Source: Candidatus Polarisedimenticolia bacterium (GTDB taxonomy: Bacteria > Acidobacteriota > Polarisedimenticolia > Gp22-AA2). From it: a stretch of 60,253 nt of DNA. Under the pieces are notes generated by a model, which made no database searches, was not told where the DNA came from, and saw only the letters and a program-made list of their open reading frames with translations. This document shows positions 1-60,253 of this stretch, piece after piece; position 1 is the first letter of the stretch, and each line of letters opens with the position of its first letter. The stretch spans positions 1-60,253 of the forward strand of contig DASYUH010000084.1 in NCBI GenBank assembly GCA_036001465.1. The letters run 5' to 3'. The translations under genes were made by a program, and so were the position numbers.

Positions 1-1016
1 TCCGCGCCGGCGCCGGTGCGACGTCTCTGCGCAGCGGCATAGGCGCGAAGCTCCGCGAGCGCCCGGACCTCTTCCTGCCCGCCGGGGGCCAGCGGGCAGA
101 TGTAGTCCCCCGAGGTCAGGACGACCCCGAGATCGGCGAGGACCGACACGCGTGCCTCGGGCAGGATGAAAACCAGGGTCGTGCCCGTGAGGTCCGACGG
201 CTTCGCCGTGCCGGCCGCCATCGCCGCTGGGGCCGGGCCCTCGGCGCCTGTCGCCCCCAGCAATCCTTCCGTCGCTGCGTTGAGCCGATCGAGATTCTCC
301 TCCGGGGCCGGAACCGCCTCGCGGGAGCGCGCCGCGCTCATCTTGTTGTCATTCTCCTGCTCCTGTCGTTCCGCAATCGCTCCGCCCAGGGCCGATCCGT
401 CCTTCTTGATCTGGGGCCTGCCCGAGTCGGCGGGTTTAGGTGGCGGCGGAGAGGGAGCGAAGGCGGTCGTCTGACCGAAAAGGCCGGAGGCGTCGGGACG
501 CCCCGCGATGCCGGGCTGGACAGGCCGGGGCGCGGTCTCTTTGGGGCTGGCTGGAGGCGCTGAGGCGGACTCCGGCTGAGACGACGGAGGCTGCTCTGTC
601 GAGGGTCCCGAGGCCTGCGGTGTCGTGTCGGATCGCGATTCGGCCAGGCGTTCCCCGGGAATGCGGCCGCGCAAGACGACCCAGAGGGACGCCACGACCA
701 GGACCGCGGCGGCGGTGGCGAGCGGCAGTCGGGCGCGGGGGAAGAAGCGCAACCGAGTGGCCGGACGAGGGGCCTCCGACTCCGTGTCGATCCTCCGGCC
801 GATCTTCTCCAGGAGGTAGGTCGGAATCGGGGGCGCCGCCTCGCGCCGCGCGGCGACCGCGAGGGCCCGGAAGTCCGCCAGGATCGCCTGGCAGGCGGCG
901 CAGCCGCTCAGGTGCTCGTGGACGGTCGCCCGATCCGCGGCCTCCAGCCTGCCGTCCATGTAGGCCGAGATCAACTCGAGTGGGTGCTCCACGGCTGCCG
1001 GTCGGTTCGGGCTCAT
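1..1016 (-). CDS. Zinc-binding anti-sigma factor (partial, cut by left edge)
   Basis: About 338 residues are visible and the frame is still open at the window edge. Residues 37-44 hold H-x3-C-x2-C (HLSGCAAC), the zinc anti-sigma (ZAS, zf-HC2) signature that in RsrA-type proteins grips an ECF sigma factor in the cytoplasm. One hydrophobic span follows near residues 88-108 (LPLATAAAVLVVASLWVVL), so the long Pro/Ala-rich remainder should be extracytoplasmic. Its ATG overlaps the TGA of the sigma factor gene (ATGA), which indicates translational coupling and a sigma/anti-sigma pair. The trigger and the regulon cannot be seen. The distal part matches no domain I recognise. Confidence 0.85.
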   Translation of the reverse strand, partial: MSPNRPAAVEHPLELISAYMDGRLEAADRATVHEHLSGCAACQAILADFRALAVAARREAAPPIPTYLLEKIGRRIDTESEAPRPATRLRFFPRARLPLATAAAVLVVASLWVVLRGRIPGERLAESRSDTTPQASGPSTEQPPSSQPESASAPPASPKETAPRPVQPGIAGRPDASGLFGQTTAFAPSPPPPKPADSGRPQIKKDGSALGGAIAERQEQENDNKMSAARSREAVPAPEENLDRLNAATEGLLGATGAEGPAPAAMAAGTAKPSDLTGTTLVFILPEARVSVLADLGVVLTSGDYICPLAPGGQEEVRALAELRAYAAAQRRRTGAGA

Positions 1017-1624
1017 GCGGTCCCTCCATTCAGGCACTGGCGCAGCGCCAGTCGCGCGCGGGCCAGGCGCGAGCGCACCGTGCCTAGGGCGATTCCGAGC
1101 GTGGCGGCGATCCCCTCGTACGGCGCGTCGTCGACGTCGCGCAGCGCCAGGATCGTCCGGAAGGCCGACGGCATCCGGCCCAGGCAGTCGGCCAGGCGGC
1201 GCTGCAGCTCGCCGGCCTGCAGCGCCTGAAGCGGCGAGTCACGGGACTCGGCCGCCGCCGGCAGCGTGTCGAGGACATCGTCCAGCTCGACCCGCGCCCG
1301 ACTGGCCCGCTCTTCGGCACGCTGCAGATGATTGAGCGCCCGGCTGACCGCGATGCGGTGCAGCCAGGTCGACAGGCGCGCCTCCCCCCGGAAACCCGAC
1401 AGCCCCCGGTAGGCCGTAAGGAACACCTCCTGGACGACGTCTTCCGTGTCCTCACGCTGCCGCAGCATCCGCCAGACGACCCCCCAGACGCGGGGAAGGT
1501 GGAGCCGCACCAGCCCGTCGAACGCGTCGCGATCCCCCCGGCGCGCCCGCGCGAGAAGATTGGCCTCGGCCGCCTCGGGGACGGTCTCCTCGCCTGCCGA
1601 AGTCGCGGCGTCGTTGCGCCTCAT
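1013..1624 (-). CDS. ECF-family RNA polymerase sigma factor (RpoE-like)
   Basis: 203 residues, normal for a group 4 (ECF) sigma factor. Region 2 is around residues 25-90, with the core-binding stretch DTEDVVQEVFLTAY and the following STWLHRIAVSRALNHL. Region 4, with its helix-turn-helix, is near residues 140-195 (LALRDVDDAPYEGIAATLG, then GTVRSRLARAR). The acidic linker between them is usual. An in-frame ATG lies four codons upstream; neither start has a clear Shine-Dalgarno, so the first residues are uncertain. The stop overlaps the start of the anti-sigma gene. It is transcribed divergently from the DUF447/mptG genes; whether it controls them is unknown. Confidence 0.9.
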   Translation of the reverse strand: MRRNDAATSAGEETVPEAAEANLLARARRGDRDAFDGLVRLHLPRVWGVVWRMLRQREDTEDVVQEVFLTAYRGLSGFRGEARLSTWLHRIAVSRALNHLQRAEERASRARVELDDVLDTLPAAAESRDSPLQALQAGELQRRLADCLGRMPSAFRTILALRDVDDAPYEGIAATLGIALGTVRSRLARARLALRQCLNGGTA

Positions 1625-1740
1625 GCGTGACAGCATGCCACGCCGGGCGGCGAAAGTCTCATCGGCACACCTGATTGGACAGGAGCGGCGGGGGAAAGTT
1701 CCCGACCGGCCGCCGCACGCCGCCGCGCCGCCCAGGAGGG

Positions 1741-1749
1741 TGCTAGAAT
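1741..1749 (+). promoter_or_regulatory. Extended -10 promoter element upstream of the DUF447 gene
   Basis: TGCTAGAAT matches the extended -10 form (TGn followed by a TATAAT-like hexamer). It sits about 24 bases before a well-placed Shine-Dalgarno (GGAGG at 1762-1766). No convincing -35 is present, which fits an extended -10 promoter. It would drive DUF447 and mptG. Confidence 0.4.
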
Positions 1750-1772
1750 CCCCCCATAAACCGGAGGCGACC

Positions 1773-1808
1773 ATGGCCGTGGCGCTCGCGCGCGAGCCCG
1801 TCCTGTGA
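1773..1808 (+). other. Eleven-codon upstream ORF coupled to the DUF447 start
   Basis: An ATG six bases after GGAGG opens an 11-codon ORF (MAVALAREPVL) whose TGA overlaps the GTG start of the DUF447 gene (GTGA). The Shine-Dalgarno serves this small ORF, so DUF447 may be translated by re-initiation. Alternatively one extra base has split an N-terminal extension from the gene: removing it would join the two frames smoothly. Confidence 0.4.
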
Positions 1809-2362
1809 TCCTGGAGACGATCGTCTCGACGGTCGACTCGGAGGGGCGGCCGAACTTCGCCCCGATGGGGATCGAGCTCGAAGGTCCGGGCATCCTCCTG
1901 CGGCCCTTCAAGACGGCGATCACCTGGAAGAACCTCCAGGAGGTGCCGGAGGGCGTGGTCCACTTCACCGACAACGTCCTGCTGTTCGCGCGCTGCGTCG
2001 TCTCGGCGCACCTGCCGCCGCACCGGGACTCCGGCCGCGTGCGCGCGAAGGTGCTCGAGGACACCTGTCACTGGAAGGAGTTCGTCGTCGAGTCGCAGGA
2101 CCTGAGCGAGGACCGCGGCCGATTCAGGGGCCGGGTGATCGCGGAGGGACGCGCGCGCGATTTTGCCGGTCTCAACCGGGCGAAGCATGCGGTGATCGAG
2201 GGGACGATCCTGGCGACCCGCCTGCACCTCCTCGGGCGCGACCGGGTCCTGGAAGAGATCTCGAGGCTGCGGCCGCTGGTCGACAAGACGGCCGGCCCCG
2301 AGGAGCGCGAGGCGTTCGAGCTTCTCGTGGACTACGCGCGGGGGTGGCACGATGCGCATTGA
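1805..2362 (+). CDS. DUF447 family protein of the H4MPT island
   Basis: 185 residues. The start ILETIVSTVDSEGRPNFAPMG is typical of DUF447, a flavin-reductase-fold family (split beta-barrel, probable FMN binder) found in archaea and in bacteria that use tetrahydromethanopterin. The biochemical role is unknown. I chose the GTG start because homologous N-termini begin at this ILETIV stretch and the GTG overlaps the stop of a small upstream ORF. The 3' end overlaps mptG by 11 bases, so the two are co-translated, and the context points to pterin cofactor synthesis or use. Confidence 0.8.
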   Translation: MILETIVSTVDSEGRPNFAPMGIELEGPGILLRPFKTAITWKNLQEVPEGVVHFTDNVLLFARCVVSAHLPPHRDSGRVRAKVLEDTCHWKEFVVESQDLSEDRGRFRGRVIAEGRARDFAGLNRAKHAVIEGTILATRLHLLGRDRVLEEISRLRPLVDKTAGPEEREAFELLVDYARGWHDAH

Positions 2363-3299
2363 GATCAGGGCCCAGGCCAGGCTCCACTTCGGCTTTCTCG
2401 ATCTGTCCGGGGAGCAGGGGCGCCGCTTCGGCGGCATGGGGGTGTCGGTCGACACGCCGCGTCTCCTGCTGCGGATGGAGCCGGCGAAAAAGCTCCTGGT
2501 GGAAGGGGAGCAGGCGGAGCGGGTGGAGATTCTCGTGACCCGCTTCTGCGACGCCGTCGAGATCCGGCCCGAGGCGCGTATCCGGCTCGTGGAGACAATC
2601 CCCGAGCACGTCGGCCTGGGATCGGGGACGCAGCTGGCGCTGGCCGTCGCGGCGGGGCTCACGCGCCTCAAGAACCTCGACCTCGGCCCTGAGGAGCAGT
2701 GCGCCCTGATGAACCGCGCGCGCCGGTCGGGCGTCGGCTACCACCTGTTCCAGGCCGGCGGCTTCGTGGTGGAGGGGGGACACACGGTCGAGGGGCAGAA
2801 GCTGGGGGAGGCGCCGCCCCTCCTGATGCGGCACGAGTTCCCGGAGGCCTGGCGGATCGTGGTGGCGGTCCCCGTCCCCTCCGAGACGATCAGCGGCGAG
2901 ACGGAGGAGGCGGCGTTCGCGCGGCTCGGTCCGGCCTCCGACCAGATGGTCGATCAGATCGCGCGCATCGTTCTCATGCGCCTCGTGCCCGCGCTCGTCA
3001 AGCGGAACCTCGACACCTTCGGCGCGGCCCTCACCGAGGCGCAGGAGCTGGTCGGCTCCTGCTTCGCGGCCGTGCAGAACGGGCTGTTCCACGCCGACGC
3101 GGCGGCCCTCATCGCCCGGCTCAAGGAGGCCGGCGCGCGCGGAGTCGGCCAGTCCTCCTGGGGGCCGGCGGTGTACGCCTTCGCAGGCGACGAGGGGGAG
3201 GAACGCCGCCTCCAGGACGTGGCGCGGCGGGCCTGCCCCGGCGGATCGGTCTTCACCGCACGTGGCTGGAACCGCGGCGCCGTCGTCGAGGCGCTGTAG
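2352..3299 (+). CDS. mptG: Beta-ribofuranosylaminobenzene 5'-phosphate synthase
   Basis: 315 residues, usual for the family. This GHMP-kinase-superfamily enzyme condenses 4-hydroxybenzoate or p-aminobenzoate with PRPP, releasing CO2 and pyrophosphate, and commits carbon to methanopterin synthesis. Visible signatures are the N-terminal RLHFGFLDLSG, the glycine-rich GHMP motif VGLGSGTQLALAVAAGL near residues 82-98, and the C-terminal GVGQSSWGPAVYAF near residue 260. It overlaps the preceding DUF447 gene by 11 bases. Its 3' end overlaps the convergent CitG-like gene by 47 bases. The gene is a strong marker that the organism makes an H4MPT-type cofactor. Confidence 0.93.
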   Translation: MRIEIRAQARLHFGFLDLSGEQGRRFGGMGVSVDTPRLLLRMEPAKKLLVEGEQAERVEILVTRFCDAVEIRPEARIRLVETIPEHVGLGSGTQLALAVAAGLTRLKNLDLGPEEQCALMNRARRSGVGYHLFQAGGFVVEGGHTVEGQKLGEAPPLLMRHEFPEAWRIVVAVPVPSETISGETEEAAFARLGPASDQMVDQIARIVLMRLVPALVKRNLDTFGAALTEAQELVGSCFAAVQNGLFHADAAALIARLKEAGARGVGQSSWGPAVYAFAGDEGEERRLQDVARRACPGGSVFTARGWNRGAVVEAL

Positions 3300-4221
3300 A
3301 CATCGCTGTCCCCATCCGCCCCAGAAGCCCCTGGTCATCGAGCAGCCACAGGAACAGGGAGGCGACTGTCAGATCGGCGGTCGCCCCGGGGTTTCGGGGC
3401 GGCCGGGCGGCGCGCAGGTCGCGATCGAGCCTGGCCGCCAGGGCCCCGCCGCGCTCCGTCCGGACCCCCCCCGCCTCGACGACGCGGCGCGCCCCCTGCC
3501 GCAAGGCGCGGGCCTTCTCGACCCCGTGGCGCCGGACGACGAGCGTGTCGGGGGCCGCCGCCAGCAGGACGAGGTAGGTCTGGGCGATGGCGACCGGCAA
3601 GGGGACGTGGCGATCGCCGAGCCGCCTGAGCATCGGCAATCCGACCGTGAGGGACGTTTGGAAGCCGGTCGCGTACTCGCGCGCCACGGCGTCCCGTCCG
3701 GCCGCGAGGCGCATGCATTCGAGAAGGGAACGGGTCGGCGCCGCCCCGATGTCCTGCTCCTCGACCCTGCCGAGGCCGCCGGCCTCCGCCAGCCGGATGG
3801 CGCGGTAGGCGTCGCGCGCGTCCCGAAGGTCGAGCGAGAGCAGGACGCGCCGCAGGCGGTCCCGGAACGCCCCGCGCGATTCCAGGGAGGCGCGGGCGAG
3901 CGGAGCCAGCAGCAGGATGATTCCGAGGTTGGTGTTGGTGCGCACCTGGCGGCGCGTCCTTCGCACCGCCTCCAGGATCAGCCGGCCGACCCGCCCCCCC
4001 AGGTGCTCGCGGAAGGCCGGTCCGATGGCGTAGGCGCTGATGACGAAATCGCGATAGGTCAGCCCCGGCAGGTCGCGCCCGCGTCCGACGTTTCCCGGCT
4101 TCGGTGCCATCACCTCGAGAAGGCAGGCGGCCTGGGCGGCCGCGGCGATGAGGCCTGCCCGCCCGGAGGCCCCGCGGACCGCATCGCGCTTCGCGTCGGT
4201 GACGCGGCGCCGGGTCGTCAC
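3253..4221 (-). CDS. CitG-like triphosphoribosyl-dephospho-CoA synthase family protein
   Basis: 322 residues. The stretch LEVMAPKPGNVGRGRDLPGLTYRDF and the later RTNTNLGIILLLAPL match the CitG/MdcB family, which joins dephospho-CoA to ATP to make the prosthetic-group precursor of citrate lyase or malonate decarboxylase. No citrate lyase or malonate decarboxylase gene is near. CitG-like proteins recur in bacterial H4MPT gene islands, so a ribosyl or phosphoribosyl transfer in cofactor synthesis is more likely here (inference). The GTG start overlaps the stop of the ATP-grasp gene (GTGA). It is the last gene of the aminotransferase-mch-ATP-grasp operon. Confidence 0.8.
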   Translation of the reverse strand: MTTRRRVTDAKRDAVRGASGRAGLIAAAAQAACLLEVMAPKPGNVGRGRDLPGLTYRDFVISAYAIGPAFREHLGGRVGRLILEAVRRTRRQVRTNTNLGIILLLAPLARASLESRGAFRDRLRRVLLSLDLRDARDAYRAIRLAEAGGLGRVEEQDIGAAPTRSLLECMRLAAGRDAVAREYATGFQTSLTVGLPMLRRLGDRHVPLPVAIAQTYLVLLAAAPDTLVVRRHGVEKARALRQGARRVVEAGGVRTERGGALAARLDRDLRAARPPRNPGATADLTVASLFLWLLDDQGLLGRMGTAMSTAPRRRRRGSSHVR

Positions 4222-5168
4222 GCCATGGAGGCGGCCGCACGCCGGGCGGCGAGGCGCGACCTCGCCAGGGCCGCCACCTCCTGCGCCAGGTCGATCGAGG
4301 TCGTGCGCTGCAGGGCGCTCCAGCCGGGGATGCCGTTCACCTCGAGGACCAGGAGCCTCCCGTCCTCGGCTTCGATCAGGTCGACCCCGGCGTAGTCGGC
4401 GCCAACCGCGCGGGCCGATCGCAGCGCCAGGTCCTCCTGCAGCGGATCGGGCCGGTGCGGCTCCATCCCCGCCCCCGCCGCCACGTTCGTCTTCCAGCCG
4501 TTCCCGGTCCGACGCGCGGCGGCCACCACGCGGCCGCCGGCGACGAAGAAGCGCAGGTCGGAGCGCCCGTGCGGCACGAACTCCTGGATATAGAAGACGG
4601 CGCGCTGCATTTCGAGGGCCCGGAAGGTCCTGTACGCCAGGTCGGGATCGCTGAGGCGCACGATCCCGCGGCCCCCCGAGCCGAACAGGGGCTTCACGAG
4701 GACGTCCCCCAGCTCCTCGAACGCCGCCATGGCGTCCCCGAACGACTCGGAGGCGACCGTGCGCGGCGTCGGGATGCCGGCATCCTGGAGCAGCCGCGAG
4801 GTCCAGTGCTTGTCGACGGTCCGCTCGATCGCCCGGGGGGGATTCATCACCGGGAGGCCGGAATCGTGCAGGACGTGCAGAAGATCCATCCGGAAGATGA
4901 TCTGATCGAGCGATCCGGGCGGTATGTATCGGACGAGCAGCGCGTCGAGCGATTCGAGCGCGCACGCGCCGGCGCGGATCGACGAACCGGAGGTCGCCCC
5001 GCGCCCGGCTGCTCCAGCGCCGAGGCCGCCCGTTCCCGCGCCGATCAGGCCGGACAGGCGCGTGGCCGGAAGCGGGACCGCCTCGCAGCCGAGCCGCTCC
5101 AGCGCCGCCCCGAGACTCTGCACGTGCCAGGTGTCCCCCTGGGCCAGGATACCGATTCGCTCCCTCAT
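4218..5168 (-). CDS. RimK-type ATP-grasp ligase (MptN-like, H4MPT island)
   Basis: 316 residues with an ATP-grasp fold. The nucleotide-binding loop is KPLFGSGGRGIVRL (near residue 155), and the metal-binding end is LLVLEVNGIPGWSALQ (near residue 277). RimK relatives ligate glutamate. MptN adds glutamate to H4MPT in methanogens, and ATP-grasp proteins of this type occur in methylotroph H4MPT clusters. The exact substrate is inferred from context only. The start overlaps the mch stop (ATGA) and the stop overlaps the next start, so the operon is tightly coupled. A Gly/Ala-rich insert near residues 40-65 (GAGTGGLGAGAAGRG) is probably a surface loop. Confidence 0.82.
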   Translation of the reverse strand: MRERIGILAQGDTWHVQSLGAALERLGCEAVPLPATRLSGLIGAGTGGLGAGAAGRGATSGSSIRAGACALESLDALLVRYIPPGSLDQIIFRMDLLHVLHDSGLPVMNPPRAIERTVDKHWTSRLLQDAGIPTPRTVASESFGDAMAAFEELGDVLVKPLFGSGGRGIVRLSDPDLAYRTFRALEMQRAVFYIQEFVPHGRSDLRFFVAGGRVVAAARRTGNGWKTNVAAGAGMEPHRPDPLQEDLALRSARAVGADYAGVDLIEAEDGRLLVLEVNGIPGWSALQRTTSIDLAQEVAALARSRLAARRAAASMA

Positions 5169-6142
5169 CCGTCGATACCGAACGACTTCCTGAGCAGCCC
5201 CTCGTCGGTCGCGCCGGCGCTCCACACCCGGCCGGTCGCCGCGTTCACCAGCGTGACCTGGGCCGGGCTGAACAGCATCGGATCGATCGCGTAGAAGTCG
5301 CCGTGCTCCTTGAAGAGGTCGTAGAACAGTCGCCCGTGCTCCTTCGAGGCCGACGAGGGGAGCCTTCCGATGACCGCCTCGATGGCGCGGTCGTCGGCGC
5401 GCACCCAGAGAGAGACGGCGGCGCCGTACAGGACGGCGTCGTTGGTCCGGCCGATGGCGCGGAGCGGATCGGGGATGCCCGGGGCGATCGGGCAGGTGCC
5501 GGCCCCCGCGACGATGGTGCCGAGGTCGAAGCCGAGCTCCATCAGCTTGTGCAGGGCGGTCTCGACGCTGCGCGCCGCGATCTGCGTGCAGCCGGCGAGG
5601 CTTCCGGTGGAGGCGGCGACCAGTGTCAGGCGGGCGGGCTCGATCCCGCAACGGCTCGCGACGTGGTCGGCGACCTCGGCGCCCGGCAGGACCGAGGTCT
5701 CGAGGAGCAGCACCGTGCGGTCCGATCGCGATCGAAGCGGATGACTCTGAAAGAGCGGCTCGACCGCCGCGAGGCTCCGCGCCGGCCCCGACCCCATGGC
5801 GAAGAACTTTCCGACCTGGATCTTCCAGCCGGCGTACTGCGATCCCATGCAGGCATCGAGCGGCGCGTCGACGGTGACCCGCGCCTCGGACAGAGTCGCG
5901 GCCCCGAGGCGCCGCACACCGACGGCGACCTGCCCGAGCCCTCCCAGGCACGCCTCGGCATAGAGCCGACCGGCCTCGTGCGACCCGGCCGCGGCGACCC
6001 CTGCGTCGATGAGCCGCGTGCCGTTCGGGAGCGCCTGGATCGCGACGCCAATCTCCCCGGCGCGCCGCGCCATCTCGTCGGCGAGGCGCAGGGCGGCGGC
6101 GTGCATCCCGTCCCCCACGGCGGAGCCGGGCGGGGGGCTCAT
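5165..6142 (-). CDS. mch: Methenyltetrahydromethanopterin cyclohydrolase
   Basis: 325 residues, family-typical. Mch interconverts 5,10-methenyl-H4MPT and 5-formyl-H4MPT in the cytoplasm, in the middle of the H4MPT one-carbon pathway. Recognisable stretches include CLGGLGQVAVGVR, PLDACMGSQYAGWKIQVGKFFAMGSGPAR, and TGSLAGCTQIAARSVETALHKL, followed by GTCPIAPGIPDPLRAIGRTNDAVLYG, all characteristic of Mch. Start and stop both overlap neighbouring genes (ATGA). Formaldehyde-activating enzyme, methylene-H4MPT dehydrogenase and formyltransferase/hydrolase genes are not in the window, so they must lie elsewhere if the pathway is complete. Confidence 0.95.
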   Translation of the reverse strand: MSPPPGSAVGDGMHAAALRLADEMARRAGEIGVAIQALPNGTRLIDAGVAAAGSHEAGRLYAEACLGGLGQVAVGVRRLGAATLSEARVTVDAPLDACMGSQYAGWKIQVGKFFAMGSGPARSLAAVEPLFQSHPLRSRSDRTVLLLETSVLPGAEVADHVASRCGIEPARLTLVAASTGSLAGCTQIAARSVETALHKLMELGFDLGTIVAGAGTCPIAPGIPDPLRAIGRTNDAVLYGAAVSLWVRADDRAIEAVIGRLPSSASKEHGRLFYDLFKEHGDFYAIDPMLFSPAQVTLVNAATGRVWSAGATDEGLLRKSFGIDG

Positions 6143-7509
6143 CGGACCGCGTCCTCCCGTCCCAGCAGGTCGGCGATGCTCTCCTCGAACACGCGCGTGT
6201 GCAGGTCGATGTCCTCGGTCGTGGTGTCGGGGGCGACGAGCGCCATGTTGTGGAACGGAGTCATCAGGATGCCGCGGTTCATGGCGTGCAGGTGCAGGAA
6301 GGCGTCGAGATCGTAGTTCATGGCCGCCTCCGCCTCGGCGCCGTTTCGGGGCGGCGTGGCGCGAAACTGGTACTCGACCCGGTTCCCCAGCTGCACGACG
6401 TGCCACGGCAGGCCGGTCTTTCCGATGACGCCCCGGGCCCCCTCGGCGAACCGCGTGGCCAGAGGGATCATCCGCGCGTACGCCTCGGGGGTCATGACGC
6501 TCCTGAGCGTCGCCCGCATGGCCGCCATGGCCAGGGCGTTCCCCGAGAGGGTGCCGCCGATGCCGCTGACGTCCGAGTCCTGCACGTTGGTCTTGGCGTG
6601 GATCAAGTCCGCGACCCCCTGGCTGATGCCGTAGGCCGCCGCCGGCAGGCCGCTGGCGATCGGCTTCCCGATCGTGAGCATGTCCGGCTCGAGCCCGAAG
6701 GCGCCCGTGTACCCTCGGGGGCCGGTGCAGATGGTGTGCGTCTCGTCGATGACTAGCAGGGTGCCGGTGCGCCGTGTGAGGGCGCGCAGGGCCTCGTGGT
6801 AGCCGGGATCGGGCAGGATGATTCCGACGTTGGTCAGAGCCGGCTCGGCCAGGACGCAGGCGACATCCCGGGGCGCGAGCGCCGCCTCGAGCGCCGCGAG
6901 GTCGTTGAACTCGACGAGGCGCGTCGTCAAGGCCGGATCGACCGGCGGCCCGAGGCTGCTGCGCTTGGCCTGGGTCCGGCCGTCCACGAGCGTGACCATC
7001 GTCTCGTCGACGCTGCCGTGGTAGCAGCCGTTGAACGCCAGGATGAGCGGACGGCCGGTGACGGCGCGGCACAGGCGGATGGCGAACCGGTTGGCGTCGG
7101 TCGCGGTCATGGCGAACTGCCAGAAGGGGAGGCCGAAGCGGCGGGCCAGCTCCTCGCCGACGCCGATCGAGTCCTCGGTCGGCAGCATGAAGGTGATGCC
7201 GCGGCGCACCTGGCGGGCGATGGCGTCCGCCACGGGGGCGGGGGAATGCCCGAGCATCGAGCCGGTGTCCCCCAGGCAGAAGTCGACGTAGCGGTGGCCG
7301 TCCACGTCGACGAAATGCGCCCCCTGGGCCTCCTCGACGAAGATCGGAAAGGGGCCGGCCCACTTGACCATCCAGTTCATCGGCACGCCTTCGAGCAGGG
7401 ACGATCGGGCGCGCTCGAAGAGGGCCTTCGACTTCGGGCGCTCGGCGGCGAAGCGCCGGCGCTCGCGGTCCATCAGGTCGGCGAGGCGTGTGGCGGAAAC
7501 GGTGACCAT
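6139..7509 (-). CDS. Class III PLP aminotransferase (glutamate-1-semialdehyde aminomutase-like)
   Basis: 456 residues, normal for the class III aminotransferase fold. The PLP-phosphate region is DTGSMLGHSP, the aspartate that holds the pyridine ring lies in VIDETHTICTGPRG, and the Schiff-base lysine lies in LTIGKPIASGLPAAAYG (near residue 295). GGTLSGNALAMAAM follows as in this family. The start is preceded by AGGAG about eight bases upstream. It is the first gene of an operon with mch, the ATP-grasp and the CitG-like gene, sharing a four-base overlap with mch. The substrate is unknown; it is unlikely to be the heme enzyme HemL because of its context and divergent motifs. Confidence 0.85.
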   Translation of the reverse strand: MVTVSATRLADLMDRERRRFAAERPKSKALFERARSSLLEGVPMNWMVKWAGPFPIFVEEAQGAHFVDVDGHRYVDFCLGDTGSMLGHSPAPVADAIARQVRRGITFMLPTEDSIGVGEELARRFGLPFWQFAMTATDANRFAIRLCRAVTGRPLILAFNGCYHGSVDETMVTLVDGRTQAKRSSLGPPVDPALTTRLVEFNDLAALEAALAPRDVACVLAEPALTNVGIILPDPGYHEALRALTRRTGTLLVIDETHTICTGPRGYTGAFGLEPDMLTIGKPIASGLPAAAYGISQGVADLIHAKTNVQDSDVSGIGGTLSGNALAMAAMRATLRSVMTPEAYARMIPLATRFAEGARGVIGKTGLPWHVVQLGNRVEYQFRATPPRNGAEAEAAMNYDLDAFLHLHAMNRGILMTPFHNMALVAPDTTTEDIDLHTRVFEESIADLLGREDAVR

Positions 7510-7654
7510 GAAGCGGCTCCTGTCCGGCCTGAGATGCGCCCGGTGAAACGCGCCCCGGAGCGGCCGGGGCCGCCATGCTGCCACACTTGAAGAGAGGGCG
7601 GAAGCCGTCTCCGCGCTATCATACGGCCGAAGGCGACGACGGCGGAGCGGTGGA

Positions 7655-8407
7655 ATGCGCGGACTGAAGGGGAAGGGGGTACTCGTCACCGGCGGCGCAA
7701 GCGGCATCGGCGCCGCCACGGCCGCCCGCTTTCTCGACGAGGCGGCGCAGGTCACGGTCCTCGACCTGGACTCGCGGGCCTGCGGGGCGATCAAGAAGAC
7801 CCTGCCGGCCCTGTCGGGAACCCTCCAGGCTGACGTCACGAAGCTCGACCAGGTGCACAAGGCGTTCGCCGAGGCGGTGCGTCTCATGGGACGCGTGGAC
7901 ATCCTGGTCAACAACGCCGGCATCAGCATCAGGCACGCCTTCCTGGACATCACGCCCGAGGAGTGGGACCGGGTCCTGGCGGTCGACCTGACCGGCGTGT
8001 TCTACGTGGCCCAGACGGCCGCGCGCCACATGGTCGAGAAGGGGAGCGGAGTGATCCTGCAGACCGCCTCGACCAACGGCCTCATCGGGCACCGACTGTA
8101 CGCCGACTACAACGCCGCCAAGGCCGGCGTGATCGAGCTGACCCGCTCGATGGCCCTGGAGCTGGCCCCCGCCGTGCGCGTGAACGCCGTGGCCCCCGGC
8201 TACGTCCTGACGCCGATGCAGCGCGCCGAGTACACCGACGCCATGCTCCAGGAGGTCAACCGAAAGATTCCCCTGGGGCGCCACGCCACGCCCGAGGAGA
8301 TCGCGGGGCTCTTCGCCTACCTCGCCTCCGACGACGGGGCGTACCTGACCGGCCAGGTCTACATCATCGACGGCGGCGAGACCGCCGGCGGCCTGGCGAG
8401 CCGGTAG
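7655..8407 (+). CDS. Short-chain dehydrogenase/reductase (SDR 1)
   Basis: 250 residues, classical SDR. The NAD(P) loop is TGGASGIG (near residue 12), NNAG is at about residue 87, and the catalytic Ser is in QTASTN with YNAAK about 12 residues later. Asp in TVLDLD at the end of the second strand favours NAD over NADP. The C-terminus closes with YIIDGGETAGG. GGAG lies seven bases before the ATG. It is transcribed divergently from the aminotransferase/mch operon across 145 bases and is followed after 13 bases by another SDR, so the two probably act on related substrates. The substrate is unknown. Confidence 0.9.
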   Translation: MRGLKGKGVLVTGGASGIGAATAARFLDEAAQVTVLDLDSRACGAIKKTLPALSGTLQADVTKLDQVHKAFAEAVRLMGRVDILVNNAGISIRHAFLDITPEEWDRVLAVDLTGVFYVAQTAARHMVEKGSGVILQTASTNGLIGHRLYADYNAAKAGVIELTRSMALELAPAVRVNAVAPGYVLTPMQRAEYTDAMLQEVNRKIPLGRHATPEEIAGLFAYLASDDGAYLTGQVYIIDGGETAGGLASR

Positions 8408-8420
8408 GGGCCCGGCGGCG

Positions 8421-9194
8421 ATGGGGACCGGTGGAATCCTGCGCGGCAAGGCCGCCCTGGTCACCGGCGGGGCCTCGGGGATCGGCCGGGCGACGGCCAC
8501 TCTGTTCGCGGCCGAAGGGGCGGCGGTGGCCGTCTTCGACCGCGACGAGGCAGCGGGCCGGGACGTCGTCCGGGCCGTCACGCAGAGCGGGGGCCGGGCC
8601 CACCTGGTCGCGGGGGACGTCACGCGGGACGCCGACTGCCGGCGCTCCGTCGACGAGACGCTCCGCGCCTTCGGCCGGCTGGACATCCTGTTCAACAACG
8701 CCGGCATCATCCGGCGCGCGGCGATCACCGGCACCAGCGAGGAGGACTGGGACCGCACGATGGCGGTGAACGTCAAGTCGATCTTCCTCCTGTCCCGTTG
8801 CGCCATCCCGGAGATGGAGAAGGCGGGGGGCGGCGTGATCATCAACACCGCTTCGAACTGGGGCCTGGTCGGCGGCCCGAGGGCGGCCGCCTACTGCGCC
8901 TCGAAAGGGGCGGTGGTCCTTCTCACCAAGGCGATGGCCATCGACCACGGGCCGCGGAACATCCGGGTCAACTGCATCTGTCCGGGGGACACCGACACGG
9001 CGATGCTGCGCGGCGAGGCGCGGCAGCTCGGCGAGCCGGTCGAAACGTTCCTGGCGCAGTCGGCCGATTGCCCGCTCGGCCGCGTGGCGCAGCCCGACGA
9101 CATCGCCCGGGCGGCGCTCTACCTCGCCTCGGACGCGTCGTCGTTCGTGACCGGGGCGCCTTTGATCGTGGACGGGGGGTTCGTGGCGGGATAG
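8421..9194 (+). CDS. Short-chain dehydrogenase/reductase (SDR 2)
   Basis: 257 residues, classical SDR: TGGASGIGRAT cofactor loop, FNNAG, catalytic Ser in NTASNWG, and YCASK as the Tyr-x3-Lys motif. VAVFDRDEA places an Asp after strand beta-2, suggesting NAD preference. Runs such as LLTKAMAIDHGP and IRVNCICPGD are shared almost unchanged with the next SDR, so the pair looks like a tandem duplication. It lies 13 bases downstream of SDR 1 in a likely operon. No specific substrate can be assigned. Confidence 0.9.
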   Translation: MGTGGILRGKAALVTGGASGIGRATATLFAAEGAAVAVFDRDEAAGRDVVRAVTQSGGRAHLVAGDVTRDADCRRSVDETLRAFGRLDILFNNAGIIRRAAITGTSEEDWDRTMAVNVKSIFLLSRCAIPEMEKAGGGVIINTASNWGLVGGPRAAAYCASKGAVVLLTKAMAIDHGPRNIRVNCICPGDTDTAMLRGEARQLGEPVETFLAQSADCPLGRVAQPDDIARAALYLASDASSFVTGAPLIVDGGFVAG

Positions 9195-9252
9195 CCTGTC
9201 CCATGCGATGACTCGGACGCACTCCCGAGCGTCCGGACCGGGGAGGACAGCA

Positions 9253-10014
9253 ATGCGCCTGGCGGGGAAAGTGGCCTTGATCACGGGCGGGACGTCCGGC
9301 ATGGGCCGGGCGACCGCCGCGCTGTTCGCGAAGGAAGGGGCGCGCGTGGCCATCACGGGCCGCGACGAGGTCCGCGGCCGCGTCGTGCTGCACGAGATCA
9401 AGGCGGCGGGATCGGAAGGGATCTTCGTCCGCGCCGACGTCCGATCGTCCGACGACTGCCGCCGGTCGGTCGAGGAGACGCTCAAGGCCTTCAAGCGTCT
9501 CGACGTCCTGTTCAACAACGCCGGGGTCTTCTTTCCGCGCACGGTGCCCGACTGCCCCGAGGAGGAATGGGACCTCACCGTGGACGTCAACCTGAAGGGC
9601 ACCTTCCTGATGTCGAAGCACGCGCTGCCCGTGATGATCGCGCAGAAGAGCGGCGTCATCATCAACAACAGCTCGGGATGGGGCCTGGTCGGAGGGGACG
9701 CCGCGGCGGCCTACTGCGCGTCCAAGGGGGGCGTGGTGCTCCTCACCAAGGCGATGGCGATCGACCACGGGCCGCAGGGGATCCGCGTCAATTGCATCTG
9801 CCCCGGGGACGTCGACACGCCGATGCTCCCCGAGGACGCGCGGCAGCGCGGCCTGAGCTGGGAGGATTACCTGAAGGGGGCGGCCAACCGCCCGCTGGGC
9901 CGCATCGGACAGCCGGAGGAGATCGCCAAGGCGGCGCTGTTCCTCGCCACGGACGACTCGTCGTTCATGACCGGCTCGTCCCTGGTGGTCGACGGCGGCG
10001 GCAGCGCAGATTAG
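9253..10014 (+). CDS. Short-chain dehydrogenase/reductase (SDR 3)
   Basis: 253 residues from the ATG that follows GGGAGGA by five bases; an upstream in-frame ATG at 9208 lacks a ribosome site. Motifs are TGGTSGMGRAT, FNNAG, NNSSGWG with the catalytic Ser, and YCASK. After strand beta-2 the sequence reads VAITGRDEV, with Arg in place of the usual Asp, so this copy may prefer NADP, unlike its near-duplicate SDR 2. The TAG stop overlaps the stop of the convergent class V PLP gene by four bases. Confidence 0.9.
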   Translation: MRLAGKVALITGGTSGMGRATAALFAKEGARVAITGRDEVRGRVVLHEIKAAGSEGIFVRADVRSSDDCRRSVEETLKAFKRLDVLFNNAGVFFPRTVPDCPEEEWDLTVDVNLKGTFLMSKHALPVMIAQKSGVIINNSSGWGLVGGDAAAAYCASKGGVVLLTKAMAIDHGPQGIRVNCICPGDVDTPMLPEDARQRGLSWEDYLKGAANRPLGRIGQPEEIAKAALFLATDDSSFMTGSSLVVDGGGSAD

Positions 10015-11423
10015 TCCTCCACGATCCGGGCCAGGGCGTCCAGGAAGTGCCGCACGGTGTCGAGGTCGTCGTAATGCGCGAACGAGGCGCGCACGGTGCG
10101 TCGACTCTTGAGGTGACGGTACACCGCCAGCGAGTAGTAGTGGCCGTCCGGCACCTCGATCCGCCCCTCCTCCCACAGCCGCCGCTTGATCTCCATCTGG
10201 GTCCTGCCCCGCACCTCGAACAGGAACGTGGGATCCCGCTCGGCGGCGCGCCCCTCCTCGGCGATGCCGTGCAGGCGGACGCCGCGCTTCGCGAGGGCGG
10301 AGAACCCGAGGAGCAGCCCCTTCGTCAGGGTCTGCTCGAAGTCCCGCACGGCGCACATCGCCCACTTGATCCGCCGGCGGTCCCGGTCCGGGTAGAGGCC
10401 CAGGAGCCGGGCCGCCGTCGCCTGCAGCTCGGGCCTCCCGGCGGCCGACGACTCGACCCGTCCCCCGAGCGCTTCGAGGTAGTCGAACGCCGCTGACAGC
10501 CCCGCCAGGACGGCGTGGTTCGGCGTGCCCTGCTCGAACTTCACGGGGGTGCGGTCCTCGTTCGCCTCGACGCGGTACGGACGCAGGGCGTCCAGCCACC
10601 GCTTCCGGCCCCACAGGACCCCGACGATCGGCCCGAAGACCTTGTAGCCCGAGAAGGCGAGGAAGTCGCAGTCCATGGCCCGGACGTCGAGGGGGCCGTG
10701 GCCCGCGTGATGCACGGCGTCCACGACCACCAGGGCGCCGCTCCAATGCCCCCGGGTCTGCCGGGCCGCGCCCGAAGGGGGCTCCGGCCGGCCGTGGCGG
10801 CGGGCGATGCGCACCACGTCCTCCACCGGCACGACGGTGCCCAGGCCGTTCGAGGCGCAGGTGACGGCGATGAGGCGCGTCCGGCGGTCGACCAGCCGCT
10901 CCAGTTCGTCGAGGTCGAGCGTACCGTCCCGGCGCACGCCGCACTCGCGCACGTCCAGGCCGCAGTCCTCTCCCCAGATCGACTCCCATGGCGTGACGTT
11001 GGCGGCGTGATCGAGACGCGTGACGATCAGGTTGTTGCCCCGGCCGAGCAGATCGCGAAAGGCGAAGGACAGGTTGAAGAGGGCGTGGGAGGTCGACTGG
11101 TGAAAGGAGATCTCGTCGGGGGACGGTGCATTGAGAAACGCGGCGGCGCCGCGGCGCGCCCGGGCATGGATCTCGGCGGTCGCCCGCTCGCCGCTCGAGA
11201 CGCCGCCGTCCTGGGCGTTCGCCCGCAGCGCCGCCTCCTCCATGGCGCGCGCGCTTCGTTCGGCGACCAGGGTCCCCCCGGCGCTGTTCAGATAGACGCG
11301 TCTCTCGCCGGCGATGTCGCGCTCGCGCCCCGGGAACTGGCGGCGCACCTCCCCGTGCAAGGCGCGCAGGATCGGCGCCAGCGGCGCTCCGCCGCCGGGG
11401 CTTCCAGGGCCTTCCGGGTTCAC
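10011..11423 (-). CDS. Class V PLP-dependent enzyme (cysteine desulfurase / isopenicillin-N-epimerase-like)
   Basis: 470 residues. The N-terminal RRVYLNSAGGTLVAERSARAM, the His-containing DHAANVTPWESIWG, and the lysine motif FLAFSGYKVFGPIVGVLWG (PLP Lys near residue 285) place it in the class V fold shared by SufS-type cysteine desulfurases and selenocysteine-lyase-like proteins. No catalytic-cysteine loop of the Isc/Suf kind is obvious and no iron-sulfur assembly genes are near, so desulfurase activity is doubtful. The GTG start overlaps the stop of the upstream SDR (GTGA), so both are co-translated. The substrate is unknown. Confidence 0.8.
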   Translation of the reverse strand: MNPEGPGSPGGGAPLAPILRALHGEVRRQFPGRERDIAGERRVYLNSAGGTLVAERSARAMEEAALRANAQDGGVSSGERATAEIHARARRGAAAFLNAPSPDEISFHQSTSHALFNLSFAFRDLLGRGNNLIVTRLDHAANVTPWESIWGEDCGLDVRECGVRRDGTLDLDELERLVDRRTRLIAVTCASNGLGTVVPVEDVVRIARRHGRPEPPSGAARQTRGHWSGALVVVDAVHHAGHGPLDVRAMDCDFLAFSGYKVFGPIVGVLWGRKRWLDALRPYRVEANEDRTPVKFEQGTPNHAVLAGLSAAFDYLEALGGRVESSAAGRPELQATAARLLGLYPDRDRRRIKWAMCAVRDFEQTLTKGLLLGFSALAKRGVRLHGIAEEGRAAERDPTFLFEVRGRTQMEIKRRLWEEGRIEVPDGHYYSLAVYRHLKSRRTVRASFAHYDDLDTVRHFLDALARIVED

Positions 11424-12190
11424 CAGCGCATCTTCGGGGCCACGATCGTCTGGCCGCCGTCGACGAACAGCGTGGTGCCGGTCATGTAGTCGCAGGCGGT
11501 CGAGGCGAGAAAGACGATGGCCGCCGCCACCTCCTCGGGCTCTCCGGCCCGCGGAAGCACGCCCAGGTTCTCGATCGGCGTGCCGCGCGGGGGCAGGTCG
11601 GCGATGGTCATGTCGCTGTGGATCCACCCGGGCGCGACGCTGTTGACACGGATCCCCCAGTCGGCGAAGTCGATCGCCATCGAGCGGGTCAGGCCGACGA
11701 TCCCGGCCTTGGCGGCGTTGTAGCTGCCCCCCAGCGGATCGCACTCGTACGCCGAGGTCGAGGAGATCGTCACGATGCGGCCGGGGATCTTCGCGGCGCG
11801 CATGGCGCGCGCCGCCTCCCGCCCGCAGAGAAACGTCCCGCGCAGGTGCACGGCGATCATCCGGTCCCAGTCCTCGACCGACGTCTCCGCCAGGTTCCTG
11901 TACGGATCGGCGATGCCCGCGTTCGCGACCAGGACGTCGAGCCGCCCGAAGCGCCGCACGGTCTCCGCGACCAGGCGCACGACGTCCGCCTCCACGGCGA
12001 CGTCGCAGGGCGTCCCCTCGACCCGTCCCAGGGGCGCCAGCTCCTTCACGGCCGCCTCGACGGACTCCCTGCGCAGGGACGACACCATGACGGAAGCCCC
12101 CTCGCGGAGAAGCGCCTTCGCCGCGGCCCGCCCGATGCCGCGCGATCCGCCCGTCACGAGGGCGGCCTTGTCCTTCAGTCCGAGATCCAT
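11420..12190 (-). CDS. Short-chain dehydrogenase/reductase (SDR 4)
   Basis: 256 residues, classical SDR: TGGSRGIGRAA, VANAG in place of NNAG, catalytic Ser in ISSTSAYE, and YNAAK. VMVSSLRRES after strand beta-2 carries Ser and Arg, which suggests NADP. The ATG follows GGGAGGG by three to four bases, and a promoter is visible just upstream. It is translationally coupled to the class V PLP gene, so an oxidation or reduction paired with a PLP-dependent step is likely. It is distinct in sequence from the + strand SDR trio. Confidence 0.9.
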   Translation of the reverse strand: MDLGLKDKAALVTGGSRGIGRAAAKALLREGASVMVSSLRRESVEAAVKELAPLGRVEGTPCDVAVEADVVRLVAETVRRFGRLDVLVANAGIADPYRNLAETSVEDWDRMIAVHLRGTFLCGREAARAMRAAKIPGRIVTISSTSAYECDPLGGSYNAAKAGIVGLTRSMAIDFADWGIRVNSVAPGWIHSDMTIADLPPRGTPIENLGVLPRAGEPEEVAAAIVFLASTACDYMTGTTLFVDGGQTIVAPKMRW

Positions 12191-12208
12191 GGGTCCCTCC
12201 CGGCCCGA

Positions 12209-12238
12209 CTTGTACCATCGCGGCGCGCGACCGGTCAA
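12209..12238 (-). promoter_or_regulatory. Sigma-70-type promoter for SDR 4 / class V PLP operon
   Basis: On the minus strand TTGACC (12238-12233) and TACAAG (12214-12209) are separated by 18 bases, about 20 bases before the SDR 4 ATG. The -35 is a 5/6 match and the -10 a 4/6 match to the housekeeping consensus. The short leader leaves just enough room for the ribosome site. Confidence 0.5.
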
Positions 12239-12386
12239 CGCCGAAGCGCCGTGCTGCCGGCGGCGATCGTCGATCTCAAGTTCTGCGGGCTCAGCGTGAT
12301 TCTCGCCGCCGGACTCGGCGCCCTTGCGGTGCTACGGTGCCGGACGCGGGCGACCGGGAGTCCAGCGTGAAAGGTCGTTCGCGTTG

Positions 12387-14116
12387 TCAGGGAGTGCAGT
12401 CCTTCACCGCCGGCCCGTGAACCTGCACCGGGCCGGGCACCCGGAGCATCTCGATGAACACGTCATGCCCGCTCTTGTGCTTGGGGATGATGGTCGCATA
12501 AGAATGTCCCAGGCCGGTGGAGCATTCCTCGCAGCGGATCAGGACGGGATTCAGCTGCGTCCGGTTCCCCTGATTGTCGTAAGACACCACGTGGAAACCG
12601 ATGAGGTCGACCTCGGCAAGCGTCCGCCAGCTCACGATCCCTGAGCCCTTGCCGATCGGGCTGGAGAAGCTTATGCACACGCTGGGAATGCACTGGCAAC
12701 AGACGGCCTCCGGATGCGGATCGAAAGGACACCGGTCGCAGTAGTCGCCCAGCGTGTCCCCGTCGCTGTCACGCTGGTCGGGGTTCGGCACATTCGGGCA
12801 GTTGTCGCACGCATCGCCGGGCGCATCGTGGTCGAAATCCTGCTGCGCGGTATTCGCGACGGTCAGGCAGTTGTCGCACACATCACCGGCGAAATCGGCG
12901 TCCTGGTCCTCCTGATTCGCATTCGCGACGTCCGGGCAGTTGTCGCAGGTATCGCCCCGACCGTCTCCATCCCGGTCGACCTGGCTCGGGTTGGGCGCGG
13001 AAGGACAGTTGTCGCAGGCGTCCCCCACGCCGTCTGCGTCGACGTCGCTCTGGCCGCGGTTCGGCACCAGCACGCAGTTGTCGCAGGCGTCCCCGACGCC
13101 GTCGCCGTCCGTGTCCTCCTGGGCGGGATTGTCGACGCAGGGGCAGTTGTCGATCGGATCCAGATACAGATCGGTGTCGCAATTGGGGCCGCCCACGATC
13201 GCCGGCGCGGACACGGCCCCGCCGGGAAATCCGCCGACGATCAGACCGATGGCCAGGTAGGTGCATTGCAGTCCCGCGGGATCGAACGGGACCGTCACGG
13301 TCGCCGAGGGTCCCGTCGTCCGGATGATCTCGCCGGGCGAGGCCAGAGGCGCGGTCCAGGCGGACAGCCGCCCGCTGGTGGGCGGCTCGTTGCAGGGTCC
13401 CGTGTGTCCGTAGATCGCGTAGGCGTCCACGACCGGCCGGACCCCCGCGGGATAGTCGGTGCAGGTCCCCGCCAGATTCTGCGCGCAGTCGTCGTGCGTC
13501 TGCGGGACAGGCCAGTCCAACAGGACGACCGTCGAGCCCCCCTGATTGAGGACCGACATGATGCGCGGAGTCGGCAGCGTGCTCGCCGTCAGCGGCAGGA
13601 CGCGGTTCCCCGAATCGTCCAGCGGGTGTGCGAAATCCAGCACGAACGACCGTAGACATCGGCGCTGTACCCGACCGAGGCCAGGACGTAGACCCCTCTG
13701 AAGAAGCGGGTCCCTTCGTCCTTGATCGACGTGACGAATGCGACATTCGGCGAATCGCCGTTCGCAAGCGCCCGCGGGCAACCGTTGACCCCCGCGGCGC
13801 TCCAGTCGCCCAGAATCGTGACGACGCCGTCGTTGGATGTCCCCGCGCCTGCGGTACAGGTCCCGCCACCGGTGATCTGACCGGCCGCCCCGCAGACGAA
13901 CAGCGCGCTGCCGCTGTCGATCCCCGGAGAGGCCCCAAAGATTGTGACGCGCCCCGCCAGCTCGCTTTCGGGGAGGCCTAGAAAGGTTCCATCCAGAAAG
14001 TGCTGGATTGGCAGCGTCGAACCGCAGGGCTCGGCGCCCGTCGGCCGGACCATCGAGCAAAAGACCAGCAGGAAGACCAGGCTCGAAAGGTCTCTCGCAG
14101 ATCGCATCATCCGCAT
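12387..14116 (-). pseudogene. Secreted thrombospondin type 3 repeat protein, split by a frameshift
   Basis: Two overlapping minus-strand frames make one protein of about 575 residues. The N-terminal part starts at the ATG at 14116 after GGGAGG, has a signal peptide ([18 protein letters not shown]) and runs through [16 protein letters not shown]. The C-terminal part continues in another frame from [14 protein letters not shown] to the stop at 12387. The switch falls near 13645-13655, where one base appears to be missing. The middle carries six Asp-rich calcium-binding thrombospondin type 3 repeats of the [14 protein letters not shown] kind. A Cys-containing tail follows. The break may be a real mutation, a programmed event or a sequencing error; codon usage stays normal on both sides, which favours a recent or artefactual change. 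Confidence 0.75.
12728..13155 (-). repeat. 69-bp tandem repeats encoding thrombospondin type 3 modules
   Basis: The antisense of the DNC codons (GTTGTCGCA and variants) recurs at 12801, 12870, 12939, 13008, 13077 and 13146, an exact 69-base step. Each unit encodes 23 residues with Asp/Gly-rich calcium loops and paired Cys (D-x-D-x-D-G-x-G-D-x-C-D-N-C). Confidence 0.9.
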
Positions 14117-14244
14117 GGCAGGCGGCCCTCCCTGGACGGCAGGCACGGCAATAGAGGCGCACCGCTTCGTGTATGACCGAATGTACCTCGGGCCGGTCTG
14201 CAGTCAACCGGGAATGCTGCCGCGCTGTGGTAACGTGCGGCGGC

Positions 14245-15000
14245 ATGGCGATCGTCCTGTACGAGATCTTCTGGTCGCACTTCTGCGAGAAGGCGCGCTT
14301 CTGCCTGGACTTCAAGCGCCTGCCGTACCGCATCGAGGCGGTCAACCCCTTCACCAGGCGCCAGGCGATCCGGGCGGGGGGCCGCGGGCACGTGCCGGTG
14401 CTTCGGGACGGCGGGCTGCTGGTGGAAGGGTCGAACGCCATCGCCGCCTACCTGGAGGAGGCCCGTCCCGACCCGCCCCTCCTGCCGCGGGACGCATCGG
14501 AGCGGTCCGAGGTCCTGGCCCTCGAACGACAATGCGATGAGGTGCTCGGGCCGGATGCGCGGCGGGTCGGCTACCAGGTGGCGTTCGAGAACCCCTCGCT
14601 GTTTCTGGGGACGCTGCTCTGGTCGAGGCCGCCCGGGCGCTGGCTCAACGGCCCGATGCTGCGGCTTCTCGAGCCGCGGTTGAGGCGCAAGTTCAAGGTC
14701 CATCCGATGGAGATCGCCGAGAGCCGTCAGCGCCTGCGCCTCGTCCTCGCCGAGCTCCAGTCCCGCGTGGCGGCGGGGCCGTACCTCGTGGGGCGCGCCC
14801 TGACCCTGGCCGATATCGCCGCGGTCTCCCTCCTCGATCCACTGGAGATCGTCCCGGAGTTCGTGCGCGACCGGGCGTACGCCCCGCTCTTCGCATGGAA
14901 GCGCGGCCTGGCGCGGGCGCACGGACGGCGCCAGAGGACACCGTGGCTCTCGGACGGCCCGCCCCCGGGCTACCCGCTCCCGGACGTCTCGCGCTCCTGA
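14245..15000 (+). CDS. Glutathione S-transferase family protein
   Basis: 251 residues. The N-terminal thioredoxin-like domain reads [33 protein letters not shown], with a SHFCEKAR stretch like the S/C-P-F-C active-site turn of GSTs; [25 protein letters not shown] holds the cis-Pro and the glutathione-contacting E-S-like motif (here EGSN). The helical C-terminal domain includes [20 protein letters not shown], typical of GST_C. The ATG at 14245 was chosen because it directly precedes the first beta strand. The function is likely detoxification or redox chemistry; the substrate is unknown. It stands alone, divergent from the TSP3 gene. Confidence 0.85.
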
Positions 15001-15034
15001 CGCAGGTCGCCCGAACGTCGGCGTCCGCCCGGCA

Positions 15035-15064
15035 TTGCCCCTCCGAGGTTGGGGACCCTATATT
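15035..15064 (+). promoter_or_regulatory. Promoter for the chemoreceptor gene
   Basis: TTGCCC and TATATT with an 18-base spacer lie about 75 bases before the ATG. The -10 and the bases after it (TATATTGAGCC) are identical to those of the hsp20-lon promoter. Confidence 0.55.
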
Positions 15065-15140
15065 GAGCCCCCGTCGTGCCCTGCCTGGAGTGTGTCCGGC
15101 CGCCGGCGCCGGGCGGCAGGGTGGGCGATGGAGCCGCTGC

Positions 15141-17381
15141 ATGGCCGGACGCAGGAACGGACGCGTCGTCAGGGTCCTCGAGGATCGGTGGAGCCCCGGC
15201 CTGGGCCACAAGCTGGTCCTGGGCGCGAGCATTCTGCTCGCCACCCTGGGCGCCACGCTGATCTGGGCCGGGGCGAGCCTCGTCGACCGCCGGGCGTTCG
15301 AGTCGATGCGACAGCGCGGGCTGTTCCTGGCCCGGCTCGTTGCCCTGTCCGGGGGGGAAAGCCTGGAGACATCCGGCTCCGCCGGCCTGGCCCGGCTCGT
15401 CGCGAGGCTGGCCGGGGAAGGCGATCTGGTCCACGTCGAAATCGTCGACGGCGAGGGGAGCCTCCTGGCCGAGGCGGGAGCTTCGGAAAGGCGGCCGATC
15501 TACGCGGCACGCGGCCTGCCCCAGGTCCCGGCCGGCCGGGGCGACCAGATCCAGAGCGTTTCGGGTGAGCCCCTGTACGTCTTCATTTATCCCATGCAGA
15601 TTGCGGCCCCGGGTCCCGAGCCGGCGTCCGTGGCCCGAGGTGGCTCCGGGATCGGCCCGCGGCCGGCCGGGGCGGCGTCGCGGGGGCCGGGGATTGCGGC
15701 AGGCCGGGATGACGCCGGACCGCGCGGGGCGCGGCAAGTCGCGCGGACGGGAGAGGTGCGGGTCGCCTTCGCGGCGGCGACGCTCGACGACGCCCGCCGG
15801 GCCTTCGCCTGGGAGGCCTCCCTGCCGGCGCTCCTCGCCGTGTGCGCCGGGGCCCTCCTGACGCACGTGGCGGCGCGCCGCATGGTGGCCGAACCGGCCA
15901 GAATGGTGGCGCGGGCCGCCGAGGTCCTGACGGCAGGCGAGCTGGGACAGAGCACCGGCCTCGAGACCCGCGACGAGATCGGCCGGGCCGGAGGGGCGAT
16001 CGACGCGCTGTCGGAGCGCCTGGAGGGGCTCTTCGCCAGGATGAGGTCCGACGCCCAGAGGATGGACGACGCCCTCAAGACCATCGAGGCCTCGGTGGAG
16101 GAGGTCCGCTCCGGCACGACCGGCCAGCAGGATTCTCTGCAGCGCACCGTCGCGGCGGCCGAATCGATGGCGAGGTCGATCAAGAGCGTCGGAGGAGGCG
16201 TGACCGGGCTGTCCGCCTCGTCCGAGGAGACGACCTCGTCGATCCTGGCGATGGTGGCCACCATCGAGGAGGTGGCGGGGCACGCCGACGGCCTGACCAT
16301 GTCGGTGGAGGACACGGCCGCGACGACCGAGGAGCTGGTCGCTTCGATCAAGGAGATCGACCGCAACGTCGAGCTCCTGAACCGCTTCGTCGCCGAGACG
16401 TCCGAGGCGATGGCGCGCATGGGGCGGGTCATCGAGCAGGTGGAGCGCAGCGCCGCCGACAGCAAGGCGATCTCCGAGCTCGTGGCGGGGAACGCCGAGA
16501 AGGGGATGCGCGCCGTGCAGCTCACCATCGAAGGGATGGACGGCATCTACGGCAGCGTGTCGCAGACCCGCAAGGTGATCGAGTCCGTCGGGCTCAAGGG
16601 CCAGGAGATCGGCCTCATCCTGAACGTCATCCAGGAGGTGACCGAGCAGACCAACCTGCTGGCGCTCAACGCCGCGATCATCGCGGCCCAGGCGGGGGAG
16701 CACGGCCGCGGCTTCGCCGTGGTCGCCGAGGAGATCCGCCAGCTCGCCGAGCGGACCGCTCAGAGCGCCAAGGAGATCGGCAACCTGATCGGCTCGTTCC
16801 AGACCGAGACCGGCCGGGCGGTCGACGCGATGCAGGAGGGGATGCGCCGGGTCGAGGAGGGTTCCGAACGGTCGCGCGAGGCCGGGCGGGCGTTGCGGGA
16901 GATCCTGGAGTCGGCGCGGCAGTCGTCCGACCGGGTCCGCGAAATCGCCGGCGCGACGCGCGAGCAGGCGCGCGGGAGCCAGGCGGTGGCCGCCTCGGTC
17001 GGCAAGGTGCACGACATGGTGGCGCAGATCAAGAAGGCGACCAACGAGCAGACCCTCGGTTCGGAGCAGATCATGTCGGCGGTCGAGAACATGCGGGAGA
17101 TGTCGGGACACGTCAAGCGCGCGACCGCCGAGCAGACCCGCGGCTCGCGCTCGGTCACGCATGCCATCGGCAACGTCGGCGGGATGGTCGCGTCCCTGCA
17201 CCGCGCCACGTCCGAGCAAAGCGACGCCTCCGAGCAGGTCCTGAAAGGGCTCTCCGGCCTGGTGGCCATCGCCGCCTCGAACCTGGCCGCCGCGCGTCAC
17301 CTGGGCGAGGCGCTCCAGTCCCTCCGCGCCCGCGCCCGCTCCCTCGAAGAACAGCTCTCCGGTTTCACCACGCGCCAGTAG
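15141..17381 (+). CDS. Methyl-accepting chemotaxis protein (transmembrane chemoreceptor)
   Basis: 746 residues. Two membrane spans (about residues 21-44, [22 protein letters not shown], and about 215-240, [19 protein letters not shown]) flank an extracytoplasmic sensor region that has an Ala/Gly/Pro-rich stretch near residues 155-200. A HAMP linker follows, then a long helical cytoplasmic domain whose hairpin tip contains [20 protein letters not shown] and [18 protein letters not shown], the near-universal CheA/CheW contact site. No CheR-docking pentapeptide is at the C-terminus. No che or flagellar genes lie nearby, so it is an orphan receptor that must signal to a system elsewhere, possibly pilus motility. 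The ligand is unknown. Confidence 0.92.
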
Positions 17382-17539
17382 GCCGCGCTGCGGACCCACG
17401 GAGCGGCGGCCGCACTCGCCGCGGGGCACCGCCTCCGGCCGCGCGGATGAGCCGGCTCCCCGGGTGCTCGTTCCCGCGGTTTTCTGGCTCACACGCGGCC
17501 TCGGCTCGTACTCGCCGCGCCTGCCCCCGCCTCATTGCC

Positions 17540-17569
17540 TGGACATTCCGGCACGGCTTCTTGTATATT
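17540..17569 (+). promoter_or_regulatory. Promoter for the membrane flippase-like gene and nrdR
   Basis: TGGACA and TATATT with an 18-base spacer, both 5/6 matches, lie about 83 bases before the GTG start. The -10 is the same hexamer seen before the chemoreceptor, hsp20 and the Ig-like lipoprotein. Confidence 0.5.
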
Positions 17570-17651
17570 CACGACGATTTTGCGCGGCGCGCAGCGACCG
17601 GCGTGCCCGCTTCGCGCGCGGTGTGCGACGCGCTCCGGATCCCCGACCGCG

Positions 17652-18695
17652 GTGAAGCCGGCCTTCAGAGTTGCCATCAGTCTTCTCCTGACCGGATCGT
17701 TCATCTACCTGTTCGCGCGCCGCTTCGACGTCGCAGCGGCGGGGCGGGCGCTCCGCGATGCCAGCCCCGGGCTCGTCGGGGCGAGCCTTCTGGTCAACCT
17801 GATCGCGTACCTGATCAGGGCCTGGCGCTGGCGCGTGCTGATGGTGCCCGTGAAGAAACGGCTGGGCATGTACAACCTGACGTCCACCATGTTCATCGGA
17901 TTCATGGTCTCCTTCCTGGTGCCGTTCCGGCTCGGGGAGGTCGTGCGCCCCGTCCTCCTGGCGCGGCGCGAAAAGGTGAGCACGACGGCGACCATCGCCA
18001 CGGTCGCGCTGGAGCGCCTGTTCGACGTGATGACGGTGATGGCGCTCCTCCTGGTGTACGTGCTGATGCCCCGCGGCGCGGCCGTGATGGCGGCGCGCGG
18101 CAATGGCGCGGAGGCGGACCAGGCCACGGTGTTCGTGCGTCACGCGGTGGTGGGGGTGGGAGCGCTGGTGGCGGTGGCCCTGCCCCTCGTCGTCGTCCTG
18201 GTCCTGTTCCCGAAAGTGTTCGCGAAGCCCCTGAAGGCGCTGCACGGCCGAGGGCACGGGGGGATCGCCGCCCGGGTGTCGGAGACCATCGAAAAGCTGG
18301 TCGCGGGGCTGGGGGTGATGCGGAGCAGAAAGCAGCTGGCCCAGACCATCGCCCTCTCCTTCCTCATGTGGCTGGTGATCGACTGGTCGATCCTCCTCGG
18401 CGTCCGGGCCTTCGATCTGCCGCTGCAGTTCGCCGACTCGCTCCTCCTCGTGGTGCCGCTGGGCGTGGGGATCGTCATGCCGACCCCGGGAGGAGTCGGG
18501 CCGTACGAGTACCTCTGCCAGGTCTCCCTGGCCGGGTTCTGGGGGGTGGCGCAGGCGAGCGCCGCCGCCGCGGCCATCACCCTGCATGCCGTCACACTCC
18601 TGCCGACCATCGCCCTGGGGCTCCTGTTCATGTGGATGGGGGGAGTGCGGATGGCGGATTTCCGCAAGATGGCGCGGATCCAAGGAGGGAGCTGA
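17652..18695 (+). CDS. Lysylphosphatidylglycerol synthase TM-region / AglD-like membrane protein (UPF0104)
   Basis: 347 residues with about eight hydrophobic segments, beginning FRVAISLLLTGSFIYLFARRF. Family features are LLVNLIAYLIRAWRWRVLM (about residue 40), STMFIGFMVSFLVPFRLGEVVRPVLLARRE, and MPTPGGVGPYEYL near residue 278, as in the transmembrane half of MprF and related integral membrane proteins that may flip or bind lipids. The MprF synthase domain is absent. The GTG was chosen because it places the first residues just before the first span; a longer frame upstream would add a low-complexity extension. Three bases separate it from nrdR. The substrate is unknown. Confidence 0.85.
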   Translation: MKPAFRVAISLLLTGSFIYLFARRFDVAAAGRALRDASPGLVGASLLVNLIAYLIRAWRWRVLMVPVKKRLGMYNLTSTMFIGFMVSFLVPFRLGEVVRPVLLARREKVSTTATIATVALERLFDVMTVMALLLVYVLMPRGAAVMAARGNGAEADQATVFVRHAVVGVGALVAVALPLVVVLVLFPKVFAKPLKALHGRGHGGIAARVSETIEKLVAGLGVMRSRKQLAQTIALSFLMWLVIDWSILLGVRAFDLPLQFADSLLLVVPLGVGIVMPTPGGVGPYEYLCQVSLAGFWGVAQASAAAAAITLHAVTLLPTIALGLLFMWMGGVRMADFRKMARIQGGS

Positions 18696-18698
18696 GCC

Positions 18699-19157
18699 AT
18701 GAAATGTCCATTCTGCGCCCACCTCGAGGACAAGGTGGTCGACTCCCGGGAGGGGAAGGACGGACTGGTCATCCGGCGAAGGCGCGAATGCCTGGGATGC
18801 TCCCGCCGCTTCACCTCCTACGAGCGGATCGACGAGATCCCGTACATGGTGGTCAAGAAGGACGGCACCCGGGAGCCCTACGATCGCAACAAGGTCCTGA
18901 GCGGCCTGCGCAAGGCCTGCGAGAAGCGCCCGGTCTCGCCGGCCGCGCTCGAGGCGGTGGCCGACGAGGTCGAGCTGGTCCTGCAGGAGACCCCCGAGCG
19001 GGAGATCGCCACCGCCCGGGTCGGCGAGAAGGTCACCGAGAGGCTCCGGGACCTGGACAAGGTGGCCTATGTCCGATTCGCCAGCGTCTACAGGCAATTC
19101 GAGGACGTGGACCAGTTCATGAAGGTGTTGAACGACCTCCTGGAGCAGCGGAAGTAG
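18699..19157 (+). CDS. nrdR: Transcriptional repressor NrdR
   Basis: 152 residues, exactly the family size. The N-terminal zinc ribbon (CPFC at residues 3-6, CLGC at about 31-34, then [10 protein letters not shown]) binds NrdR boxes before ribonucleotide reductase genes. An ATP-cone from about residue 49 ([29 protein letters not shown]) senses ATP/dATP. The tail has [17 protein letters not shown], typical of NrdR. AAGGAGGG lies before the ATG. It follows the membrane protein gene by three bases; no nrd structural gene is in the window. Confidence 0.96.
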
Positions 19158-19165
19158 GCCGCTCC

Positions 19166-19194
19166 TTGCAGGTCCTTCGGGCTGTCATTATATT
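19166..19194 (+). promoter_or_regulatory. Promoter for hsp20-lon
   Basis: TTGCAG and TATATT with a 17-base spacer lie about 25 bases before the hsp20 ATG. No CIRCE inverted repeat is visible, and the elements look like the housekeeping sigma rather than RpoH. Confidence 0.55.
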
Positions 19195-19219
19195 GAGCCG
19201 CGAATCGGGAGGCGCCCCC

Positions 19220-19672
19220 ATGGCCGACATCGGACCGTTCGTCGAGATCAGCCGCATCCAGAGCGAAATCAACCGTCTGTTCGACAATCTCCTGGAGCTC
19301 AAGTCCTCCGGGGCCGAAGGCACCGGCGAGTGGCTGCCGAACGCCGACGTCTTCGAGACCACGGAGGAGCTGGTCGTGAAGTTCGAGGTGCCGGGGGTCA
19401 CCATCCGGGATCTCAACCTGACGATCAACGGCAACAACCTGGTGCTGCGGGGCGAGAAGAAGCGCTCCGACGTGTCGAAGGGGGCCAAGTATCATTCCAT
19501 GGAGCGCCCGTTCGGCAAGTTCAAGCGGGTGGTGCACATCTCGTCGCCGGTCAACACGCACAAGGCGAAGACCGAGCTCGCGGACGGAGTCCTGCAGATC
19601 TCCTTCCCGAAGGTGCCGGACAAGCGCGGTGAGGCGGTGCCCATCAACATCAAGATTGCGGAGCGGTCATGA
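19220..19672 (+). CDS. Small heat shock protein, Hsp20/alpha-crystallin family
   Basis: 150 residues. An N-terminal arm (RIQSEINRLFDNLLELKS) precedes the alpha-crystallin domain, which starts WLPNADVFETTEELVVKFEVPGV and contains NNLVLRGEKKR and MERPFGKFKRVVHI. A-x-x-x-DGVLQISFPK closes the domain as in other Hsp20 proteins. The I-x-I tail motif appears as INIKI, used for oligomer assembly. GGGAGG lies before the ATG. Its stop overlaps the lon start (ATGA), so an ATP-independent holdase and a protease are made together. Confidence 0.93.
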   Translation: MADIGPFVEISRIQSEINRLFDNLLELKSSGAEGTGEWLPNADVFETTEELVVKFEVPGVTIRDLNLTINGNNLVLRGEKKRSDVSKGAKYHSMERPFGKFKRVVHISSPVNTHKAKTELADGVLQISFPKVPDKRGEAVPINIKIAERS

Positions 19673-22071
19673 CCTCCTCGCCTCTCGAGATCCCCGAGGA
19701 TCAGCTCCGGATCCCGAAGGAGCTGCCGGTCCTTCCGCTCAGGGACATCGTCGTCTATCCGTTCATCATCGTCCCCCTCTCGGTCAGCCGCGAGCGCTCG
19801 ATCAAGGCGGTCGACCAGGCGCTGGCCGAGAACCGGATGATCCTCCTGGTGTCGCAGAAGGACAGCCAGATCGAGGAGCCGACGGAGAAGGATCTGTTCA
19901 ACACCGGCACGGTCGGGGTGATCATGCGGATGCTCAAGCTGCCGGACGGGCGCATCCGCGTGCTCGTCCAGGGCGTGTGCCGCGCCCGCGCCGACGAGTT
20001 CCTGCGCGGCGAGCTGTTCACCAGCGCCCGCCTGACGCGCATCGTCGAGCCCACGGTCAAGCCGACGATGGAGCAGGAAGCGATGATGCGCACGGTGAAG
20101 AAGTCCCTCGAGAAGAGCGCCTCGCTCGGCAAGGCGATCTCCTCCGAGGTGATGGTCATCGCCGGCAACCTCGAGGACCCCGGCCGGCTGGCCGATCTGG
20201 TGGCCAGCAACCTCGATCTCAAGATCGACGACGCCCAGCACGTCCTGAAGCTCACCGACCCGGTGGCGCGCCTGAAGAGGGTGCACGAGCTCCTGAACAA
20301 GGAGATCGAGCTGCTCAACATGCAGCAGGAGATCAACACCCACGCCCGCGAGGAGATCGACAAGTCGCAGCGCGAGTACTTCCTCAGGCAGCAGCTGAAG
20401 GCGATCCAGAACGAGCTGGGCGAGGGGAACGACCTGGCCGAGGAAGTGGAGCAGTTCCGCGACAAGGCGCGCAAGGCCAAGATGCCGCCGAAGGTCCTGG
20501 AGGAGGTCGAGCGCCAGGTCAACAAGCTCGAGCGCATGCATCCCGACTCGGCCGAGACCGCCACGGTCCGCAACTATCTCGACTGGATGGTGAACCTCCC
20601 CTGGTCGGCGCAGACCAAGGACACGCTCGATCTGAGGAAGGCGCAGCACATTCTCGACGAGGACCACTACGGCCTGGAGACCATCAAGGAGCGCATCATC
20701 GAGTACCTGGCCGTGCGCAAGCTGAAGAAGAAGATGCGCGGCCCGATCCTCTGCTTCGTCGGCCCGCCGGGGGTCGGCAAGACCTCCCTCGGCCGGTCGA
20801 TCGCCAGGGCGCTGGGGCGCAAGTTCGTGCGCATCTCCCTGGGGGGCATTCGTGACGAGGCCGAAATCCGCGGCCACCGGCGCACCTACGTCGGATCGAT
20901 GCCGGGGCGCATCATCCAGGGCATCAGCCAGGCGGCGTCGAACAACCCCGTCTTCATGCTGGACGAGGTGGACAAGATCGGCGCCGACTACCGCGGCGAC
21001 CCGTCGTCGGCCCTCCTCGAGGTGCTGGATCCCGAGCAGAACTACTCGTTCCGCGACCACTACCTGAACGTGCCGTTCGACCTGTCGAACGTCATGTTCG
21101 TGGCCACCGCCAATCTCCTCGATCCGATCCAGCCGGCGTTCCGCGACCGGATGGAGGTGATCAGCCTGTCCGGCTACACCGAGGAGGAGAAGATCGAGAT
21201 CGCCAAGCGGCACCTGATCCCGAAGCAGATCGACGAGAACGGGCTCGCGGACGCGCATGTCTCGTTCCCCGACAAGTCGATCCAGACGATGATCCAGAAG
21301 TACACCCGCGAGGCCGGCCTCAGGAACCTCGAGCGCGAGATCGCCAAGGTCTGCCGCAAGGTGGCGCGCCGCGTGGCCGATGGGGAGCGCGGGCCGTACC
21401 GCATCTCGCCCGGCCGGGCCGAAGAGCTGCTCGGCGTGCCGCGCGTGACACCCGAGATGGCCCTCGTGAACAACCAGGTCGGGGTGGCGACGGGGCTCGC
21501 GTGGACCGCGGCCGGCGGCGAGATCCTCTTCGTCGAGGCGACCACCATGCCGGGGAAGGGACGGCTGATCCTGACCGGCCACCTGGGCGCCGTCATGAAG
21601 GAATCGGCGCAGGCGGCTCTCTCCTACGCCCGCTCCCGGGCCTCCGACATCGGCATCGCCGTCAATGCGTTCGGGGAGATGGACGTGCACGTGCACGTGC
21701 CGGAAGGGGCCATCCCGAAGGACGGCCCGTCGGCCGGCATCACCATGGCGACCGCGATCATCTCCGTGCTCACCAACCGCCCCGTGAAGCGTTCGGTGGC
21801 GATGACCGGCGAGATCACCCTGCGGGGCAACGTCCTGCCGATCGGCGGCGTGAAGGAGAAGGTCCTGGCCGCGCGCCGGGCCAAGATCGACAGCGTCATC
21901 CTCCCCGAGGCGAACCGCAAGAACCTGGAGGACGTCCCGAAGCTGTTCCGGAAGGGGCTCAAGTTCTGCTTCGTGTCGGACGTCACCGAGGTGTTCGCGA
22001 TCGCCCTGTGCGAGCCCGTGGCCCGGAGATCCGGACAGCGCCTGTCCGCGGAGCGGCCGATCGCGATCTGA
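19669..22071 (+). CDS. lon: ATP-dependent protease Lon
   Basis: 800 residues, standard LonA size. The N-terminal substrate-binding domain begins ELPVLPLRDIVVYPFIIVPLSV. The AAA+ module has Walker A GPPGVGKTSLG (near residue 364) and Walker B VFMLDEVDKIGADYRGDPSS. The C-terminal protease has the catalytic Ser in PKDGPSAGITMATA (near residue 688) and the Lys in GGVKEKVLAARRA. It degrades misfolded and regulatory proteins in the cytoplasm. It is translationally coupled to the upstream hsp20 gene; thiL follows after 10 bases. Confidence 0.97.
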   Translation: MTSSPLEIPEDQLRIPKELPVLPLRDIVVYPFIIVPLSVSRERSIKAVDQALAENRMILLVSQKDSQIEEPTEKDLFNTGTVGVIMRMLKLPDGRIRVLVQGVCRARADEFLRGELFTSARLTRIVEPTVKPTMEQEAMMRTVKKSLEKSASLGKAISSEVMVIAGNLEDPGRLADLVASNLDLKIDDAQHVLKLTDPVARLKRVHELLNKEIELLNMQQEINTHAREEIDKSQREYFLRQQLKAIQNELGEGNDLAEEVEQFRDKARKAKMPPKVLEEVERQVNKLERMHPDSAETATVRNYLDWMVNLPWSAQTKDTLDLRKAQHILDEDHYGLETIKERIIEYLAVRKLKKKMRGPILCFVGPPGVGKTSLGRSIARALGRKFVRISLGGIRDEAEIRGHRRTYVGSMPGRIIQGISQAASNNPVFMLDEVDKIGADYRGDPSSALLEVLDPEQNYSFRDHYLNVPFDLSNVMFVATANLLDPIQPAFRDRMEVISLSGYTEEEKIEIAKRHLIPKQIDENGLADAHVSFPDKSIQTMIQKYTREAGLRNLEREIAKVCRKVARRVADGERGPYRISPGRAEELLGVPRVTPEMALVNNQVGVATGLAWTAAGGEILFVEATTMPGKGRLILTGHLGAVMKESAQAALSYARSRASDIGIAVNAFGEMDVHVHVPEGAIPKDGPSAGITMATAIISVLTNRPVKRSVAMTGEITLRGNVLPIGGVKEKVLAARRAKIDSVILPEANRKNLEDVPKLFRKGLKFCFVSDVTEVFAIALCEPVARRSGQRLSAERPIAI

Positions 22072-22081
22072 TCGGGGGCCC

Positions 22082-23125
22082 ATGGGAAGGCTGGACCGTC
22101 TCACCGAGCAGGGGTTCATCGACCTCGTGGCGTCGCTTGCCGGGGCGGCGCGGCCCGCGCGGGGCGCCCGCTTCCGCCCGGTCCTGGGCATCGGCGACGA
22201 CGCGGCGATTCTCCCCGCCGGCGGCCGCCTGCAGACCCTTTTCACCACCGATTGTCTCGCCGAGGGCGTCCATTTCCGGAGGGCCTGGTCGCCCGGCTTT
22301 CTCCTGGGGCGCAAGGCGCTCGCGGTGAACCTCAGTGACATCGCCGCCATGGGGGGCGTGCCGCGCGCCTGCGTGATCAGCGCCGGCTTCCCCGCGCGTA
22401 CGCGGCCGGCGTATGCGCGCGAGGTGGCGCGGGGGCTCGCCGACCGGGCGCGCCGCCACGGCGTCGCCCTCGTCGGCGGGGACACGGCCCGAGCCCGCTC
22501 GCTCTTCCTGAACGTGGCTCTCCTGGGAGCCGTCGAGCCCGGACGCGCGGTGCGCCGGAGCGGCGCGCGCGCCGGGGACGGCCTCTACGTCACGGGAGCG
22601 CTCGGGGCCTCGGCCGCCGGGCTCGGTCTCCTGAGGCGGGGCGTCCGGGCGGGAAAGGGAAAGCGCGGGCGCCGCGCCGGCCAGGCGCTCCGCGCCCACC
22701 TGGATCCGGAGCCGCGGGTCACGGCGGGCCGGCTCCTGGGCCTGACCGGCCTCGCGGCGGCGATGATCGACCTGTCCGACGGCCTCTGGCTCGACCTGCC
22801 CCGCCTCTGCGACGCGAGCGGGACCGGGGCCGTCGTCGAGGAGGCCGCGGTGCCTCTCTCCGCGGCGGCCGCGGCGGTCCTGGGTCCCTCCGGCGCGAGG
22901 CGGGCGGCGATCGTCGGGGGGGAGGACTACGAGCTCCTGTTCGCGGCGCGGGCGGGGCTCGAGGCGCAGGTCGCGCACCTGGCGCGGCGCATCCGCCTGC
23001 CGATGTCGCGCATCGGGGAGATCGTTCCGCGCCGCCGGGGGGTGAGGCTCCTGACGCGCTCCGGCCGGTATGTGCCGTTCGCGGCGATCGCCGGCGGCTT
23101 CCGGCACTTCCCCGCGGACGCCTGA
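22082..23125 (+). CDS. thiL: Thiamine-monophosphate kinase
   Basis: 347 residues. ThiL phosphorylates thiamine monophosphate to the active cofactor TPP. It has the PurM-like ATP-binding fold: GIGDDAAIL (metal-binding Asp pair) near residue 38, AVNLSDIAAMGGVPRACVIS near residue 80, ALVGGDTAR near residue 130, MIDLSDGLWLDL near residue 228, and GGEDYELLF near residue 280. All motifs are intact. It sits between lon and a DUF2062 gene in a co-directional run; no other thiamine gene is near. Confidence 0.95.
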   Translation: MGRLDRLTEQGFIDLVASLAGAARPARGARFRPVLGIGDDAAILPAGGRLQTLFTTDCLAEGVHFRRAWSPGFLLGRKALAVNLSDIAAMGGVPRACVISAGFPARTRPAYAREVARGLADRARRHGVALVGGDTARARSLFLNVALLGAVEPGRAVRRSGARAGDGLYVTGALGASAAGLGLLRRGVRAGKGKRGRRAGQALRAHLDPEPRVTAGRLLGLTGLAAAMIDLSDGLWLDLPRLCDASGTGAVVEEAAVPLSAAAAAVLGPSGARRAAIVGGEDYELLFAARAGLEAQVAHLARRIRLPMSRIGEIVPRRRGVRLLTRSGRYVPFAAIAGGFRHFPADA

Positions 23126-23130
23126 GCGGA

Positions 23131-23739
23131 ATGGGCGCGCCGCTCCACGCCATTGACCTGCGCCGCTTCAGCCCGTATCATGCGGCGGCCGTCAGGAAGG
23201 CCAGGCGGCGAGTGCGCGAGGCCGTGGCGGGCGGCGCTGTCCGCATCGGCGTGTGGCTTCCGGAGGACGGGCCGGTGCGTGAGGGCGGGACCAGGCGCCT
23301 GAGGGAGTGGCTGCGCTTCGTCCTGCACACCGACGACACGCCACAACGGGCGGCCTTCGCCTTCGCCATCGGGGTCTTCATCGCCTGGACCCCCGTTCTC
23401 GGCTTCCATACTCTTCTGGGCCTGGCGATCGCCTTCCTCTTCGGGCTGAACCGCGTCGCGGTCATGGCGGGCACCTTCGTCAACAATCCGTGGACGTTCG
23501 TGCCGATCTACACCGTCTCCGCCTGGCTCGGATCGGCCCTGATCGGGGTCGAGATGAGCGCCCCGCGGCTGGAAGGGAAATCGTGGAGCCACTTCTTCGA
23601 CTTCCTCGCGCAGTGCCGTCCCTGGATCGTGCCCATGACCATGGGCACGCTCATCCTGGGGTCGCTCAGCGCGCTCCTGTCGTTCCCGATCGTCCTCTAC
23701 GGCATCCGCTGGTACCGCGGGTTGCGCCAGGCGAGCTGA
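23131..23739 (+). CDS. DUF2062 domain membrane protein
   Basis: 202 residues. After a basic N-terminal region, RAAFAFAIGVFIAWTPVLGFHTLLGLAIAFLFGLNRVAVMAGTFVNNPWT is the DUF2062 signature, with the conserved P-x-x-G-x-H and the N-N-P-x-T motif. A last span covers about residues 165-190 (MTMGTLILGSLSALLSFPIVLYGI). The family is widespread, membrane-embedded and of unknown function, often next to glycosyltransferase genes, which are absent here. It lies five bases after thiL. Confidence 0.88.
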   Translation: MGAPLHAIDLRRFSPYHAAAVRKARRRVREAVAGGAVRIGVWLPEDGPVREGGTRRLREWLRFVLHTDDTPQRAAFAFAIGVFIAWTPVLGFHTLLGLAIAFLFGLNRVAVMAGTFVNNPWTFVPIYTVSAWLGSALIGVEMSAPRLEGKSWSHFFDFLAQCRPWIVPMTMGTLILGSLSALLSFPIVLYGIRWYRGLRQAS

Positions 23740-23773
23740 TCCTCCCCGAAGCGCGTCGCAGCCCGGCCTGCTC

Positions 23774-24367
23774 ATGGACGAGCAGGACCTGATCCGGCTC
23801 GCCGCCGAGGGCGACCTCGAGGCGTTCGAGCGCCTCGTGGTGAGCAAGCGCGAGCGCGTCTTCTGGATCGCCTGCCATATCGTCGGGGACAGGGAGCTGG
23901 CCAGGGACGTGACGCAGGAGGTCTTCCTGCGCCTGTACCGCGTGATCCGCCGGTTCCGCAGCGGCGGCCACTTCGACGCCTGGCTGCACCGGATCGCCAC
24001 CAACCTGAGCATCGACCTCCTGAGGCACGAGCGCCCGCACCGCGACACGGCAGCCCTCGAGGAGATGACGGAGGGGGCGGCGGGCCCGCAGCAGGCGGCC
24101 GCCGGCGACCGGGAGCCGCCGGCGGGCGAGGGGCTGCGCCGCCAGGAGATCCGGCGGATCTTCACGACCCTTTCCGCCCTGCTGTCCCGCAAGCAGCGGC
24201 TCGCCTTCATCCTGCGCGAGATCGAGGGCCTGTCGACGGGCGAGGTCGCCGCGATCATGAAGACCCGCGAATCGACCGTCCGCAACCACGTCCTGCAGGC
24301 CCGCCGCACGCTGCAGGAGGAGCTCCGCCGGCGCTACCCGGAGTACTGCCGGCCGAAATCTTCCTAG
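23774..24367 (+). CDS. ECF-family RNA polymerase sigma factor
   Basis: 197 residues. Region 2 includes LARDVTQEVFLRLYRVIRRF and FDAWLHRIATNLSIDLLRHERPH (about residues 50-95). An Ala/Gly-rich linker follows, then region 4 with LREIEGLSTGEVAAIMKTRESTVRNHVLQARRTL (about residues 150-183). A zinc anti-sigma gene comes next, 56 bases downstream. The pair opens the pilus-like gene cluster, so it could regulate surface-structure assembly, though nothing in the sequence proves this. Confidence 0.92.
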   Translation: MDEQDLIRLAAEGDLEAFERLVVSKRERVFWIACHIVGDRELARDVTQEVFLRLYRVIRRFRSGGHFDAWLHRIATNLSIDLLRHERPHRDTAALEEMTEGAAGPQQAAAGDREPPAGEGLRRQEIRRIFTTLSALLSRKQRLAFILREIEGLSTGEVAAIMKTRESTVRNHVLQARRTLQEELRRRYPEYCRPKSS

Positions 24368-24423
24368 GAGCTACCCGGATTGGGGCCTAGACGTTTCCCG
24401 GGTCCCGTCCGTAAAAGGTATTG

Positions 24424-24981
24424 ATGCGCCAGAAGGGCTGTCCGGACGGGGAGCCGCTCCTGTCGTCGTTCGCGGCGGGGGCGCTGGAGGAAGTCGCCGA
24501 GCGGCGGGTCCGCGATCATCTCGCGTCCTGCGCCGCCTGCCGCGATGCCGTGCTCGCGCGCGATCCGACCGTCCTGTTCCTCGGCCTGCGCCGCGAGCCC
24601 CTCCCCGGGGACTTCTGGACCGGCTTCAACGCCCGGCTGAGGGTCCGCCTCGAGGCGGAGGGGCGGCCGAGGGCCTCCTGGATCGCCTGGGCGTCCGATC
24701 CCGGCTTCCGGCGGCTGGCCTATGTCGCCGCTCCCCTGGCGATGGTCCTCCTGATCGGGACCCTGTTCCTCGTCCGCCCCGGCGGCCCCGGGACCGTAGC
24801 GGAGCGGGCGCCGGCCCCGCCGTTCGGGCTTCAGGAGCTGTCCGGTTCCGCGGGCCAGGACGGCCCGCCCGCTCTCGAAGAGGTGGGCTCGCCGAGCGCC
24901 CGTGTCTACCGGTTCCCGGTCGCTCCGGGCGGGAACGAGACCCCCATCTACTTCGTCGTCGACGAATCGATCGACATCTGA
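24424..24981 (+). CDS. Zinc-binding anti-sigma factor
   Basis: 185 residues from the ATG; a TTG one codon earlier is an alternative. The zf-HC2 motif H-x3-C-x2-C is HLASCAAC at about residues 31-38. One membrane span covers about residues 98-117 (YVAAPLAMVLLIGTLFLV), with a short Pro/Ser-rich extracytoplasmic tail ending YFVVDESIDI. The design matches an inner-membrane anchor that holds the upstream ECF sigma factor inactive. Confidence 0.87.
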   Translation: MRQKGCPDGEPLLSSFAAGALEEVAERRVRDHLASCAACRDAVLARDPTVLFLGLRREPLPGDFWTGFNARLRVRLEAEGRPRASWIAWASDPGFRRLAYVAAPLAMVLLIGTLFLVRPGGPGTVAERAPAPPFGLQELSGSAGQDGPPALEEVGSPSARVYRFPVAPGGNETPIYFVVDESIDI

Positions 24982-24989
24982 CGGCACGA

Positions 24990-25811
24990 ATGAACATGCG
25001 GAGGACCCCGGTGACGCGATCCATGGCTGTGGCAGTCCTCCTCGTCGGCGCGCTTCTCCTCGCGGCTCTGCACGGCGTCGTCCCCGCCCGCGCCGAGGGA
25101 GAGGCCGCCTCCACCCCGGCGCCGTCCCCGACTCCGACCCCGACCCCGGCGCAGGTGGCGCCTCCGCGGCGCCCGCCGACGGGCCCCGGCGGCATCGGGA
25201 TGCGCGTCTACAACCTGCGCTACAAGAAGGTGGACGACGCCTACATCCTGATCAGCCCGTACGTCGGGCCTCGCGGCACCGTGAAGATGCAGCCGTCGAA
25301 GAAGATGCTGACCGTCCTCGACCTGCCGGAGAACCTCTCGCGCATCTCGGGGATCATCGGCACGTACGACGTCCCGCCGCGGAGCGTCGAAGTCCAGGTT
25401 CAGCTGATCATGGCCGCTTCCGCCCCGTCTCCCGCCTCGCCGCCTCCGCCGATCCGGGGCGTCATCGACAGGCTGACCGCCCTGTCGACCCGCTGGAACG
25501 ACTACCGGCTGCTCGGCAACGCGCGCGTCCTGGGCACGGAGGGGGAGCACAGCAGCCTGAACGTCGGCGACGACTACCGCGTCGATTTCCGCATCGACCA
25601 GGTCTCCGAGGAGACCCGCGTCATCCGCTTCAAGCCGTTCGAGCTGCAGCGCAAGGAGCCGTCGGTGGAGGCGCCGGAGCGCTACACGCCGGTCATGAAC
25701 ACGGTCCTGAACCTGAGGGACTCGCAGCTGTTCATCGTCGGCGCCTCGAACGTCGAGGCCAGCAACCGGGCGCTGTTCATGACCATCACCGCGTCCCTGC
25801 AGAAACAATGA
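24990..25811 (+). CDS. Secretin N-terminal (NolW-like) domain protein
   Basis: 273 residues. A signal peptide (VAVLLVGALLLAALHGVVPARA) and a Pro/Thr-rich spacer of PTPTPTP type precede a folded region. GMRVYNLRYKKVDDAYILISPYVG, followed by KMLTVLDLPENLSRISGIIGTYDVPPRSVEVQVQLI, reads like the N1/N2 (NolW) modules that form the periplasmic vestibule of secretins. The pore-forming C-domain is missing, so this may be a periplasmic partner of the full secretin encoded 7.5 kb downstream. It begins the run of assembly genes directly after the sigma/anti-sigma pair. Confidence 0.65.
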   Translation: MNMRRTPVTRSMAVAVLLVGALLLAALHGVVPARAEGEAASTPAPSPTPTPTPAQVAPPRRPPTGPGGIGMRVYNLRYKKVDDAYILISPYVGPRGTVKMQPSKKMLTVLDLPENLSRISGIIGTYDVPPRSVEVQVQLIMAASAPSPASPPPPIRGVIDRLTALSTRWNDYRLLGNARVLGTEGEHSSLNVGDDYRVDFRIDQVSEETRVIRFKPFELQRKEPSVEAPERYTPVMNTVLNLRDSQLFIVGASNVEASNRALFMTITASLQKQ

Positions 25812-25832
25812 CGGCGGGCGGAGCGACACACC

Positions 25833-27047
25833 ATGCCTGAGTTCATCGCCAAGGTCGGCACCAGCGACGGGACGGTGATGGAGCGGTCCTTCACGGCCGA
25901 ATCCGAGGAGGCGCTCCGGAGCGACCTGGAGGGGAAGGACTACCTGGTCTTCAAGGTCAGGAGGAAGGGAGGCGTGTCCGGCCTGCTGCCGGGCTTCGGC
26001 GCCGGCCGCAGCGTGAAGATGAAGGAGTTCCTCCTGTTCAACCAGGAGCTGGCCGCGCTCATCAAGGCCGGCCTGCCGATCATCGCCAGCCTCGAGATCC
26101 TGACCGAGCGCCGGAAGAACCAGGCGTTCCGCAAGGCGCTGATGGACGTGCGTGACAAGGTGCGCGGCGGCGCGTCGCTCTCGGAGGCGTTCCAGGAGCA
26201 AGGGGAGATGTTCCCGGCGATCTACTCCGCGACCCTGGCGTCGGGGGAGCGCTCGGGCGAGATCGCCAACGTCCTCCTGCGCTACATCGCCTACCAGAAG
26301 ACCATCCTGGCGCTGAAGCGCAAGGTGACCACGGCGCTCATCTACCCGGCCATCCTGTTCGTGCTGATGATGGTGCTCATCGCCATCCTGATCGTCTGGG
26401 TGGTTCCGCAGTTCACCGAGTTCTACAAGGATTTCGGAGCCGACCTCCCGCTCCTGACCCGGGCGCTGATCGGGGTGTCGGGGTTCGTCACGCAGAAGGC
26501 GATCTTCATGGTGGCGCTCGTGGCGCTGGCCGCGGTCCTGTTCCGCGCCTGGATGCGCACGCCGGCGGGGCGCCTCGCGATCGATCGCTTCGTGGTGCGC
26601 GTGCCTGTGGTCGGCGGCGTGTTCCACCGCTTCGCCGTGTCGCGCTTCACGCGCACTCTCGGCACGCTGATCGCGGGCGGCATCCCGGCGGTCACCGCGC
26701 TCCTGATGTCGGCGAAGGCCGTCGGCAATCTGGCGTTCGAGGCGAAGCTGATCGACGTCGAACGCAAGGTCCGCGAGGGGTCGAGCCTGTGGGAGTCGCT
26801 GGAGGCGACCGGGCTGTTCAACGACATCGCCATCGAGATGACCCGGGTCGGCGAGTCGACCGGGTCGCTGCACGACATGCTGGCGAACATCAGCGACTTC
26901 TACGACGAGGAGATCGAGGCCCGCATCAACACCATCATGGTCTTCATCGAGCCGGTGATGCTGGTCGTCATGGGGGGGTTCGTGGTGCTGATCATGCTGG
27001 CGATCTACCTGCCGCTGCTGCGCTCGTATGCGCAGTCGACGTACTGA
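25833..27047 (+). CDS. pilC: Type IV pilus / type II secretion inner-membrane platform protein (PilC/GspF)
   Basis: 404 residues, the family's usual length. Two GspF domains are seen: about residues 70-190 (LFNQELAALIKAGLPIIASLEIL and ASGERSGEIANVLLRYIAY) and about 270-395 (FTRTLGTLIAGGIPAVTALLMSA and MTRVGESTGSLHDML). Three membrane spans lie near residues 165-190, 215-240 and 370-397. It forms the inner-membrane platform that couples the motor ATPase to the growing pseudopilus. The ATPase gene follows 10 bases later. Confidence 0.93.
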   Translation: MPEFIAKVGTSDGTVMERSFTAESEEALRSDLEGKDYLVFKVRRKGGVSGLLPGFGAGRSVKMKEFLLFNQELAALIKAGLPIIASLEILTERRKNQAFRKALMDVRDKVRGGASLSEAFQEQGEMFPAIYSATLASGERSGEIANVLLRYIAYQKTILALKRKVTTALIYPAILFVLMMVLIAILIVWVVPQFTEFYKDFGADLPLLTRALIGVSGFVTQKAIFMVALVALAAVLFRAWMRTPAGRLAIDRFVVRVPVVGGVFHRFAVSRFTRTLGTLIAGGIPAVTALLMSAKAVGNLAFEAKLIDVERKVREGSSLWESLEATGLFNDIAIEMTRVGESTGSLHDMLANISDFYDEEIEARINTIMVFIEPVMLVVMGGFVVLIMLAIYLPLLRSYAQSTY

Positions 27048-27057
27048 GGAGACGGCG

Positions 27058-28701
27058 ATGGCCCCTGCCAAGCCCAAGGAGAAGGCCCCGGCGCCCGAGG
27101 CGGCCGACCGGTCCGTCGTGTCGGTCGAGGAGGCCCAGGCGCAGCGCATCGCGGCGCGCCTCGGCATCCCCTACGTCGACCTGGCGGAGTTCCCGATCGA
27201 CCACGATCTGTTCCGGACGATCCCGGTCGAGCTGATGTTCCGCTACAACTTCATCCCCTGGAAGGAGGAGGACGGCCGGCTCGTGGTCGTGCTCTCCGAC
27301 CCCTCCGACGTGCTGATGGTGGACGAGCTCGAGATCCTGCTCGCCCGTCCGCTCAAGGTCTGCGTCGGCGGGAAGACCGCCATCAACGACGTTCTCAAGA
27401 AGTCCGAGTCGAGCCAGCGCGTCCTCGAGGCGGCGACCGAGGAGTTCAAGATCCAGGTCATCCGCGACAGCGACGAGGAGGGCGAAGAGGCGCTGTCGAT
27501 CGACAAGCTGACGCAGGCCGACTCGCCGATCATCAAGCTGGTCGACTCGACCGTGTTCAACGCGCTGCAGCGCCGCGCCTCGGACATCCACATCGAGACG
27601 CGCGAGCGCGAGGTCATCATCAAGTACCGCATCGACGGCGTCCTGTACAACGCCATGGATCCGATCGACAAGCGCTTCCACTCGTCGATCATCTCGCGCA
27701 TCAAGGTCATGTCCGAGCTGGACATCGCCGAGAAGCGCGTCCCCCAGGACGGCCGCTTCAAGCTGAAGATCAAGGGGCGGGCGATCGACTTCCGCGTGTC
27801 GATCATGCCGTCGGTGCACGGCGAGGACGCCGTCATCCGCATCCTGGACAAGGAGTCGGTCAACGAGGACTTCGCCGAGCTGCGCCTGGACGTGCTCGGC
27901 TTCATGCCGGACGACTTGAAGAAGCTCCGCAAGTTCATCCGCGAGCCGTACGGCATGGTGCTCGTGACCGGGCCGACCGGATCGGGCAAGACGACCACGC
28001 TGTACGCCGCGCTCTCGGAGATCCGCTCCAGCGAGGACAAGATCATCACCATCGAGGACCCGGTCGAGTACCAGCTCCCCGGCATCACGCAGATCCCGGT
28101 GAACGAGAAGAAGGGGCTGACGTTCGCCCGGGGGCTGCGATCGATCCTGCGGCACGACCCCGACAAGATCATGGTCGGTGAGATCCGCGACGAGGAGACG
28201 GCCCAGATCGCCATCCAGTCGGCGCTCACCGGCCACCTGGTGTTCACCACCGTCCATGCCAACAACGTCGTGGACGTCCTCGGGCGCTTCCTGAACATGA
28301 AGGTCGAGCCGTACAACTTCGTGTCCGCCCTCAACTGCGTGGTGGCGCAGCGGCTGGTGCGGCTCATCTGCGGGCGCTGCCGGGTCGAGACGCGGCACGA
28401 GGCGAAGCTCCTGGAGGAATCCGGCATCAGCGCGAAGAAGCACGCCGACCATGTGTTCTACGAGGGGAAGGGGTGCGTCGATTGCAACGGCACCGGCTAC
28501 ATGGGCCGCATGGCGATCGCCGAGATCCTGGACATGAGCGACCGGATCCGGGAGCTGATCCTGGACCGCAAGTCGGCGGCGGAGATCAAGCGCGCCGCCA
28601 AGGACGAGGGGATGACGTTCATGCGCGAGGCGGCGGTGCAGCGCGTCCTCGAAGGCAAGACCACGCTGCGCGAGATCAACAAGGTGACCTTCGTCGAGTA
28701 G
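27058..28701 (+). CDS. pilB: Assembly ATPase of type IV pilus / type II secretion (PilB/GspE)
   Basis: 547 residues. An N-terminal GspE_N (MshEN) domain (AARLGIPYVDLAEFPI) precedes the motor. Walker A is GPTGSGKTTTL (near residue 305). The Asp box ITIEDPVEYQLPGITQ, the Walker B region ILRHDPDKIMVGEIRDEETA, and the His box TGHLVFTTVHANN are all intact. The C-terminal CGRC...CVDCNGTGYMGRMAIAEIL is the tetracysteine zinc motif of extension ATPases. That argues for assembly rather than retraction; no PilT is in the window. I chose the ATG at 27058 over an upstream frame that overlaps pilC. Confidence 0.95.
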   Translation: MAPAKPKEKAPAPEAADRSVVSVEEAQAQRIAARLGIPYVDLAEFPIDHDLFRTIPVELMFRYNFIPWKEEDGRLVVVLSDPSDVLMVDELEILLARPLKVCVGGKTAINDVLKKSESSQRVLEAATEEFKIQVIRDSDEEGEEALSIDKLTQADSPIIKLVDSTVFNALQRRASDIHIETREREVIIKYRIDGVLYNAMDPIDKRFHSSIISRIKVMSELDIAEKRVPQDGRFKLKIKGRAIDFRVSIMPSVHGEDAVIRILDKESVNEDFAELRLDVLGFMPDDLKKLRKFIREPYGMVLVTGPTGSGKTTTLYAALSEIRSSEDKIITIEDPVEYQLPGITQIPVNEKKGLTFARGLRSILRHDPDKIMVGEIRDEETAQIAIQSALTGHLVFTTVHANNVVDVLGRFLNMKVEPYNFVSALNCVVAQRLVRLICGRCRVETRHEAKLLEESGISAKKHADHVFYEGKGCVDCNGTGYMGRMAIAEILDMSDRIRELILDRKSAAEIKRAAKDEGMTFMREAAVQRVLEGKTTLREINKVTFVE

Positions 28702-28707
28702 GGGATC

Positions 28708-29730
28708 GTGGACCTGAAACGGGAATTCTCGGACCTGTTCGACCGGCTAGGCGCCGCGCCGCGGCCGCCGCGCTACCCGCTCGTGGCGATCGAGGTGTCG
28801 GCCGACCGGGTCACCGCCATCCGCATGAGCCCCATCGGCAACAGCGGCAAGCTGCGGCTGGGCGCCGTGCAGACGCGCCCGATCCCGGACGGGGCGATCG
28901 AGGTGTCCCTGACGAAACCGAACATCCTCGACGTGAAGGCCGTCTCGGCGGCCGTGAAGGAGGTGCTGCACCAGCTCGATTCCAGGGACCACCGCATCTC
29001 GGTCCTGCTCCCGGACGACGTGGCGCGCGTGGCCCTGCTGGGGTTCGCCACGCTCCCGAAGACCCGCCGCGAGCTGGTGGAGCTGGTGCGTTTCCGCATG
29101 GCGAAATCGCTCCCCTTCAAGCCGGAGGAGGCGGAGATGGACCTGATGATCCTCGGCGGAGCCGCCAGCCGGCCGGGCGCGTCCGCGGCCACGGTCCTGG
29201 CGTCCTTCGTGCATTCCGACGTCGTCGACCAATACGAGGCGCTGCTCGCCGAGTGCGGCTACTGGCCCGGGCTGGTGAGCCTCAGCACCTTCGAGCTGTT
29301 CAATCTGTTCCGCCAGCGCTTCGCGGAGAGGAAGCTGGCGGACAAGGATTCGCTGGTCCTCAACGTGACGCGGCACTACCTGTCGGTCCTGATCCTGCGG
29401 GACACCGATGTGATCTTCTACCGCTGCAAGCCGCACGTGACCGGCTCCGGGGGCGGCGATCCGCTGGCCGACATCCGCCGCGAGGTCTACACGTCCCTGG
29501 CGTTCTACCAGGAGAAGCTGCTCGGGCGCGGCATCGGCCGGGTCTTCCTGCGCAGCGTCTCCCTGCCCCTCGAGGGGATCCGCGAGGCCGTGTCGGCCGA
29601 GGCGGGCGGCGAGCTCGAGGTCCTCGACCCCCTGCCGCTCCTGCCCCAGAACGGCGGGCCGTTCCTCGGTGTCGAGGACGCGGCGGCGGCCGCGCCCGCC
29701 ATCGGCGCGGTCCTGGGGAGGCGCGCGTGA
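28708..29730 (+). CDS. pilM: Pilus assembly protein PilM (actin-like)
   Basis: 340 residues. The N-terminal VAIEVSADRVTAIRM and the later HRISVLLPDDVARVALLGFATLPKTRRELVELVRFRMAKSLPF match the PilM/type IV pilus biogenesis actin fold, which binds the PilN cytoplasmic tail. The second half (LADKDSLVLNVTRHYLSVLILRDTDVIFYR) is the nucleotide-fold repeat. The start is GTG and the stop overlaps the pilN GTG (GTGA). The order pilM-N-O-P-Q is the classical alignment-subcomplex operon. Confidence 0.88.
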   Translation: MDLKREFSDLFDRLGAAPRPPRYPLVAIEVSADRVTAIRMSPIGNSGKLRLGAVQTRPIPDGAIEVSLTKPNILDVKAVSAAVKEVLHQLDSRDHRISVLLPDDVARVALLGFATLPKTRRELVELVRFRMAKSLPFKPEEAEMDLMILGGAASRPGASAATVLASFVHSDVVDQYEALLAECGYWPGLVSLSTFELFNLFRQRFAERKLADKDSLVLNVTRHYLSVLILRDTDVIFYRCKPHVTGSGGGDPLADIRREVYTSLAFYQEKLLGRGIGRVFLRSVSLPLEGIREAVSAEAGGELEVLDPLPLLPQNGGPFLGVEDAAAAAPAIGAVLGRRA

Positions 29731-31169
29731 AGGCGATCACCCTGAACCTGGCGTCGCGCCCGTTCCGCAACAACCTCGTGGTCGGCTCGCTCCTGTGGGG
29801 CGTCGCGGCGGCCGCGGTCCTGGCGTCGGTGTACAACGGCTACGTCTACCTGAACTACGGAGGGCACTACGGCGAGCTGCAGCAGGAGGAACGGGTCCAC
29901 CTGAGCAAGCTGGCGACTCTTCAGGCGGAGGAGCGGAAGTACGCGAAGGAGGTGCAGTCGCGTGACTTCCGGCGCCTCTATGGCCGCGGCCAGTTCGCCG
30001 GCGATCAGATCCTCAAGCGATCGTTCTCCTGGACGCTCCTGTTCAACAAGCTCGAGGATGTCATCCCCGCGGAGGTCATGATGACCGCCATCCACCCGCA
30101 CATCGCCAGCGAGGGGATCGTCATCCGCGTGGACGGCGTCGCCAAGAACCACGGCGCCCTGATCGATCTCGAGGACTCGCTTCTGAAGAGCCCCGTGTTC
30201 GCGCGCGTCTATCCGGCCAGCGAACGGCGGCTGAATCCGAGCCGGCCCGAGATCTCGTTTGCGCTGAACTTCGATTACCTGCCGGCCAAGGCGGCCGATG
30301 GGGTCGCGGCCTCCGCCGTCGCCCAGGCGACGCCGGGCGCACCGCCGGCCCCGAAGCCGGAGAGCCGACCCGGGCCGGCGGCCACCCCGGCGCCGGTCCC
30401 CGCGGCCGGTGGAGCGGCGGCCGGCGCGCCCGTCGCGGACTCCAAGGTGATCGGCACGGTCGGCAGGGACGGCCTGCCGCGCACGCCCGAGCTGATGGCG
30501 CGCCGCGTGGTGGCGCCGGGGGGGATCTATCCCGACACGCCGCCGCCCGCGGAGAAGGAGAGGGACGAGGCGCCGAAGAAGCCGCCGGCCGGGCGGCGCG
30601 ACCCGAAGGCGCCGGCAGCGGAGCATGCACCGGCGGCCGCGCCGCGCTCCGGCACGGCCCCCAGGGACGTCGGGGCCGGGTCCTCCGGGGGGGCGGCGGG
30701 GAACGGCATTCCGGGGGTCCTGTCTCCCGCCACCTGGCAGGACGGGTACCAGGCGATCCGGCCGCCGTTCATACCCGGCGTGCAGGCGCGCCGCGATCCG
30801 AATCTGGGCCCGGTGCTTTCGAGGACCCAGAGGGCGCGCTCGAATCCCGGGCCGGTGCCGGCCACGCGGCTCGACATGCAGCTGAAGTTCACCGCCCGGC
30901 CGCTTGAGGTCGTCTGCGAGGCCCTGGCCGCCGCCCACGGCGCGCAGTTCGAGATCGATCCGGCCATCGATCCGCACACCACGGTGACCGCCGACCTGTC
31001 GGGCAAGAACCTCAAGGACGCCCTCGCCACCGTGGCCAGGGCGACCGGCCTCAAGGTCCGTCGCAACGGCGACGGGCTGTACCTCGTCGTGCCGGTGGCC
31101 GGCGGCGAGCCCATGTCCGAGAAGCCGATCCGCGAAGAGCCGCTCGTCCCGCCGCAGGACACGCCATGA
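29727..31169 (+). CDS. PilN-like inner-membrane protein fused to a secretin-type STN domain
   Basis: 480 residues, about twice the usual PilN length. Residues 1-195 are PilN-like: a short cytoplasmic tail (ITLNLASRPFRNN, where PilM binds), one membrane span (VVGSLLWGVAAAAVLASVYNG), a coiled coil and a ferredoxin-like fold. A long Pro/Ala-rich linker (about 195-380) follows. Residues about 381-456 (LDMQLKFTARPLEVVCEALA, then DLSGKNLKDALATVARATGLKV and GDGLYLVV) resemble the short N-terminal (STN) domain of secretins and TonB receptors. A PilN carrying its own secretin-type module is unusual. The GTG overlaps the pilM stop and the TGA overlaps the pilO start. Confidence 0.8.
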   Translation: MKAITLNLASRPFRNNLVVGSLLWGVAAAAVLASVYNGYVYLNYGGHYGELQQEERVHLSKLATLQAEERKYAKEVQSRDFRRLYGRGQFAGDQILKRSFSWTLLFNKLEDVIPAEVMMTAIHPHIASEGIVIRVDGVAKNHGALIDLEDSLLKSPVFARVYPASERRLNPSRPEISFALNFDYLPAKAADGVAASAVAQATPGAPPAPKPESRPGPAATPAPVPAAGGAAAGAPVADSKVIGTVGRDGLPRTPELMARRVVAPGGIYPDTPPPAEKERDEAPKKPPAGRRDPKAPAAEHAPAAAPRSGTAPRDVGAGSSGGAAGNGIPGVLSPATWQDGYQAIRPPFIPGVQARRDPNLGPVLSRTQRARSNPGPVPATRLDMQLKFTARPLEVVCEALAAAHGAQFEIDPAIDPHTTVTADLSGKNLKDALATVARATGLKVRRNGDGLYLVVPVAGGEPMSEKPIREEPLVPPQDTP

Positions 31170-31771
31170 GGCCCAGGCGCCGCTTCGACCTGCGGGAGAA
31201 TCTCGGTCGCGTGGGGGCCGTGCTCGGCGGCCTCCTGGCGCTGAACCTCGCCTTCTACCTGTTCTTCAACATGCCGAGGCTGCGCGCCCTGGAGAGCCTG
31301 GAGGACCGCCGCAACACCGCGGCGCGCGATCTGCGGTCCACGGCGACGCGCGTCGAGACCATCCAGAGGCTCCTGACGGAATACGACGAGCAGACCCGGA
31401 AGCTGGACGATTTCTACGAGAACCTTCTCGGCACCCAGATGGACCGCATGACGACGATCCAGAAGGAGGTCCGCGGCATCGCCACCGAGTTCCACATCGA
31501 TCCCGAGGCGATCGACTACAACCCGGAGGAGATCGAGGGGGCGGGGTTGACGCTGTTCCAGATCACCATCCCCCTGATCGGCGGCTATCCCAACCTGAGG
31601 CAGTTCATCAATCGGATCGAGTCGTCGAAGCACCTGCTGATCGTGGACAGCGTCGAGCTGACCGGGGCGCGCGAAGGCGGGGCGATGCTCAGCCTGACGA
31701 TCAAGATCTCGACGGTGTTCCATTCGCCGCGGCCCGCCACCGCGCCTCCGCCTCCGCCGGCCCCGGCATGA
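31166..31771 (+). CDS. PilO-like inner-membrane protein
   Basis: 201 residues. A short cytoplasmic start, one membrane span (VGAVLGGLLALNLAFYLFFNMP), a coiled coil (about residues 40-85) and a ferredoxin-like fold with GGYPNLRQFINRIESSKHLLIVDSVELT are the PilO layout. It pairs with PilN to form the periplasmic alignment complex. The C-terminus ends in a Pro/Ala tract. It overlaps the pilN stop by four bases and lies seven bases before the next gene. Confidence 0.85.
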   Translation: MRPRRRFDLRENLGRVGAVLGGLLALNLAFYLFFNMPRLRALESLEDRRNTAARDLRSTATRVETIQRLLTEYDEQTRKLDDFYENLLGTQMDRMTTIQKEVRGIATEFHIDPEAIDYNPEEIEGAGLTLFQITIPLIGGYPNLRQFINRIESSKHLLIVDSVELTGAREGGAMLSLTIKISTVFHSPRPATAPPPPPAPA

Positions 31772-31778
31772 GCCACCG

Positions 31779-32447
31779 ATGCTGACCATGCTGAAGGAAC
31801 GGCAGAAAGAGATCATCCTGGGGGCGATCCTGGTCGCCATCGCCTTCGTCCTGTGGCAGAACCTGGGGGGGGGATCGGGGACGGCCGGAGGGGCCGCGCC
31901 CGCCGGCGCCGGGCCGCGCGTCGACCTGCCGGGCATCCAGAAGATGATGCCGAAAGTCGACTGGGCCGCCCTGTCGGCCCCGCGGCCGGCCTACGATCCG
32001 AGCGGACGGAACATCTTCCAGTTCGGCGCCATCCCGCCGCCCCCCCCGCCCGTGCTGACCGCGCAGGAGAAGGCGGCGATCGCCGCGGCCCAGGCCGCGG
32101 CGGAGGCGGAGCGCAAGCGCCAGGAGGAGCTCATGCGCCAGCAGCAGGAGGCGGCCGCCGCGGCGGCGCAGGCAGAGCAGACCCGGATCGCAAACCTGCC
32201 GCCCCCCCCGCCCCCCAAGCCGCAGCCTCCGGCGATCAACTACAAGTTCATCGGCTATGTCGGACCGTCGGAGAGCAAGATCGCGGTGCTCCACGACGGC
32301 ACCGATTTGATCTTCGTGCGCCAGGGAGAGAAGATCGGCGGCCAGTTCAAGATCCTGGAGATCGGATACGAGTCGATCAAGTTCGGATACACCGATCCCC
32401 GCTTCAAGGGGGAAACGACGACGCTGCCGATGAGCAGCTCGTACTGA
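31779..32447 (+). CDS. PilP/GspC-like protein
   Basis: 222 residues. An N-terminal span (EIILGAILVAIAFVLWQNL) anchors the protein. A Pro/Gly linker and an Ala/Glu/Gln-rich helix with PPPPPPP tracts reach across the periplasm. The last 75 residues (INYKFIGYVGPSESKIAVLHDGTDLIFVRQGEKIGGQFKILEIGYESIKFGY) form the small beta domain of PilP and GspC that docks on the secretin. Unlike classical PilP it has no lipobox; the transmembrane anchor is closer to GspC. Confidence 0.8.
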   Translation: MLTMLKERQKEIILGAILVAIAFVLWQNLGGGSGTAGGAAPAGAGPRVDLPGIQKMMPKVDWAALSAPRPAYDPSGRNIFQFGAIPPPPPPVLTAQEKAAIAAAQAAAEAERKRQEELMRQQQEAAAAAAQAEQTRIANLPPPPPPKPQPPAINYKFIGYVGPSESKIAVLHDGTDLIFVRQGEKIGGQFKILEIGYESIKFGYTDPRFKGETTTLPMSSSY

Positions 32448-32496
32448 GCGTGGAATGATGGACGACGCGACCATGACGACGGGGGGAGGTGACGAG

Positions 32497-35013
32497 GTGG
32501 AAACCGCAGCGAACCCGCCTGGAATCCGCACATCGAAGCGCAGGGGCCGCCCGCCCGGCGGACGGAGCCCGGCCGCCCGGGCCCTGGCCGCGGCCCTCGC
32601 CTGGACGATCGCGCTCGGCGGGTGCGCCACCGGCCGAGGGGTCTACAAGAGCGGCACGAAGGAGATGGCAGCCCAGAACTACGACCGGGCGGTCCTGCTC
32701 TTCTCCAAGGCGGTCTCCTTCGATCCGGAGAGCACCCGCTACAAGGTGGCGCTGGCGCGCGCCAAGATGAAGGCGGCCCAGGAGCATTTCGCCAAGGGGC
32801 AGGCCTACCTGAAGGCCGGCCGCATCGAGGCGGCCATCTCCGAGTTCCAGCAGACGGTCTATCTCGATCCCTCGCACCAGTACGCCGCCAACGAGCTGTC
32901 CAAGGCGCTCTCCGAGTGGCAGAGGCAGCAGAAGGCGGACGAGTCCGAGATGGAGAAGCTGAAGCGCCAGGCCAAGGCGGCCGCGCCCGGGCGAGTCGCC
33001 CCCCGGCTGAACCCCGCCTCCAACATCCCGATCGTCCTGCGCTTCAAGGACGAGACGGTGAAGAAGATCTACGACGCGCTCAGCAAGGCCTCGGGGATCA
33101 ACTTCATCTACGACGAGCGGGTCGACCTCAACAAGAAGATCTCGATCGACCTGGCCGACGTGACGTTCGAGCAGGCCCTCGGCACCCTGATGACGATGAA
33201 CAAGCACTTCTTCAAGATCTGGGACGAGAACACCATCCTGATCTCCGACGACAACACGCAGAAGCACAAGGAGTACGACGACCTCGTCATCCAGACCTTC
33301 TACCTGTCGAACGCCGACGTGAAGGACGTGCAGGTCCTGCTCCGCACCCTCCTCGACGCGCGCCAGCTGGCGCAGAACGACCGCCTGAACGCCATCACCA
33401 TCCGCGACACCCCCGATCGCGTCCAGGTGGCCGCGAAGATCATCGAGTCGAACGACAAGGCCAAGTCCGAGCTCATCGTGGACATCGAGCTCCTGGAGAT
33501 CAACCGCACGCTCCTGCAGAACCTGGGGATCGACCTGTTCGGTCCGGGCGGCGGCAACGGCAAGTCGCTGAACCTGACCTATGGGGGCGGCACCAGCGTG
33601 CCGCTCAACAACCTGGACCTGCTCAAGCAGGCGGGCTCCTACCTGCTCGGCCCGATCCCGGGCGTGGTGGTGAACTTCCTCAAGACCGACGCCGATGCCC
33701 AGGTGATCGCCAAGCCGCAGCTGCGCGTCAGCGAAGGGGAGAAGGCGACCGTCCGCATCGGCGACCGGATCCCGATCCCGACCACGACGTTCAACGCCGC
33801 CTCCACGGGGGTCGGGACGGTGGGCGTGCCGATCACCTCGTTCACCTACCAGAACGTCGGGATCAACATCGACGTCGAGCCGCGCGTGCACCACAACAAG
33901 GAGATCACCCTGAAGCTCAAGGTGGAGGTCTCCTCGCTGGCCGGCCAGATCTCCGCCGGCGGGGGGCTGACGCAGCCGATCATCGGCACGCGCGAGATCG
34001 ACACGACGATCCGGCTCAAGGACCAGGAGACCAACCTGCTGGCCGGCCTCATCCGCGAGGAGGAGCGCAAGTCGATGAGCGGCCTGCCGGGGCTCTCCGA
34101 CGTCCCGGTCCTGAAGCGGATCTTCGGCAACACCGAGACCAACGTGCAGCAGACGGACATCGTCCTGACCCTGACGCCGCACATCATCCGCATCCCGGAC
34201 GTGACGGAGGAGGACCTGCTGCCGCTCTGGATCGGCACGGAGAGCAACATCGGCCTGCGGGGCGCCAGCAAGACCAGCGCCTTCGGCAGCAACCCGTTCG
34301 AGGCGAAGGAGGAGGACGAGGAAGCGCCGATGATCCCGACCCTGCCGGATCTGCCGGTCGAAGAGGCGGAGCCGGAGGGCGGGGGGGCGCCGGCCGAAGA
34401 GCCGCCCCAGGCGCCTGGCGCCGTCCTGGTGCCCGTTCCGGTGCCGCCGGCCACCACGGCCCCCGCTCCCGAACCGGAGCCGACGCCGACCCCGGCCCCC
34501 CAAGGGGGCGGTACGGCCCCGACCACGGCGACCCCGCCGGCCCCGACGCCGGGCGGCGAGAGCAAGGCGGAGGCCACCGAGCCGGCTCTGGTCTTCCTGA
34601 GCCCCGCGTACGCGAATGTCGCGATGGGGGAGATGATCACCGTGGGCGTCATGATCCGGTCGAAGAGCGGGATCGGCAGCGTGCCGTTCCATCTGAATTT
34701 CGATCCGGAGTTTCTCGAGTTCATCCATTCCGGGACCGTGTCGCCGTTTCTGTCACAGGATGGTGCCAACGTGTTTGTCCTTGCGACGCTAGGGGCGGGG
34801 AAAAATGAACTGATCGTCGGACTGTCACGCGAGGGAAGTCGTCCAGGAGTGAGCGGTCAGGGAGAGCTAATCGGCCTGACATTTCTTGCTAACAACAAGA
34901 AAGGGGGCACGACAACGCTTAACTTCACAGACATCTCCGTCCTCGATCCGTCGGCCCAGAAACTGCCGTTCGATCGGCAGGGCATGACGATCAACGTCAC
35001 GACCGGCCAGTAG
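32497..35013 (+). CDS. Secretin (PilQ/GspD) with N-terminal TPR and C-terminal cohesin-like domain
   Basis: 838 residues from GTG 32497, chosen for the full GGAGGTGA ribosome site seven bases upstream; ATGs at 32455 and 32473 are in frame but lack one. A lipobox-like ALGGC puts Cys at about residue 43. Then come TPR-like helices (about 50-160), an STN/N0 module (PIVLRFKDETVKKIYDALSK), N-domains, and the secretin core (VIAKPQLRVSEGEKATVRIGDRIPIP through VPVLKRIFGNTETNVQQTDIVLTLTPHII). After a Pro/Ala/Thr linker (about 600-690) the last 145 residues look like a cohesin fold (ANVAMGEMITVGVMIRS... FDPEFLEFIHSG). It forms the outer-membrane gate of the pilus-like machine. GC content falls in the last 280 bases. 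Confidence 0.88.
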   Translation: METAANPPGIRTSKRRGRPPGGRSPAARALAAALAWTIALGGCATGRGVYKSGTKEMAAQNYDRAVLLFSKAVSFDPESTRYKVALARAKMKAAQEHFAKGQAYLKAGRIEAAISEFQQTVYLDPSHQYAANELSKALSEWQRQQKADESEMEKLKRQAKAAAPGRVAPRLNPASNIPIVLRFKDETVKKIYDALSKASGINFIYDERVDLNKKISIDLADVTFEQALGTLMTMNKHFFKIWDENTILISDDNTQKHKEYDDLVIQTFYLSNADVKDVQVLLRTLLDARQLAQNDRLNAITIRDTPDRVQVAAKIIESNDKAKSELIVDIELLEINRTLLQNLGIDLFGPGGGNGKSLNLTYGGGTSVPLNNLDLLKQAGSYLLGPIPGVVVNFLKTDADAQVIAKPQLRVSEGEKATVRIGDRIPIPTTTFNAASTGVGTVGVPITSFTYQNVGINIDVEPRVHHNKEITLKLKVEVSSLAGQISAGGGLTQPIIGTREIDTTIRLKDQETNLLAGLIREEERKSMSGLPGLSDVPVLKRIFGNTETNVQQTDIVLTLTPHIIRIPDVTEEDLLPLWIGTESNIGLRGASKTSAFGSNPFEAKEEDEEAPMIPTLPDLPVEEAEPEGGGAPAEEPPQAPGAVLVPVPVPPATTAPAPEPEPTPTPAPQGGGTAPTTATPPAPTPGGESKAEATEPALVFLSPAYANVAMGEMITVGVMIRSKSGIGSVPFHLNFDPEFLEFIHSGTVSPFLSQDGANVFVLATLGAGKNELIVGLSREGSRPGVSGQGELIGLTFLANNKKGGTTTLNFTDISVLDPSAQKLPFDRQGMTINVTTGQ

Positions 35014-35032
35014 GCGGGAAGGAGGCGGACCG

Positions 35033-35515
35033 ATCTTTCTCACGCGCAGGACAGGCCGGAGGGGTGACGCCGGCGTGTCGCTCGTCGAGCTCGTGGTGAC
35101 GGTCGCGATCCTGGCGATCCTGGCCGGGGCGCTCGTGCCGATCACCAAGTTCACGGTGAAGCGCCGGAATGAGCTCGAGCTGCGCCGGTCGCTCCGGATG
35201 ATGCGGCAGGCGATCGACCAGTACAAGAAGTTCTGCGACACCGGGGTCATCCAGAAGAGCGGGGTCGATTCGGAGTGCTACCCGCCCGACCTCGAGACGC
35301 TGGTGGACGGGGTCGAGAAGACGGGGGCCCTGGGGCAGAAGATCAAGTTCCTGAGGCGGATTCCCTACGATCCGATGATCAAGAAGCAGGAATGGGGGAT
35401 GCGCTCCTTCCAGGACGACGCCGACTCGTCGTCCTGGGGCCACGAGAACGTCTATGACGTGTACAGCACCTCGTCCGGCAAGGCGCTGGACGGCACCGAA
35501 TACAAGGACTGGTGA
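35033..35515 (+). CDS. Type IV pilin-like / pseudopilin protein with apparent AUC start
   Basis: About 160 residues. The N-terminal methylation motif is GDAG|VSLVELVVTVAILAILAGA, with Glu at +5, so prepilin peptidase should cut after the Gly. The only NTG start near it, GTG at 35075, is the first mature residue and would remove the leader. Upstream the frame stays open as a basic leader (TRRTGRRGDAG) and reaches ATC at 35033, seven bases after GGAGG, so an AUC start, or a mutated ATG, is the best explanation. A globular domain with KDPMIKK-like pseudopilin features (RRIPYDPMIKKQEWGM) follows and ends KDW. Confidence 0.7.
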   Translation: MFLTRRTGRRGDAGVSLVELVVTVAILAILAGALVPITKFTVKRRNELELRRSLRMMRQAIDQYKKFCDTGVIQKSGVDSECYPPDLETLVDGVEKTGALGQKIKFLRRIPYDPMIKKQEWGMRSFQDDADSSSWGHENVYDVYSTSSGKALDGTEYKDW

Positions 35516-35516
35516 G

Positions 35517-35936
35517 ATGCGGACGGGCGGGGAATTGAAAGAGGGACCGCGGGGCGAAGGCGGCTTCACGCTCATCGAGTTGCTCATCGTCATCGCGATC
35601 ATCGGCATCATCGCCGGAATTGCCGCGGCGCAGATGCGCACCGCCCCCCAAAGGGCCAAGGAGGCGGTGCTGAAAGAGGACCTGTTCGCCATCCGCGACG
35701 TCATCGACCAGTACTTCGCGGACAAGGGAAAGTATCCGGAGTCTCTCGACACGCTGATCGAGGAGGGCTACCTGCGCAAGATCCCGGTCGACCCGATCAC
35801 CGGATCGGAGGAGACCTGGCAGACGGTGCAGGCCGAGGCGACCGACGAGGACACGGAGGGGGGCGGCGGCATCATCGACGTGAAGAGCGGTGCCGACGGC
35901 ACCGCCCTCGACGGCACCCGCTACCAGGACTGGTAA
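35517..35936 (+). CDS. Type II secretion major-pseudopilin-like (GspG-type) protein
   Basis: 139 residues. The prepilin leader ends GEGG|FTLIELLIVIAIIGIIAGIA, a textbook N-methylation site with Glu at +5. The body has the GspG order: YFADKGKYPESLDTLIEEGYLRKIPVDPITG, where the Pro-rich turn and the PVDP loop are typical, and an acidic loop (DEDTEGGGG) that may bind calcium. It ends YQDW like its neighbour, so the two are paralogues. The ATG lies one base after the previous stop. Confidence 0.9.
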   Translation: MRTGGELKEGPRGEGGFTLIELLIVIAIIGIIAGIAAAQMRTAPQRAKEAVLKEDLFAIRDVIDQYFADKGKYPESLDTLIEEGYLRKIPVDPITGSEETWQTVQAEATDEDTEGGGGIIDVKSGADGTALDGTRYQDW

Positions 35937-35954
35937 GACAGGGCGAGTTCGGCG

Positions 35955-35983
35955 TTGTCGTGGCCCCCGCGGGGGCGTATATT
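35955..35983 (+). promoter_or_regulatory. Promoter with a palindromic spacer before the Ig-like lipoprotein gene
   Basis: TTGTCG and TATATT are 17 bases apart, about 21 bases before the ATG. The spacer contains the perfect 14-base palindrome GCCCCCGCGGGGGC (35963-35976), which could be an operator or the stem of a terminator for the pilin genes. Confidence 0.5.
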
Positions 35984-36003
35984 TCGAATAAGGAGTCGTT
36001 TCG

Positions 36004-36747
36004 ATGATCAGGATGACGAGGGGTTATTCAGGATGGGCGATGGCCGTTTTATTGGCCGTGGCGCTATTGGCGTGTCAGGAGACGGACGTAATCGCTCCGG
36101 ACGGGTCGACCATCAGCTTGACGGCGAACCCGGCGACCATCGTGCTGGCCGGAGGGGTTCAGGACCCGAACAAGCCGGTCACGATCATCGCGACGGTGAG
36201 CAACGCTCTCGGTGTTCCGCTGTCGGGGCAGGACGTCCGCTTCACGACCACGGCCGGGACCTTGACGCCGCAGCCGGGAACGCCCATCGAGACGGACTCC
36301 TTCGGCAACGCAATAACGGTCTTGACCGCTGCGCAGCAACCGCCGACCATCACGGCAAAATCTGGAAAGGCGGAGAAATCATTGCAGCTCCAGACCTCGA
36401 CCTGCGCGCTCGCGGACATCTCCCTGAGCCTGTCCAACGTACAGATAGACACCTGCAACGACACGTTCAATATTACGGCAGTCGCCACGGACACTGCCGG
36501 GGATCCGTGCATCGGTACCCTGATCAACTTCACGATGACCGGGTCGAACACCGCGACGGACGTCACCGGAACGTTCACTCCCGGCTCCGACACGACCGAT
36601 CAGAATGGTGAGGCAAACTCGACTCTGAGCATCAACTCGACCACCTGCAACTCGAAATGCGTCGCCAACACCTGCACCGGTTTCATCAAGGCGAGCTCGG
36701 GAAGCGTTTCGAGCAGCAACGTGCTGATCGTCGACAACGTGGACTGA
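36004..36747 (+). CDS. Lipoprotein with bacterial Ig-like (Big_1/invasin-type) domains
   Basis: 247 residues. The signal peptide ends with a lipobox LLAC (Cys near residue 24). Two Ig-like repeats follow: about residues 35-130 (LTANPATIVLAGG..., VTIIATVSNALGVPLSGQDVRFTTTAGTL) and about 131-245 (ISLSLSNVQIDTC..., FNITAVATDTAGDPCIGTLINFTMTG). The second contains several Cys that could form disulfides. AAGGAG is eight bases before the ATG. Base composition is lower in GC than the flanking pilus genes. It may sit on the surface with the pseudopilus; it has its own promoter. Confidence 0.8.
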   Translation: MIRMTRGYSGWAMAVLLAVALLACQETDVIAPDGSTISLTANPATIVLAGGVQDPNKPVTIIATVSNALGVPLSGQDVRFTTTAGTLTPQPGTPIETDSFGNAITVLTAAQQPPTITAKSGKAEKSLQLQTSTCALADISLSLSNVQIDTCNDTFNITAVATDTAGDPCIGTLINFTMTGSNTATDVTGTFTPGSDTTDQNGEANSTLSINSTTCNSKCVANTCTGFIKASSGSVSSSNVLIVDNVD

Positions 36748-36768
36748 CTCCGGAACGGGAGGCGGCGT

Positions 36769-37815
36769 ATGCCCGATCGGAAACGGCCCAGGAGTGAATC
36801 CGGCGCCATCCTGATCATCTTCATGGTGGTGATCGCGGTGGGGGCGATCGCGCTGACCGCCGCGGCGCAGGCCTGGTCGACCACCTGGAGGCGTGACAGC
36901 GAGGAGGAGCTGATCTTCCGCGCCAACCAGTACGTGCTCGGGATCATCGCCTACCGCAAGGAGCACGCCGGCCAGTTCCCGCTGAGGCTCGAAGACCTCA
37001 AGAAGCCGGGCCCGCGGCGCCTGCGCTACATCCGCAAGCTGTACAAGGATCCGATCGCCAAGGACGGCAAGTGGGGGCTGCTCTACCTGATGCCGGGGGG
37101 GCAGGGGGTCTACGATCCGAAGGCGGCGCAGGTGGCGCAGGAGAAGGCCAAGAAGGAGTGGGGCCAGGACTGGGAGAGCGCCGGGACCGGGACGACGGCG
37201 CAGGCGCAGATGCCGGGGGTCACACCGATCAACCAGAACCCGCTCGGGGCCGGCGTGCCGGGAACCGGCGGGGCGCCGCCCGGATCGCCACCGATCGCCC
37301 TGTCGGGAGCCATGCCGACGATACCGGCCGCGGGTTCCGGCATCGAACTGTCGGGCGATGAGGAGAGCATAAGCGAGCCGGCAATCGGCTGGCCGATCGT
37401 CGGCGTGATCAGCCGCGCCACCGGCAAGGCCGCCACGGACACGTACAAGATCTACAAAGGGCACGAGCAGGTGGACGAATGGCAGTTCCACGTCTTCGAC
37501 CTGGGGGAGGTGATGCAACAGCCCGGCAACCCGACGGCCCTCCCGAGAGCCACCGGCTGCGTCGGCCCCGGCTTCGGCGGCAGTGGGATGGGGTGCCTCC
37601 CCACCGCCCCCCAGCCCAACAACAGGTGGAACAACAGAAGCGACACTCGATTCCCAGGATTCAAGCAGGGGAATCGCGACAAAGGAGGAGGAGGGTGGGA
37701 TCCCGGGAATCCCTACGGCAACCTTCCGCCCAGCACCTACTACCCTCCTGGGACCCAGCCCCCGAAGGGGAAAGGCCAGCCGGATCAGGGGGGCGATGAT
37801 CAGGGGAATCCCTGA
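36769..37815 (+). CDS. Atypical pseudopilin-like protein of the assembly cluster
   Basis: 348 residues. The N-terminus SESGAILIIFMVVIAVGAIALTAAAQAWS has a basic leader, Ser-Gly and a long hydrophobic helix like a prepilin, but lacks Glu at +5. The next part (EEELIFRANQYVLGIIAYRKEHAGQFPLRLEDLKKPGPRRLRYIRKLYKDPIAKDGKWGLLY) resembles the GspG-type pseudopilin body. The last two thirds are Gly/Pro-rich and of low complexity, ending in GGDDQGNP. It could be a minor tip pseudopilin, a role in which missing Glu5 is known for GspK. It is the last gene of the cluster. Confidence 0.7.
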   Translation: MPDRKRPRSESGAILIIFMVVIAVGAIALTAAAQAWSTTWRRDSEEELIFRANQYVLGIIAYRKEHAGQFPLRLEDLKKPGPRRLRYIRKLYKDPIAKDGKWGLLYLMPGGQGVYDPKAAQVAQEKAKKEWGQDWESAGTGTTAQAQMPGVTPINQNPLGAGVPGTGGAPPGSPPIALSGAMPTIPAAGSGIELSGDEESISEPAIGWPIVGVISRATGKAATDTYKIYKGHEQVDEWQFHVFDLGEVMQQPGNPTALPRATGCVGPGFGGSGMGCLPTAPQPNNRWNNRSDTRFPGFKQGNRDKGGGGWDPGNPYGNLPPSTYYPPGTQPPKGKGQPDQGGDDQGNP

Positions 37816-37898
37816 TCGGCGCCTGTGGAGGGCCGGAATTCGCGCCTGAGGAATCGGCTCTAATTGTTTCATATGTAGGGATATAGCGGCACGGGACG

Positions 37899-37928
37899 TT
37901 GACATCGGAGGGGGTTCGCTGGTCTAAT
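37899..37928 (+). promoter_or_regulatory. Promoter of the threonine operon
   Basis: A perfect TTGACA (37899-37904) and TCTAAT (37923-37928, 5/6) are separated by 18 bases. Transcription should start near 37935, leaving a leader of about 85 bases that contains an intrinsic terminator before lysC. Confidence 0.65.
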
Positions 37929-37967
37929 CTCTGAAACCTGAGTGCTCCGATCCACGAACGTCTGAAG

Positions 37968-38001
37968 AGGGGAGGGAGCGGACCTCCCCTTTGTTATTTT
38001 T
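37968..38001 (+). terminator. Intrinsic terminator in the lysC leader (candidate attenuator)
   Basis: A perfect 8-bp stem (AGGGGAGG at 37968-37975 with CCTCCCCT at 37983-37990) with a 7-base loop is followed by TTGTTATTTTT. It lies downstream of the promoter and ends 19 bases before the lysC ATG, the layout of an attenuator. It could also end the pilus operon read-through. Confidence 0.75.
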
Positions 38002-38019
38002 GGCGGGCAAGGAAGCGCC

Positions 38020-39477
38020 ATGGTCGTGATGAAATTCGGGGGGACGTCGCTGGCCGGCGCCCTCCAGATCCGGCAGGTCGGATCGATCGTCAAGCGGTTC
38101 GCGCGCTCCCGGCCCGTCGTCGTGGTCTCCGCCATGGCGGGGGTCACGGACGAGCTGATCGCCCTGGCCGGGGGATCGGTCGACGGCCTGCCGCGCGAGG
38201 TCGGCCGCCGTCTCGATCGCCTGCACCGTCGGCACAGGCGGGAGGCGCGTCTCCTCGGGCTGAGCGACGGATCCCATAGCCGCCTGGAGCGCGAGATCGA
38301 CGCGCTGTTCACGGAGCTCGAGGGGGTCTGCCACGGCGTCCTGCTCCTGCGCGAGCTGAGCCGGCGCTCCCTCGATCTGATCTCCTCGTTCGGCGAGAGG
38401 CTGTCGGCGCTCATCGTCACCGACCATCTGAAGCGGCTCGGCCTGCGAGCCCAGTTCGTCGACGCGCGCGAGCAGATTGTGACGGACGAGAGCCACGGCG
38501 CCGCCGTCGTCGACTTCGAGGTCACCAACCGGAGGATCCGGAAGGGCCTGCTGCCGGGGATCCGCGCCGGGGTGGTGCCGGTGGTCACCGGATACATCGG
38601 CCGGACGCGCAGCGGGGCGACCACCACCCTGGGCCGCAGCGGCTCGGATTACACCGCGGCGATACTCGGGGGCGGTCTCAGGGCGAAGGAGGTCTGGATC
38701 TGGAAGGAGGTGGACGGCGTCTGCACCGCCGATCCGAAGGTCGTGAAGAACGCCCGCGTCGTGGAGCGCATCTCCTACCAGGAGGCCGCCGAGATGGCGC
38801 ACTACGGCGCCGAGGTGATCCATCCGAAGACGATGCTCCCGGTGCGCAGGGCCGGGATCCCGATCCGGATCAAGAACACCTTCAAGCCGGACGCTCCGGG
38901 GACGCTCATCACCAGCCGCCCGGCCGGGCGCGGCACGGCGCCCCTTCTCGTCAGCAGCATCGACGGCATGGCTCTGGTCACCGTCGAGGGGACCGGGATC
39001 TTCGGCCAGCCGGGGATGATCCTGCGGCTCCTGACCCCGGTCGCCCTGGCCGGAACGAACATCTACATGATCTCGATGTCGTCCTCGGAGTACAACATCT
39101 CGTTCGCCATCATGCAGGGCGATCTCGAGAAGACCATGAAGGCGCTGGAAAAAGATTTCCGCGACCGCGGGCTTCTGGGGGAGCAGGTGGCGCGCATCAC
39201 GGTGGAGCGCGACATGTGCTCGATTGCCGTGGTCGGCGCCGGCATGAAGGGCCAGCAGGGGATCGCCGGGCGCGTCTTCAGCTCCCTGGGGGACGCCCAC
39301 GTCAACGTGGTGGCGATCGCCCAGGGATCGTCCGAGTACAACATCACGGTGGTGATCAAGGGGCGCGACATGAAGCGGGGCGTGCGCGCCATCCACGATC
39401 GCCTCAACGTCGGTCGCGCCGCGCTCCGGCGCGGCCGCAGGACGGCGCTGCGGCTGGTCGGGACCCGGGGCCGCTGA
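38020..39477 (+). CDS. lysC: Aspartate kinase
   Basis: 485 residues, monofunctional aspartokinase. It phosphorylates aspartate, the first step to threonine, lysine and methionine. KFGGTS near residue 5 is the signature. The middle has TGYIGRTRSGATTTLGRSGSDYTAAILG, with the nucleotide and aspartate sites. Two ACT domains close the protein (about residues 320-385, VTVEGTGIFGQPGMILRLLTPVALAGTNIYMISMSSSEYNISF, and about 395-470, AVVGAGMKGQQGIAGRVFSSLGDAHVNVVAIAQGSSEYNITVVI), where threonine or lysine feedback would act. The TGA overlaps the hom ATG. Confidence 0.96.
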   Translation: MVVMKFGGTSLAGALQIRQVGSIVKRFARSRPVVVVSAMAGVTDELIALAGGSVDGLPREVGRRLDRLHRRHRREARLLGLSDGSHSRLEREIDALFTELEGVCHGVLLLRELSRRSLDLISSFGERLSALIVTDHLKRLGLRAQFVDAREQIVTDESHGAAVVDFEVTNRRIRKGLLPGIRAGVVPVVTGYIGRTRSGATTTLGRSGSDYTAAILGGGLRAKEVWIWKEVDGVCTADPKVVKNARVVERISYQEAAEMAHYGAEVIHPKTMLPVRRAGIPIRIKNTFKPDAPGTLITSRPAGRGTAPLLVSSIDGMALVTVEGTGIFGQPGMILRLLTPVALAGTNIYMISMSSSEYNISFAIMQGDLEKTMKALEKDFRDRGLLGEQVARITVERDMCSIAVVGAGMKGQQGIAGRVFSSLGDAHVNVVAIAQGSSEYNITVVIKGRDMKRGVRAIHDRLNVGRAALRRGRRTALRLVGTRGR

Positions 39478-40556
39478 TGGCGGCGGTCCCCGCCCCTGTG
39501 CGGGTCTCCCTGCTGCAGATCGGCAAGGGGACGGTCGGCGCGACGCTCATCGAGCAGGTGCGCGAGCAGCGGCCGTCGGTCCTGAAGCGGCTGGGGGTCG
39601 ACCTGGTGTACGCCGGCGTCGCCGGCCGGCGGTCGGGCGCGTTCGAGCCGGGGGGGATCGACCTGGCTCGCTGGCGGGACAGGGTCGAGGCGGGTCCAGG
39701 TGGGACGGCGATCCTCGGGCAGGCGCTCGGGGCTCTCGCGGGACCCACGATCCTGGTCGACGCCACGGCGGAAGAAGGGATGGCTGGCGTCTACTGCGAC
39801 GCCTTCGCGGCCGGGCTGCACGTCGTGACGTGCAACAAGAAACCCCTGGCCGGTCCGCTCGCCGACTACCGGCGCATCGATGAGGCCGCGCGCGGCCATC
39901 GCCGGCTCTGGCTGTACGAGGTCACCGTGGGGGCCGGGTTGCCGGTGATTTCGACGCTGCGCGACCTTCTCGACAGCGGCGACCGCCTCGAGTCGGTCGA
40001 GGGATGCTTCTCGGGGACGCTGAACTACCTGTGCGCCTCCCTGGACGGGGGCGAAAAGTTCTCGGAAGTCCTTGCGCGCGCCAGGAAATTGGGGTACACG
40101 GAGCCCGACCCGCGCGACGATCTCGGGGGGCAGGACGTGGCGCGCAAGGCCCTCATCCTGGCCCGCGAGGCGGGGCTCGACCTCGAGCCCGCCGACGTGC
40201 GGCTGGAGCCGTTCTGTCCCATCGACCGGCGGGGGGACGTGGAGAGGTTCCTGGCGAAGACGCCGGCCATGGACTCCGGGATGGCGGAGACGTGGCAGGG
40301 CGCGGCCGCCCGCGCCAAGCGTCTCCGGTACGTCGCGTCGGTCGGCGGCGGCTGCGGCGCGGCCCTGAAGGAGGTGCCGTCGGACGGCCCTCTCGGCGGG
40401 CTGTCCGGGCCGGACAATATCTTCGTGTTCAGGACCCGGCGGTACGCCGAGCGGCCGCTGGTCGTCACGGGGCCCGGGGCCGGCCCTGCGGTGACCGCGG
40501 CGGGCGCATTTGGAGACATCCTGAAGGTGGCCCGGGCCATCGCCAGGACTTCGTGA
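39477..40556 (+). CDS. hom: Homoserine dehydrogenase
   Basis: 359 residues, the short form without an ACT domain. The Rossmann start is VSLLQIGKGTVGATLIEQ. TCNKKPLAGPLADYRRI holds the conserved Asn-Lys pair of the active site. YEVTVGAGLPVISTLRDLLDSGDRLESVEGCFSGTLNYL and ARKLGYTEPDPRDDLGGQDVARKALILAREAG are family hallmarks. It reduces aspartate semialdehyde to homoserine. The ATG shares its A with the lysC stop. The missing ACT domain means feedback control must rest on LysC or on transcription. Confidence 0.94.
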   Translation: MAAVPAPVRVSLLQIGKGTVGATLIEQVREQRPSVLKRLGVDLVYAGVAGRRSGAFEPGGIDLARWRDRVEAGPGGTAILGQALGALAGPTILVDATAEEGMAGVYCDAFAAGLHVVTCNKKPLAGPLADYRRIDEAARGHRRLWLYEVTVGAGLPVISTLRDLLDSGDRLESVEGCFSGTLNYLCASLDGGEKFSEVLARARKLGYTEPDPRDDLGGQDVARKALILAREAGLDLEPADVRLEPFCPIDRRGDVERFLAKTPAMDSGMAETWQGAAARAKRLRYVASVGGGCGAALKEVPSDGPLGGLSGPDNIFVFRTRRYAERPLVVTGPGAGPAVTAAGAFGDILKVARAIARTS

Positions 40557-40587
40557 GGCGGTCGGCCGGCGGAGGCGGAGACACAAG

Positions 40588-41631
40588 GTGAGCGCGGACA
40601 GGCGGATTCCGGTGGCGATCCTGGGAGCGACGGGGGCGGTCGGGCAGAGGTTCGTCCAGCTGCTCGACGGGCACCCCTGGTTCCGCGTGTCGGCCCTGGC
40701 CGCTTCGGAACGTTCGGCCGGGCAGCGTTACGCGCAGGCGGCCCGCTGGTTCCTGCCGCACCCGATTCCGGACTGGGCGCGCGACATGGAGGTCGTCCCG
40801 TGCCTTCCCGGGCTCGACGCGAGGGTGGCGTTCTCGGGGCTCGACGCGTCGGTCGCCGGCCCGATCGAGGAGGAGTTCGCGCGCGCCGGCTGCGCGGTGG
40901 TGAGCAACTCGCGCAACCACAGGATGGACCCGGACGTGCCGCTCCTCATCCCCGAGGTCAACGCCGAACACCTCGAGCTGATCGAGGCGCAGAAGGCCAA
41001 GTGGCGCGGCGGCGGGTTCATCGTCACCAACCCGAACTGCTCGACCGTCGGCCTGGCGCTCTCGGTGGCGCCGCTCCACCGGGCCTTCGGGATCCGGCGC
41101 CTGGTGGTGGCGACCCTGCAGGCCATCTCCGGCGCCGGATATCCCGGCGTGTCCTCGGTGGACATCCTCGACAACGTCATCCCGTACATCGGCGGCGAGG
41201 AAGAGAAGATGGAATCGGAGACCGCCAAGATCCTCGGGACGTCCCGGGCCGCCGCGACCTTCGCGGTCAGCGCGCATTGCCACCGCGTGCAGGTCTCGGA
41301 CGGGCACACGCTGGCGGTCTCGGTCGAGACGGAGCGGCGGGCGACCCCGGACGAGGCGGCGCGCGTGCTGCGCGAGTTCCGCTCGCCGCTCCAGTCCCTG
41401 GATCTCCCGAGCCTGCCGGAGCGGCCGATCCTCGTGCGCGACGAGCCGGACCGCCCCCAGCCGCGCTTCGACCGGATGGCGGGAAGCGGGATGAGCGTGA
41501 CGGTCGGGCGGGTGCGGGCCTGCCCGGTGTTCGGTCTCAAGTACGAAGCCCTGGTCCACAACACCATCCGGGGGGCGGCGGGGGTTGCGATCCTGAACGC
41601 CGAGCTCCTGAAAGCGAAGGGGTACCTGTGA
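40588..41631 (+). CDS. asd: Aspartate-semialdehyde dehydrogenase (archaeal/fungal type)
   Basis: 347 residues. GATGAVGQRFVQLL is the NADP loop. The catalytic Cys lies in FIVTNPNCSTVGLAL (near residue 151), and the catalytic His region is AVSAHCHRVQVSDGHT (near residue 230). LQAISGAGYPGVSSVDILDNVIPYIGGEEEKMESE is characteristic of the archaeal/fungal branch rather than the E. coli type. It reduces aspartyl phosphate to the semialdehyde. The GTG follows AAGG; its stop overlaps the thrB GTG. Confidence 0.95.
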   Translation: MSADRRIPVAILGATGAVGQRFVQLLDGHPWFRVSALAASERSAGQRYAQAARWFLPHPIPDWARDMEVVPCLPGLDARVAFSGLDASVAGPIEEEFARAGCAVVSNSRNHRMDPDVPLLIPEVNAEHLELIEAQKAKWRGGGFIVTNPNCSTVGLALSVAPLHRAFGIRRLVVATLQAISGAGYPGVSSVDILDNVIPYIGGEEEKMESETAKILGTSRAAATFAVSAHCHRVQVSDGHTLAVSVETERRATPDEAARVLREFRSPLQSLDLPSLPERPILVRDEPDRPQPRFDRMAGSGMSVTVGRVRACPVFGLKYEALVHNTIRGAAGVAILNAELLKAKGYL

Positions 41632-42584
41632 ACGGGCATCCCGAGGAGGGCTGGGTCAAGGTCTTCGCCCCGGCGTCGATCGCGAACCTCGGGCCCGGGT
41701 TCGATTCGCTCGGCGTGGCGCTCGAGGGTCTCGGCGACGTGGTGCAGGCGCGCAGGACCGACCGGCCGGGGGTCGCCCTCGTCGAAATGACCGGCGAGAA
41801 GGAGAGCATTCCGACCGACCCGGCGAAGAACTGCGCCGGGCGCGCCGCCGAATCGGTCCTCAAGCAGCTCAAGGGGAAGGCGGCGAAGGAGGCCGGCCTG
41901 GAGATGAAGCTGCACAAGGGGCTGCCGCAGGGGAGCGGCCTGGGCTCGTCGGCTGCCAGCGCCGTCGGCGGCGCCGTCGCCGCGCACCTCCTGTTCGGCT
42001 CGGCGCTCGGCAGCAACACGCTCCTGGAGGCGGCCCTCGAAGGGGAGGTCCTGGCGAGCGGCGGCCGGCACGCCGACAATCTGGCGGCGTCGCTTCTCGG
42101 CGGGTTCACCATCGTGAGGAGCCACGCGCCGATCGACGTCATCCGCCTGGAGCTCCCCTCGGCGATGCGCTTCGTCGTCGTCCTGCCGGGCATGGAGATC
42201 GAGACGCGCTTCGCCCGATCGGTCCTGCCGGAGATGATTCCGCTCAAGGACGCCAAGAGCAACTGGGCCAACGTCGCCGCCCTGGTCGCGGCGGTGGCGC
42301 GCGGCAACCTGCCCGATTTCGGCCGCGCCGTCGACGACCAGGTGGTGGAGCCGGTCCGTTCGAAGCTGATCCCCGGGTTCGCCGACGTGAAACGGGCGGC
42401 CCTCGAGGCCGGAGCGTTCGGCTGCTCGATCTCGGGCGCCGGCCCGTCCCTGTTCGCCGTGGCGACCGCAGAGACCGCCGAGAAGGTGGCGGTCGCGATG
42501 CACGCCGCCTTCCAGCGCCACGGCCTTCCCAGCCGCCATTTCGTCTGCCCCCCGGACAACCGGGGCGCGCGACGGCTCGACTGA
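41628..42584 (+). CDS. thrB: Homoserine kinase
   Basis: 318 residues, GHMP kinase. VFAPASIANLGPGFDSLGVALEGLGD is the N-terminal signature. PQGSGLGSSAASAVGG (about residue 100) is the glycine-rich ATP loop, and GAFGCSISGAGPSLFAVA near the end is GHMP motif 3. It makes O-phosphohomoserine for threonine synthase. The GTG overlaps the asd stop (GTGA), and thrC begins three bases after its stop. Confidence 0.95.
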   Translation: MNGHPEEGWVKVFAPASIANLGPGFDSLGVALEGLGDVVQARRTDRPGVALVEMTGEKESIPTDPAKNCAGRAAESVLKQLKGKAAKEAGLEMKLHKGLPQGSGLGSSAASAVGGAVAAHLLFGSALGSNTLLEAALEGEVLASGGRHADNLAASLLGGFTIVRSHAPIDVIRLELPSAMRFVVVLPGMEIETRFARSVLPEMIPLKDAKSNWANVAALVAAVARGNLPDFGRAVDDQVVEPVRSKLIPGFADVKRAALEAGAFGCSISGAGPSLFAVATAETAEKVAVAMHAAFQRHGLPSRHFVCPPDNRGARRLD

Positions 42585-42587
42585 GAC

Positions 42588-43916
42588 ATGGCGTCGCTGC
42601 GCTGCATCGGCTGCGGGCGAGACTATCCTCTCGGCGAGATCCGCTACGAGTGCGAAGCCTGCTCGGGCCTGCTCGAGGTGGCGCACGACCTCGACCGCCT
42701 CAAGCGGGAGCGCGACGGGGCCGCGTGGCGGCGCCTGTTCGACTCCCGCCTGGGGGCGACGGCGGGGATCCACCGGAGCGGCGTCTGGCGCTACCACGAG
42801 CTGGTCCTCCCCGAGCTGCGGGCGAATCAGATCGTGACCAGGCCGGAAGGGAACACCAACCTCTACCGCTCGACCCGGCTGGAGCGGGAGTCCGGGACCG
42901 CCTCGGTGCACATCAAGCACGAGGGGGAGAACCCGACCCTGTCGTTCAAGGACCGGGGGATGAGCGCCGGCGTGTCGTTCGCGCGCTCGATCGGGGTCGA
43001 CCTCGTGGCCTGCGCGTCGACCGGCGACACCTCCGCCGCGATGGCGGCGTACGCCGCCCAGGCGGAAGGGATGCGCGGCGTCGTGGTCCTGCCCCGGGGA
43101 AAGATCAGCGTCGAACAGCTGTCCCAGCCGATCGCCTCCGGCGCCCTCACCGTCTCGCTGCCGGCCGACTTCGACACCTGCATCCGCCTGCTGCGGGAGG
43201 TCTGCCGGAGACGCCCGGTCTATCTTCTCAACTCGGTCAACCCGGTGCGCATCGAGGGGCAGAAGTCGATCGCCTACGAGACGGCGCAGCAGCTCGGCTG
43301 GGAGCCGCCCGACTGGGTCGTCGTCCCGGTGGGCAACGCCGGGAACATCTCGGCCATCGGCAAGGGGTTCTTCGACCTGCACGAGCTCGGCGTCATCGAC
43401 CGGGTGCCGCGTCTCCTGGGGGCGCAGCCCGAGGCGGCCGCCCCCCTGGCGAGGGCGCACCGGGAAGGATACCGGGAGCGGGTGAGGGTGAAGGCGGGCG
43501 AGACGGCGGCGAGCGCCATCCGCATCGGCGATCCGGTGTCCTACGACAAGGCGGTCGCCGCGGTGCGCCGATCGCGCGGGGCGTTCCTGTCCGCCTCCGA
43601 GACGGAGATCATGGACGCCAAGGCGCTGGTCGATGCGACCGGCGTCTACATCTGCCCCAACTCCGCGACCGCCGTCGCCGGCTTCCTGAAGGCGCGCCGG
43701 GACGGCACCATCGCGGCGGGCGACAGGGTGGTGATCATCGCCACGGCCCACGGCTGCAAGTTCAGCCAGGCCACGATCGATTACCATGGAGGGCGCCTGG
43801 ACGGCGTCGTGCCGGCCCGGGCGAACCGGATCATCGAGATGGAGGCGGACGCGGGGGCCCTCGAGCGCTTCCTGGCCTCGTCGGCCGGCGCCGCTTCCGG
43901 GAAGGTCGGCCCATGA
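42588..43916 (+). CDS. thrC: Threonine synthase
   Basis: 442 residues, PLP fold type II. An N-terminal CIGCGRDYPLGEIRYECEAC is a CxxC-type zinc-ribbon-like start common in this branch. The PLP lysine is in GENPTLSFKDRGMS (near residue 120). STGDTSAAMAAYAAQA and VVVPVGNAGNISAIGKGF bind the cofactor phosphate. It converts O-phosphohomoserine to threonine. The stop overlaps the start of the CBS gene (ATGA), tying that regulator-like protein to the pathway. Confidence 0.95.
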   Translation: MASLRCIGCGRDYPLGEIRYECEACSGLLEVAHDLDRLKRERDGAAWRRLFDSRLGATAGIHRSGVWRYHELVLPELRANQIVTRPEGNTNLYRSTRLERESGTASVHIKHEGENPTLSFKDRGMSAGVSFARSIGVDLVACASTGDTSAAMAAYAAQAEGMRGVVVLPRGKISVEQLSQPIASGALTVSLPADFDTCIRLLREVCRRRPVYLLNSVNPVRIEGQKSIAYETAQQLGWEPPDWVVVPVGNAGNISAIGKGFFDLHELGVIDRVPRLLGAQPEAAAPLARAHREGYRERVRVKAGETAASAIRIGDPVSYDKAVAAVRRSRGAFLSASETEIMDAKALVDATGVYICPNSATAVAGFLKARRDGTIAAGDRVVIIATAHGCKFSQATIDYHGGRLDGVVPARANRIIEMEADAGALERFLASSAGAASGKVGP

Positions 43917-44572
43917 CCACGCGCAAGAACAGCAGGAAGAGAGCGGGGCGGACCGTCCGCCGCTCGGCGTCCCGGCGCCGGCCGGTGCGAAGCGCCGGCC
44001 CGAGGTTCCTGGCCCGCGACCTGATGACGCGCTCGCCGATCACCGTGCGCGCGGACATGAGGGTCGGGGCGCTCTGCGACCTCCTCCAGGAAAAGAACAT
44101 CAACGGCGCCCCGGTGGTCGACGCGGACGGGCGGCTCGTCGGCGTGGTCACCCAGGAGGACATCATCTACGGCTCGATGGGGAGTCCGGCCCCCGACGGC
44201 AGCGCCGGCCCGGTCCGCTCCGGCGACGAGGCGATGGACCCCCAGTCCGGGAAGGGGCGCCCGTCCCGGCGCGTCGTGTCCGTGCTGCGGGGCAGGATCC
44301 TGCAGGCCGCCCCGCCGGCCCCGCTGCGAAGCGGCGAGAAGCCGTTCTGGGCGGAGCACCGATCGCCCGACCCGATGGAGCAGCCGGTGCGCAGCATCAT
44401 GACGAGCCCCGCGATCTCCGCCGAGGAGGACACGCCGGTGACCGACGTCTGCCGGATCATGTGGAGCCTCAGGATTCACCGCGTGCCGGTCCTCCGGAAG
44501 GGGAAGGTCACCGGCCTCGTCTCGTCCATGGATCTCTGCCGCGCCGTCCTCGAGGGGAAGATCAAGATCTGA
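43913..44572 (+). CDS. CBS-domain pair protein coupled to thrC
   Basis: 219 residues. A very basic N-terminus (about 24 of the first 35 residues Lys, Arg, Ser or Thr) precedes CBS 1 (ARDLMTRSPITVRADMRVGALCDLLQEKNINGAPVVDADGRLVGVVTQEDII) and CBS 2 (VRSIMTSPAISAEEDTPVTDVCRIMWSLRIHRVPVLRKGKVTGLVSSMDL). About 75 residues separate the two, far more than usual. CBS pairs bind adenosine nucleotides or SAM and sense energy or methyl status. The overlap with thrC suggests control of amino-acid synthesis, but no catalytic or DNA-binding domain is present. Confidence 0.87.
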   Translation: MTTRKNSRKRAGRTVRRSASRRRPVRSAGPRFLARDLMTRSPITVRADMRVGALCDLLQEKNINGAPVVDADGRLVGVVTQEDIIYGSMGSPAPDGSAGPVRSGDEAMDPQSGKGRPSRRVVSVLRGRILQAAPPAPLRSGEKPFWAEHRSPDPMEQPVRSIMTSPAISAEEDTPVTDVCRIMWSLRIHRVPVLRKGKVTGLVSSMDLCRAVLEGKIKI

Positions 44573-44602
44573 ACCCGAGGAGCCTGTCCGAGGAGGCCGC
44601 AC

Positions 44603-45226
44603 ATGCCCCCTGACCGACCGACTCATGCCCGCCCGTTCCGATCCCGTCCCGCCGGCTGGCGGCGGCTCCCCGTCGCGGTGGCCGCCGCGGTGGCTCTCGC
44701 CGCCTGGCTTCCCGCCTGTCGCGCCCGGCCGGAGGATCAGGCGCTCCGTGCCATCGCGGGCGTCCTGCGCAAGGGGGACCGGCTGATCGCCCTGCGGGCG
44801 ATCGATCCGGCGGCGACACGGATCGCGGCCGTGATCGGCACCGCGGCCGGGAAGCCGGAGCTCCGGATCTTCGAGGGCGGAGGCGGCAAGAAGCTCGTCC
44901 TGGCGCACACGGCCTCGCAGGGGGACGGTTTCAAGAACCTGGCGCTCCAGGACGTGGATCTCGACGGCCGGGAGGAGATCGTCGTCACCTGGGAGGGGGG
45001 CCATCTCGAGATGATCGAGGTCATCGCCCGCGATCCGAGCGGCGCCTACCGCACGATCTTCCAGAACGCCGGCCGGCAGATCGAGGCGCGCTACGACGCG
45101 GCCGGGAGGATCGAGTTCTGGATCACCAGCCGCACCTACCAGGAAGGGCCGCGCCAGGCGCCCGATTACGAGACCACCGTCTACCGGTGGGACAAGGGCG
45201 GCTACGTCGAGGCCCCGCACCCGTAG
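44603..45226 (+). CDS. Hypothetical lipoprotein with FG-GAP-like motif
   Basis: 207 residues. A long signal sequence ends in the lipobox LPAC (Cys near residue 39), so it should be lipid-anchored. The body has one stretch like an FG-GAP/VCBS blade, LALQDVDLDGREEIVVTWEGG (about residues 113-133), followed by a beta-rich tail (YETTVYRWDKGGYVE). No enzyme motif is seen. GAGG lies before the ATG. It is flanked by the CBS gene and an M16 protease. Confidence 0.6.
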   Translation: MPPDRPTHARPFRSRPAGWRRLPVAVAAAVALAAWLPACRARPEDQALRAIAGVLRKGDRLIALRAIDPAATRIAAVIGTAAGKPELRIFEGGGGKKLVLAHTASQGDGFKNLALQDVDLDGREEIVVTWEGGHLEMIEVIARDPSGAYRTIFQNAGRQIEARYDAAGRIEFWITSRTYQEGPRQAPDYETTVYRWDKGGYVEAPHP

Positions 45227-45257
45227 CCTCCCCCGGAAGTGCTACCATGGGCCCCGC

Positions 45258-46523
45258 ATGAGCGACATCCGCAAGGAGACTTTCGAGAACGGCCTGGTGA
45301 TGATCACCGAGCCGATGCGCACGCTGCGCTCGGTCGCGGTCGGGGTGTGGATGAAGCGCGGCTCGCGGCACGAGACCGTGGACCAGAACGGCATCTCGCA
45401 CTTCATCGAGCACCTCCTGTTCAAGGGGACCGAGACCAAGACCGCCCAGGACATCGCGCTCATCGTCGATTCGGTGGGCGGCCAGATGGACGCCTTCACG
45501 ACCAAGGAGTACACCTGCTTCTACTTCAAGGTCCTGGACGACCACCTCGATATCGCGGTCGACCTGCTGTCGGACATCGTGCGGCACCCGAAGTTCGTGC
45601 CGGCCGAGATCGAGAAGGAGCGCAAGGTCATCTTCGAAGAGATCAAGATGGTGGACGACACGCCCGACGAGCTGGTGTACGACATCTTCAGCGCGTCGTT
45701 CTGGCGCGGGCACCCTCTCGGCCGGCCAATCCAGGGGACCATCGCGTCGGTGTCCGGGATGCAGCTCGACATGCTGACGCGCTTCTTCCGGGAGTCCTAC
45801 CAGCCGGCGAACCTGCTGGTGACGGCGGCCGGCAACCTGGATCACGAGCGCCTGGCCGGCGCCATCCGCCGCGCCTTCGAGCCGATCAAGAACACCGCGG
45901 CCCCGGTCGCGGTCAGCGCCCCCTCGCCGACCGCCACCGTCGTGATACGCGAGAAGAAGGAGCTGGGCCAGCTGCACCTCTGCCTCGGCGTGCCGTGCTT
46001 CGGGGCCGCGCCGGGGCGGCGCTACCAGGAATACGTCCTGAACACGCTCCTGGGGGGGACCATGTCCTCGCGACTGTTCCAGCACATCCGCGAGGAGCGC
46101 GGCCTGGCCTACTCCGTCTTCTCGTCGGTCAACTCGTTTCTCGACAGCGGGAACCTCCTGGTGTACGCGGCGACCTCCCCGGAGTCCGGGCGCGAGGTCG
46201 TGCAGCTCATCGTCGACGAGTTCCGGATCCTGAAGGACAAGCCGGTCGGCGACGGCGAGCTGAAGATGGCCAAGGATCATCTCAAGGGAAGCCTGATGCT
46301 GTCGCTCGAGAGCAGCAGCAGCCGGATGTCGAACCTGGCGCGCCAGGAGTTCTACTACGGCCGCCAGTTCACGGTGAGCGAGATCCTCGAGGGGGTCGAC
46401 TCGGTCACGCGGGACGACGTCCTCGACCTGTCGCGCGAGATCTTCGACGCCTCGCGCTGCACCCTCGCCGTCCTCGGCCAGACGAAGGACCTCGAGATGG
46501 AGAAGGTCGGCCTGAGTTTCTGA
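45258..46523 (+). CDS. M16-family zinc metalloprotease (mitochondrial-processing-peptidase-like)
   Basis: 421 residues, the single-subunit size of bacterial M16B proteins. The inverted zinc motif H-x-x-E-H is HFIEHLLFKGT (near residue 50), and the distal zinc-binding Glu lies in KVIFEEIKM about 75 residues later. SYQPANLLVTAAGNL and LGGTMSSRLFQHIREERGLAYSVFSS are typical of the two M16 halves. It probably degrades peptides in the cytoplasm or periplasm; no signal peptide is visible. Confidence 0.92.
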   Translation: MSDIRKETFENGLVMITEPMRTLRSVAVGVWMKRGSRHETVDQNGISHFIEHLLFKGTETKTAQDIALIVDSVGGQMDAFTTKEYTCFYFKVLDDHLDIAVDLLSDIVRHPKFVPAEIEKERKVIFEEIKMVDDTPDELVYDIFSASFWRGHPLGRPIQGTIASVSGMQLDMLTRFFRESYQPANLLVTAAGNLDHERLAGAIRRAFEPIKNTAAPVAVSAPSPTATVVIREKKELGQLHLCLGVPCFGAAPGRRYQEYVLNTLLGGTMSSRLFQHIREERGLAYSVFSSVNSFLDSGNLLVYAATSPESGREVVQLIVDEFRILKDKPVGDGELKMAKDHLKGSLMLSLESSSSRMSNLARQEFYYGRQFTVSEILEGVDSVTRDDVLDLSREIFDASRCTLAVLGQTKDLEMEKVGLSF

Positions 46524-46531
46524 GGAGCGGC

Positions 46532-47389
46532 GTGCGCTCACGACGGATTGGCCTTGCCATCCTTCCCCTGATGATCCTCGCCCCTCCGGCCGAAGCGTGG
46601 TCCGACGCGAGCCCACAGAGCCTTCCTAAGGGTCTCTCCGTCCATGAGGACCGGCGAGCCAGGGAGACCACGTTCCGGCCGGCCCACGACTCGTGGACAC
46701 TGTACGACTTCAGGATCTACCCGGTCCTGCGCCTCGACGCGAAAGGCACTCGGTCATTGCTCCTGCATGTCAGCCGGCAGGGAGACAAGCGGATCGGGAT
46801 CAAGTCACTCCAAGTCCGGGTGGATGGGGTCAGCCGTGCGTTGGCTCCGAAACGTTCCGAGATCAAAGTCGACGCCTACGGCTGCCGCGTCACCGAGACA
46901 GCGCTTCTCGAAGGCCAGGACGATCTCATCCGGGCGATCGCGGTGGGGCGGGAGGTCGACGTCGACGTTGTGGGGGTCGACGGTCCGCAGTCCTTTCGGC
47001 TGACTCCCGAGGAGATCGGGAGCTTCGTCCGCATCGTCGCGCTCCGCGACGCCGACTCCTTGCCGGAGCCTGAGAAGCCACCGGCCGACCCGGTGCGCGG
47101 GAGGGAGGGACTGACCAACCCCCGGATCATCCGCGAGTCGAAGGTGATGCCCGAGTTTCCGGTCCTGGCGCGCGGCAGGATGGCCACGGGGAAGGTGACC
47201 CTGCACGCCGTCGTGCATCCGGATGGTACGGCCGAGGTGCTGGACGTATTCAAGTCGTCGGCACGATACTGCGGCTTCGAGCAGGCCGCGATCGACGCCG
47301 TCAGGCAGTGGCGGTATGTCCCGGGCAGGGAGGACGGCAAGCCCACGGACTTCTATTTCACCGTCGACATCGATTTTCAGTGGAAATGA
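46532..47389 (+). CDS. TonB C-terminal-domain secreted protein
   Basis: 285 residues from GTG, six bases after GGAG and directly following the M16 gene. A signal peptide ([17 protein letters not shown]) precedes a beta-rich region of unknown kind. The last 95 residues ([47 protein letters not shown], then [34 protein letters not shown]) form the TonB C-terminal fold, with the usual W-R-Y/F-x-P. There is no N-terminal TonB helix with a His motif, so it is not a canonical energy transducer. GC content is slightly lower than in its neighbours. It overlaps dut by four bases. Confidence 0.8.
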
Positions 47390-47850
47390 CTCGCACGGAG
47401 GACGAATCACTGGTCCGGATCGCCCGCACGGCGGAGAACCCGGACCTGCCGCTGCCGGCCCCCGCCACGGCGGGAAGCGCCGGGCTGGATCTGCGCGCCT
47501 GCGTCCGGGAGCCGGTGGTGCTGCAGCCGGGGCGGCGGGCCCTCATCCCGACCGGGTTCTCCATCGCCCTGCCGCCCGGGCTCGAGGGGCAAGTGCGGCC
47601 GCGCAGCGGACTGGCGCTGCGACAGGGGCTGACCATGCTGAACTCCCCCGGAACGATCGATGCGGACTACCGGGGGGAGATCGCGGTCGTCGCCGTGAAC
47701 CTCGGACAGGAGCCGGTCACCATCTGCCGCGGGGACCGGATCGCCCAGCTGGTCATCGCGCCGGTGTCCCGGGCGAGGCTGGTCGAGGCGGACGAGCTGC
47801 CCCCGACCGGGCGCGCCGGCGGCGGCTTCGGGCACACGGGCAGGACCTGA
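47386..47850 (+). CDS. dut: Deoxyuridine 5'-triphosphate nucleotidohydrolase
   Basis: 154 residues, homotrimeric dUTPase. All five motifs are present: [11 protein letters not shown] (1), [11 protein letters not shown] (2), [21 protein letters not shown] (3), [11 protein letters not shown] (4) and the Gly-rich [11 protein letters not shown] (5). It hydrolyses dUTP to dUMP, keeping uracil out of DNA and supplying thymidylate synthesis. The ATG overlaps the preceding stop. Confidence 0.96.
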
Positions 47851-47894
47851 CCCAAAAGCCGGCCCCCTGCTCGGACCGGCTCCCGACGATCGGG

Positions 47895-47900
47895 TACAAT
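47895..47900 (+). promoter_or_regulatory. Possible -10 element upstream of the MBL hydrolase gene
   Basis: TACAAT, a 5/6 match, lies 44 bases before the ATG in the 94-base gap after dut. The matching -35 position is poor, so the call is weak. Confidence 0.3.
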
Positions 47901-47944
47901 CCGGACGCGCTTCCTGAAGCGCCACGAGTCACGAGGGGACCGGG

Positions 47945-48733
47945 ATGCGGGTGGCGGTTCTGGGGAGCGGCAGCGCCGGGAACGCGACCTGCATCGAGGC
48001 GGACGGGACGCGGCTCCTGCTCGATGCCGGGTTCTCGTGCCGCGAGCTGGGGGCGCGGCTGCGTGCGGTCGGCGTCGAGCCGCACCGGCTGGACGGCCTC
48101 CTGGTCACCCACGAGCACGCCGATCACGTCCGCGGGGCGGCGCTGTTCTCGAAGACCTACCGGGTGCCGCTGTACTGCACGCCGGCCACGTTCCGCGCCG
48201 CGGGGCTCCAGAAGGCCGGGCCGTACGGGCACGGTGCCCACGCCCATCACGCGGTCGAGCCCGGCGCCTCGTTCGTCGTGGGGGGGATGACGGTGGAGGC
48301 GTTTCCCGTGCCGCACGACGCGGTCGAGACGGTCGGCTACACGGTGTCGTGCGACGGGGTGCGCTTCGGCTACGCGACCGATCTGGGACACGACCCGGAG
48401 CCGGTGCGCCGGGGCCTCGATGACTGCGATCTGCTGATGCTGGAATCGAACCACGACGTCGGCATGCTCAGGGAGGGGCCGTACCCCATGGTGGTCAAGG
48501 AGCGCGTCCTCGGACGGCACGGCCACCTCGACAACGAGACGGCGGCCGCCCTCCTGTGCGACGTGGCGACCGGCCGGACCGGCCGGGTGATCCTGGCGCA
48601 CCTGAGCCGCACCAACAACCGTCCCGAGCTGGCGCTCAAGGCGGCGCGCCGCGAGTTCGATCGCCGCGGGCGGCGATCGCCGGACCTGCACCCGGCCGGC
48701 CAGGCCGGGCCGTCCCCCTGGTTCGAGGTCTGA
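47945..48733 (+). CDS. MBL-fold metallo-hydrolase (YycJ/WalJ-like)
   Basis: 262 residues. VAVLGSGSAGNATCIEADGTRLLLDAGFSCREL is the family start, and the dinuclear metal motif H-x-H-x-D-H is THEHADHV near residue 58. Further ligands lie in VPHDAVETVGY and GYATDLGH. MLESNHDVGML (near residue 163) and ILAHLSRTNNRPELAL (near residue 218) are typical of YycJ-type hydrolases, thought to act as nucleases in DNA repair. It lies one base before purB. Confidence 0.87.
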   Translation: MRVAVLGSGSAGNATCIEADGTRLLLDAGFSCRELGARLRAVGVEPHRLDGLLVTHEHADHVRGAALFSKTYRVPLYCTPATFRAAGLQKAGPYGHGAHAHHAVEPGASFVVGGMTVEAFPVPHDAVETVGYTVSCDGVRFGYATDLGHDPEPVRRGLDDCDLLMLESNHDVGMLREGPYPMVVKERVLGRHGHLDNETAAALLCDVATGRTGRVILAHLSRTNNRPELALKAARREFDRRGRRSPDLHPAGQAGPSPWFEV

Positions 48734-48734
48734 G

Positions 48735-50033
48735 ATGATCCCGCGCTACTCCCGCCCCGAGATGACCCGCATCTGGGAGGACGAGCGCAAGTTCCAGCGC
48801 TGGCTCGACGTCGAGCTGGCGGTCTGCGACGCCCTCGCCGACCGCGGCCTGATCCCCAAGCAGGCGGCGGCCAACATCCGCGCCCGGGCGCGCTTCGACG
48901 TGAAGCGCGTCAAGGAGATCGAGGCGGCCGTCCAGCACGACGTCATCGCCTTCATCAACAACGTCGCGGAGAACGTCGGCCCGGACGCCTGGTACATCCA
49001 TCTCGGCCTCACCAGCAGCGACGTGGTCGATTCCGCCCAGGCCCTGCAGATGATCGAGGCGGCCGAGCTCCTGGTCAAGGGGCTGGAGGGGCTGGCGGCC
49101 GCCATCAAGAAGCGCGCCTTCGAGCACAAGGACTCTGTCATGGTCGGCCGGACGCACGGGGTGCACGCCGAGCCGATGACCTTCGGCCTGAAGCTGGCGC
49201 TCTGGCACAGCGAGGTGCGCCGCAGCATCGACCGCCTGGCGGCCGCCCGGCGGCGGGTGGCGGTCGGCAAGCTGTCGGGGGCCGTCGGCACCTTCGCGCA
49301 CATCGACCCCGACGTCGAGGCTGCGGCGCTCGGGTCCCTGGGGCTCGAGCCGGTGCCGATCGCCTCGCAGGTCGTGCAGCGCGACCGGCACGCCGAGTAC
49401 CTGAGCGCGCTGGCGATCGCCGCGACGTCGATCGAGAAGTTCGCCACCGAGATACGCCACCTGCAGCGCACCGAAGTGGGGGAGGTCGAGGAGCCGTTCG
49501 GCGCCGGACAGAAGGGCTCCTCCGCCATGCCGCACAAGCGGAACCCGATCGCCTGCGAGCAGATGAGCGGACTGGCGCGCATGGTGCGCGGCTACCTGCA
49601 CGTGGCGCTGGAGAACATCCCGCTGTGGCACGAGCGGGACATCTCGCACTCGTCCGCCGAGCGGATCATCCTGCCGGACGCCACCATCCTGCTCGACTAC
49701 ATGATCCACCGCTTCACGCGCGTGGTCTCCGGCATGGTGGTCCACCCCGAGGCGATGCGACGCAACCTCGATCAATCGGGCGGTCTCATCTTCTCGGGCA
49801 CGGTGCTGCTCGAGCTGGCCCGCAAGGGCGTGACGCGCGACGATGCCTACGGCTGGATCCAGCGGGCGGCGATGGCCGCCCGGGACGGCAAGGGGGACTT
49901 CAGGACGCTCCTCGGGAAGGACCCCGACATCGCCGCCCGGCTCAAGGCGGAGGACCTCGATCGGTGCTTCGATCTCAGGCACCACCTGCGCCACGTGGAC
50001 ACTCTGTTCAAGCGGGCGTTCGGGCAGGCGTAG
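48735..50033 (+). CDS. purB: Adenylosuccinate lyase
   Basis: 432 residues. It splits fumarate from SAICAR and adenylosuccinate in purine synthesis. The fumarase/aspartase-superfamily signature is GSSAMPHKRNP (near residue 258). HLGLTSSDVVDSAQALQM and VMVGRTHGVHAEPMTFGLKLALW carry the catalytic His and substrate contacts. The N-terminus IPRYSRPEMTRIWEDERKF is typical of the bacterial short form. Its 3' end runs directly into the next, poorly defined reading frame. Confidence 0.95.
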   Translation: MIPRYSRPEMTRIWEDERKFQRWLDVELAVCDALADRGLIPKQAAANIRARARFDVKRVKEIEAAVQHDVIAFINNVAENVGPDAWYIHLGLTSSDVVDSAQALQMIEAAELLVKGLEGLAAAIKKRAFEHKDSVMVGRTHGVHAEPMTFGLKLALWHSEVRRSIDRLAAARRRVAVGKLSGAVGTFAHIDPDVEAAALGSLGLEPVPIASQVVQRDRHAEYLSALAIAATSIEKFATEIRHLQRTEVGEVEEPFGAGQKGSSAMPHKRNPIACEQMSGLARMVRGYLHVALENIPLWHERDISHSSAERIILPDATILLDYMIHRFTRVVSGMVVHPEAMRRNLDQSGGLIFSGTVLLELARKGVTRDDAYGWIQRAAMAARDGKGDFRTLLGKDPDIAARLKAEDLDRCFDLRHHLRHVDTLFKRAFGQA

Positions 50034-50044
50034 CGCTTCTCCTG

Positions 50045-50749
50045 GTGCTCGCCGCCCCCGGCGGGAGCGCGGCATCGGGCGCCCAGTCGGGCGCTGCCGC
50101 GAGCCCCGCGACCGACCTGCGCGCCTTGGCCGGCGAGACCCTGTACGTCCTCAACCCCACCACGGTCCGCACCCGAGGCAGCGGCAACCTGAGCGTCGAT
50201 CTTTCTCGAGGCCAGTCGGTCGTCCTGGTCAGCCTGGGAGGTGACCGGGCGATCCTGGCGCCGGGCCCGGCCGACGCCACACTGCTGCGGTCCTACGGCG
50301 TCCGCAAACTGCCCCGCTACACGGCCACGACGGCGCAACTGGCGGCCGACTTCGTCACCACTCCGGCGTGGGGAAGGGCGCTCGAGGAAGGGGTGCGCCG
50401 GCTGCGCGACCGCTGGCCCGATCTCTCTGCCGACGTCGCCGGGAAGGTCTTCCTGGGCGAGCCGTTCGTCGGCATGACCGAAGAGCAGGCGGAGGAGGCG
50501 GTGGGGCGCCTGGTCCTGGTCCGGGGGCCGGCAGCCGGACAGGACGGTGCGGTCGCATGGACGGTCGGACGGCGCCCGCGCCCGGCGGAGCTGCGCGTCT
50601 ATACGGAGGCGCGGGAGCGCGGCGCCCGCGCCCGCAGCTTCGAGGAGTTCCTCGCCTCCCGCACGCGGGCGGTCCTGACTTTCAGGGGCGGGGTCCTCGT
50701 GGCGATCCAGTCCCCTCCCGGCCAGTCCCCGGGACTGAACTGGCCGTGA
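50045..50749 (+). CDS. Hypothetical exported protein, start uncertain
   Basis: 234 residues from the first NTG codon after purB. Upstream, the frame continues into purB and encodes a hydrophobic run (AGVALLLVLAA) that would complete a signal peptide, but no ATG, GTG or TTG precedes it. No clear ribosome site is visible, so translation may be coupled to purB termination. The body (TDLRALAGETLYVLNPTTVRTRG..., FLGEPFVGMTEEQAEEAVGRLVLV) matches no family I know. Codon bias holds to the stop. Confidence 0.5.
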   Translation: MLAAPGGSAASGAQSGAAASPATDLRALAGETLYVLNPTTVRTRGSGNLSVDLSRGQSVVLVSLGGDRAILAPGPADATLLRSYGVRKLPRYTATTAQLAADFVTTPAWGRALEEGVRRLRDRWPDLSADVAGKVFLGEPFVGMTEEQAEEAVGRLVLVRGPAAGQDGAVAWTVGRRPRPAELRVYTEARERGARARSFEEFLASRTRAVLTFRGGVLVAIQSPPGQSPGLNWP

Positions 50750-50788
50750 TGGAAGAGGCTGACCACGGAGGCGAACGCCCGGCGCCTG

Positions 50789-50828
50789 TCTTCACCGGAC
50801 GCGGGTTCGACTCCCGCCGCCTCCACCA
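50789..50828 (+). ncRNA. tmRNA 3'-terminal fragment (T-arm, acceptor strand, CCA)
   Basis: The bases ending at 50828 form a T-arm (GCGGG stem at 50801-50805, TTCGACT loop, CCCGC stem), an acceptor strand CGCCTCC, discriminator A and encoded CCA. GGACGCGGGTTCGACTCCCG is almost identical to the 3' end of proteobacterial tmRNA (ssrA). The tmRNA 5' end (GG-TTCGACGG D-loop), the tag ORF and the pseudoknots are not found upstream or downstream. GGAGGCG at 50767-50773 is exactly complementary to the acceptor strand, but only 27 bases separate it from the T-arm. It is best read as an att-type remnant or a decayed or rearranged tmRNA gene. Confidence 0.65.
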
Positions 50829-50981
50829 ATGCAAAGAATTCGAACCCGCTTGAAGCGTCGAGACCGCAGCTTCACCCAGCGTTTTGCTACCCCGCCCGTC
50901 CGCGATGAACTCGATGAAGTTGGAGACCGGTCTTCAGTCTCGAGCTCCGCTTCCTTCAGGCGGACCGCTTCCGGTGCCCGG

Positions 50982-51014
50982 GAAGAGGTCTTCGCGACCT
51001 CTTCTTCTTGCATT
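50982..51014 (+). terminator. Hairpin terminator
   Basis: GAAGAGGTC (50982-50990) pairs perfectly with GACCTCTTC (50996-51004) across a 5-base loop, followed by TTCTTGCATT. The 9-bp stem with a pyrimidine-rich tail fits an intrinsic terminator. Confidence 0.6.
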
Positions 51015-51040
51015 GACATCGCATCCAACTTCGGATAAAA
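51013..51040 (+). promoter_or_regulatory. Promoter for the BNR/Cys-rich secreted protein
   Basis: A perfect TTGACA (51013-51018) is followed after 16 bases by ATAAAA (51035-51040). It starts right after the terminator hairpin and about 97 bases before the gene's ATG. Confidence 0.55.
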
Positions 51041-51136
51041 GCGGGTTCACCTGAACAGTCGCACCAACGTGCGGGATCGATCGCGCCCGACCGCTCCCGC
51101 CACGACGCCGCGTTCCGCCACGGCACGAGGTGACCC

Positions 51137-54100
51137 ATGCGCAAATCGCCCAGCGCGGTCAGGACTTCCGCCCTGATCGCTGCCCTGGTCCTTGTTTGCT
51201 CCGCTTCCGGCCACCTCGCTCTCGGAGACGTCATCGAAGGGACCGACTGGTTGCCGATCGGCCCGGCGCCGCTCGCGAGCCCGGGACAGTTCTTCACCGG
51301 AGGGTGGGCCGGGCGTGCCTCGGCGATCGCAGCGAATCCCTTCGACTCTTCCGACGTCTGGGTCGGTACGGCGAACGGCGGCGTCTGGCACACGACCGAT
51401 CTCGGCACGACGTGGCGCGCGATGTCGGACCATGAGCGGTTCATGGCGATCGGCGCCCTGGCGCTGGCCGGCTGCGACGTGAACGGCTGCGACACCATCT
51501 ACGCCGGGACGGGCGAGAACGCGATCCGCCGCAACACCTACTACGGCGGCGGGCTGATGGTCGGCACGCTCGCGTCGGGGACGGTCCCGGGCGTCGACTG
51601 GGACCTGCGTGACGGCGGCCCGCTCTACGACTTCACGCACGGCTCGATCTTCAACGTCGTGCTCGACGAGGACACGTCGGGACAGAGCCAGGTGATCTAC
51701 ATCACGCTGTCGAGCGGCGTGACCGCCTCCGCCTCGGAGTCAACCGTCACCGCGCCCGAGCCCGCGCCCGGCGGCTACGGCATCTACAAGTCGAGCGACA
51801 ACGGCCAGACCTGGGCGAAGCTGACCGTCCCCGGCGCCGTGGGGGCGAAGCCCACGGATCTCGAGCTCGACCAGCAGAACGACATCCTGTACGCCGGCTT
51901 CGCCGAGCGCGGTGTTTTCAAGAGCAGCGACGGCGGCGCCAGCTGGTGTCCCTTCAGCGACGGCACCGGCGAGACGGTGTGCGCCGGCACGACCGGCGAC
52001 ATGCCGAGCGTCAACGGCGCCGGCTTCGATCACGTGGAGATCGCGCTCTACCGCGGCGACCCGCAGACGATCTACGTCACGCTCGGTCACTGTCCCGAGC
52101 CGCTCTTCGACGCCTGCACGCCGACGGTGATGCGCTCGACGAACGGCGGCCAGCTGTGGGATCTGAAGAGCGACGGCGCGGCCAACCCCGACGACACCAT
52201 CGGCTGCCCCGCCGTGTACTCGCGCTACACGCACGGCCTGGCCGTGCACCCGTCCGATCCCGACACCGTCTTCTTGGGCGGCCTGCACCTGTGCGCCTCG
52301 GACAACGGCGGGATCACGTTCAGCGACAGCGACACCAACACGATCGTCGGCACGACGCATCTTGATCACCGGCAGATCCTCTTCCACGCCACCGACGCCA
52401 ACGTCGCCTATGAGGTCTCGGACGGCGGATTCTCCTACTCGACCGACTCCGGATCGTCCTGGACACCGGCGAACGACGATCTGCAGATCACGCAGTTCCA
52501 GGGGATCGGCTCGTCCGCTCTCAGCGATCGCCTCCTCGGCGGGGCGCAGGACAACGGCGGCTCGCTATGGACCGGCACGAGGCAGTGGGACCAGCTCAAC
52601 TGCTGCGGCGACGGCGGCTACTCGATCATGGACGCCGACGACGCCATGTGGATGTACATCACCTCGAACACGAGCCACGAGCAGGGGAACAACGTCATCA
52701 AGACCTTCGAGCCGCTGCGCTCGACGGACGGCGGCACCGTCTGGGAGAACATCGCCGGGACAATCGCGCCGACGGAGCCGCGCGCCTTCTATCCGCCGTT
52801 CGTGCAGGGGCCCGGGCCGGACCATCGTCTCTATTTCGGCACCAACCGGCTCTACATGAGCGACAACGACGGCGACACCTGGACGGCGATCAGCCCCGTG
52901 CTGAGCAACTCGGCGCAGCCGGAGATCTACGGCGGCCAGGACGTGATCACGGCGATCGGCGTGGCGCCGGGCAACCAGGAGCGGATCTATCTCGGCTACT
53001 ACGGCGGCGATGTCTTCGTCACCGACAGCGCCTGCACCCAGCAGTCGTGCTGGCCGGAGAAGACGACCGGCCTCTCCGGCGAGCCGGTCACCTGGATCGC
53101 CGTCCACCCGACGCAGCAGGACACTGCCTACCTGACGCTCTCCGGCTTCTCATCGGGGATGCATACGTACAAGACGACGACCGGCGGCGGATCGTGGTCG
53201 AAGACGGCGTCCACCTCGGCCCTGAACGGCATTCCGGCGAACACCATCGCCATCGAGCCGGACGATCCGGGACGTCTGTGGCTGGGCACCGACCGCGGCG
53301 TGTTCAAGAGCGAGAACTCCGGCGGGAGCTGGTTCCGCGTCAACGCCGGCATGCCGAAGGAAGTGCCTGTCTTCCAGTTCTCGATCGATGACGATCGCGG
53401 CCGGATCTATGCCGCGACGCACGGCCGCTCCGCCTTCGTCCTCAGCCGCCCGTTCCTGAGCAACTACGAGGGGTGGGTGAACGGCATGATCTGGGACGTG
53501 CCGATGTACGGCCACAACTTCCTCGTCCCCGACGGGACGCCGTGCACCATGTACGTCATCCGGCACGACGGCTCGGTGTGCGCCTCCGGCACGGTCGACG
53601 CGAACGGCGGCAACATCTCCGTGGAGGACGGCGTCCTCGTCACCGACAAGAATTCGTGGTGGGAGGACCACGAGGTCGCCTGGGCCTGCCTGAACACGCC
53701 GCAGGGGGACAGCTGCGTCGGAGGCGCGGACATCTCCGAGTGCAACCAGGCGGGGAACCCGCTCAGCGCCGTGCTGGTGAACTGCGCAGGACAGGTGGGC
53801 TTCCACAACATCAACGGCTGCCCGACGCTCGCCGAGCCCCCCTCCGCGCTCCTGTCGCTGCTCGGCCTCGACGGTGACGCCGGCGCCCTGGCGTCACTTC
53901 CGCCGGGTGGCGCGCCCGCGTCCGAGTCGGCGACGACGCCGGCATCCGGCACCTCGCCGGCGGCCGGACTCGGCAAGTTCGCCGGAGGGACCGAGGCGGC
54001 GCCGGTTCTCGGATCGTTCGACGTGATCGCCAGCGTGCAGGTGGGAAACGGCAGCACCCGCTCGCTCTGCCGCATCAACGTGCCGTTCCAGGGAGCGAGC

Positions 54101-55762
54101 ACGGCCGGCAAGGTGCTGAGCGACGCGCGCGACGCGCTGAACGCCGATGCGACGTGCGCCGGCGCCACGGTGAGCGCCTTCGTCGACACGGGAAAGGACG
54201 TGGCGAAGGTGGAGGACGAGTTCCCGCTCCCCGCCACGCTCGGCCTGAACGTGCCGGGCGTCACCGGCAGCCAGGTCTTCCCCGCCGTGCACGCCGCGCC
54301 GGGGCAGACGACCGGCCTCTGCTTCCGCCTCGATCACCTCGGCACGGCGATCAACGGACAGGTGTCGATCGGCAAGATCCGCTTCGAGACCGTCGCCGGA
54401 GGCGCCGCCGGGGGCGACGTGACGATCGTCGAGGGATCGAGCCTCGGCGCCTGCGCCGTGCGGGTGCCGACCGCCGCGGGCGACACCGCGGGCATCATCG
54501 CGCAGAAGACGCAGAACGTCTTCCAGACGCAGGGGATCCCGGGACCGCACCCGCAATGCCCGGCGGCGCGCAATCCGCGCGACGTCGTGCGCCACGGCGA
54601 CGCGGTGGTCACCGTCCTCCCCTCCACGGTCCAGGTGTGCGTCAACGATCCGCGCGTCGGCTTCTACCTCGGGCCGGAGGAGATGTGCTTCTCCGATGCC
54701 GACTGCGCCAGCGTCAATCCGTGCGCGCGCAACTTCTGCGATCTGACGCGCAATCAGTGCCTCACGGTGTTCGAGCCGGACGGCACGATCTGCGAGGACA
54801 ACAACCCCTGCACGGAAGGGCGCACCTGCCAGGCGGGAACGTGCGGCAAGCCGATCGTGTGCAACGACAACGACCTGTGCACCGCCGATCGCTGCGAGCC
54901 CTCGACGGGGGTGTGCCTGTTCAAGCCGATCGTCTGCCTCGACGCCAATCCGTGCACGCGCGACACCTGCGATCCGCGCAACGGCGCCTGCCTCTTCACG
55001 CCGACGCCGGGAGCGACCTGCAACGACGGGAACCTGTGCACCCAGAGCGAGACCTGTGTCTCCGACACCGCCACGGGCGGGATCGTCTGCCGCGGCCAGC
55101 CGAAGTGCGCCGACGGGAACCTGTGCACCGTCGATCGCTGCGACGCGCGCACCGGCGTCTGCCTGAACGAGCCGCTCGACTGCGACGACGGCAACGCCTG
55201 CACGCGCGACTCGTGCAACGGCAACAATGGCGCCTGCCTCTACGCGCCGCTGACCGGCGCGACCTGCGACGACCGCAATGCCTGCACCGTGAACGACCAC
55301 TGCGTGCTCGACCCGGCGGGGCTGCCGGTTTGCGCCGGGGGCGGCGCCCGCGTTTGCGACGACGGCGTCGCCTGCACCATCGACTCGTGCAATCCGCTAT
55401 CGGGCTGCGTCGCCACGCCGGTGCAGCCGCAGGAAGTCGGCGACGCCCTGTTCTCCGACGCGCTCACCCTGAGATGGCTGGCGACGCCGGACGCCGCGCT
55501 CTGGAACACGTACCGCGGCACGATCCCGCGCACCCTGCTCGGCAGCCGCCTTCCCGCCTCGCCGTACGATCAGGCCTGCTTCGAGAGCGACAACGTCTTC
55601 GGCGACGGGCCCCTGGTGTGCACCGACCGCGGCATCCCGCCTCTCGGCACGGCGTGGTACTACCTGGTGACAGGAGAGAACTTCTGCGGCGAGAGCATCC
55701 TGCACCGCGCCTCGTCGGGATTCGTCGTGCCGAACACGCTCGCCTGTCCGACGCCGCCGTAA
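51137..55762 (+). CDS. Large secreted BNR/sortilin-like beta-propeller protein with Cys-rich repeats
   Basis: 1541 residues with an N-terminal signal peptide (SALIAALVLVCSASGHLALG). Residues about 40-780 contain repeated BNR/Asp-box motifs of the S-x-D-x-G-x-x-W type (SSDNGQTWAKL, SSDGGASW, STNGGQLW, STDSGSSW, SENSGGSW), the marker of sialidase- or VPS10-like beta-propellers; no sialidase catalytic residues are evident. Residues about 950-1160 hold a cohesin-like or unknown beta region. From about residue 1185 to 1440, seven or more Cys-rich units of the CDDGNACTRDSCNGNNGACLY type follow. A C-terminal Trp/Cys domain (GTAWYYLVTGENFCGES) closes it. No sorting tail is seen. It may be an extracellular adhesin or glycan binder. 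Confidence 0.88.
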   Translation: MRKSPSAVRTSALIAALVLVCSASGHLALGDVIEGTDWLPIGPAPLASPGQFFTGGWAGRASAIAANPFDSSDVWVGTANGGVWHTTDLGTTWRAMSDHERFMAIGALALAGCDVNGCDTIYAGTGENAIRRNTYYGGGLMVGTLASGTVPGVDWDLRDGGPLYDFTHGSIFNVVLDEDTSGQSQVIYITLSSGVTASASESTVTAPEPAPGGYGIYKSSDNGQTWAKLTVPGAVGAKPTDLELDQQNDILYAGFAERGVFKSSDGGASWCPFSDGTGETVCAGTTGDMPSVNGAGFDHVEIALYRGDPQTIYVTLGHCPEPLFDACTPTVMRSTNGGQLWDLKSDGAANPDDTIGCPAVYSRYTHGLAVHPSDPDTVFLGGLHLCASDNGGITFSDSDTNTIVGTTHLDHRQILFHATDANVAYEVSDGGFSYSTDSGSSWTPANDDLQITQFQGIGSSALSDRLLGGAQDNGGSLWTGTRQWDQLNCCGDGGYSIMDADDAMWMYITSNTSHEQGNNVIKTFEPLRSTDGGTVWENIAGTIAPTEPRAFYPPFVQGPGPDHRLYFGTNRLYMSDNDGDTWTAISPVLSNSAQPEIYGGQDVITAIGVAPGNQERIYLGYYGGDVFVTDSACTQQSCWPEKTTGLSGEPVTWIAVHPTQQDTAYLTLSGFSSGMHTYKTTTGGGSWSKTASTSALNGIPANTIAIEPDDPGRLWLGTDRGVFKSENSGGSWFRVNAGMPKEVPVFQFSIDDDRGRIYAATHGRSAFVLSRPFLSNYEGWVNGMIWDVPMYGHNFLVPDGTPCTMYVIRHDGSVCASGTVDANGGNISVEDGVLVTDKNSWWEDHEVAWACLNTPQGDSCVGGADISECNQAGNPLSAVLVNCAGQVGFHNINGCPTLAEPPSALLSLLGLDGDAGALASLPPGGAPASESATTPASGTSPAAGLGKFAGGTEAAPVLGSFDVIASVQVGNGSTRSLCRINVPFQGASTAGKVLSDARDALNADATCAGATVSAFVDTGKDVAKVEDEFPLPATLGLNVPGVTGSQVFPAVHAAPGQTTGLCFRLDHLGTAINGQVSIGKIRFETVAGGAAGGDVTIVEGSSLGACAVRVPTAAGDTAGIIAQKTQNVFQTQGIPGPHPQCPAARNPRDVVRHGDAVVTVLPSTVQVCVNDPRVGFYLGPEEMCFSDADCASVNPCARNFCDLTRNQCLTVFEPDGTICEDNNPCTEGRTCQAGTCGKPIVCNDNDLCTADRCEPSTGVCLFKPIVCLDANPCTRDTCDPRNGACLFTPTPGATCNDGNLCTQSETCVSDTATGGIVCRGQPKCADGNLCTVDRCDARTGVCLNEPLDCDDGNACTRDSCNGNNGACLYAPLTGATCDDRNACTVNDHCVLDPAGLPVCAGGGARVCDDGVACTIDSCNPLSGCVATPVQPQEVGDALFSDALTLRWLATPDAALWNTYRGTIPRTLLGSRLPASPYDQACFESDNVFGDGPLVCTDRGIPPLGTAWYYLVTGENFCGESILHRASSGFVVPNTLACPTPP

Positions 55763-56633
55763 AGGCGCGGGGGCTCCGTCCGTCTCCAACAGGAAGGCGC
55801 GGGACTCGCGCTACGATCTCGTTCGCGCTCTGACTCCACACAAGGGCAGCTGGGGGTAGGGACTCGAGCGGCAACGAGCAGACCGGCGGCTGTCTGCCTG
55901 GATGAATTCGAACGTTCCCTGATTGGGAGGATCGCAGGACGAGCCGCCAGCGACGTCCTGGCCGTTGGGCATCAGGACTGTCAGGACGAAACGGCCGGGC
56001 TTGAGGTCGTCCGTTCTCAGGTTGAGGGTGCCTGTGCCTTCGAATTCGGCTTCGATTTCGCCTTGTCCGGGTGATCGGCCGACGGAACATGGGCGGGTCC
56101 CCGCGCCCGCGAGGCTACGAAGCCATCCAACTCGACTTCCTCGGCAAAAAGTCCTCGTGTACCAGCTTCCTCCGCCGGTGATAATGCCGGTTCCCTCGGC
56201 CCACACGATTTGGTTGTTGCCGAATGCGTCCACGGCCAGCCGTCGAATCCGCTCCACAGAGTTTCCGTGTCAAAGCCGGGAGGCGGCGCGGCGGAGGAAG
56301 CGGTGAAAGCGAGGGCGCAGAAAATGATCCCCTCACGGAGTGGATGGACTCCGCCGCTGTCATCTATGGCGGACGACAGGCGTACTGTGAAGCCGACACT
56401 CGCTTCGCGGCGCCCGTCGGGCGGCAATCGCAGGGCGGGCGTGCGGGGATCCAGTCGCGGCGCGCCGGACTCCTTTGCATGCAACCGCTTGCGCAGCGGT
56501 ACGTTGCGCGTGAGAGTGCTCACAGGTCGACGCCGGCTGTGGCCTCAGCGTCCGGCGGCGACGAGTGGCACAAATCCTGCTATCTGGCTCATACAAAACG
56601 ATCTATTGCGGGACGTGAACCGCTGGAGGCGTC
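55763..56633. other. Gene-poor region holding a decayed gene
   Basis: An 871-base stretch. Its middle holds protein-like fragments on the minus strand (see the pseudogene entry). The last 290 bases before the lipoprotein ATG show no coding signal; GGAGG is five bases before that ATG. No terminator or repeat was recognised. Confidence 0.6.
55862..56345 (-). pseudogene. Degraded gene for a secreted protein
   Basis: Protein-like stretches appear in different minus-strand frames in the right order. First is a signal-peptide-like start (IIFCALAFTASSAAPPPGFD, about 56325-56265). Next is RRLAVDAFGNNQIVWAEGTG (about 56250-56190). Then comes FAEEVELDGFVASRARG (about 56150-56095), and last GTLNLRTDDLKPGRFVLTVL followed by CDPPNQGTFEFIQ (about 56040-55900). 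At least two frameshifts are needed to join them. The family is unknown; VDAFGNNQIVW resembles repeats in secreted beta-propeller proteins. Confidence 0.4.
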
Positions 56634-57740
56634 ATGAACCACAGAAGAACCATCCTGACCGACGGTGGGAAGTGTCCGGCCGGCATGGCGCGCGCGGGCC
56701 TCGTGGCCGTGGCGATCGTCGCCACGATCGGTTTCGGAGCGCTCGGTTGCGCGAGACCGGGGCCGGGCTCGGCAAAGACCACCGATGAGCTGCTGAGTCA
56801 GCTCCAGGAAGATCGAACCGAGATCGACAAGACCTCGGGCACCATGATGAAACGGATCGAAGTCTTCAACGCCTCTCGCAAGCCGGGGGAGCGGACGCTC
56901 CAGTTCAGCGAAATCTTCACCCAGGATCTGAACCCCGAGCAGCGGGATGTCCTCAACGCGCTCGTCGAGCAGGAGAAGGACATCTCGTACAAGGCGCTCC
57001 TGCAGAAAATCATCGCGGACCGGGACAGCATCCGGGAGCTGCAGGAGAAGGTGGCGCACCTCGAGCAGAGCCTGCCCGACAAGTTCGTCGTGGCGAAGCG
57101 CGGCGACAGGCACGAGCTGCTTGCGATGGCCTACCTGACCGGCGAGGCCAGCCTGGACGAGGCCAAGGCCAAGTCGCTGCTGAGCCAGGTCGATCAGACC
57201 GACGAGCTGCTGGCGGGCAACAAGGTCTGGTTCTTCTATGATCCCCAGCAGGACACCTTCCGCACCTACGTGACGCAGGGGGATGCCGGCCAGACGCCGA
57301 TCCGGGTCCGTCGGGCCAACCAGCGCAAGCTCATCAGGGAGCGGGACACGGCCCAGGCGGAAGCCGCGAACCTCGAGCGCGTCAAGACTGAGCTCGAGAG
57401 CGATCTCGCCACCCGGCAGAACAGCCTCTTCTACCACGCCGCCAGCGATGTGAGTCTGAGGGGCCAGGGGGTGTTGAGCCCGGTGCTGAAGCGCCTGCAG
57501 GACGTGCAGGGGGTTCAATTCGACGAGTCGCTGGATCTGAGGGCGGGGAACAACATCGACCTCATCCCGCAGAGCTACGGCCTCGACCAGATTCGCTCGG
57601 TGCGATTGCTGCCGCCGGTCTTTCAGGAAGGCCGGGACTTCTCCATCGAAACCGCCGAGGACTTCAGCAGCGCCCGGGTGGTGATCCTCGACCCGGACAT
57701 CTTCAAGGGCAAGGAGGTCGTGCTCTCGATCGGCGGCTGA
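56634..57740 (+). CDS. Coiled-coil lipoprotein of unknown function
   Basis: 368 residues. The signal sequence (AGLVAVAIVATIGFGALGC) ends in a lipobox, Cys near residue 39. Two coiled coils are visible: about residues 105-145 (EQEKDISYKALLQKIIADRDSIRELQEKVAHLEQSL) and about 230-265 (RKLIRERDTAQAEAANLERVKTELESDL). Between and after them are LysM-free mixed regions such as DKFVVAKRGDRHELLAMAYLTG, and the C-terminus (DFSSARVVILDPDIFKGKEVVLSIGG) looks beta-rich. It may be an envelope spacer protein. A strong hairpin follows the gene. Confidence 0.7.
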   Translation: MNHRRTILTDGGKCPAGMARAGLVAVAIVATIGFGALGCARPGPGSAKTTDELLSQLQEDRTEIDKTSGTMMKRIEVFNASRKPGERTLQFSEIFTQDLNPEQRDVLNALVEQEKDISYKALLQKIIADRDSIRELQEKVAHLEQSLPDKFVVAKRGDRHELLAMAYLTGEASLDEAKAKSLLSQVDQTDELLAGNKVWFFYDPQQDTFRTYVTQGDAGQTPIRVRRANQRKLIRERDTAQAEAANLERVKTELESDLATRQNSLFYHAASDVSLRGQGVLSPVLKRLQDVQGVQFDESLDLRAGNNIDLIPQSYGLDQIRSVRLLPPVFQEGRDFSIETAEDFSSARVVILDPDIFKGKEVVLSIGG

Positions 57741-57754
57741 ACCCGTACGCCTCC

Positions 57755-57797
57755 GGGCGGCGCGCGCCCCCACTGCCTCCGGTGGCGTGCGCCGCCC
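57755..57797 (+). terminator. Very GC-rich hairpin between lipoprotein and ABC exporter genes
   Basis: GGGCGGCGCGCGCC (57755-57768) pairs with GGCGTGCGCCGCCC (57784-57797) over 14 bp with one G-U wobble and a 15-base loop. No U-tract follows, so it may be a Rho-assisted terminator, an mRNA 3'-end stabiliser or a bidirectional block. Confidence 0.5.
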
Positions 57798-57878
57798 GTG
57801 CTGTGTCGCCGACACACTCCTGGCGCAACGCCTGACTCCTGCACGACGCCCCCGCCGATGTGATACATAGTCCGCGAC

Positions 57879-59723
57879 ATGACGGACGAGAGCTCCACTC
57901 CAGCCGAGCCGAGCGGCCACGGCGCCACACCGGTGGCGCGAGCCGCCGGGGGCCGCGGCGGCCTCGCCGTGGTCCGCGAGCTCGTCCCCTATCTTCGCCC
58001 CTACGTCGGCCGCATCGTTCTCGCGCTCGGCCTCATCCTGGGCGCCAAGCTGGCGAACCTGCTCGTTCCTATCGCGCTCAAGAGGATCGTCGACATCCTC
58101 GGCGTCGCGCCGCGCCCGGCGCTGTTGCCGGTGGCGCTGCTCCTGGCCTACGGCGCCGCACGCATCGGCGTCTCGATGTTCACCGAGCTCCGGCAGGTCG
58201 TGTTCGCCCGGGTGATGGCGCGCGCCTCGCGGCAGATCACCGTCAAGGTCTTCCGCCACCTGCACGGGCTGAGCCTCAAATTTCATCTCGACCGGCGCAC
58301 GGGCGGCGTGGCCCGCGACGTCGAGCGCGGCAGCACGGCGATCTCCGATCTGCTCGATTGGACGCTGTACACCATCCTGCCGACCGCGCTGGAGGTCCTG
58401 CTGGTCACAGGCGTCGTGGTCTGGACCTGCGACTGGGGCTTCGCCCTGATCATCCTGGCCACGCTCACCGTCTACGGGACATGGACCTTTTCCGTCACGG
58501 AGTGGCGGAATCGGTTCTACCGGGCCGCCGTCGAGGCCGACACGCGCGCCAACGAGCGCGCCGTCGATTCACTCCTCAACTACGAGACCGTCAAGTACTT
58601 CAACAACGAAGCCCACGAGACCGCCCGCTACGACGAGAACCTCCGCCGCCTCGAGGACACGACGGTCATGTCGTACAAGAGCCTCGCGGTGCTCAACCTC
58701 GGCCAGACCGTCGTGGTCGCGGTCGGCGTCACCGCGATGATGTGGCGCGCCGCCGCCGGCGTCGTCGCCGGGACGCTGACCGTCGGCGACCTGGTGATGG
58801 TCAACGCCTATCTGCTGCAGCTCTCCTCGCCGCTGTTCTTCCTGGGGATGATGTACCGCGAGGTCACGCAGTCGCTGACGAACATGGAGCGGCTGTTCCG
58901 TCTTCTCGACGAGCGACCGGACATCCAGGACGCGCCCGGCGCCGTTCCCCTGGTCGCCCACCGTCCGCGGGTGCGCTTCGAGGAGGTGCGCTTCGGATAC
59001 GATCCGCGCCGGCACATACTGCAGGGGGTGGATTTCGAGATTCCCCCCGGCGGGACCGTCGCCGTCGTGGGCCACTCGGGCTCCGGCAAGTCGACTCTGG
59101 CGCGGCTGCTGTACCGCTTCTACGACGTCGACGGCGGGCACATCCGGATCGACGGCCGCGATGTGCGCGAGCTGACGCAGGCCTCGGTGCGCGCCGCCAT
59201 CGGCATCGTCCCCCAGGACACCGTCCTCTTCAACGACACGATCTTCTACAACATCCAGTACGGCCGGACGGACGCGACCCGGGACGAGGTCGAGGCCGTC
59301 GCCCGCTCCGCCCACATCCACGACTTCGTCGTCGCGCTTCCGGACGGCTACGAGACGCAGGTGGGGGAGCGTGGCCTGAAGCTTTCCGGCGGCGAGAAGC
59401 AGCGCGTGGCGATCGCCCGCGCGCTCCTGAAGAATCCGGCCATGCTGATCTTCGACGAGGCCACCTCGGCGCTGGACTCCGAGTCGGAGAAGGCGATCCA
59501 GGCGGAGCTGGACCGCATCCAGATCGGGCGCACGACGCTGGTGATCGCGCACCGGTTGTCGACGGTGATGGGCGCCGACCAGATCCTGGTCATGGACGCC
59601 GGCCGCATCGTCGAGCGCGGCAGCCACGCCGAGCTGCTCGGCGCCGAAGGCCACTACGCCCGCATGTGGAAGCTGCAGCAACAGGAGCGCGCCGCCGGCA
59701 TCGAGCCTCTGGTGCGCCGGTAG
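57879..59723 (+). CDS. Atm1-type ABC exporter (fused permease and ATPase)
   Basis: 614 residues, a half-transporter that should dimerise. Six membrane spans occupy about residues 40-330. VDSLLNYETVKYFNNEAHE (about 235-253) is the hallmark of the Atm1/HMT1 branch, which exports glutathione-linked or sulfur compounds for metal and iron-sulfur homeostasis. The ATPase has Walker A GHSGSGKSTLARL, Q-loop IVPQDTVLFNDT, signature LSGGEKQR, Walker B MLIFDEATS and the H-loop IAHRLSTV, all intact. It stands alone behind a hairpin; no partner enzyme is adjacent. Confidence 0.92.
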   Translation: MTDESSTPAEPSGHGATPVARAAGGRGGLAVVRELVPYLRPYVGRIVLALGLILGAKLANLLVPIALKRIVDILGVAPRPALLPVALLLAYGAARIGVSMFTELRQVVFARVMARASRQITVKVFRHLHGLSLKFHLDRRTGGVARDVERGSTAISDLLDWTLYTILPTALEVLLVTGVVVWTCDWGFALIILATLTVYGTWTFSVTEWRNRFYRAAVEADTRANERAVDSLLNYETVKYFNNEAHETARYDENLRRLEDTTVMSYKSLAVLNLGQTVVVAVGVTAMMWRAAAGVVAGTLTVGDLVMVNAYLLQLSSPLFFLGMMYREVTQSLTNMERLFRLLDERPDIQDAPGAVPLVAHRPRVRFEEVRFGYDPRRHILQGVDFEIPPGGTVAVVGHSGSGKSTLARLLYRFYDVDGGHIRIDGRDVRELTQASVRAAIGIVPQDTVLFNDTIFYNIQYGRTDATRDEVEAVARSAHIHDFVVALPDGYETQVGERGLKLSGGEKQRVAIARALLKNPAMLIFDEATSALDSESEKAIQAELDRIQIGRTTLVIAHRLSTVMGADQILVMDAGRIVERGSHAELLGAEGHYARMWKLQQQERAAGIEPLVRR

Positions 59724-59761
59724 CCGCGGGAGCCAGGCCGAATACTCGGAGAGGCTCGTAT

Positions 59762-59779
59762 CGTCCACGTGAGTGGACG
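59762..59779. promoter_or_regulatory. Inverted repeat, possible enhancer site or terminator
   Basis: CGTCCAC-GTGA-GTGGACG is a perfect 7-bp inverted repeat with a GNRA-type loop. It lies 38 bases after the ABC exporter stop and about 105 bases upstream of the sigma-54-type promoter, a common distance for an activator binding site. Confidence 0.4.
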
Positions 59780-59865
59780 GGATCGACCGGCTCGCGACGT
59801 CGCTCGCGGCCGGAATTCCTCGCCGAAGTGTTGCCTCTGAACGATTAACCTCGATCCACTCTGGA

Positions 59866-59883
59866 TTGGCATGGGCCTTGCCT
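59866..59883 (+). promoter_or_regulatory. Sigma-54-type (-24/-12) promoter
   Basis: TTGGCATGGGCCTTGCCT matches the TTGGCAC-N5-TTGC consensus. The GG (59868-59869) and GC (59880-59881) have the required 12-base phase. Transcription would start near 59893, about 49 bases before the SYLF-domain gene. It implies activation by an enhancer-binding protein. Confidence 0.65.
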
Positions 59884-59941
59884 ATCTAAGAGCGAGCGGC
59901 TCCGGCCAGCGCTCGAGGTGAGAGCGAGAAAGGAGACGACG

Positions 59942-60253
59942 ATGCGGAATCTTCTGACAGCGGTGGTCGCGTTTCTCGTCGCCACGCCCTTGGCGGCGGC
60001 GGGGGACGGATATCAGGTCAAGGTCCTTCGATCGGCGGAAGAGGTCCTCTCGATGAGCGTCAGCGCGCCGGACAGGGGGATCCCGAGGGAGTTGCTCGAA
60101 CGGGCGGAGTGTATCGGGGTCTTCCCCGGCATCAAGAAGGGGGCCTTCGTCGTGGGCGGCGAGTTCGGTCACGGCGTCTTCACCTGTCGCGAGAAGAGCG
60201 GCGGGATGGGCGCACCCGCGTTCTTCAGCCTCGGCGCGGGGAGCGTGGGGTGG
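59942..60253 (+). CDS. SYLF-domain (Ysc84-like) lipid-binding protein, partial
   Basis: 104 residues are visible and the frame is open at the right edge. A signal peptide (LLTAVVAFLVATPLAAA) precedes SAEEVLSMSVSAPDRGIPRELLERAECIGVFPGIKKGAFVVGGEFGHGVF, the start of the SYLF (DUF500) domain, which binds phosphoinositides in eukaryotes and has an unclear role in bacterial exported proteins. AAAGGAG lies seven bases before the ATG. It is downstream of a sigma-54-type promoter. Confidence 0.88.
   Translation, partial: MRNLLTAVVAFLVATPLAAAGDGYQVKVLRSAEEVLSMSVSAPDRGIPRELLERAECIGVFPGIKKGAFVVGGEFGHGVFTCREKSGGMGAPAFFSLGAGSVGW

Follow-up and report, generated by a model that had tools for sequence, protein, structure and literature searches.

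Why does the 3′ end of ssrA, the tmRNA gene, lie by itself in this DNA from a Candidatus Polarisedimenticolia bacterium (genome G000; the whole stretch analysed, 60,253 nucleotides, is referred to as the window)? The 35 nt at 50796-50830 agree at every position (35/35) with the 3′ end of the one intact ssrA in the same genome, on contig C32 (G000:C32:246777-247123), and positions 50796-50828 are the 33-nt portion located inside the gene proper. No further part of a tmRNA accompanies this tail in the window, in which ARAGORN called neither a tRNA nor a tmRNA. The preliminary description had reported an ssrA-like 3′ end with encoded CCA, the remainder of the molecule being absent, and this is confirmed; the search that it proposed for the intact gene located it at one end of a series of tandem ssrA-end copies, with a tyrosine integrase beside one of them. 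The Rfam tmRNA model RF00023 matches the locus with 47.4 bits (gathering score 47); since this score is reached with 62 aligned nt bridging a 320-nt gap, it is a match to the 3′ end and not a tmRNA. The window shares with this family the last 33 nt, including CCA, but neither the tag reading frame nor the pseudoknots nor the 5′ part. The model of permuted, two-piece tmRNA (RF04321) gave 16.6 bits (E 0.22), under the gathering score of 47. Thus, the covariance models place neither a complete tmRNA, with 5′ and 3′ tRNA-like parts and a tag reading frame, nor a permuted one at the locus. It is highly probable, in our view, that the tail belongs to an attL, now decayed, of a small integrative element whose large serine recombinase (LSR) targeted the ends of tmRNA and tRNA genes.

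A serine recombinase remnant joined to the tail

Table 1. Features of the locus (window coordinates).
Feature	Position	Strand	Basis or remark
purB, adenylosuccinate lyase, upstream host gene	48735..50033	+	Pfam Lyase_1, ADSL_C
gene X, conserved behind purB; start approximate	50030..50749	+	purS next in congeners G003, G004
decayed continuation of the ssrA 3′ half, with GGAGGCG 50767-50773	50761..50795	+	position-specific score
remnant, C-terminal part of an LSR	50790..51010	-	HMM E = 3.1e-12 and 6e-4; tblastn
ssrA 3′ end (T-arm, acceptor 3′ strand, CCA)	50796..50830	+	matches own intact ssrA exactly
43-bp attL-like junction	50804..50846	+	layout shared with other loci
element-derived arm ATGCAAAGAATTCGAACC	50829..50846	+	antisense to recombinase codons GSNSLH

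The tail is directly adjoined by the remnant of an LSR gene, detected with a profile built from ten homologues and the query, for which the reversed window gave a best E of 1.9. This remnant is frameshifted and internally deleted: model positions 396-423 lie in one frame and 425-448 in the next, about 95 codons are then missing, and positions 543-563 overlap the ssrA end. The 543-563 segment overlaps the att site and is not independent of it, whereas the 396-448 part is. The window keeps the C-terminal part only (E = 3.1e-12), Resolvase, Recombinase and Zn-ribbon domains all being present in intact homologues. An orthologous relic in the congener G002 covers recombinase positions 513-563 (E = 4e-13). 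As a point against the attL reading, the genome itself and its four congeners have no intact LSR of this family. Two open reading frames, 50599-50829(-) and 50792-51028(-), were rejected as real proteins, neither having a Pfam match; the latter was reread as the recombinase remnant. The earlier suggestion of an old island boundary stands insofar as a recombinase remnant is still attached to the tail, but the integrase is of the serine and not the tyrosine type; no tyrosine integrase (Phage_integrase match), by which a tyrosine-integrase island would be recognized, was found on this contig.

The junction itself has the anatomy of an attL, in which a tDNA half-site is joined to an element half-site beside an LSR gene. 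Here, a 19-nt attB half-site GGTTCGACTCCCGCCGCCT (50804-50822), running from the ssrA T-arm to the acceptor, is followed by a 24-nt attP half-site CCACCAATGCAAAGAATTCGAACC (50823-50846), the bases directly 3′ of CCA being (AT)GCAAAGAATTCGAACC. The 43 bp are identical to the G002 sequence at 40 positions (40/43). An attR with an inverted element arm was not found in the window, which counts against the scar reading. The LSR itself probably made the junction. Small LSR elements of this kind use the 3′ terminus of ssrA or of tRNA-Ala(CGC) as their insertion target; the LSR gene is antisense and points at the target, and its last codons overlap the target's 3′ end. In the window, the target would have been a stray ssrA 3′ tail, some 70 nt long, located past purB and gene X; that it is not the working ssrA speaks against reading the locus as a scar. 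The element would later have lost nearly all of its DNA, so that only the att junction and a part of the LSR gene, with its frameshift and internal deletion, remained. Between G000 and G002, divergence is 1/33 in the core (50796-50828) and 7/29 in the preceding 29 nt (P about 0.001). The low core divergence is not predicted for a passive relic; it might reflect gene conversion among copies, re-use as an att site, or selection.

The same junction in other bacteria

A pattern derived from the junction, TCCACCANNGCAANGAATTCGAACC, has exact matches in 22 genomes (Acidobacteriota, Myxococcota, Krumholzibacteriota, Methylomirabilota and others), for about 0.03 matches expected by chance in 257 Gb, a rough estimate that assumes 22 fixed bases and equal base composition. 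In 11 of the 22 the pattern directly follows an ARAGORN-intact tmRNA, and in 2 it follows a tRNA-Ala(CGC). In other bacteria, intact homologues of the recombinase terminate over the 3′ end of an ssrA or tRNA-Ala(CGC) gene and share the bases CCACCANNGCAAAGAATTCGAACC with the window. At locus L113, for instance, the pattern coincides with the end, read antisense, of an LSR gene for 566 aa; the protein has Resolvase, Recombinase and Zn-ribbon domains, and its C-terminus GSNSLRWWRRWDSNPRP is encoded over the tmRNA 3′ end. Altogether, 20-odd loci of other bacteria have the 19+24 layout of the window, and most of them are at an intact ssrA or tRNA-Ala. The arm also follows tRNA-Ala(CGC) at L119, which encodes a recombinase of the family, and at L122, which keeps only a C-terminal piece of one; the targets of the family therefore include more than one tDNA. 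The junction pattern had no match in viral contigs, and a viral origin was rejected.

Both element ends are present at L120, 2.76 kb apart, and at L130 the second end (attR) was found with its inverted element arm, partly masked. These two loci (L120:110-2890 and L130:8263-10960) appear to be complete serine-recombinase elements of about 2.7 kb, with one extra gene between the recombinase and the far end: an unrelated ORF in L120 and, in L130, a MerR-like protein that is possibly an excision factor. From the L120 ends we rebuilt a 48-bp attP with inverted repeats, GGTTCGAATTCTTTGCGTCCGGGT|CCACCATCGCAAAGAATTCGAACC, and a 38-bp attB, GGTTCGATTCCCGCCGCCT|CCACCATTCCTTCGCTTCG. An intact 48-bp inverted-repeat attP also occurs in L127 (near 3080) and a near-intact one in L109 (near 283); both sites lie inside chromosomal contigs, beside recombinase-gene ends, and represent either tandem elements or an assembled excised form.

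Measured from the centre of the site, the T-loop motif GGTTCGANT ends at 24 bp in attP and at 19 bp in attB. In serine integrases, the zinc-domain motif is shifted 5 bp inward in attB with respect to attP (PMC3783163). The spacing of GGTTCGANT matches this shift, and we infer that the recombinase reads the T-loop, which would then be its recognition motif. By the symmetry of the sites, crossover would take place at the TC of CGCC-TC-CACCA.

Origin of the tail and competing readings

An attL owes its left half to the target, which means that roughly 70 nt of ssrA tail lay behind gene X before the element inserted. In G002, the only congener keeping the locus, the same 33-nt core likewise follows purB and gene X, an orthologous position, and the junction is therefore old. 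The arms of G000 and G002, ATGCAAAG and ACGCAATG, each match different lineages, and one shared insertion is thus not distinguishable from two. The gene order purB-X-purS-purQ of G003 and G004 is broken in G000 between X and purS (window 50749; purS at G000:C46:46521); in G001, gene X likewise continues into other DNA. An island end on the purS side was rejected, as purS lies on C46 with no ssrA end before it. The window's ABC transporter (57879-59723) was considered as a possible native flank on the right of ssrA; its orthologue in the relative G006 lies about 4 kb from the ssrA series, inverted and sharing no other neighbour. Between the junction and this transporter, the window encodes a secreted-looking protein of 1541 aa (51137-55762) with sortilin-like repeats and cysteine-rich Dicty_CTDC repeats.

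For how the ssrA tail first reached its place, the likeliest course seems to be a two-step history, preferred though unproven, in which the displaced ssrA end of an older island was followed by the serine-recombinase element. We give about an even chance to the precise version in which the tail is the displaced attR of a tyrosine-integrase island, an origin of the target that is compatible with the scar reading. Apart from the window copy, at least nine ssrA ends occur in G000; several stand in tandem behind ssrA (three behind the real gene), and one has a tyrosine integrase beside it; the copy at C48:7893 has about 65 nt of extra ssrA similarity. In G039, moreover, an ssrA end that is not at ssrA carries an intact LSR of this family, and the upstream side of that end is like the arms of island-type copies, unlike ssrA; LSRs thus do insert into copies of this type. 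What precedes the window copy, however, is host DNA, purB and gene X, and not island DNA, and the contig has yielded no tyrosine integrase.

The copies in G000 are located at C32:206026-247123, C48:7791-27262, C114:17145-20811 and C109:26774, and several share the upstream arm GTCGCGCGCCATCAGCCAGTTAGCG and the GAGCACTCCAGAGCACAACGAATTGAC motif. Relatives likewise carry tandem ssrA-end copies 2-8 kb apart (L086, G006:C150; L087, G022:C12; L088, G015:C5; L089, G001:C45), which suggests stacked small integrative elements.

It is possible, with a lower probability, that a complete ssrA, second or original, once stood behind purB-X; with the element already in place at its 3′ end, a deletion or rearrangement would then have removed most of it. 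Similarity to ssrA does reach at least 35 nt upstream of the core, purS (the neighbour of X in G003 and G004) is on another contig in this genome, and the copy at C150:12116 of G006 contains pieces of a second, broken ssrA; yet no relative examined has an ssrA behind purB.

A different reading altogether would make the locus a gene. The preliminary description had noted that GGAGGCG (50767-50773) is complementary to 50818-50824 and had proposed a tRNA-like small RNA. Both sequences are present and the complement is exact, but an exact complement 20-60 nt upstream is found for 1.6% of the window's GC-rich 7-mers, which makes the partner by itself weak evidence. Scored against the ssrA 3′ half, the 35 nt upstream of the core exceed 99.97% of the background, and the G002 orthologue exceeds all 40,116 background windows. 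In the ungapped alignment, GGAGGCG stands opposite GCACGTA in an internal stretch of ssrA and GTACGCG in G002; thus, it is a piece of the decayed 3′ half, with no homology to the tmRNA 5′ end. The scan covered 73 distinct ssrA ends, and the window alone has the exact 5′ partner (0/72 other copies or ssrA genes).

On this reading, a 62-nt tRNA-like RNA (acceptor stem, one arm, T-arm and CCA) would be transcribed behind purB-X and maintained by selection; an ancestor common to the two species would have exapted the tail and the 29 nt upstream of it from the scar of a mobile element and rebuilt the acceptor stem. The window folds at -28.5 kcal/mol (z -2.1), and 6/7 acceptor pairs can still form in G002, one of them with both bases replaced (G-C to U-G), although two sequences are too few to settle co-variation of the stem. 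In G002, however, the 5′ arm differs at 2/7 bases, one pair is broken and the fold (z -0.7) is no better than shuffles, and the consensus search revealed neither a sigma-70-like promoter nor a terminator at the locus. The unusual conservation of the 33-nt core would fit an RNA under selection, but an att site alone would predict conservation of the T-arm. Given also that the 5′ arm derives from an internal ssrA stretch and occurs in no other copy, we regard such an RNA, exapted or otherwise, as very unlikely, and the small RNA first proposed is not supported: the tail is very probably not a working RNA gene. A chance likeness to the tmRNA 3′ end, which could be argued from an Rfam score barely exceeding the gathering score, is refuted by the 35-nt identity to the genome's own ssrA and by the tail that G002 keeps at the same place, and is further opposed by the recombinase remnant joined to the tail.

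Relation to known systems

Read as the decayed attL of an LSR element, the odd tmRNA fragment becomes a dated scar, and it brings to light small serine-recombinase elements of one family which, across several phyla, target the ends of ssrA and tRNA-Ala. Scars of such elements can be called tmRNA genes by the Rfam tmRNA model. If the T-loop is the recognition motif, the choice of targets would be simply explained and the 5-bp-shift model of attB and attP would become testable. In serine integrases like A118/LI integrase (PMC3783163), attP is likewise longer than attB and the zinc-domain motif lies 5 bp nearer to the centre in attB, but the motif of the window family would be the universal T-loop sequence of tRNA-type genes.

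Targeting of tDNAs by serine recombinases was long thought absent: the Islander study (2014) named tyrosine integrases as the only ones known to target them (PMC4383910). As in those islands, a displaced 3′ fragment of a tRNA or tmRNA gene marks the end of the element, whereas the remnant in the window is of the serine family. The exception found in the literature, and by its description the nearest system to the window element, is DsiB of Dehalococcoides, the serine recombinase of ssrA-specific islands, the attL of which is embedded in its gene (PMC3146451). Both systems involve an LSR (DsiB has 540 aa and is CcrB-like; the L113 homologue has CcrB as its best NCBIfam match, far under the cut-off), an ssrA target and an integrase gene adjoining or overlapping attL, and in both ssrA-end repeats are stacked downstream of ssrA. 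They differ in that the DsiB crossover was placed in the T-loop, with 20-bp repeats, whereas that of the window family would lie in the acceptor stem, with a shared repeat of 7-8 bp; in that the DsiB islands comprise a six-gene module and the complete elements of the window family only about 2.7 kb; and in that the copy in the window is a relic and does not lie at ssrA.
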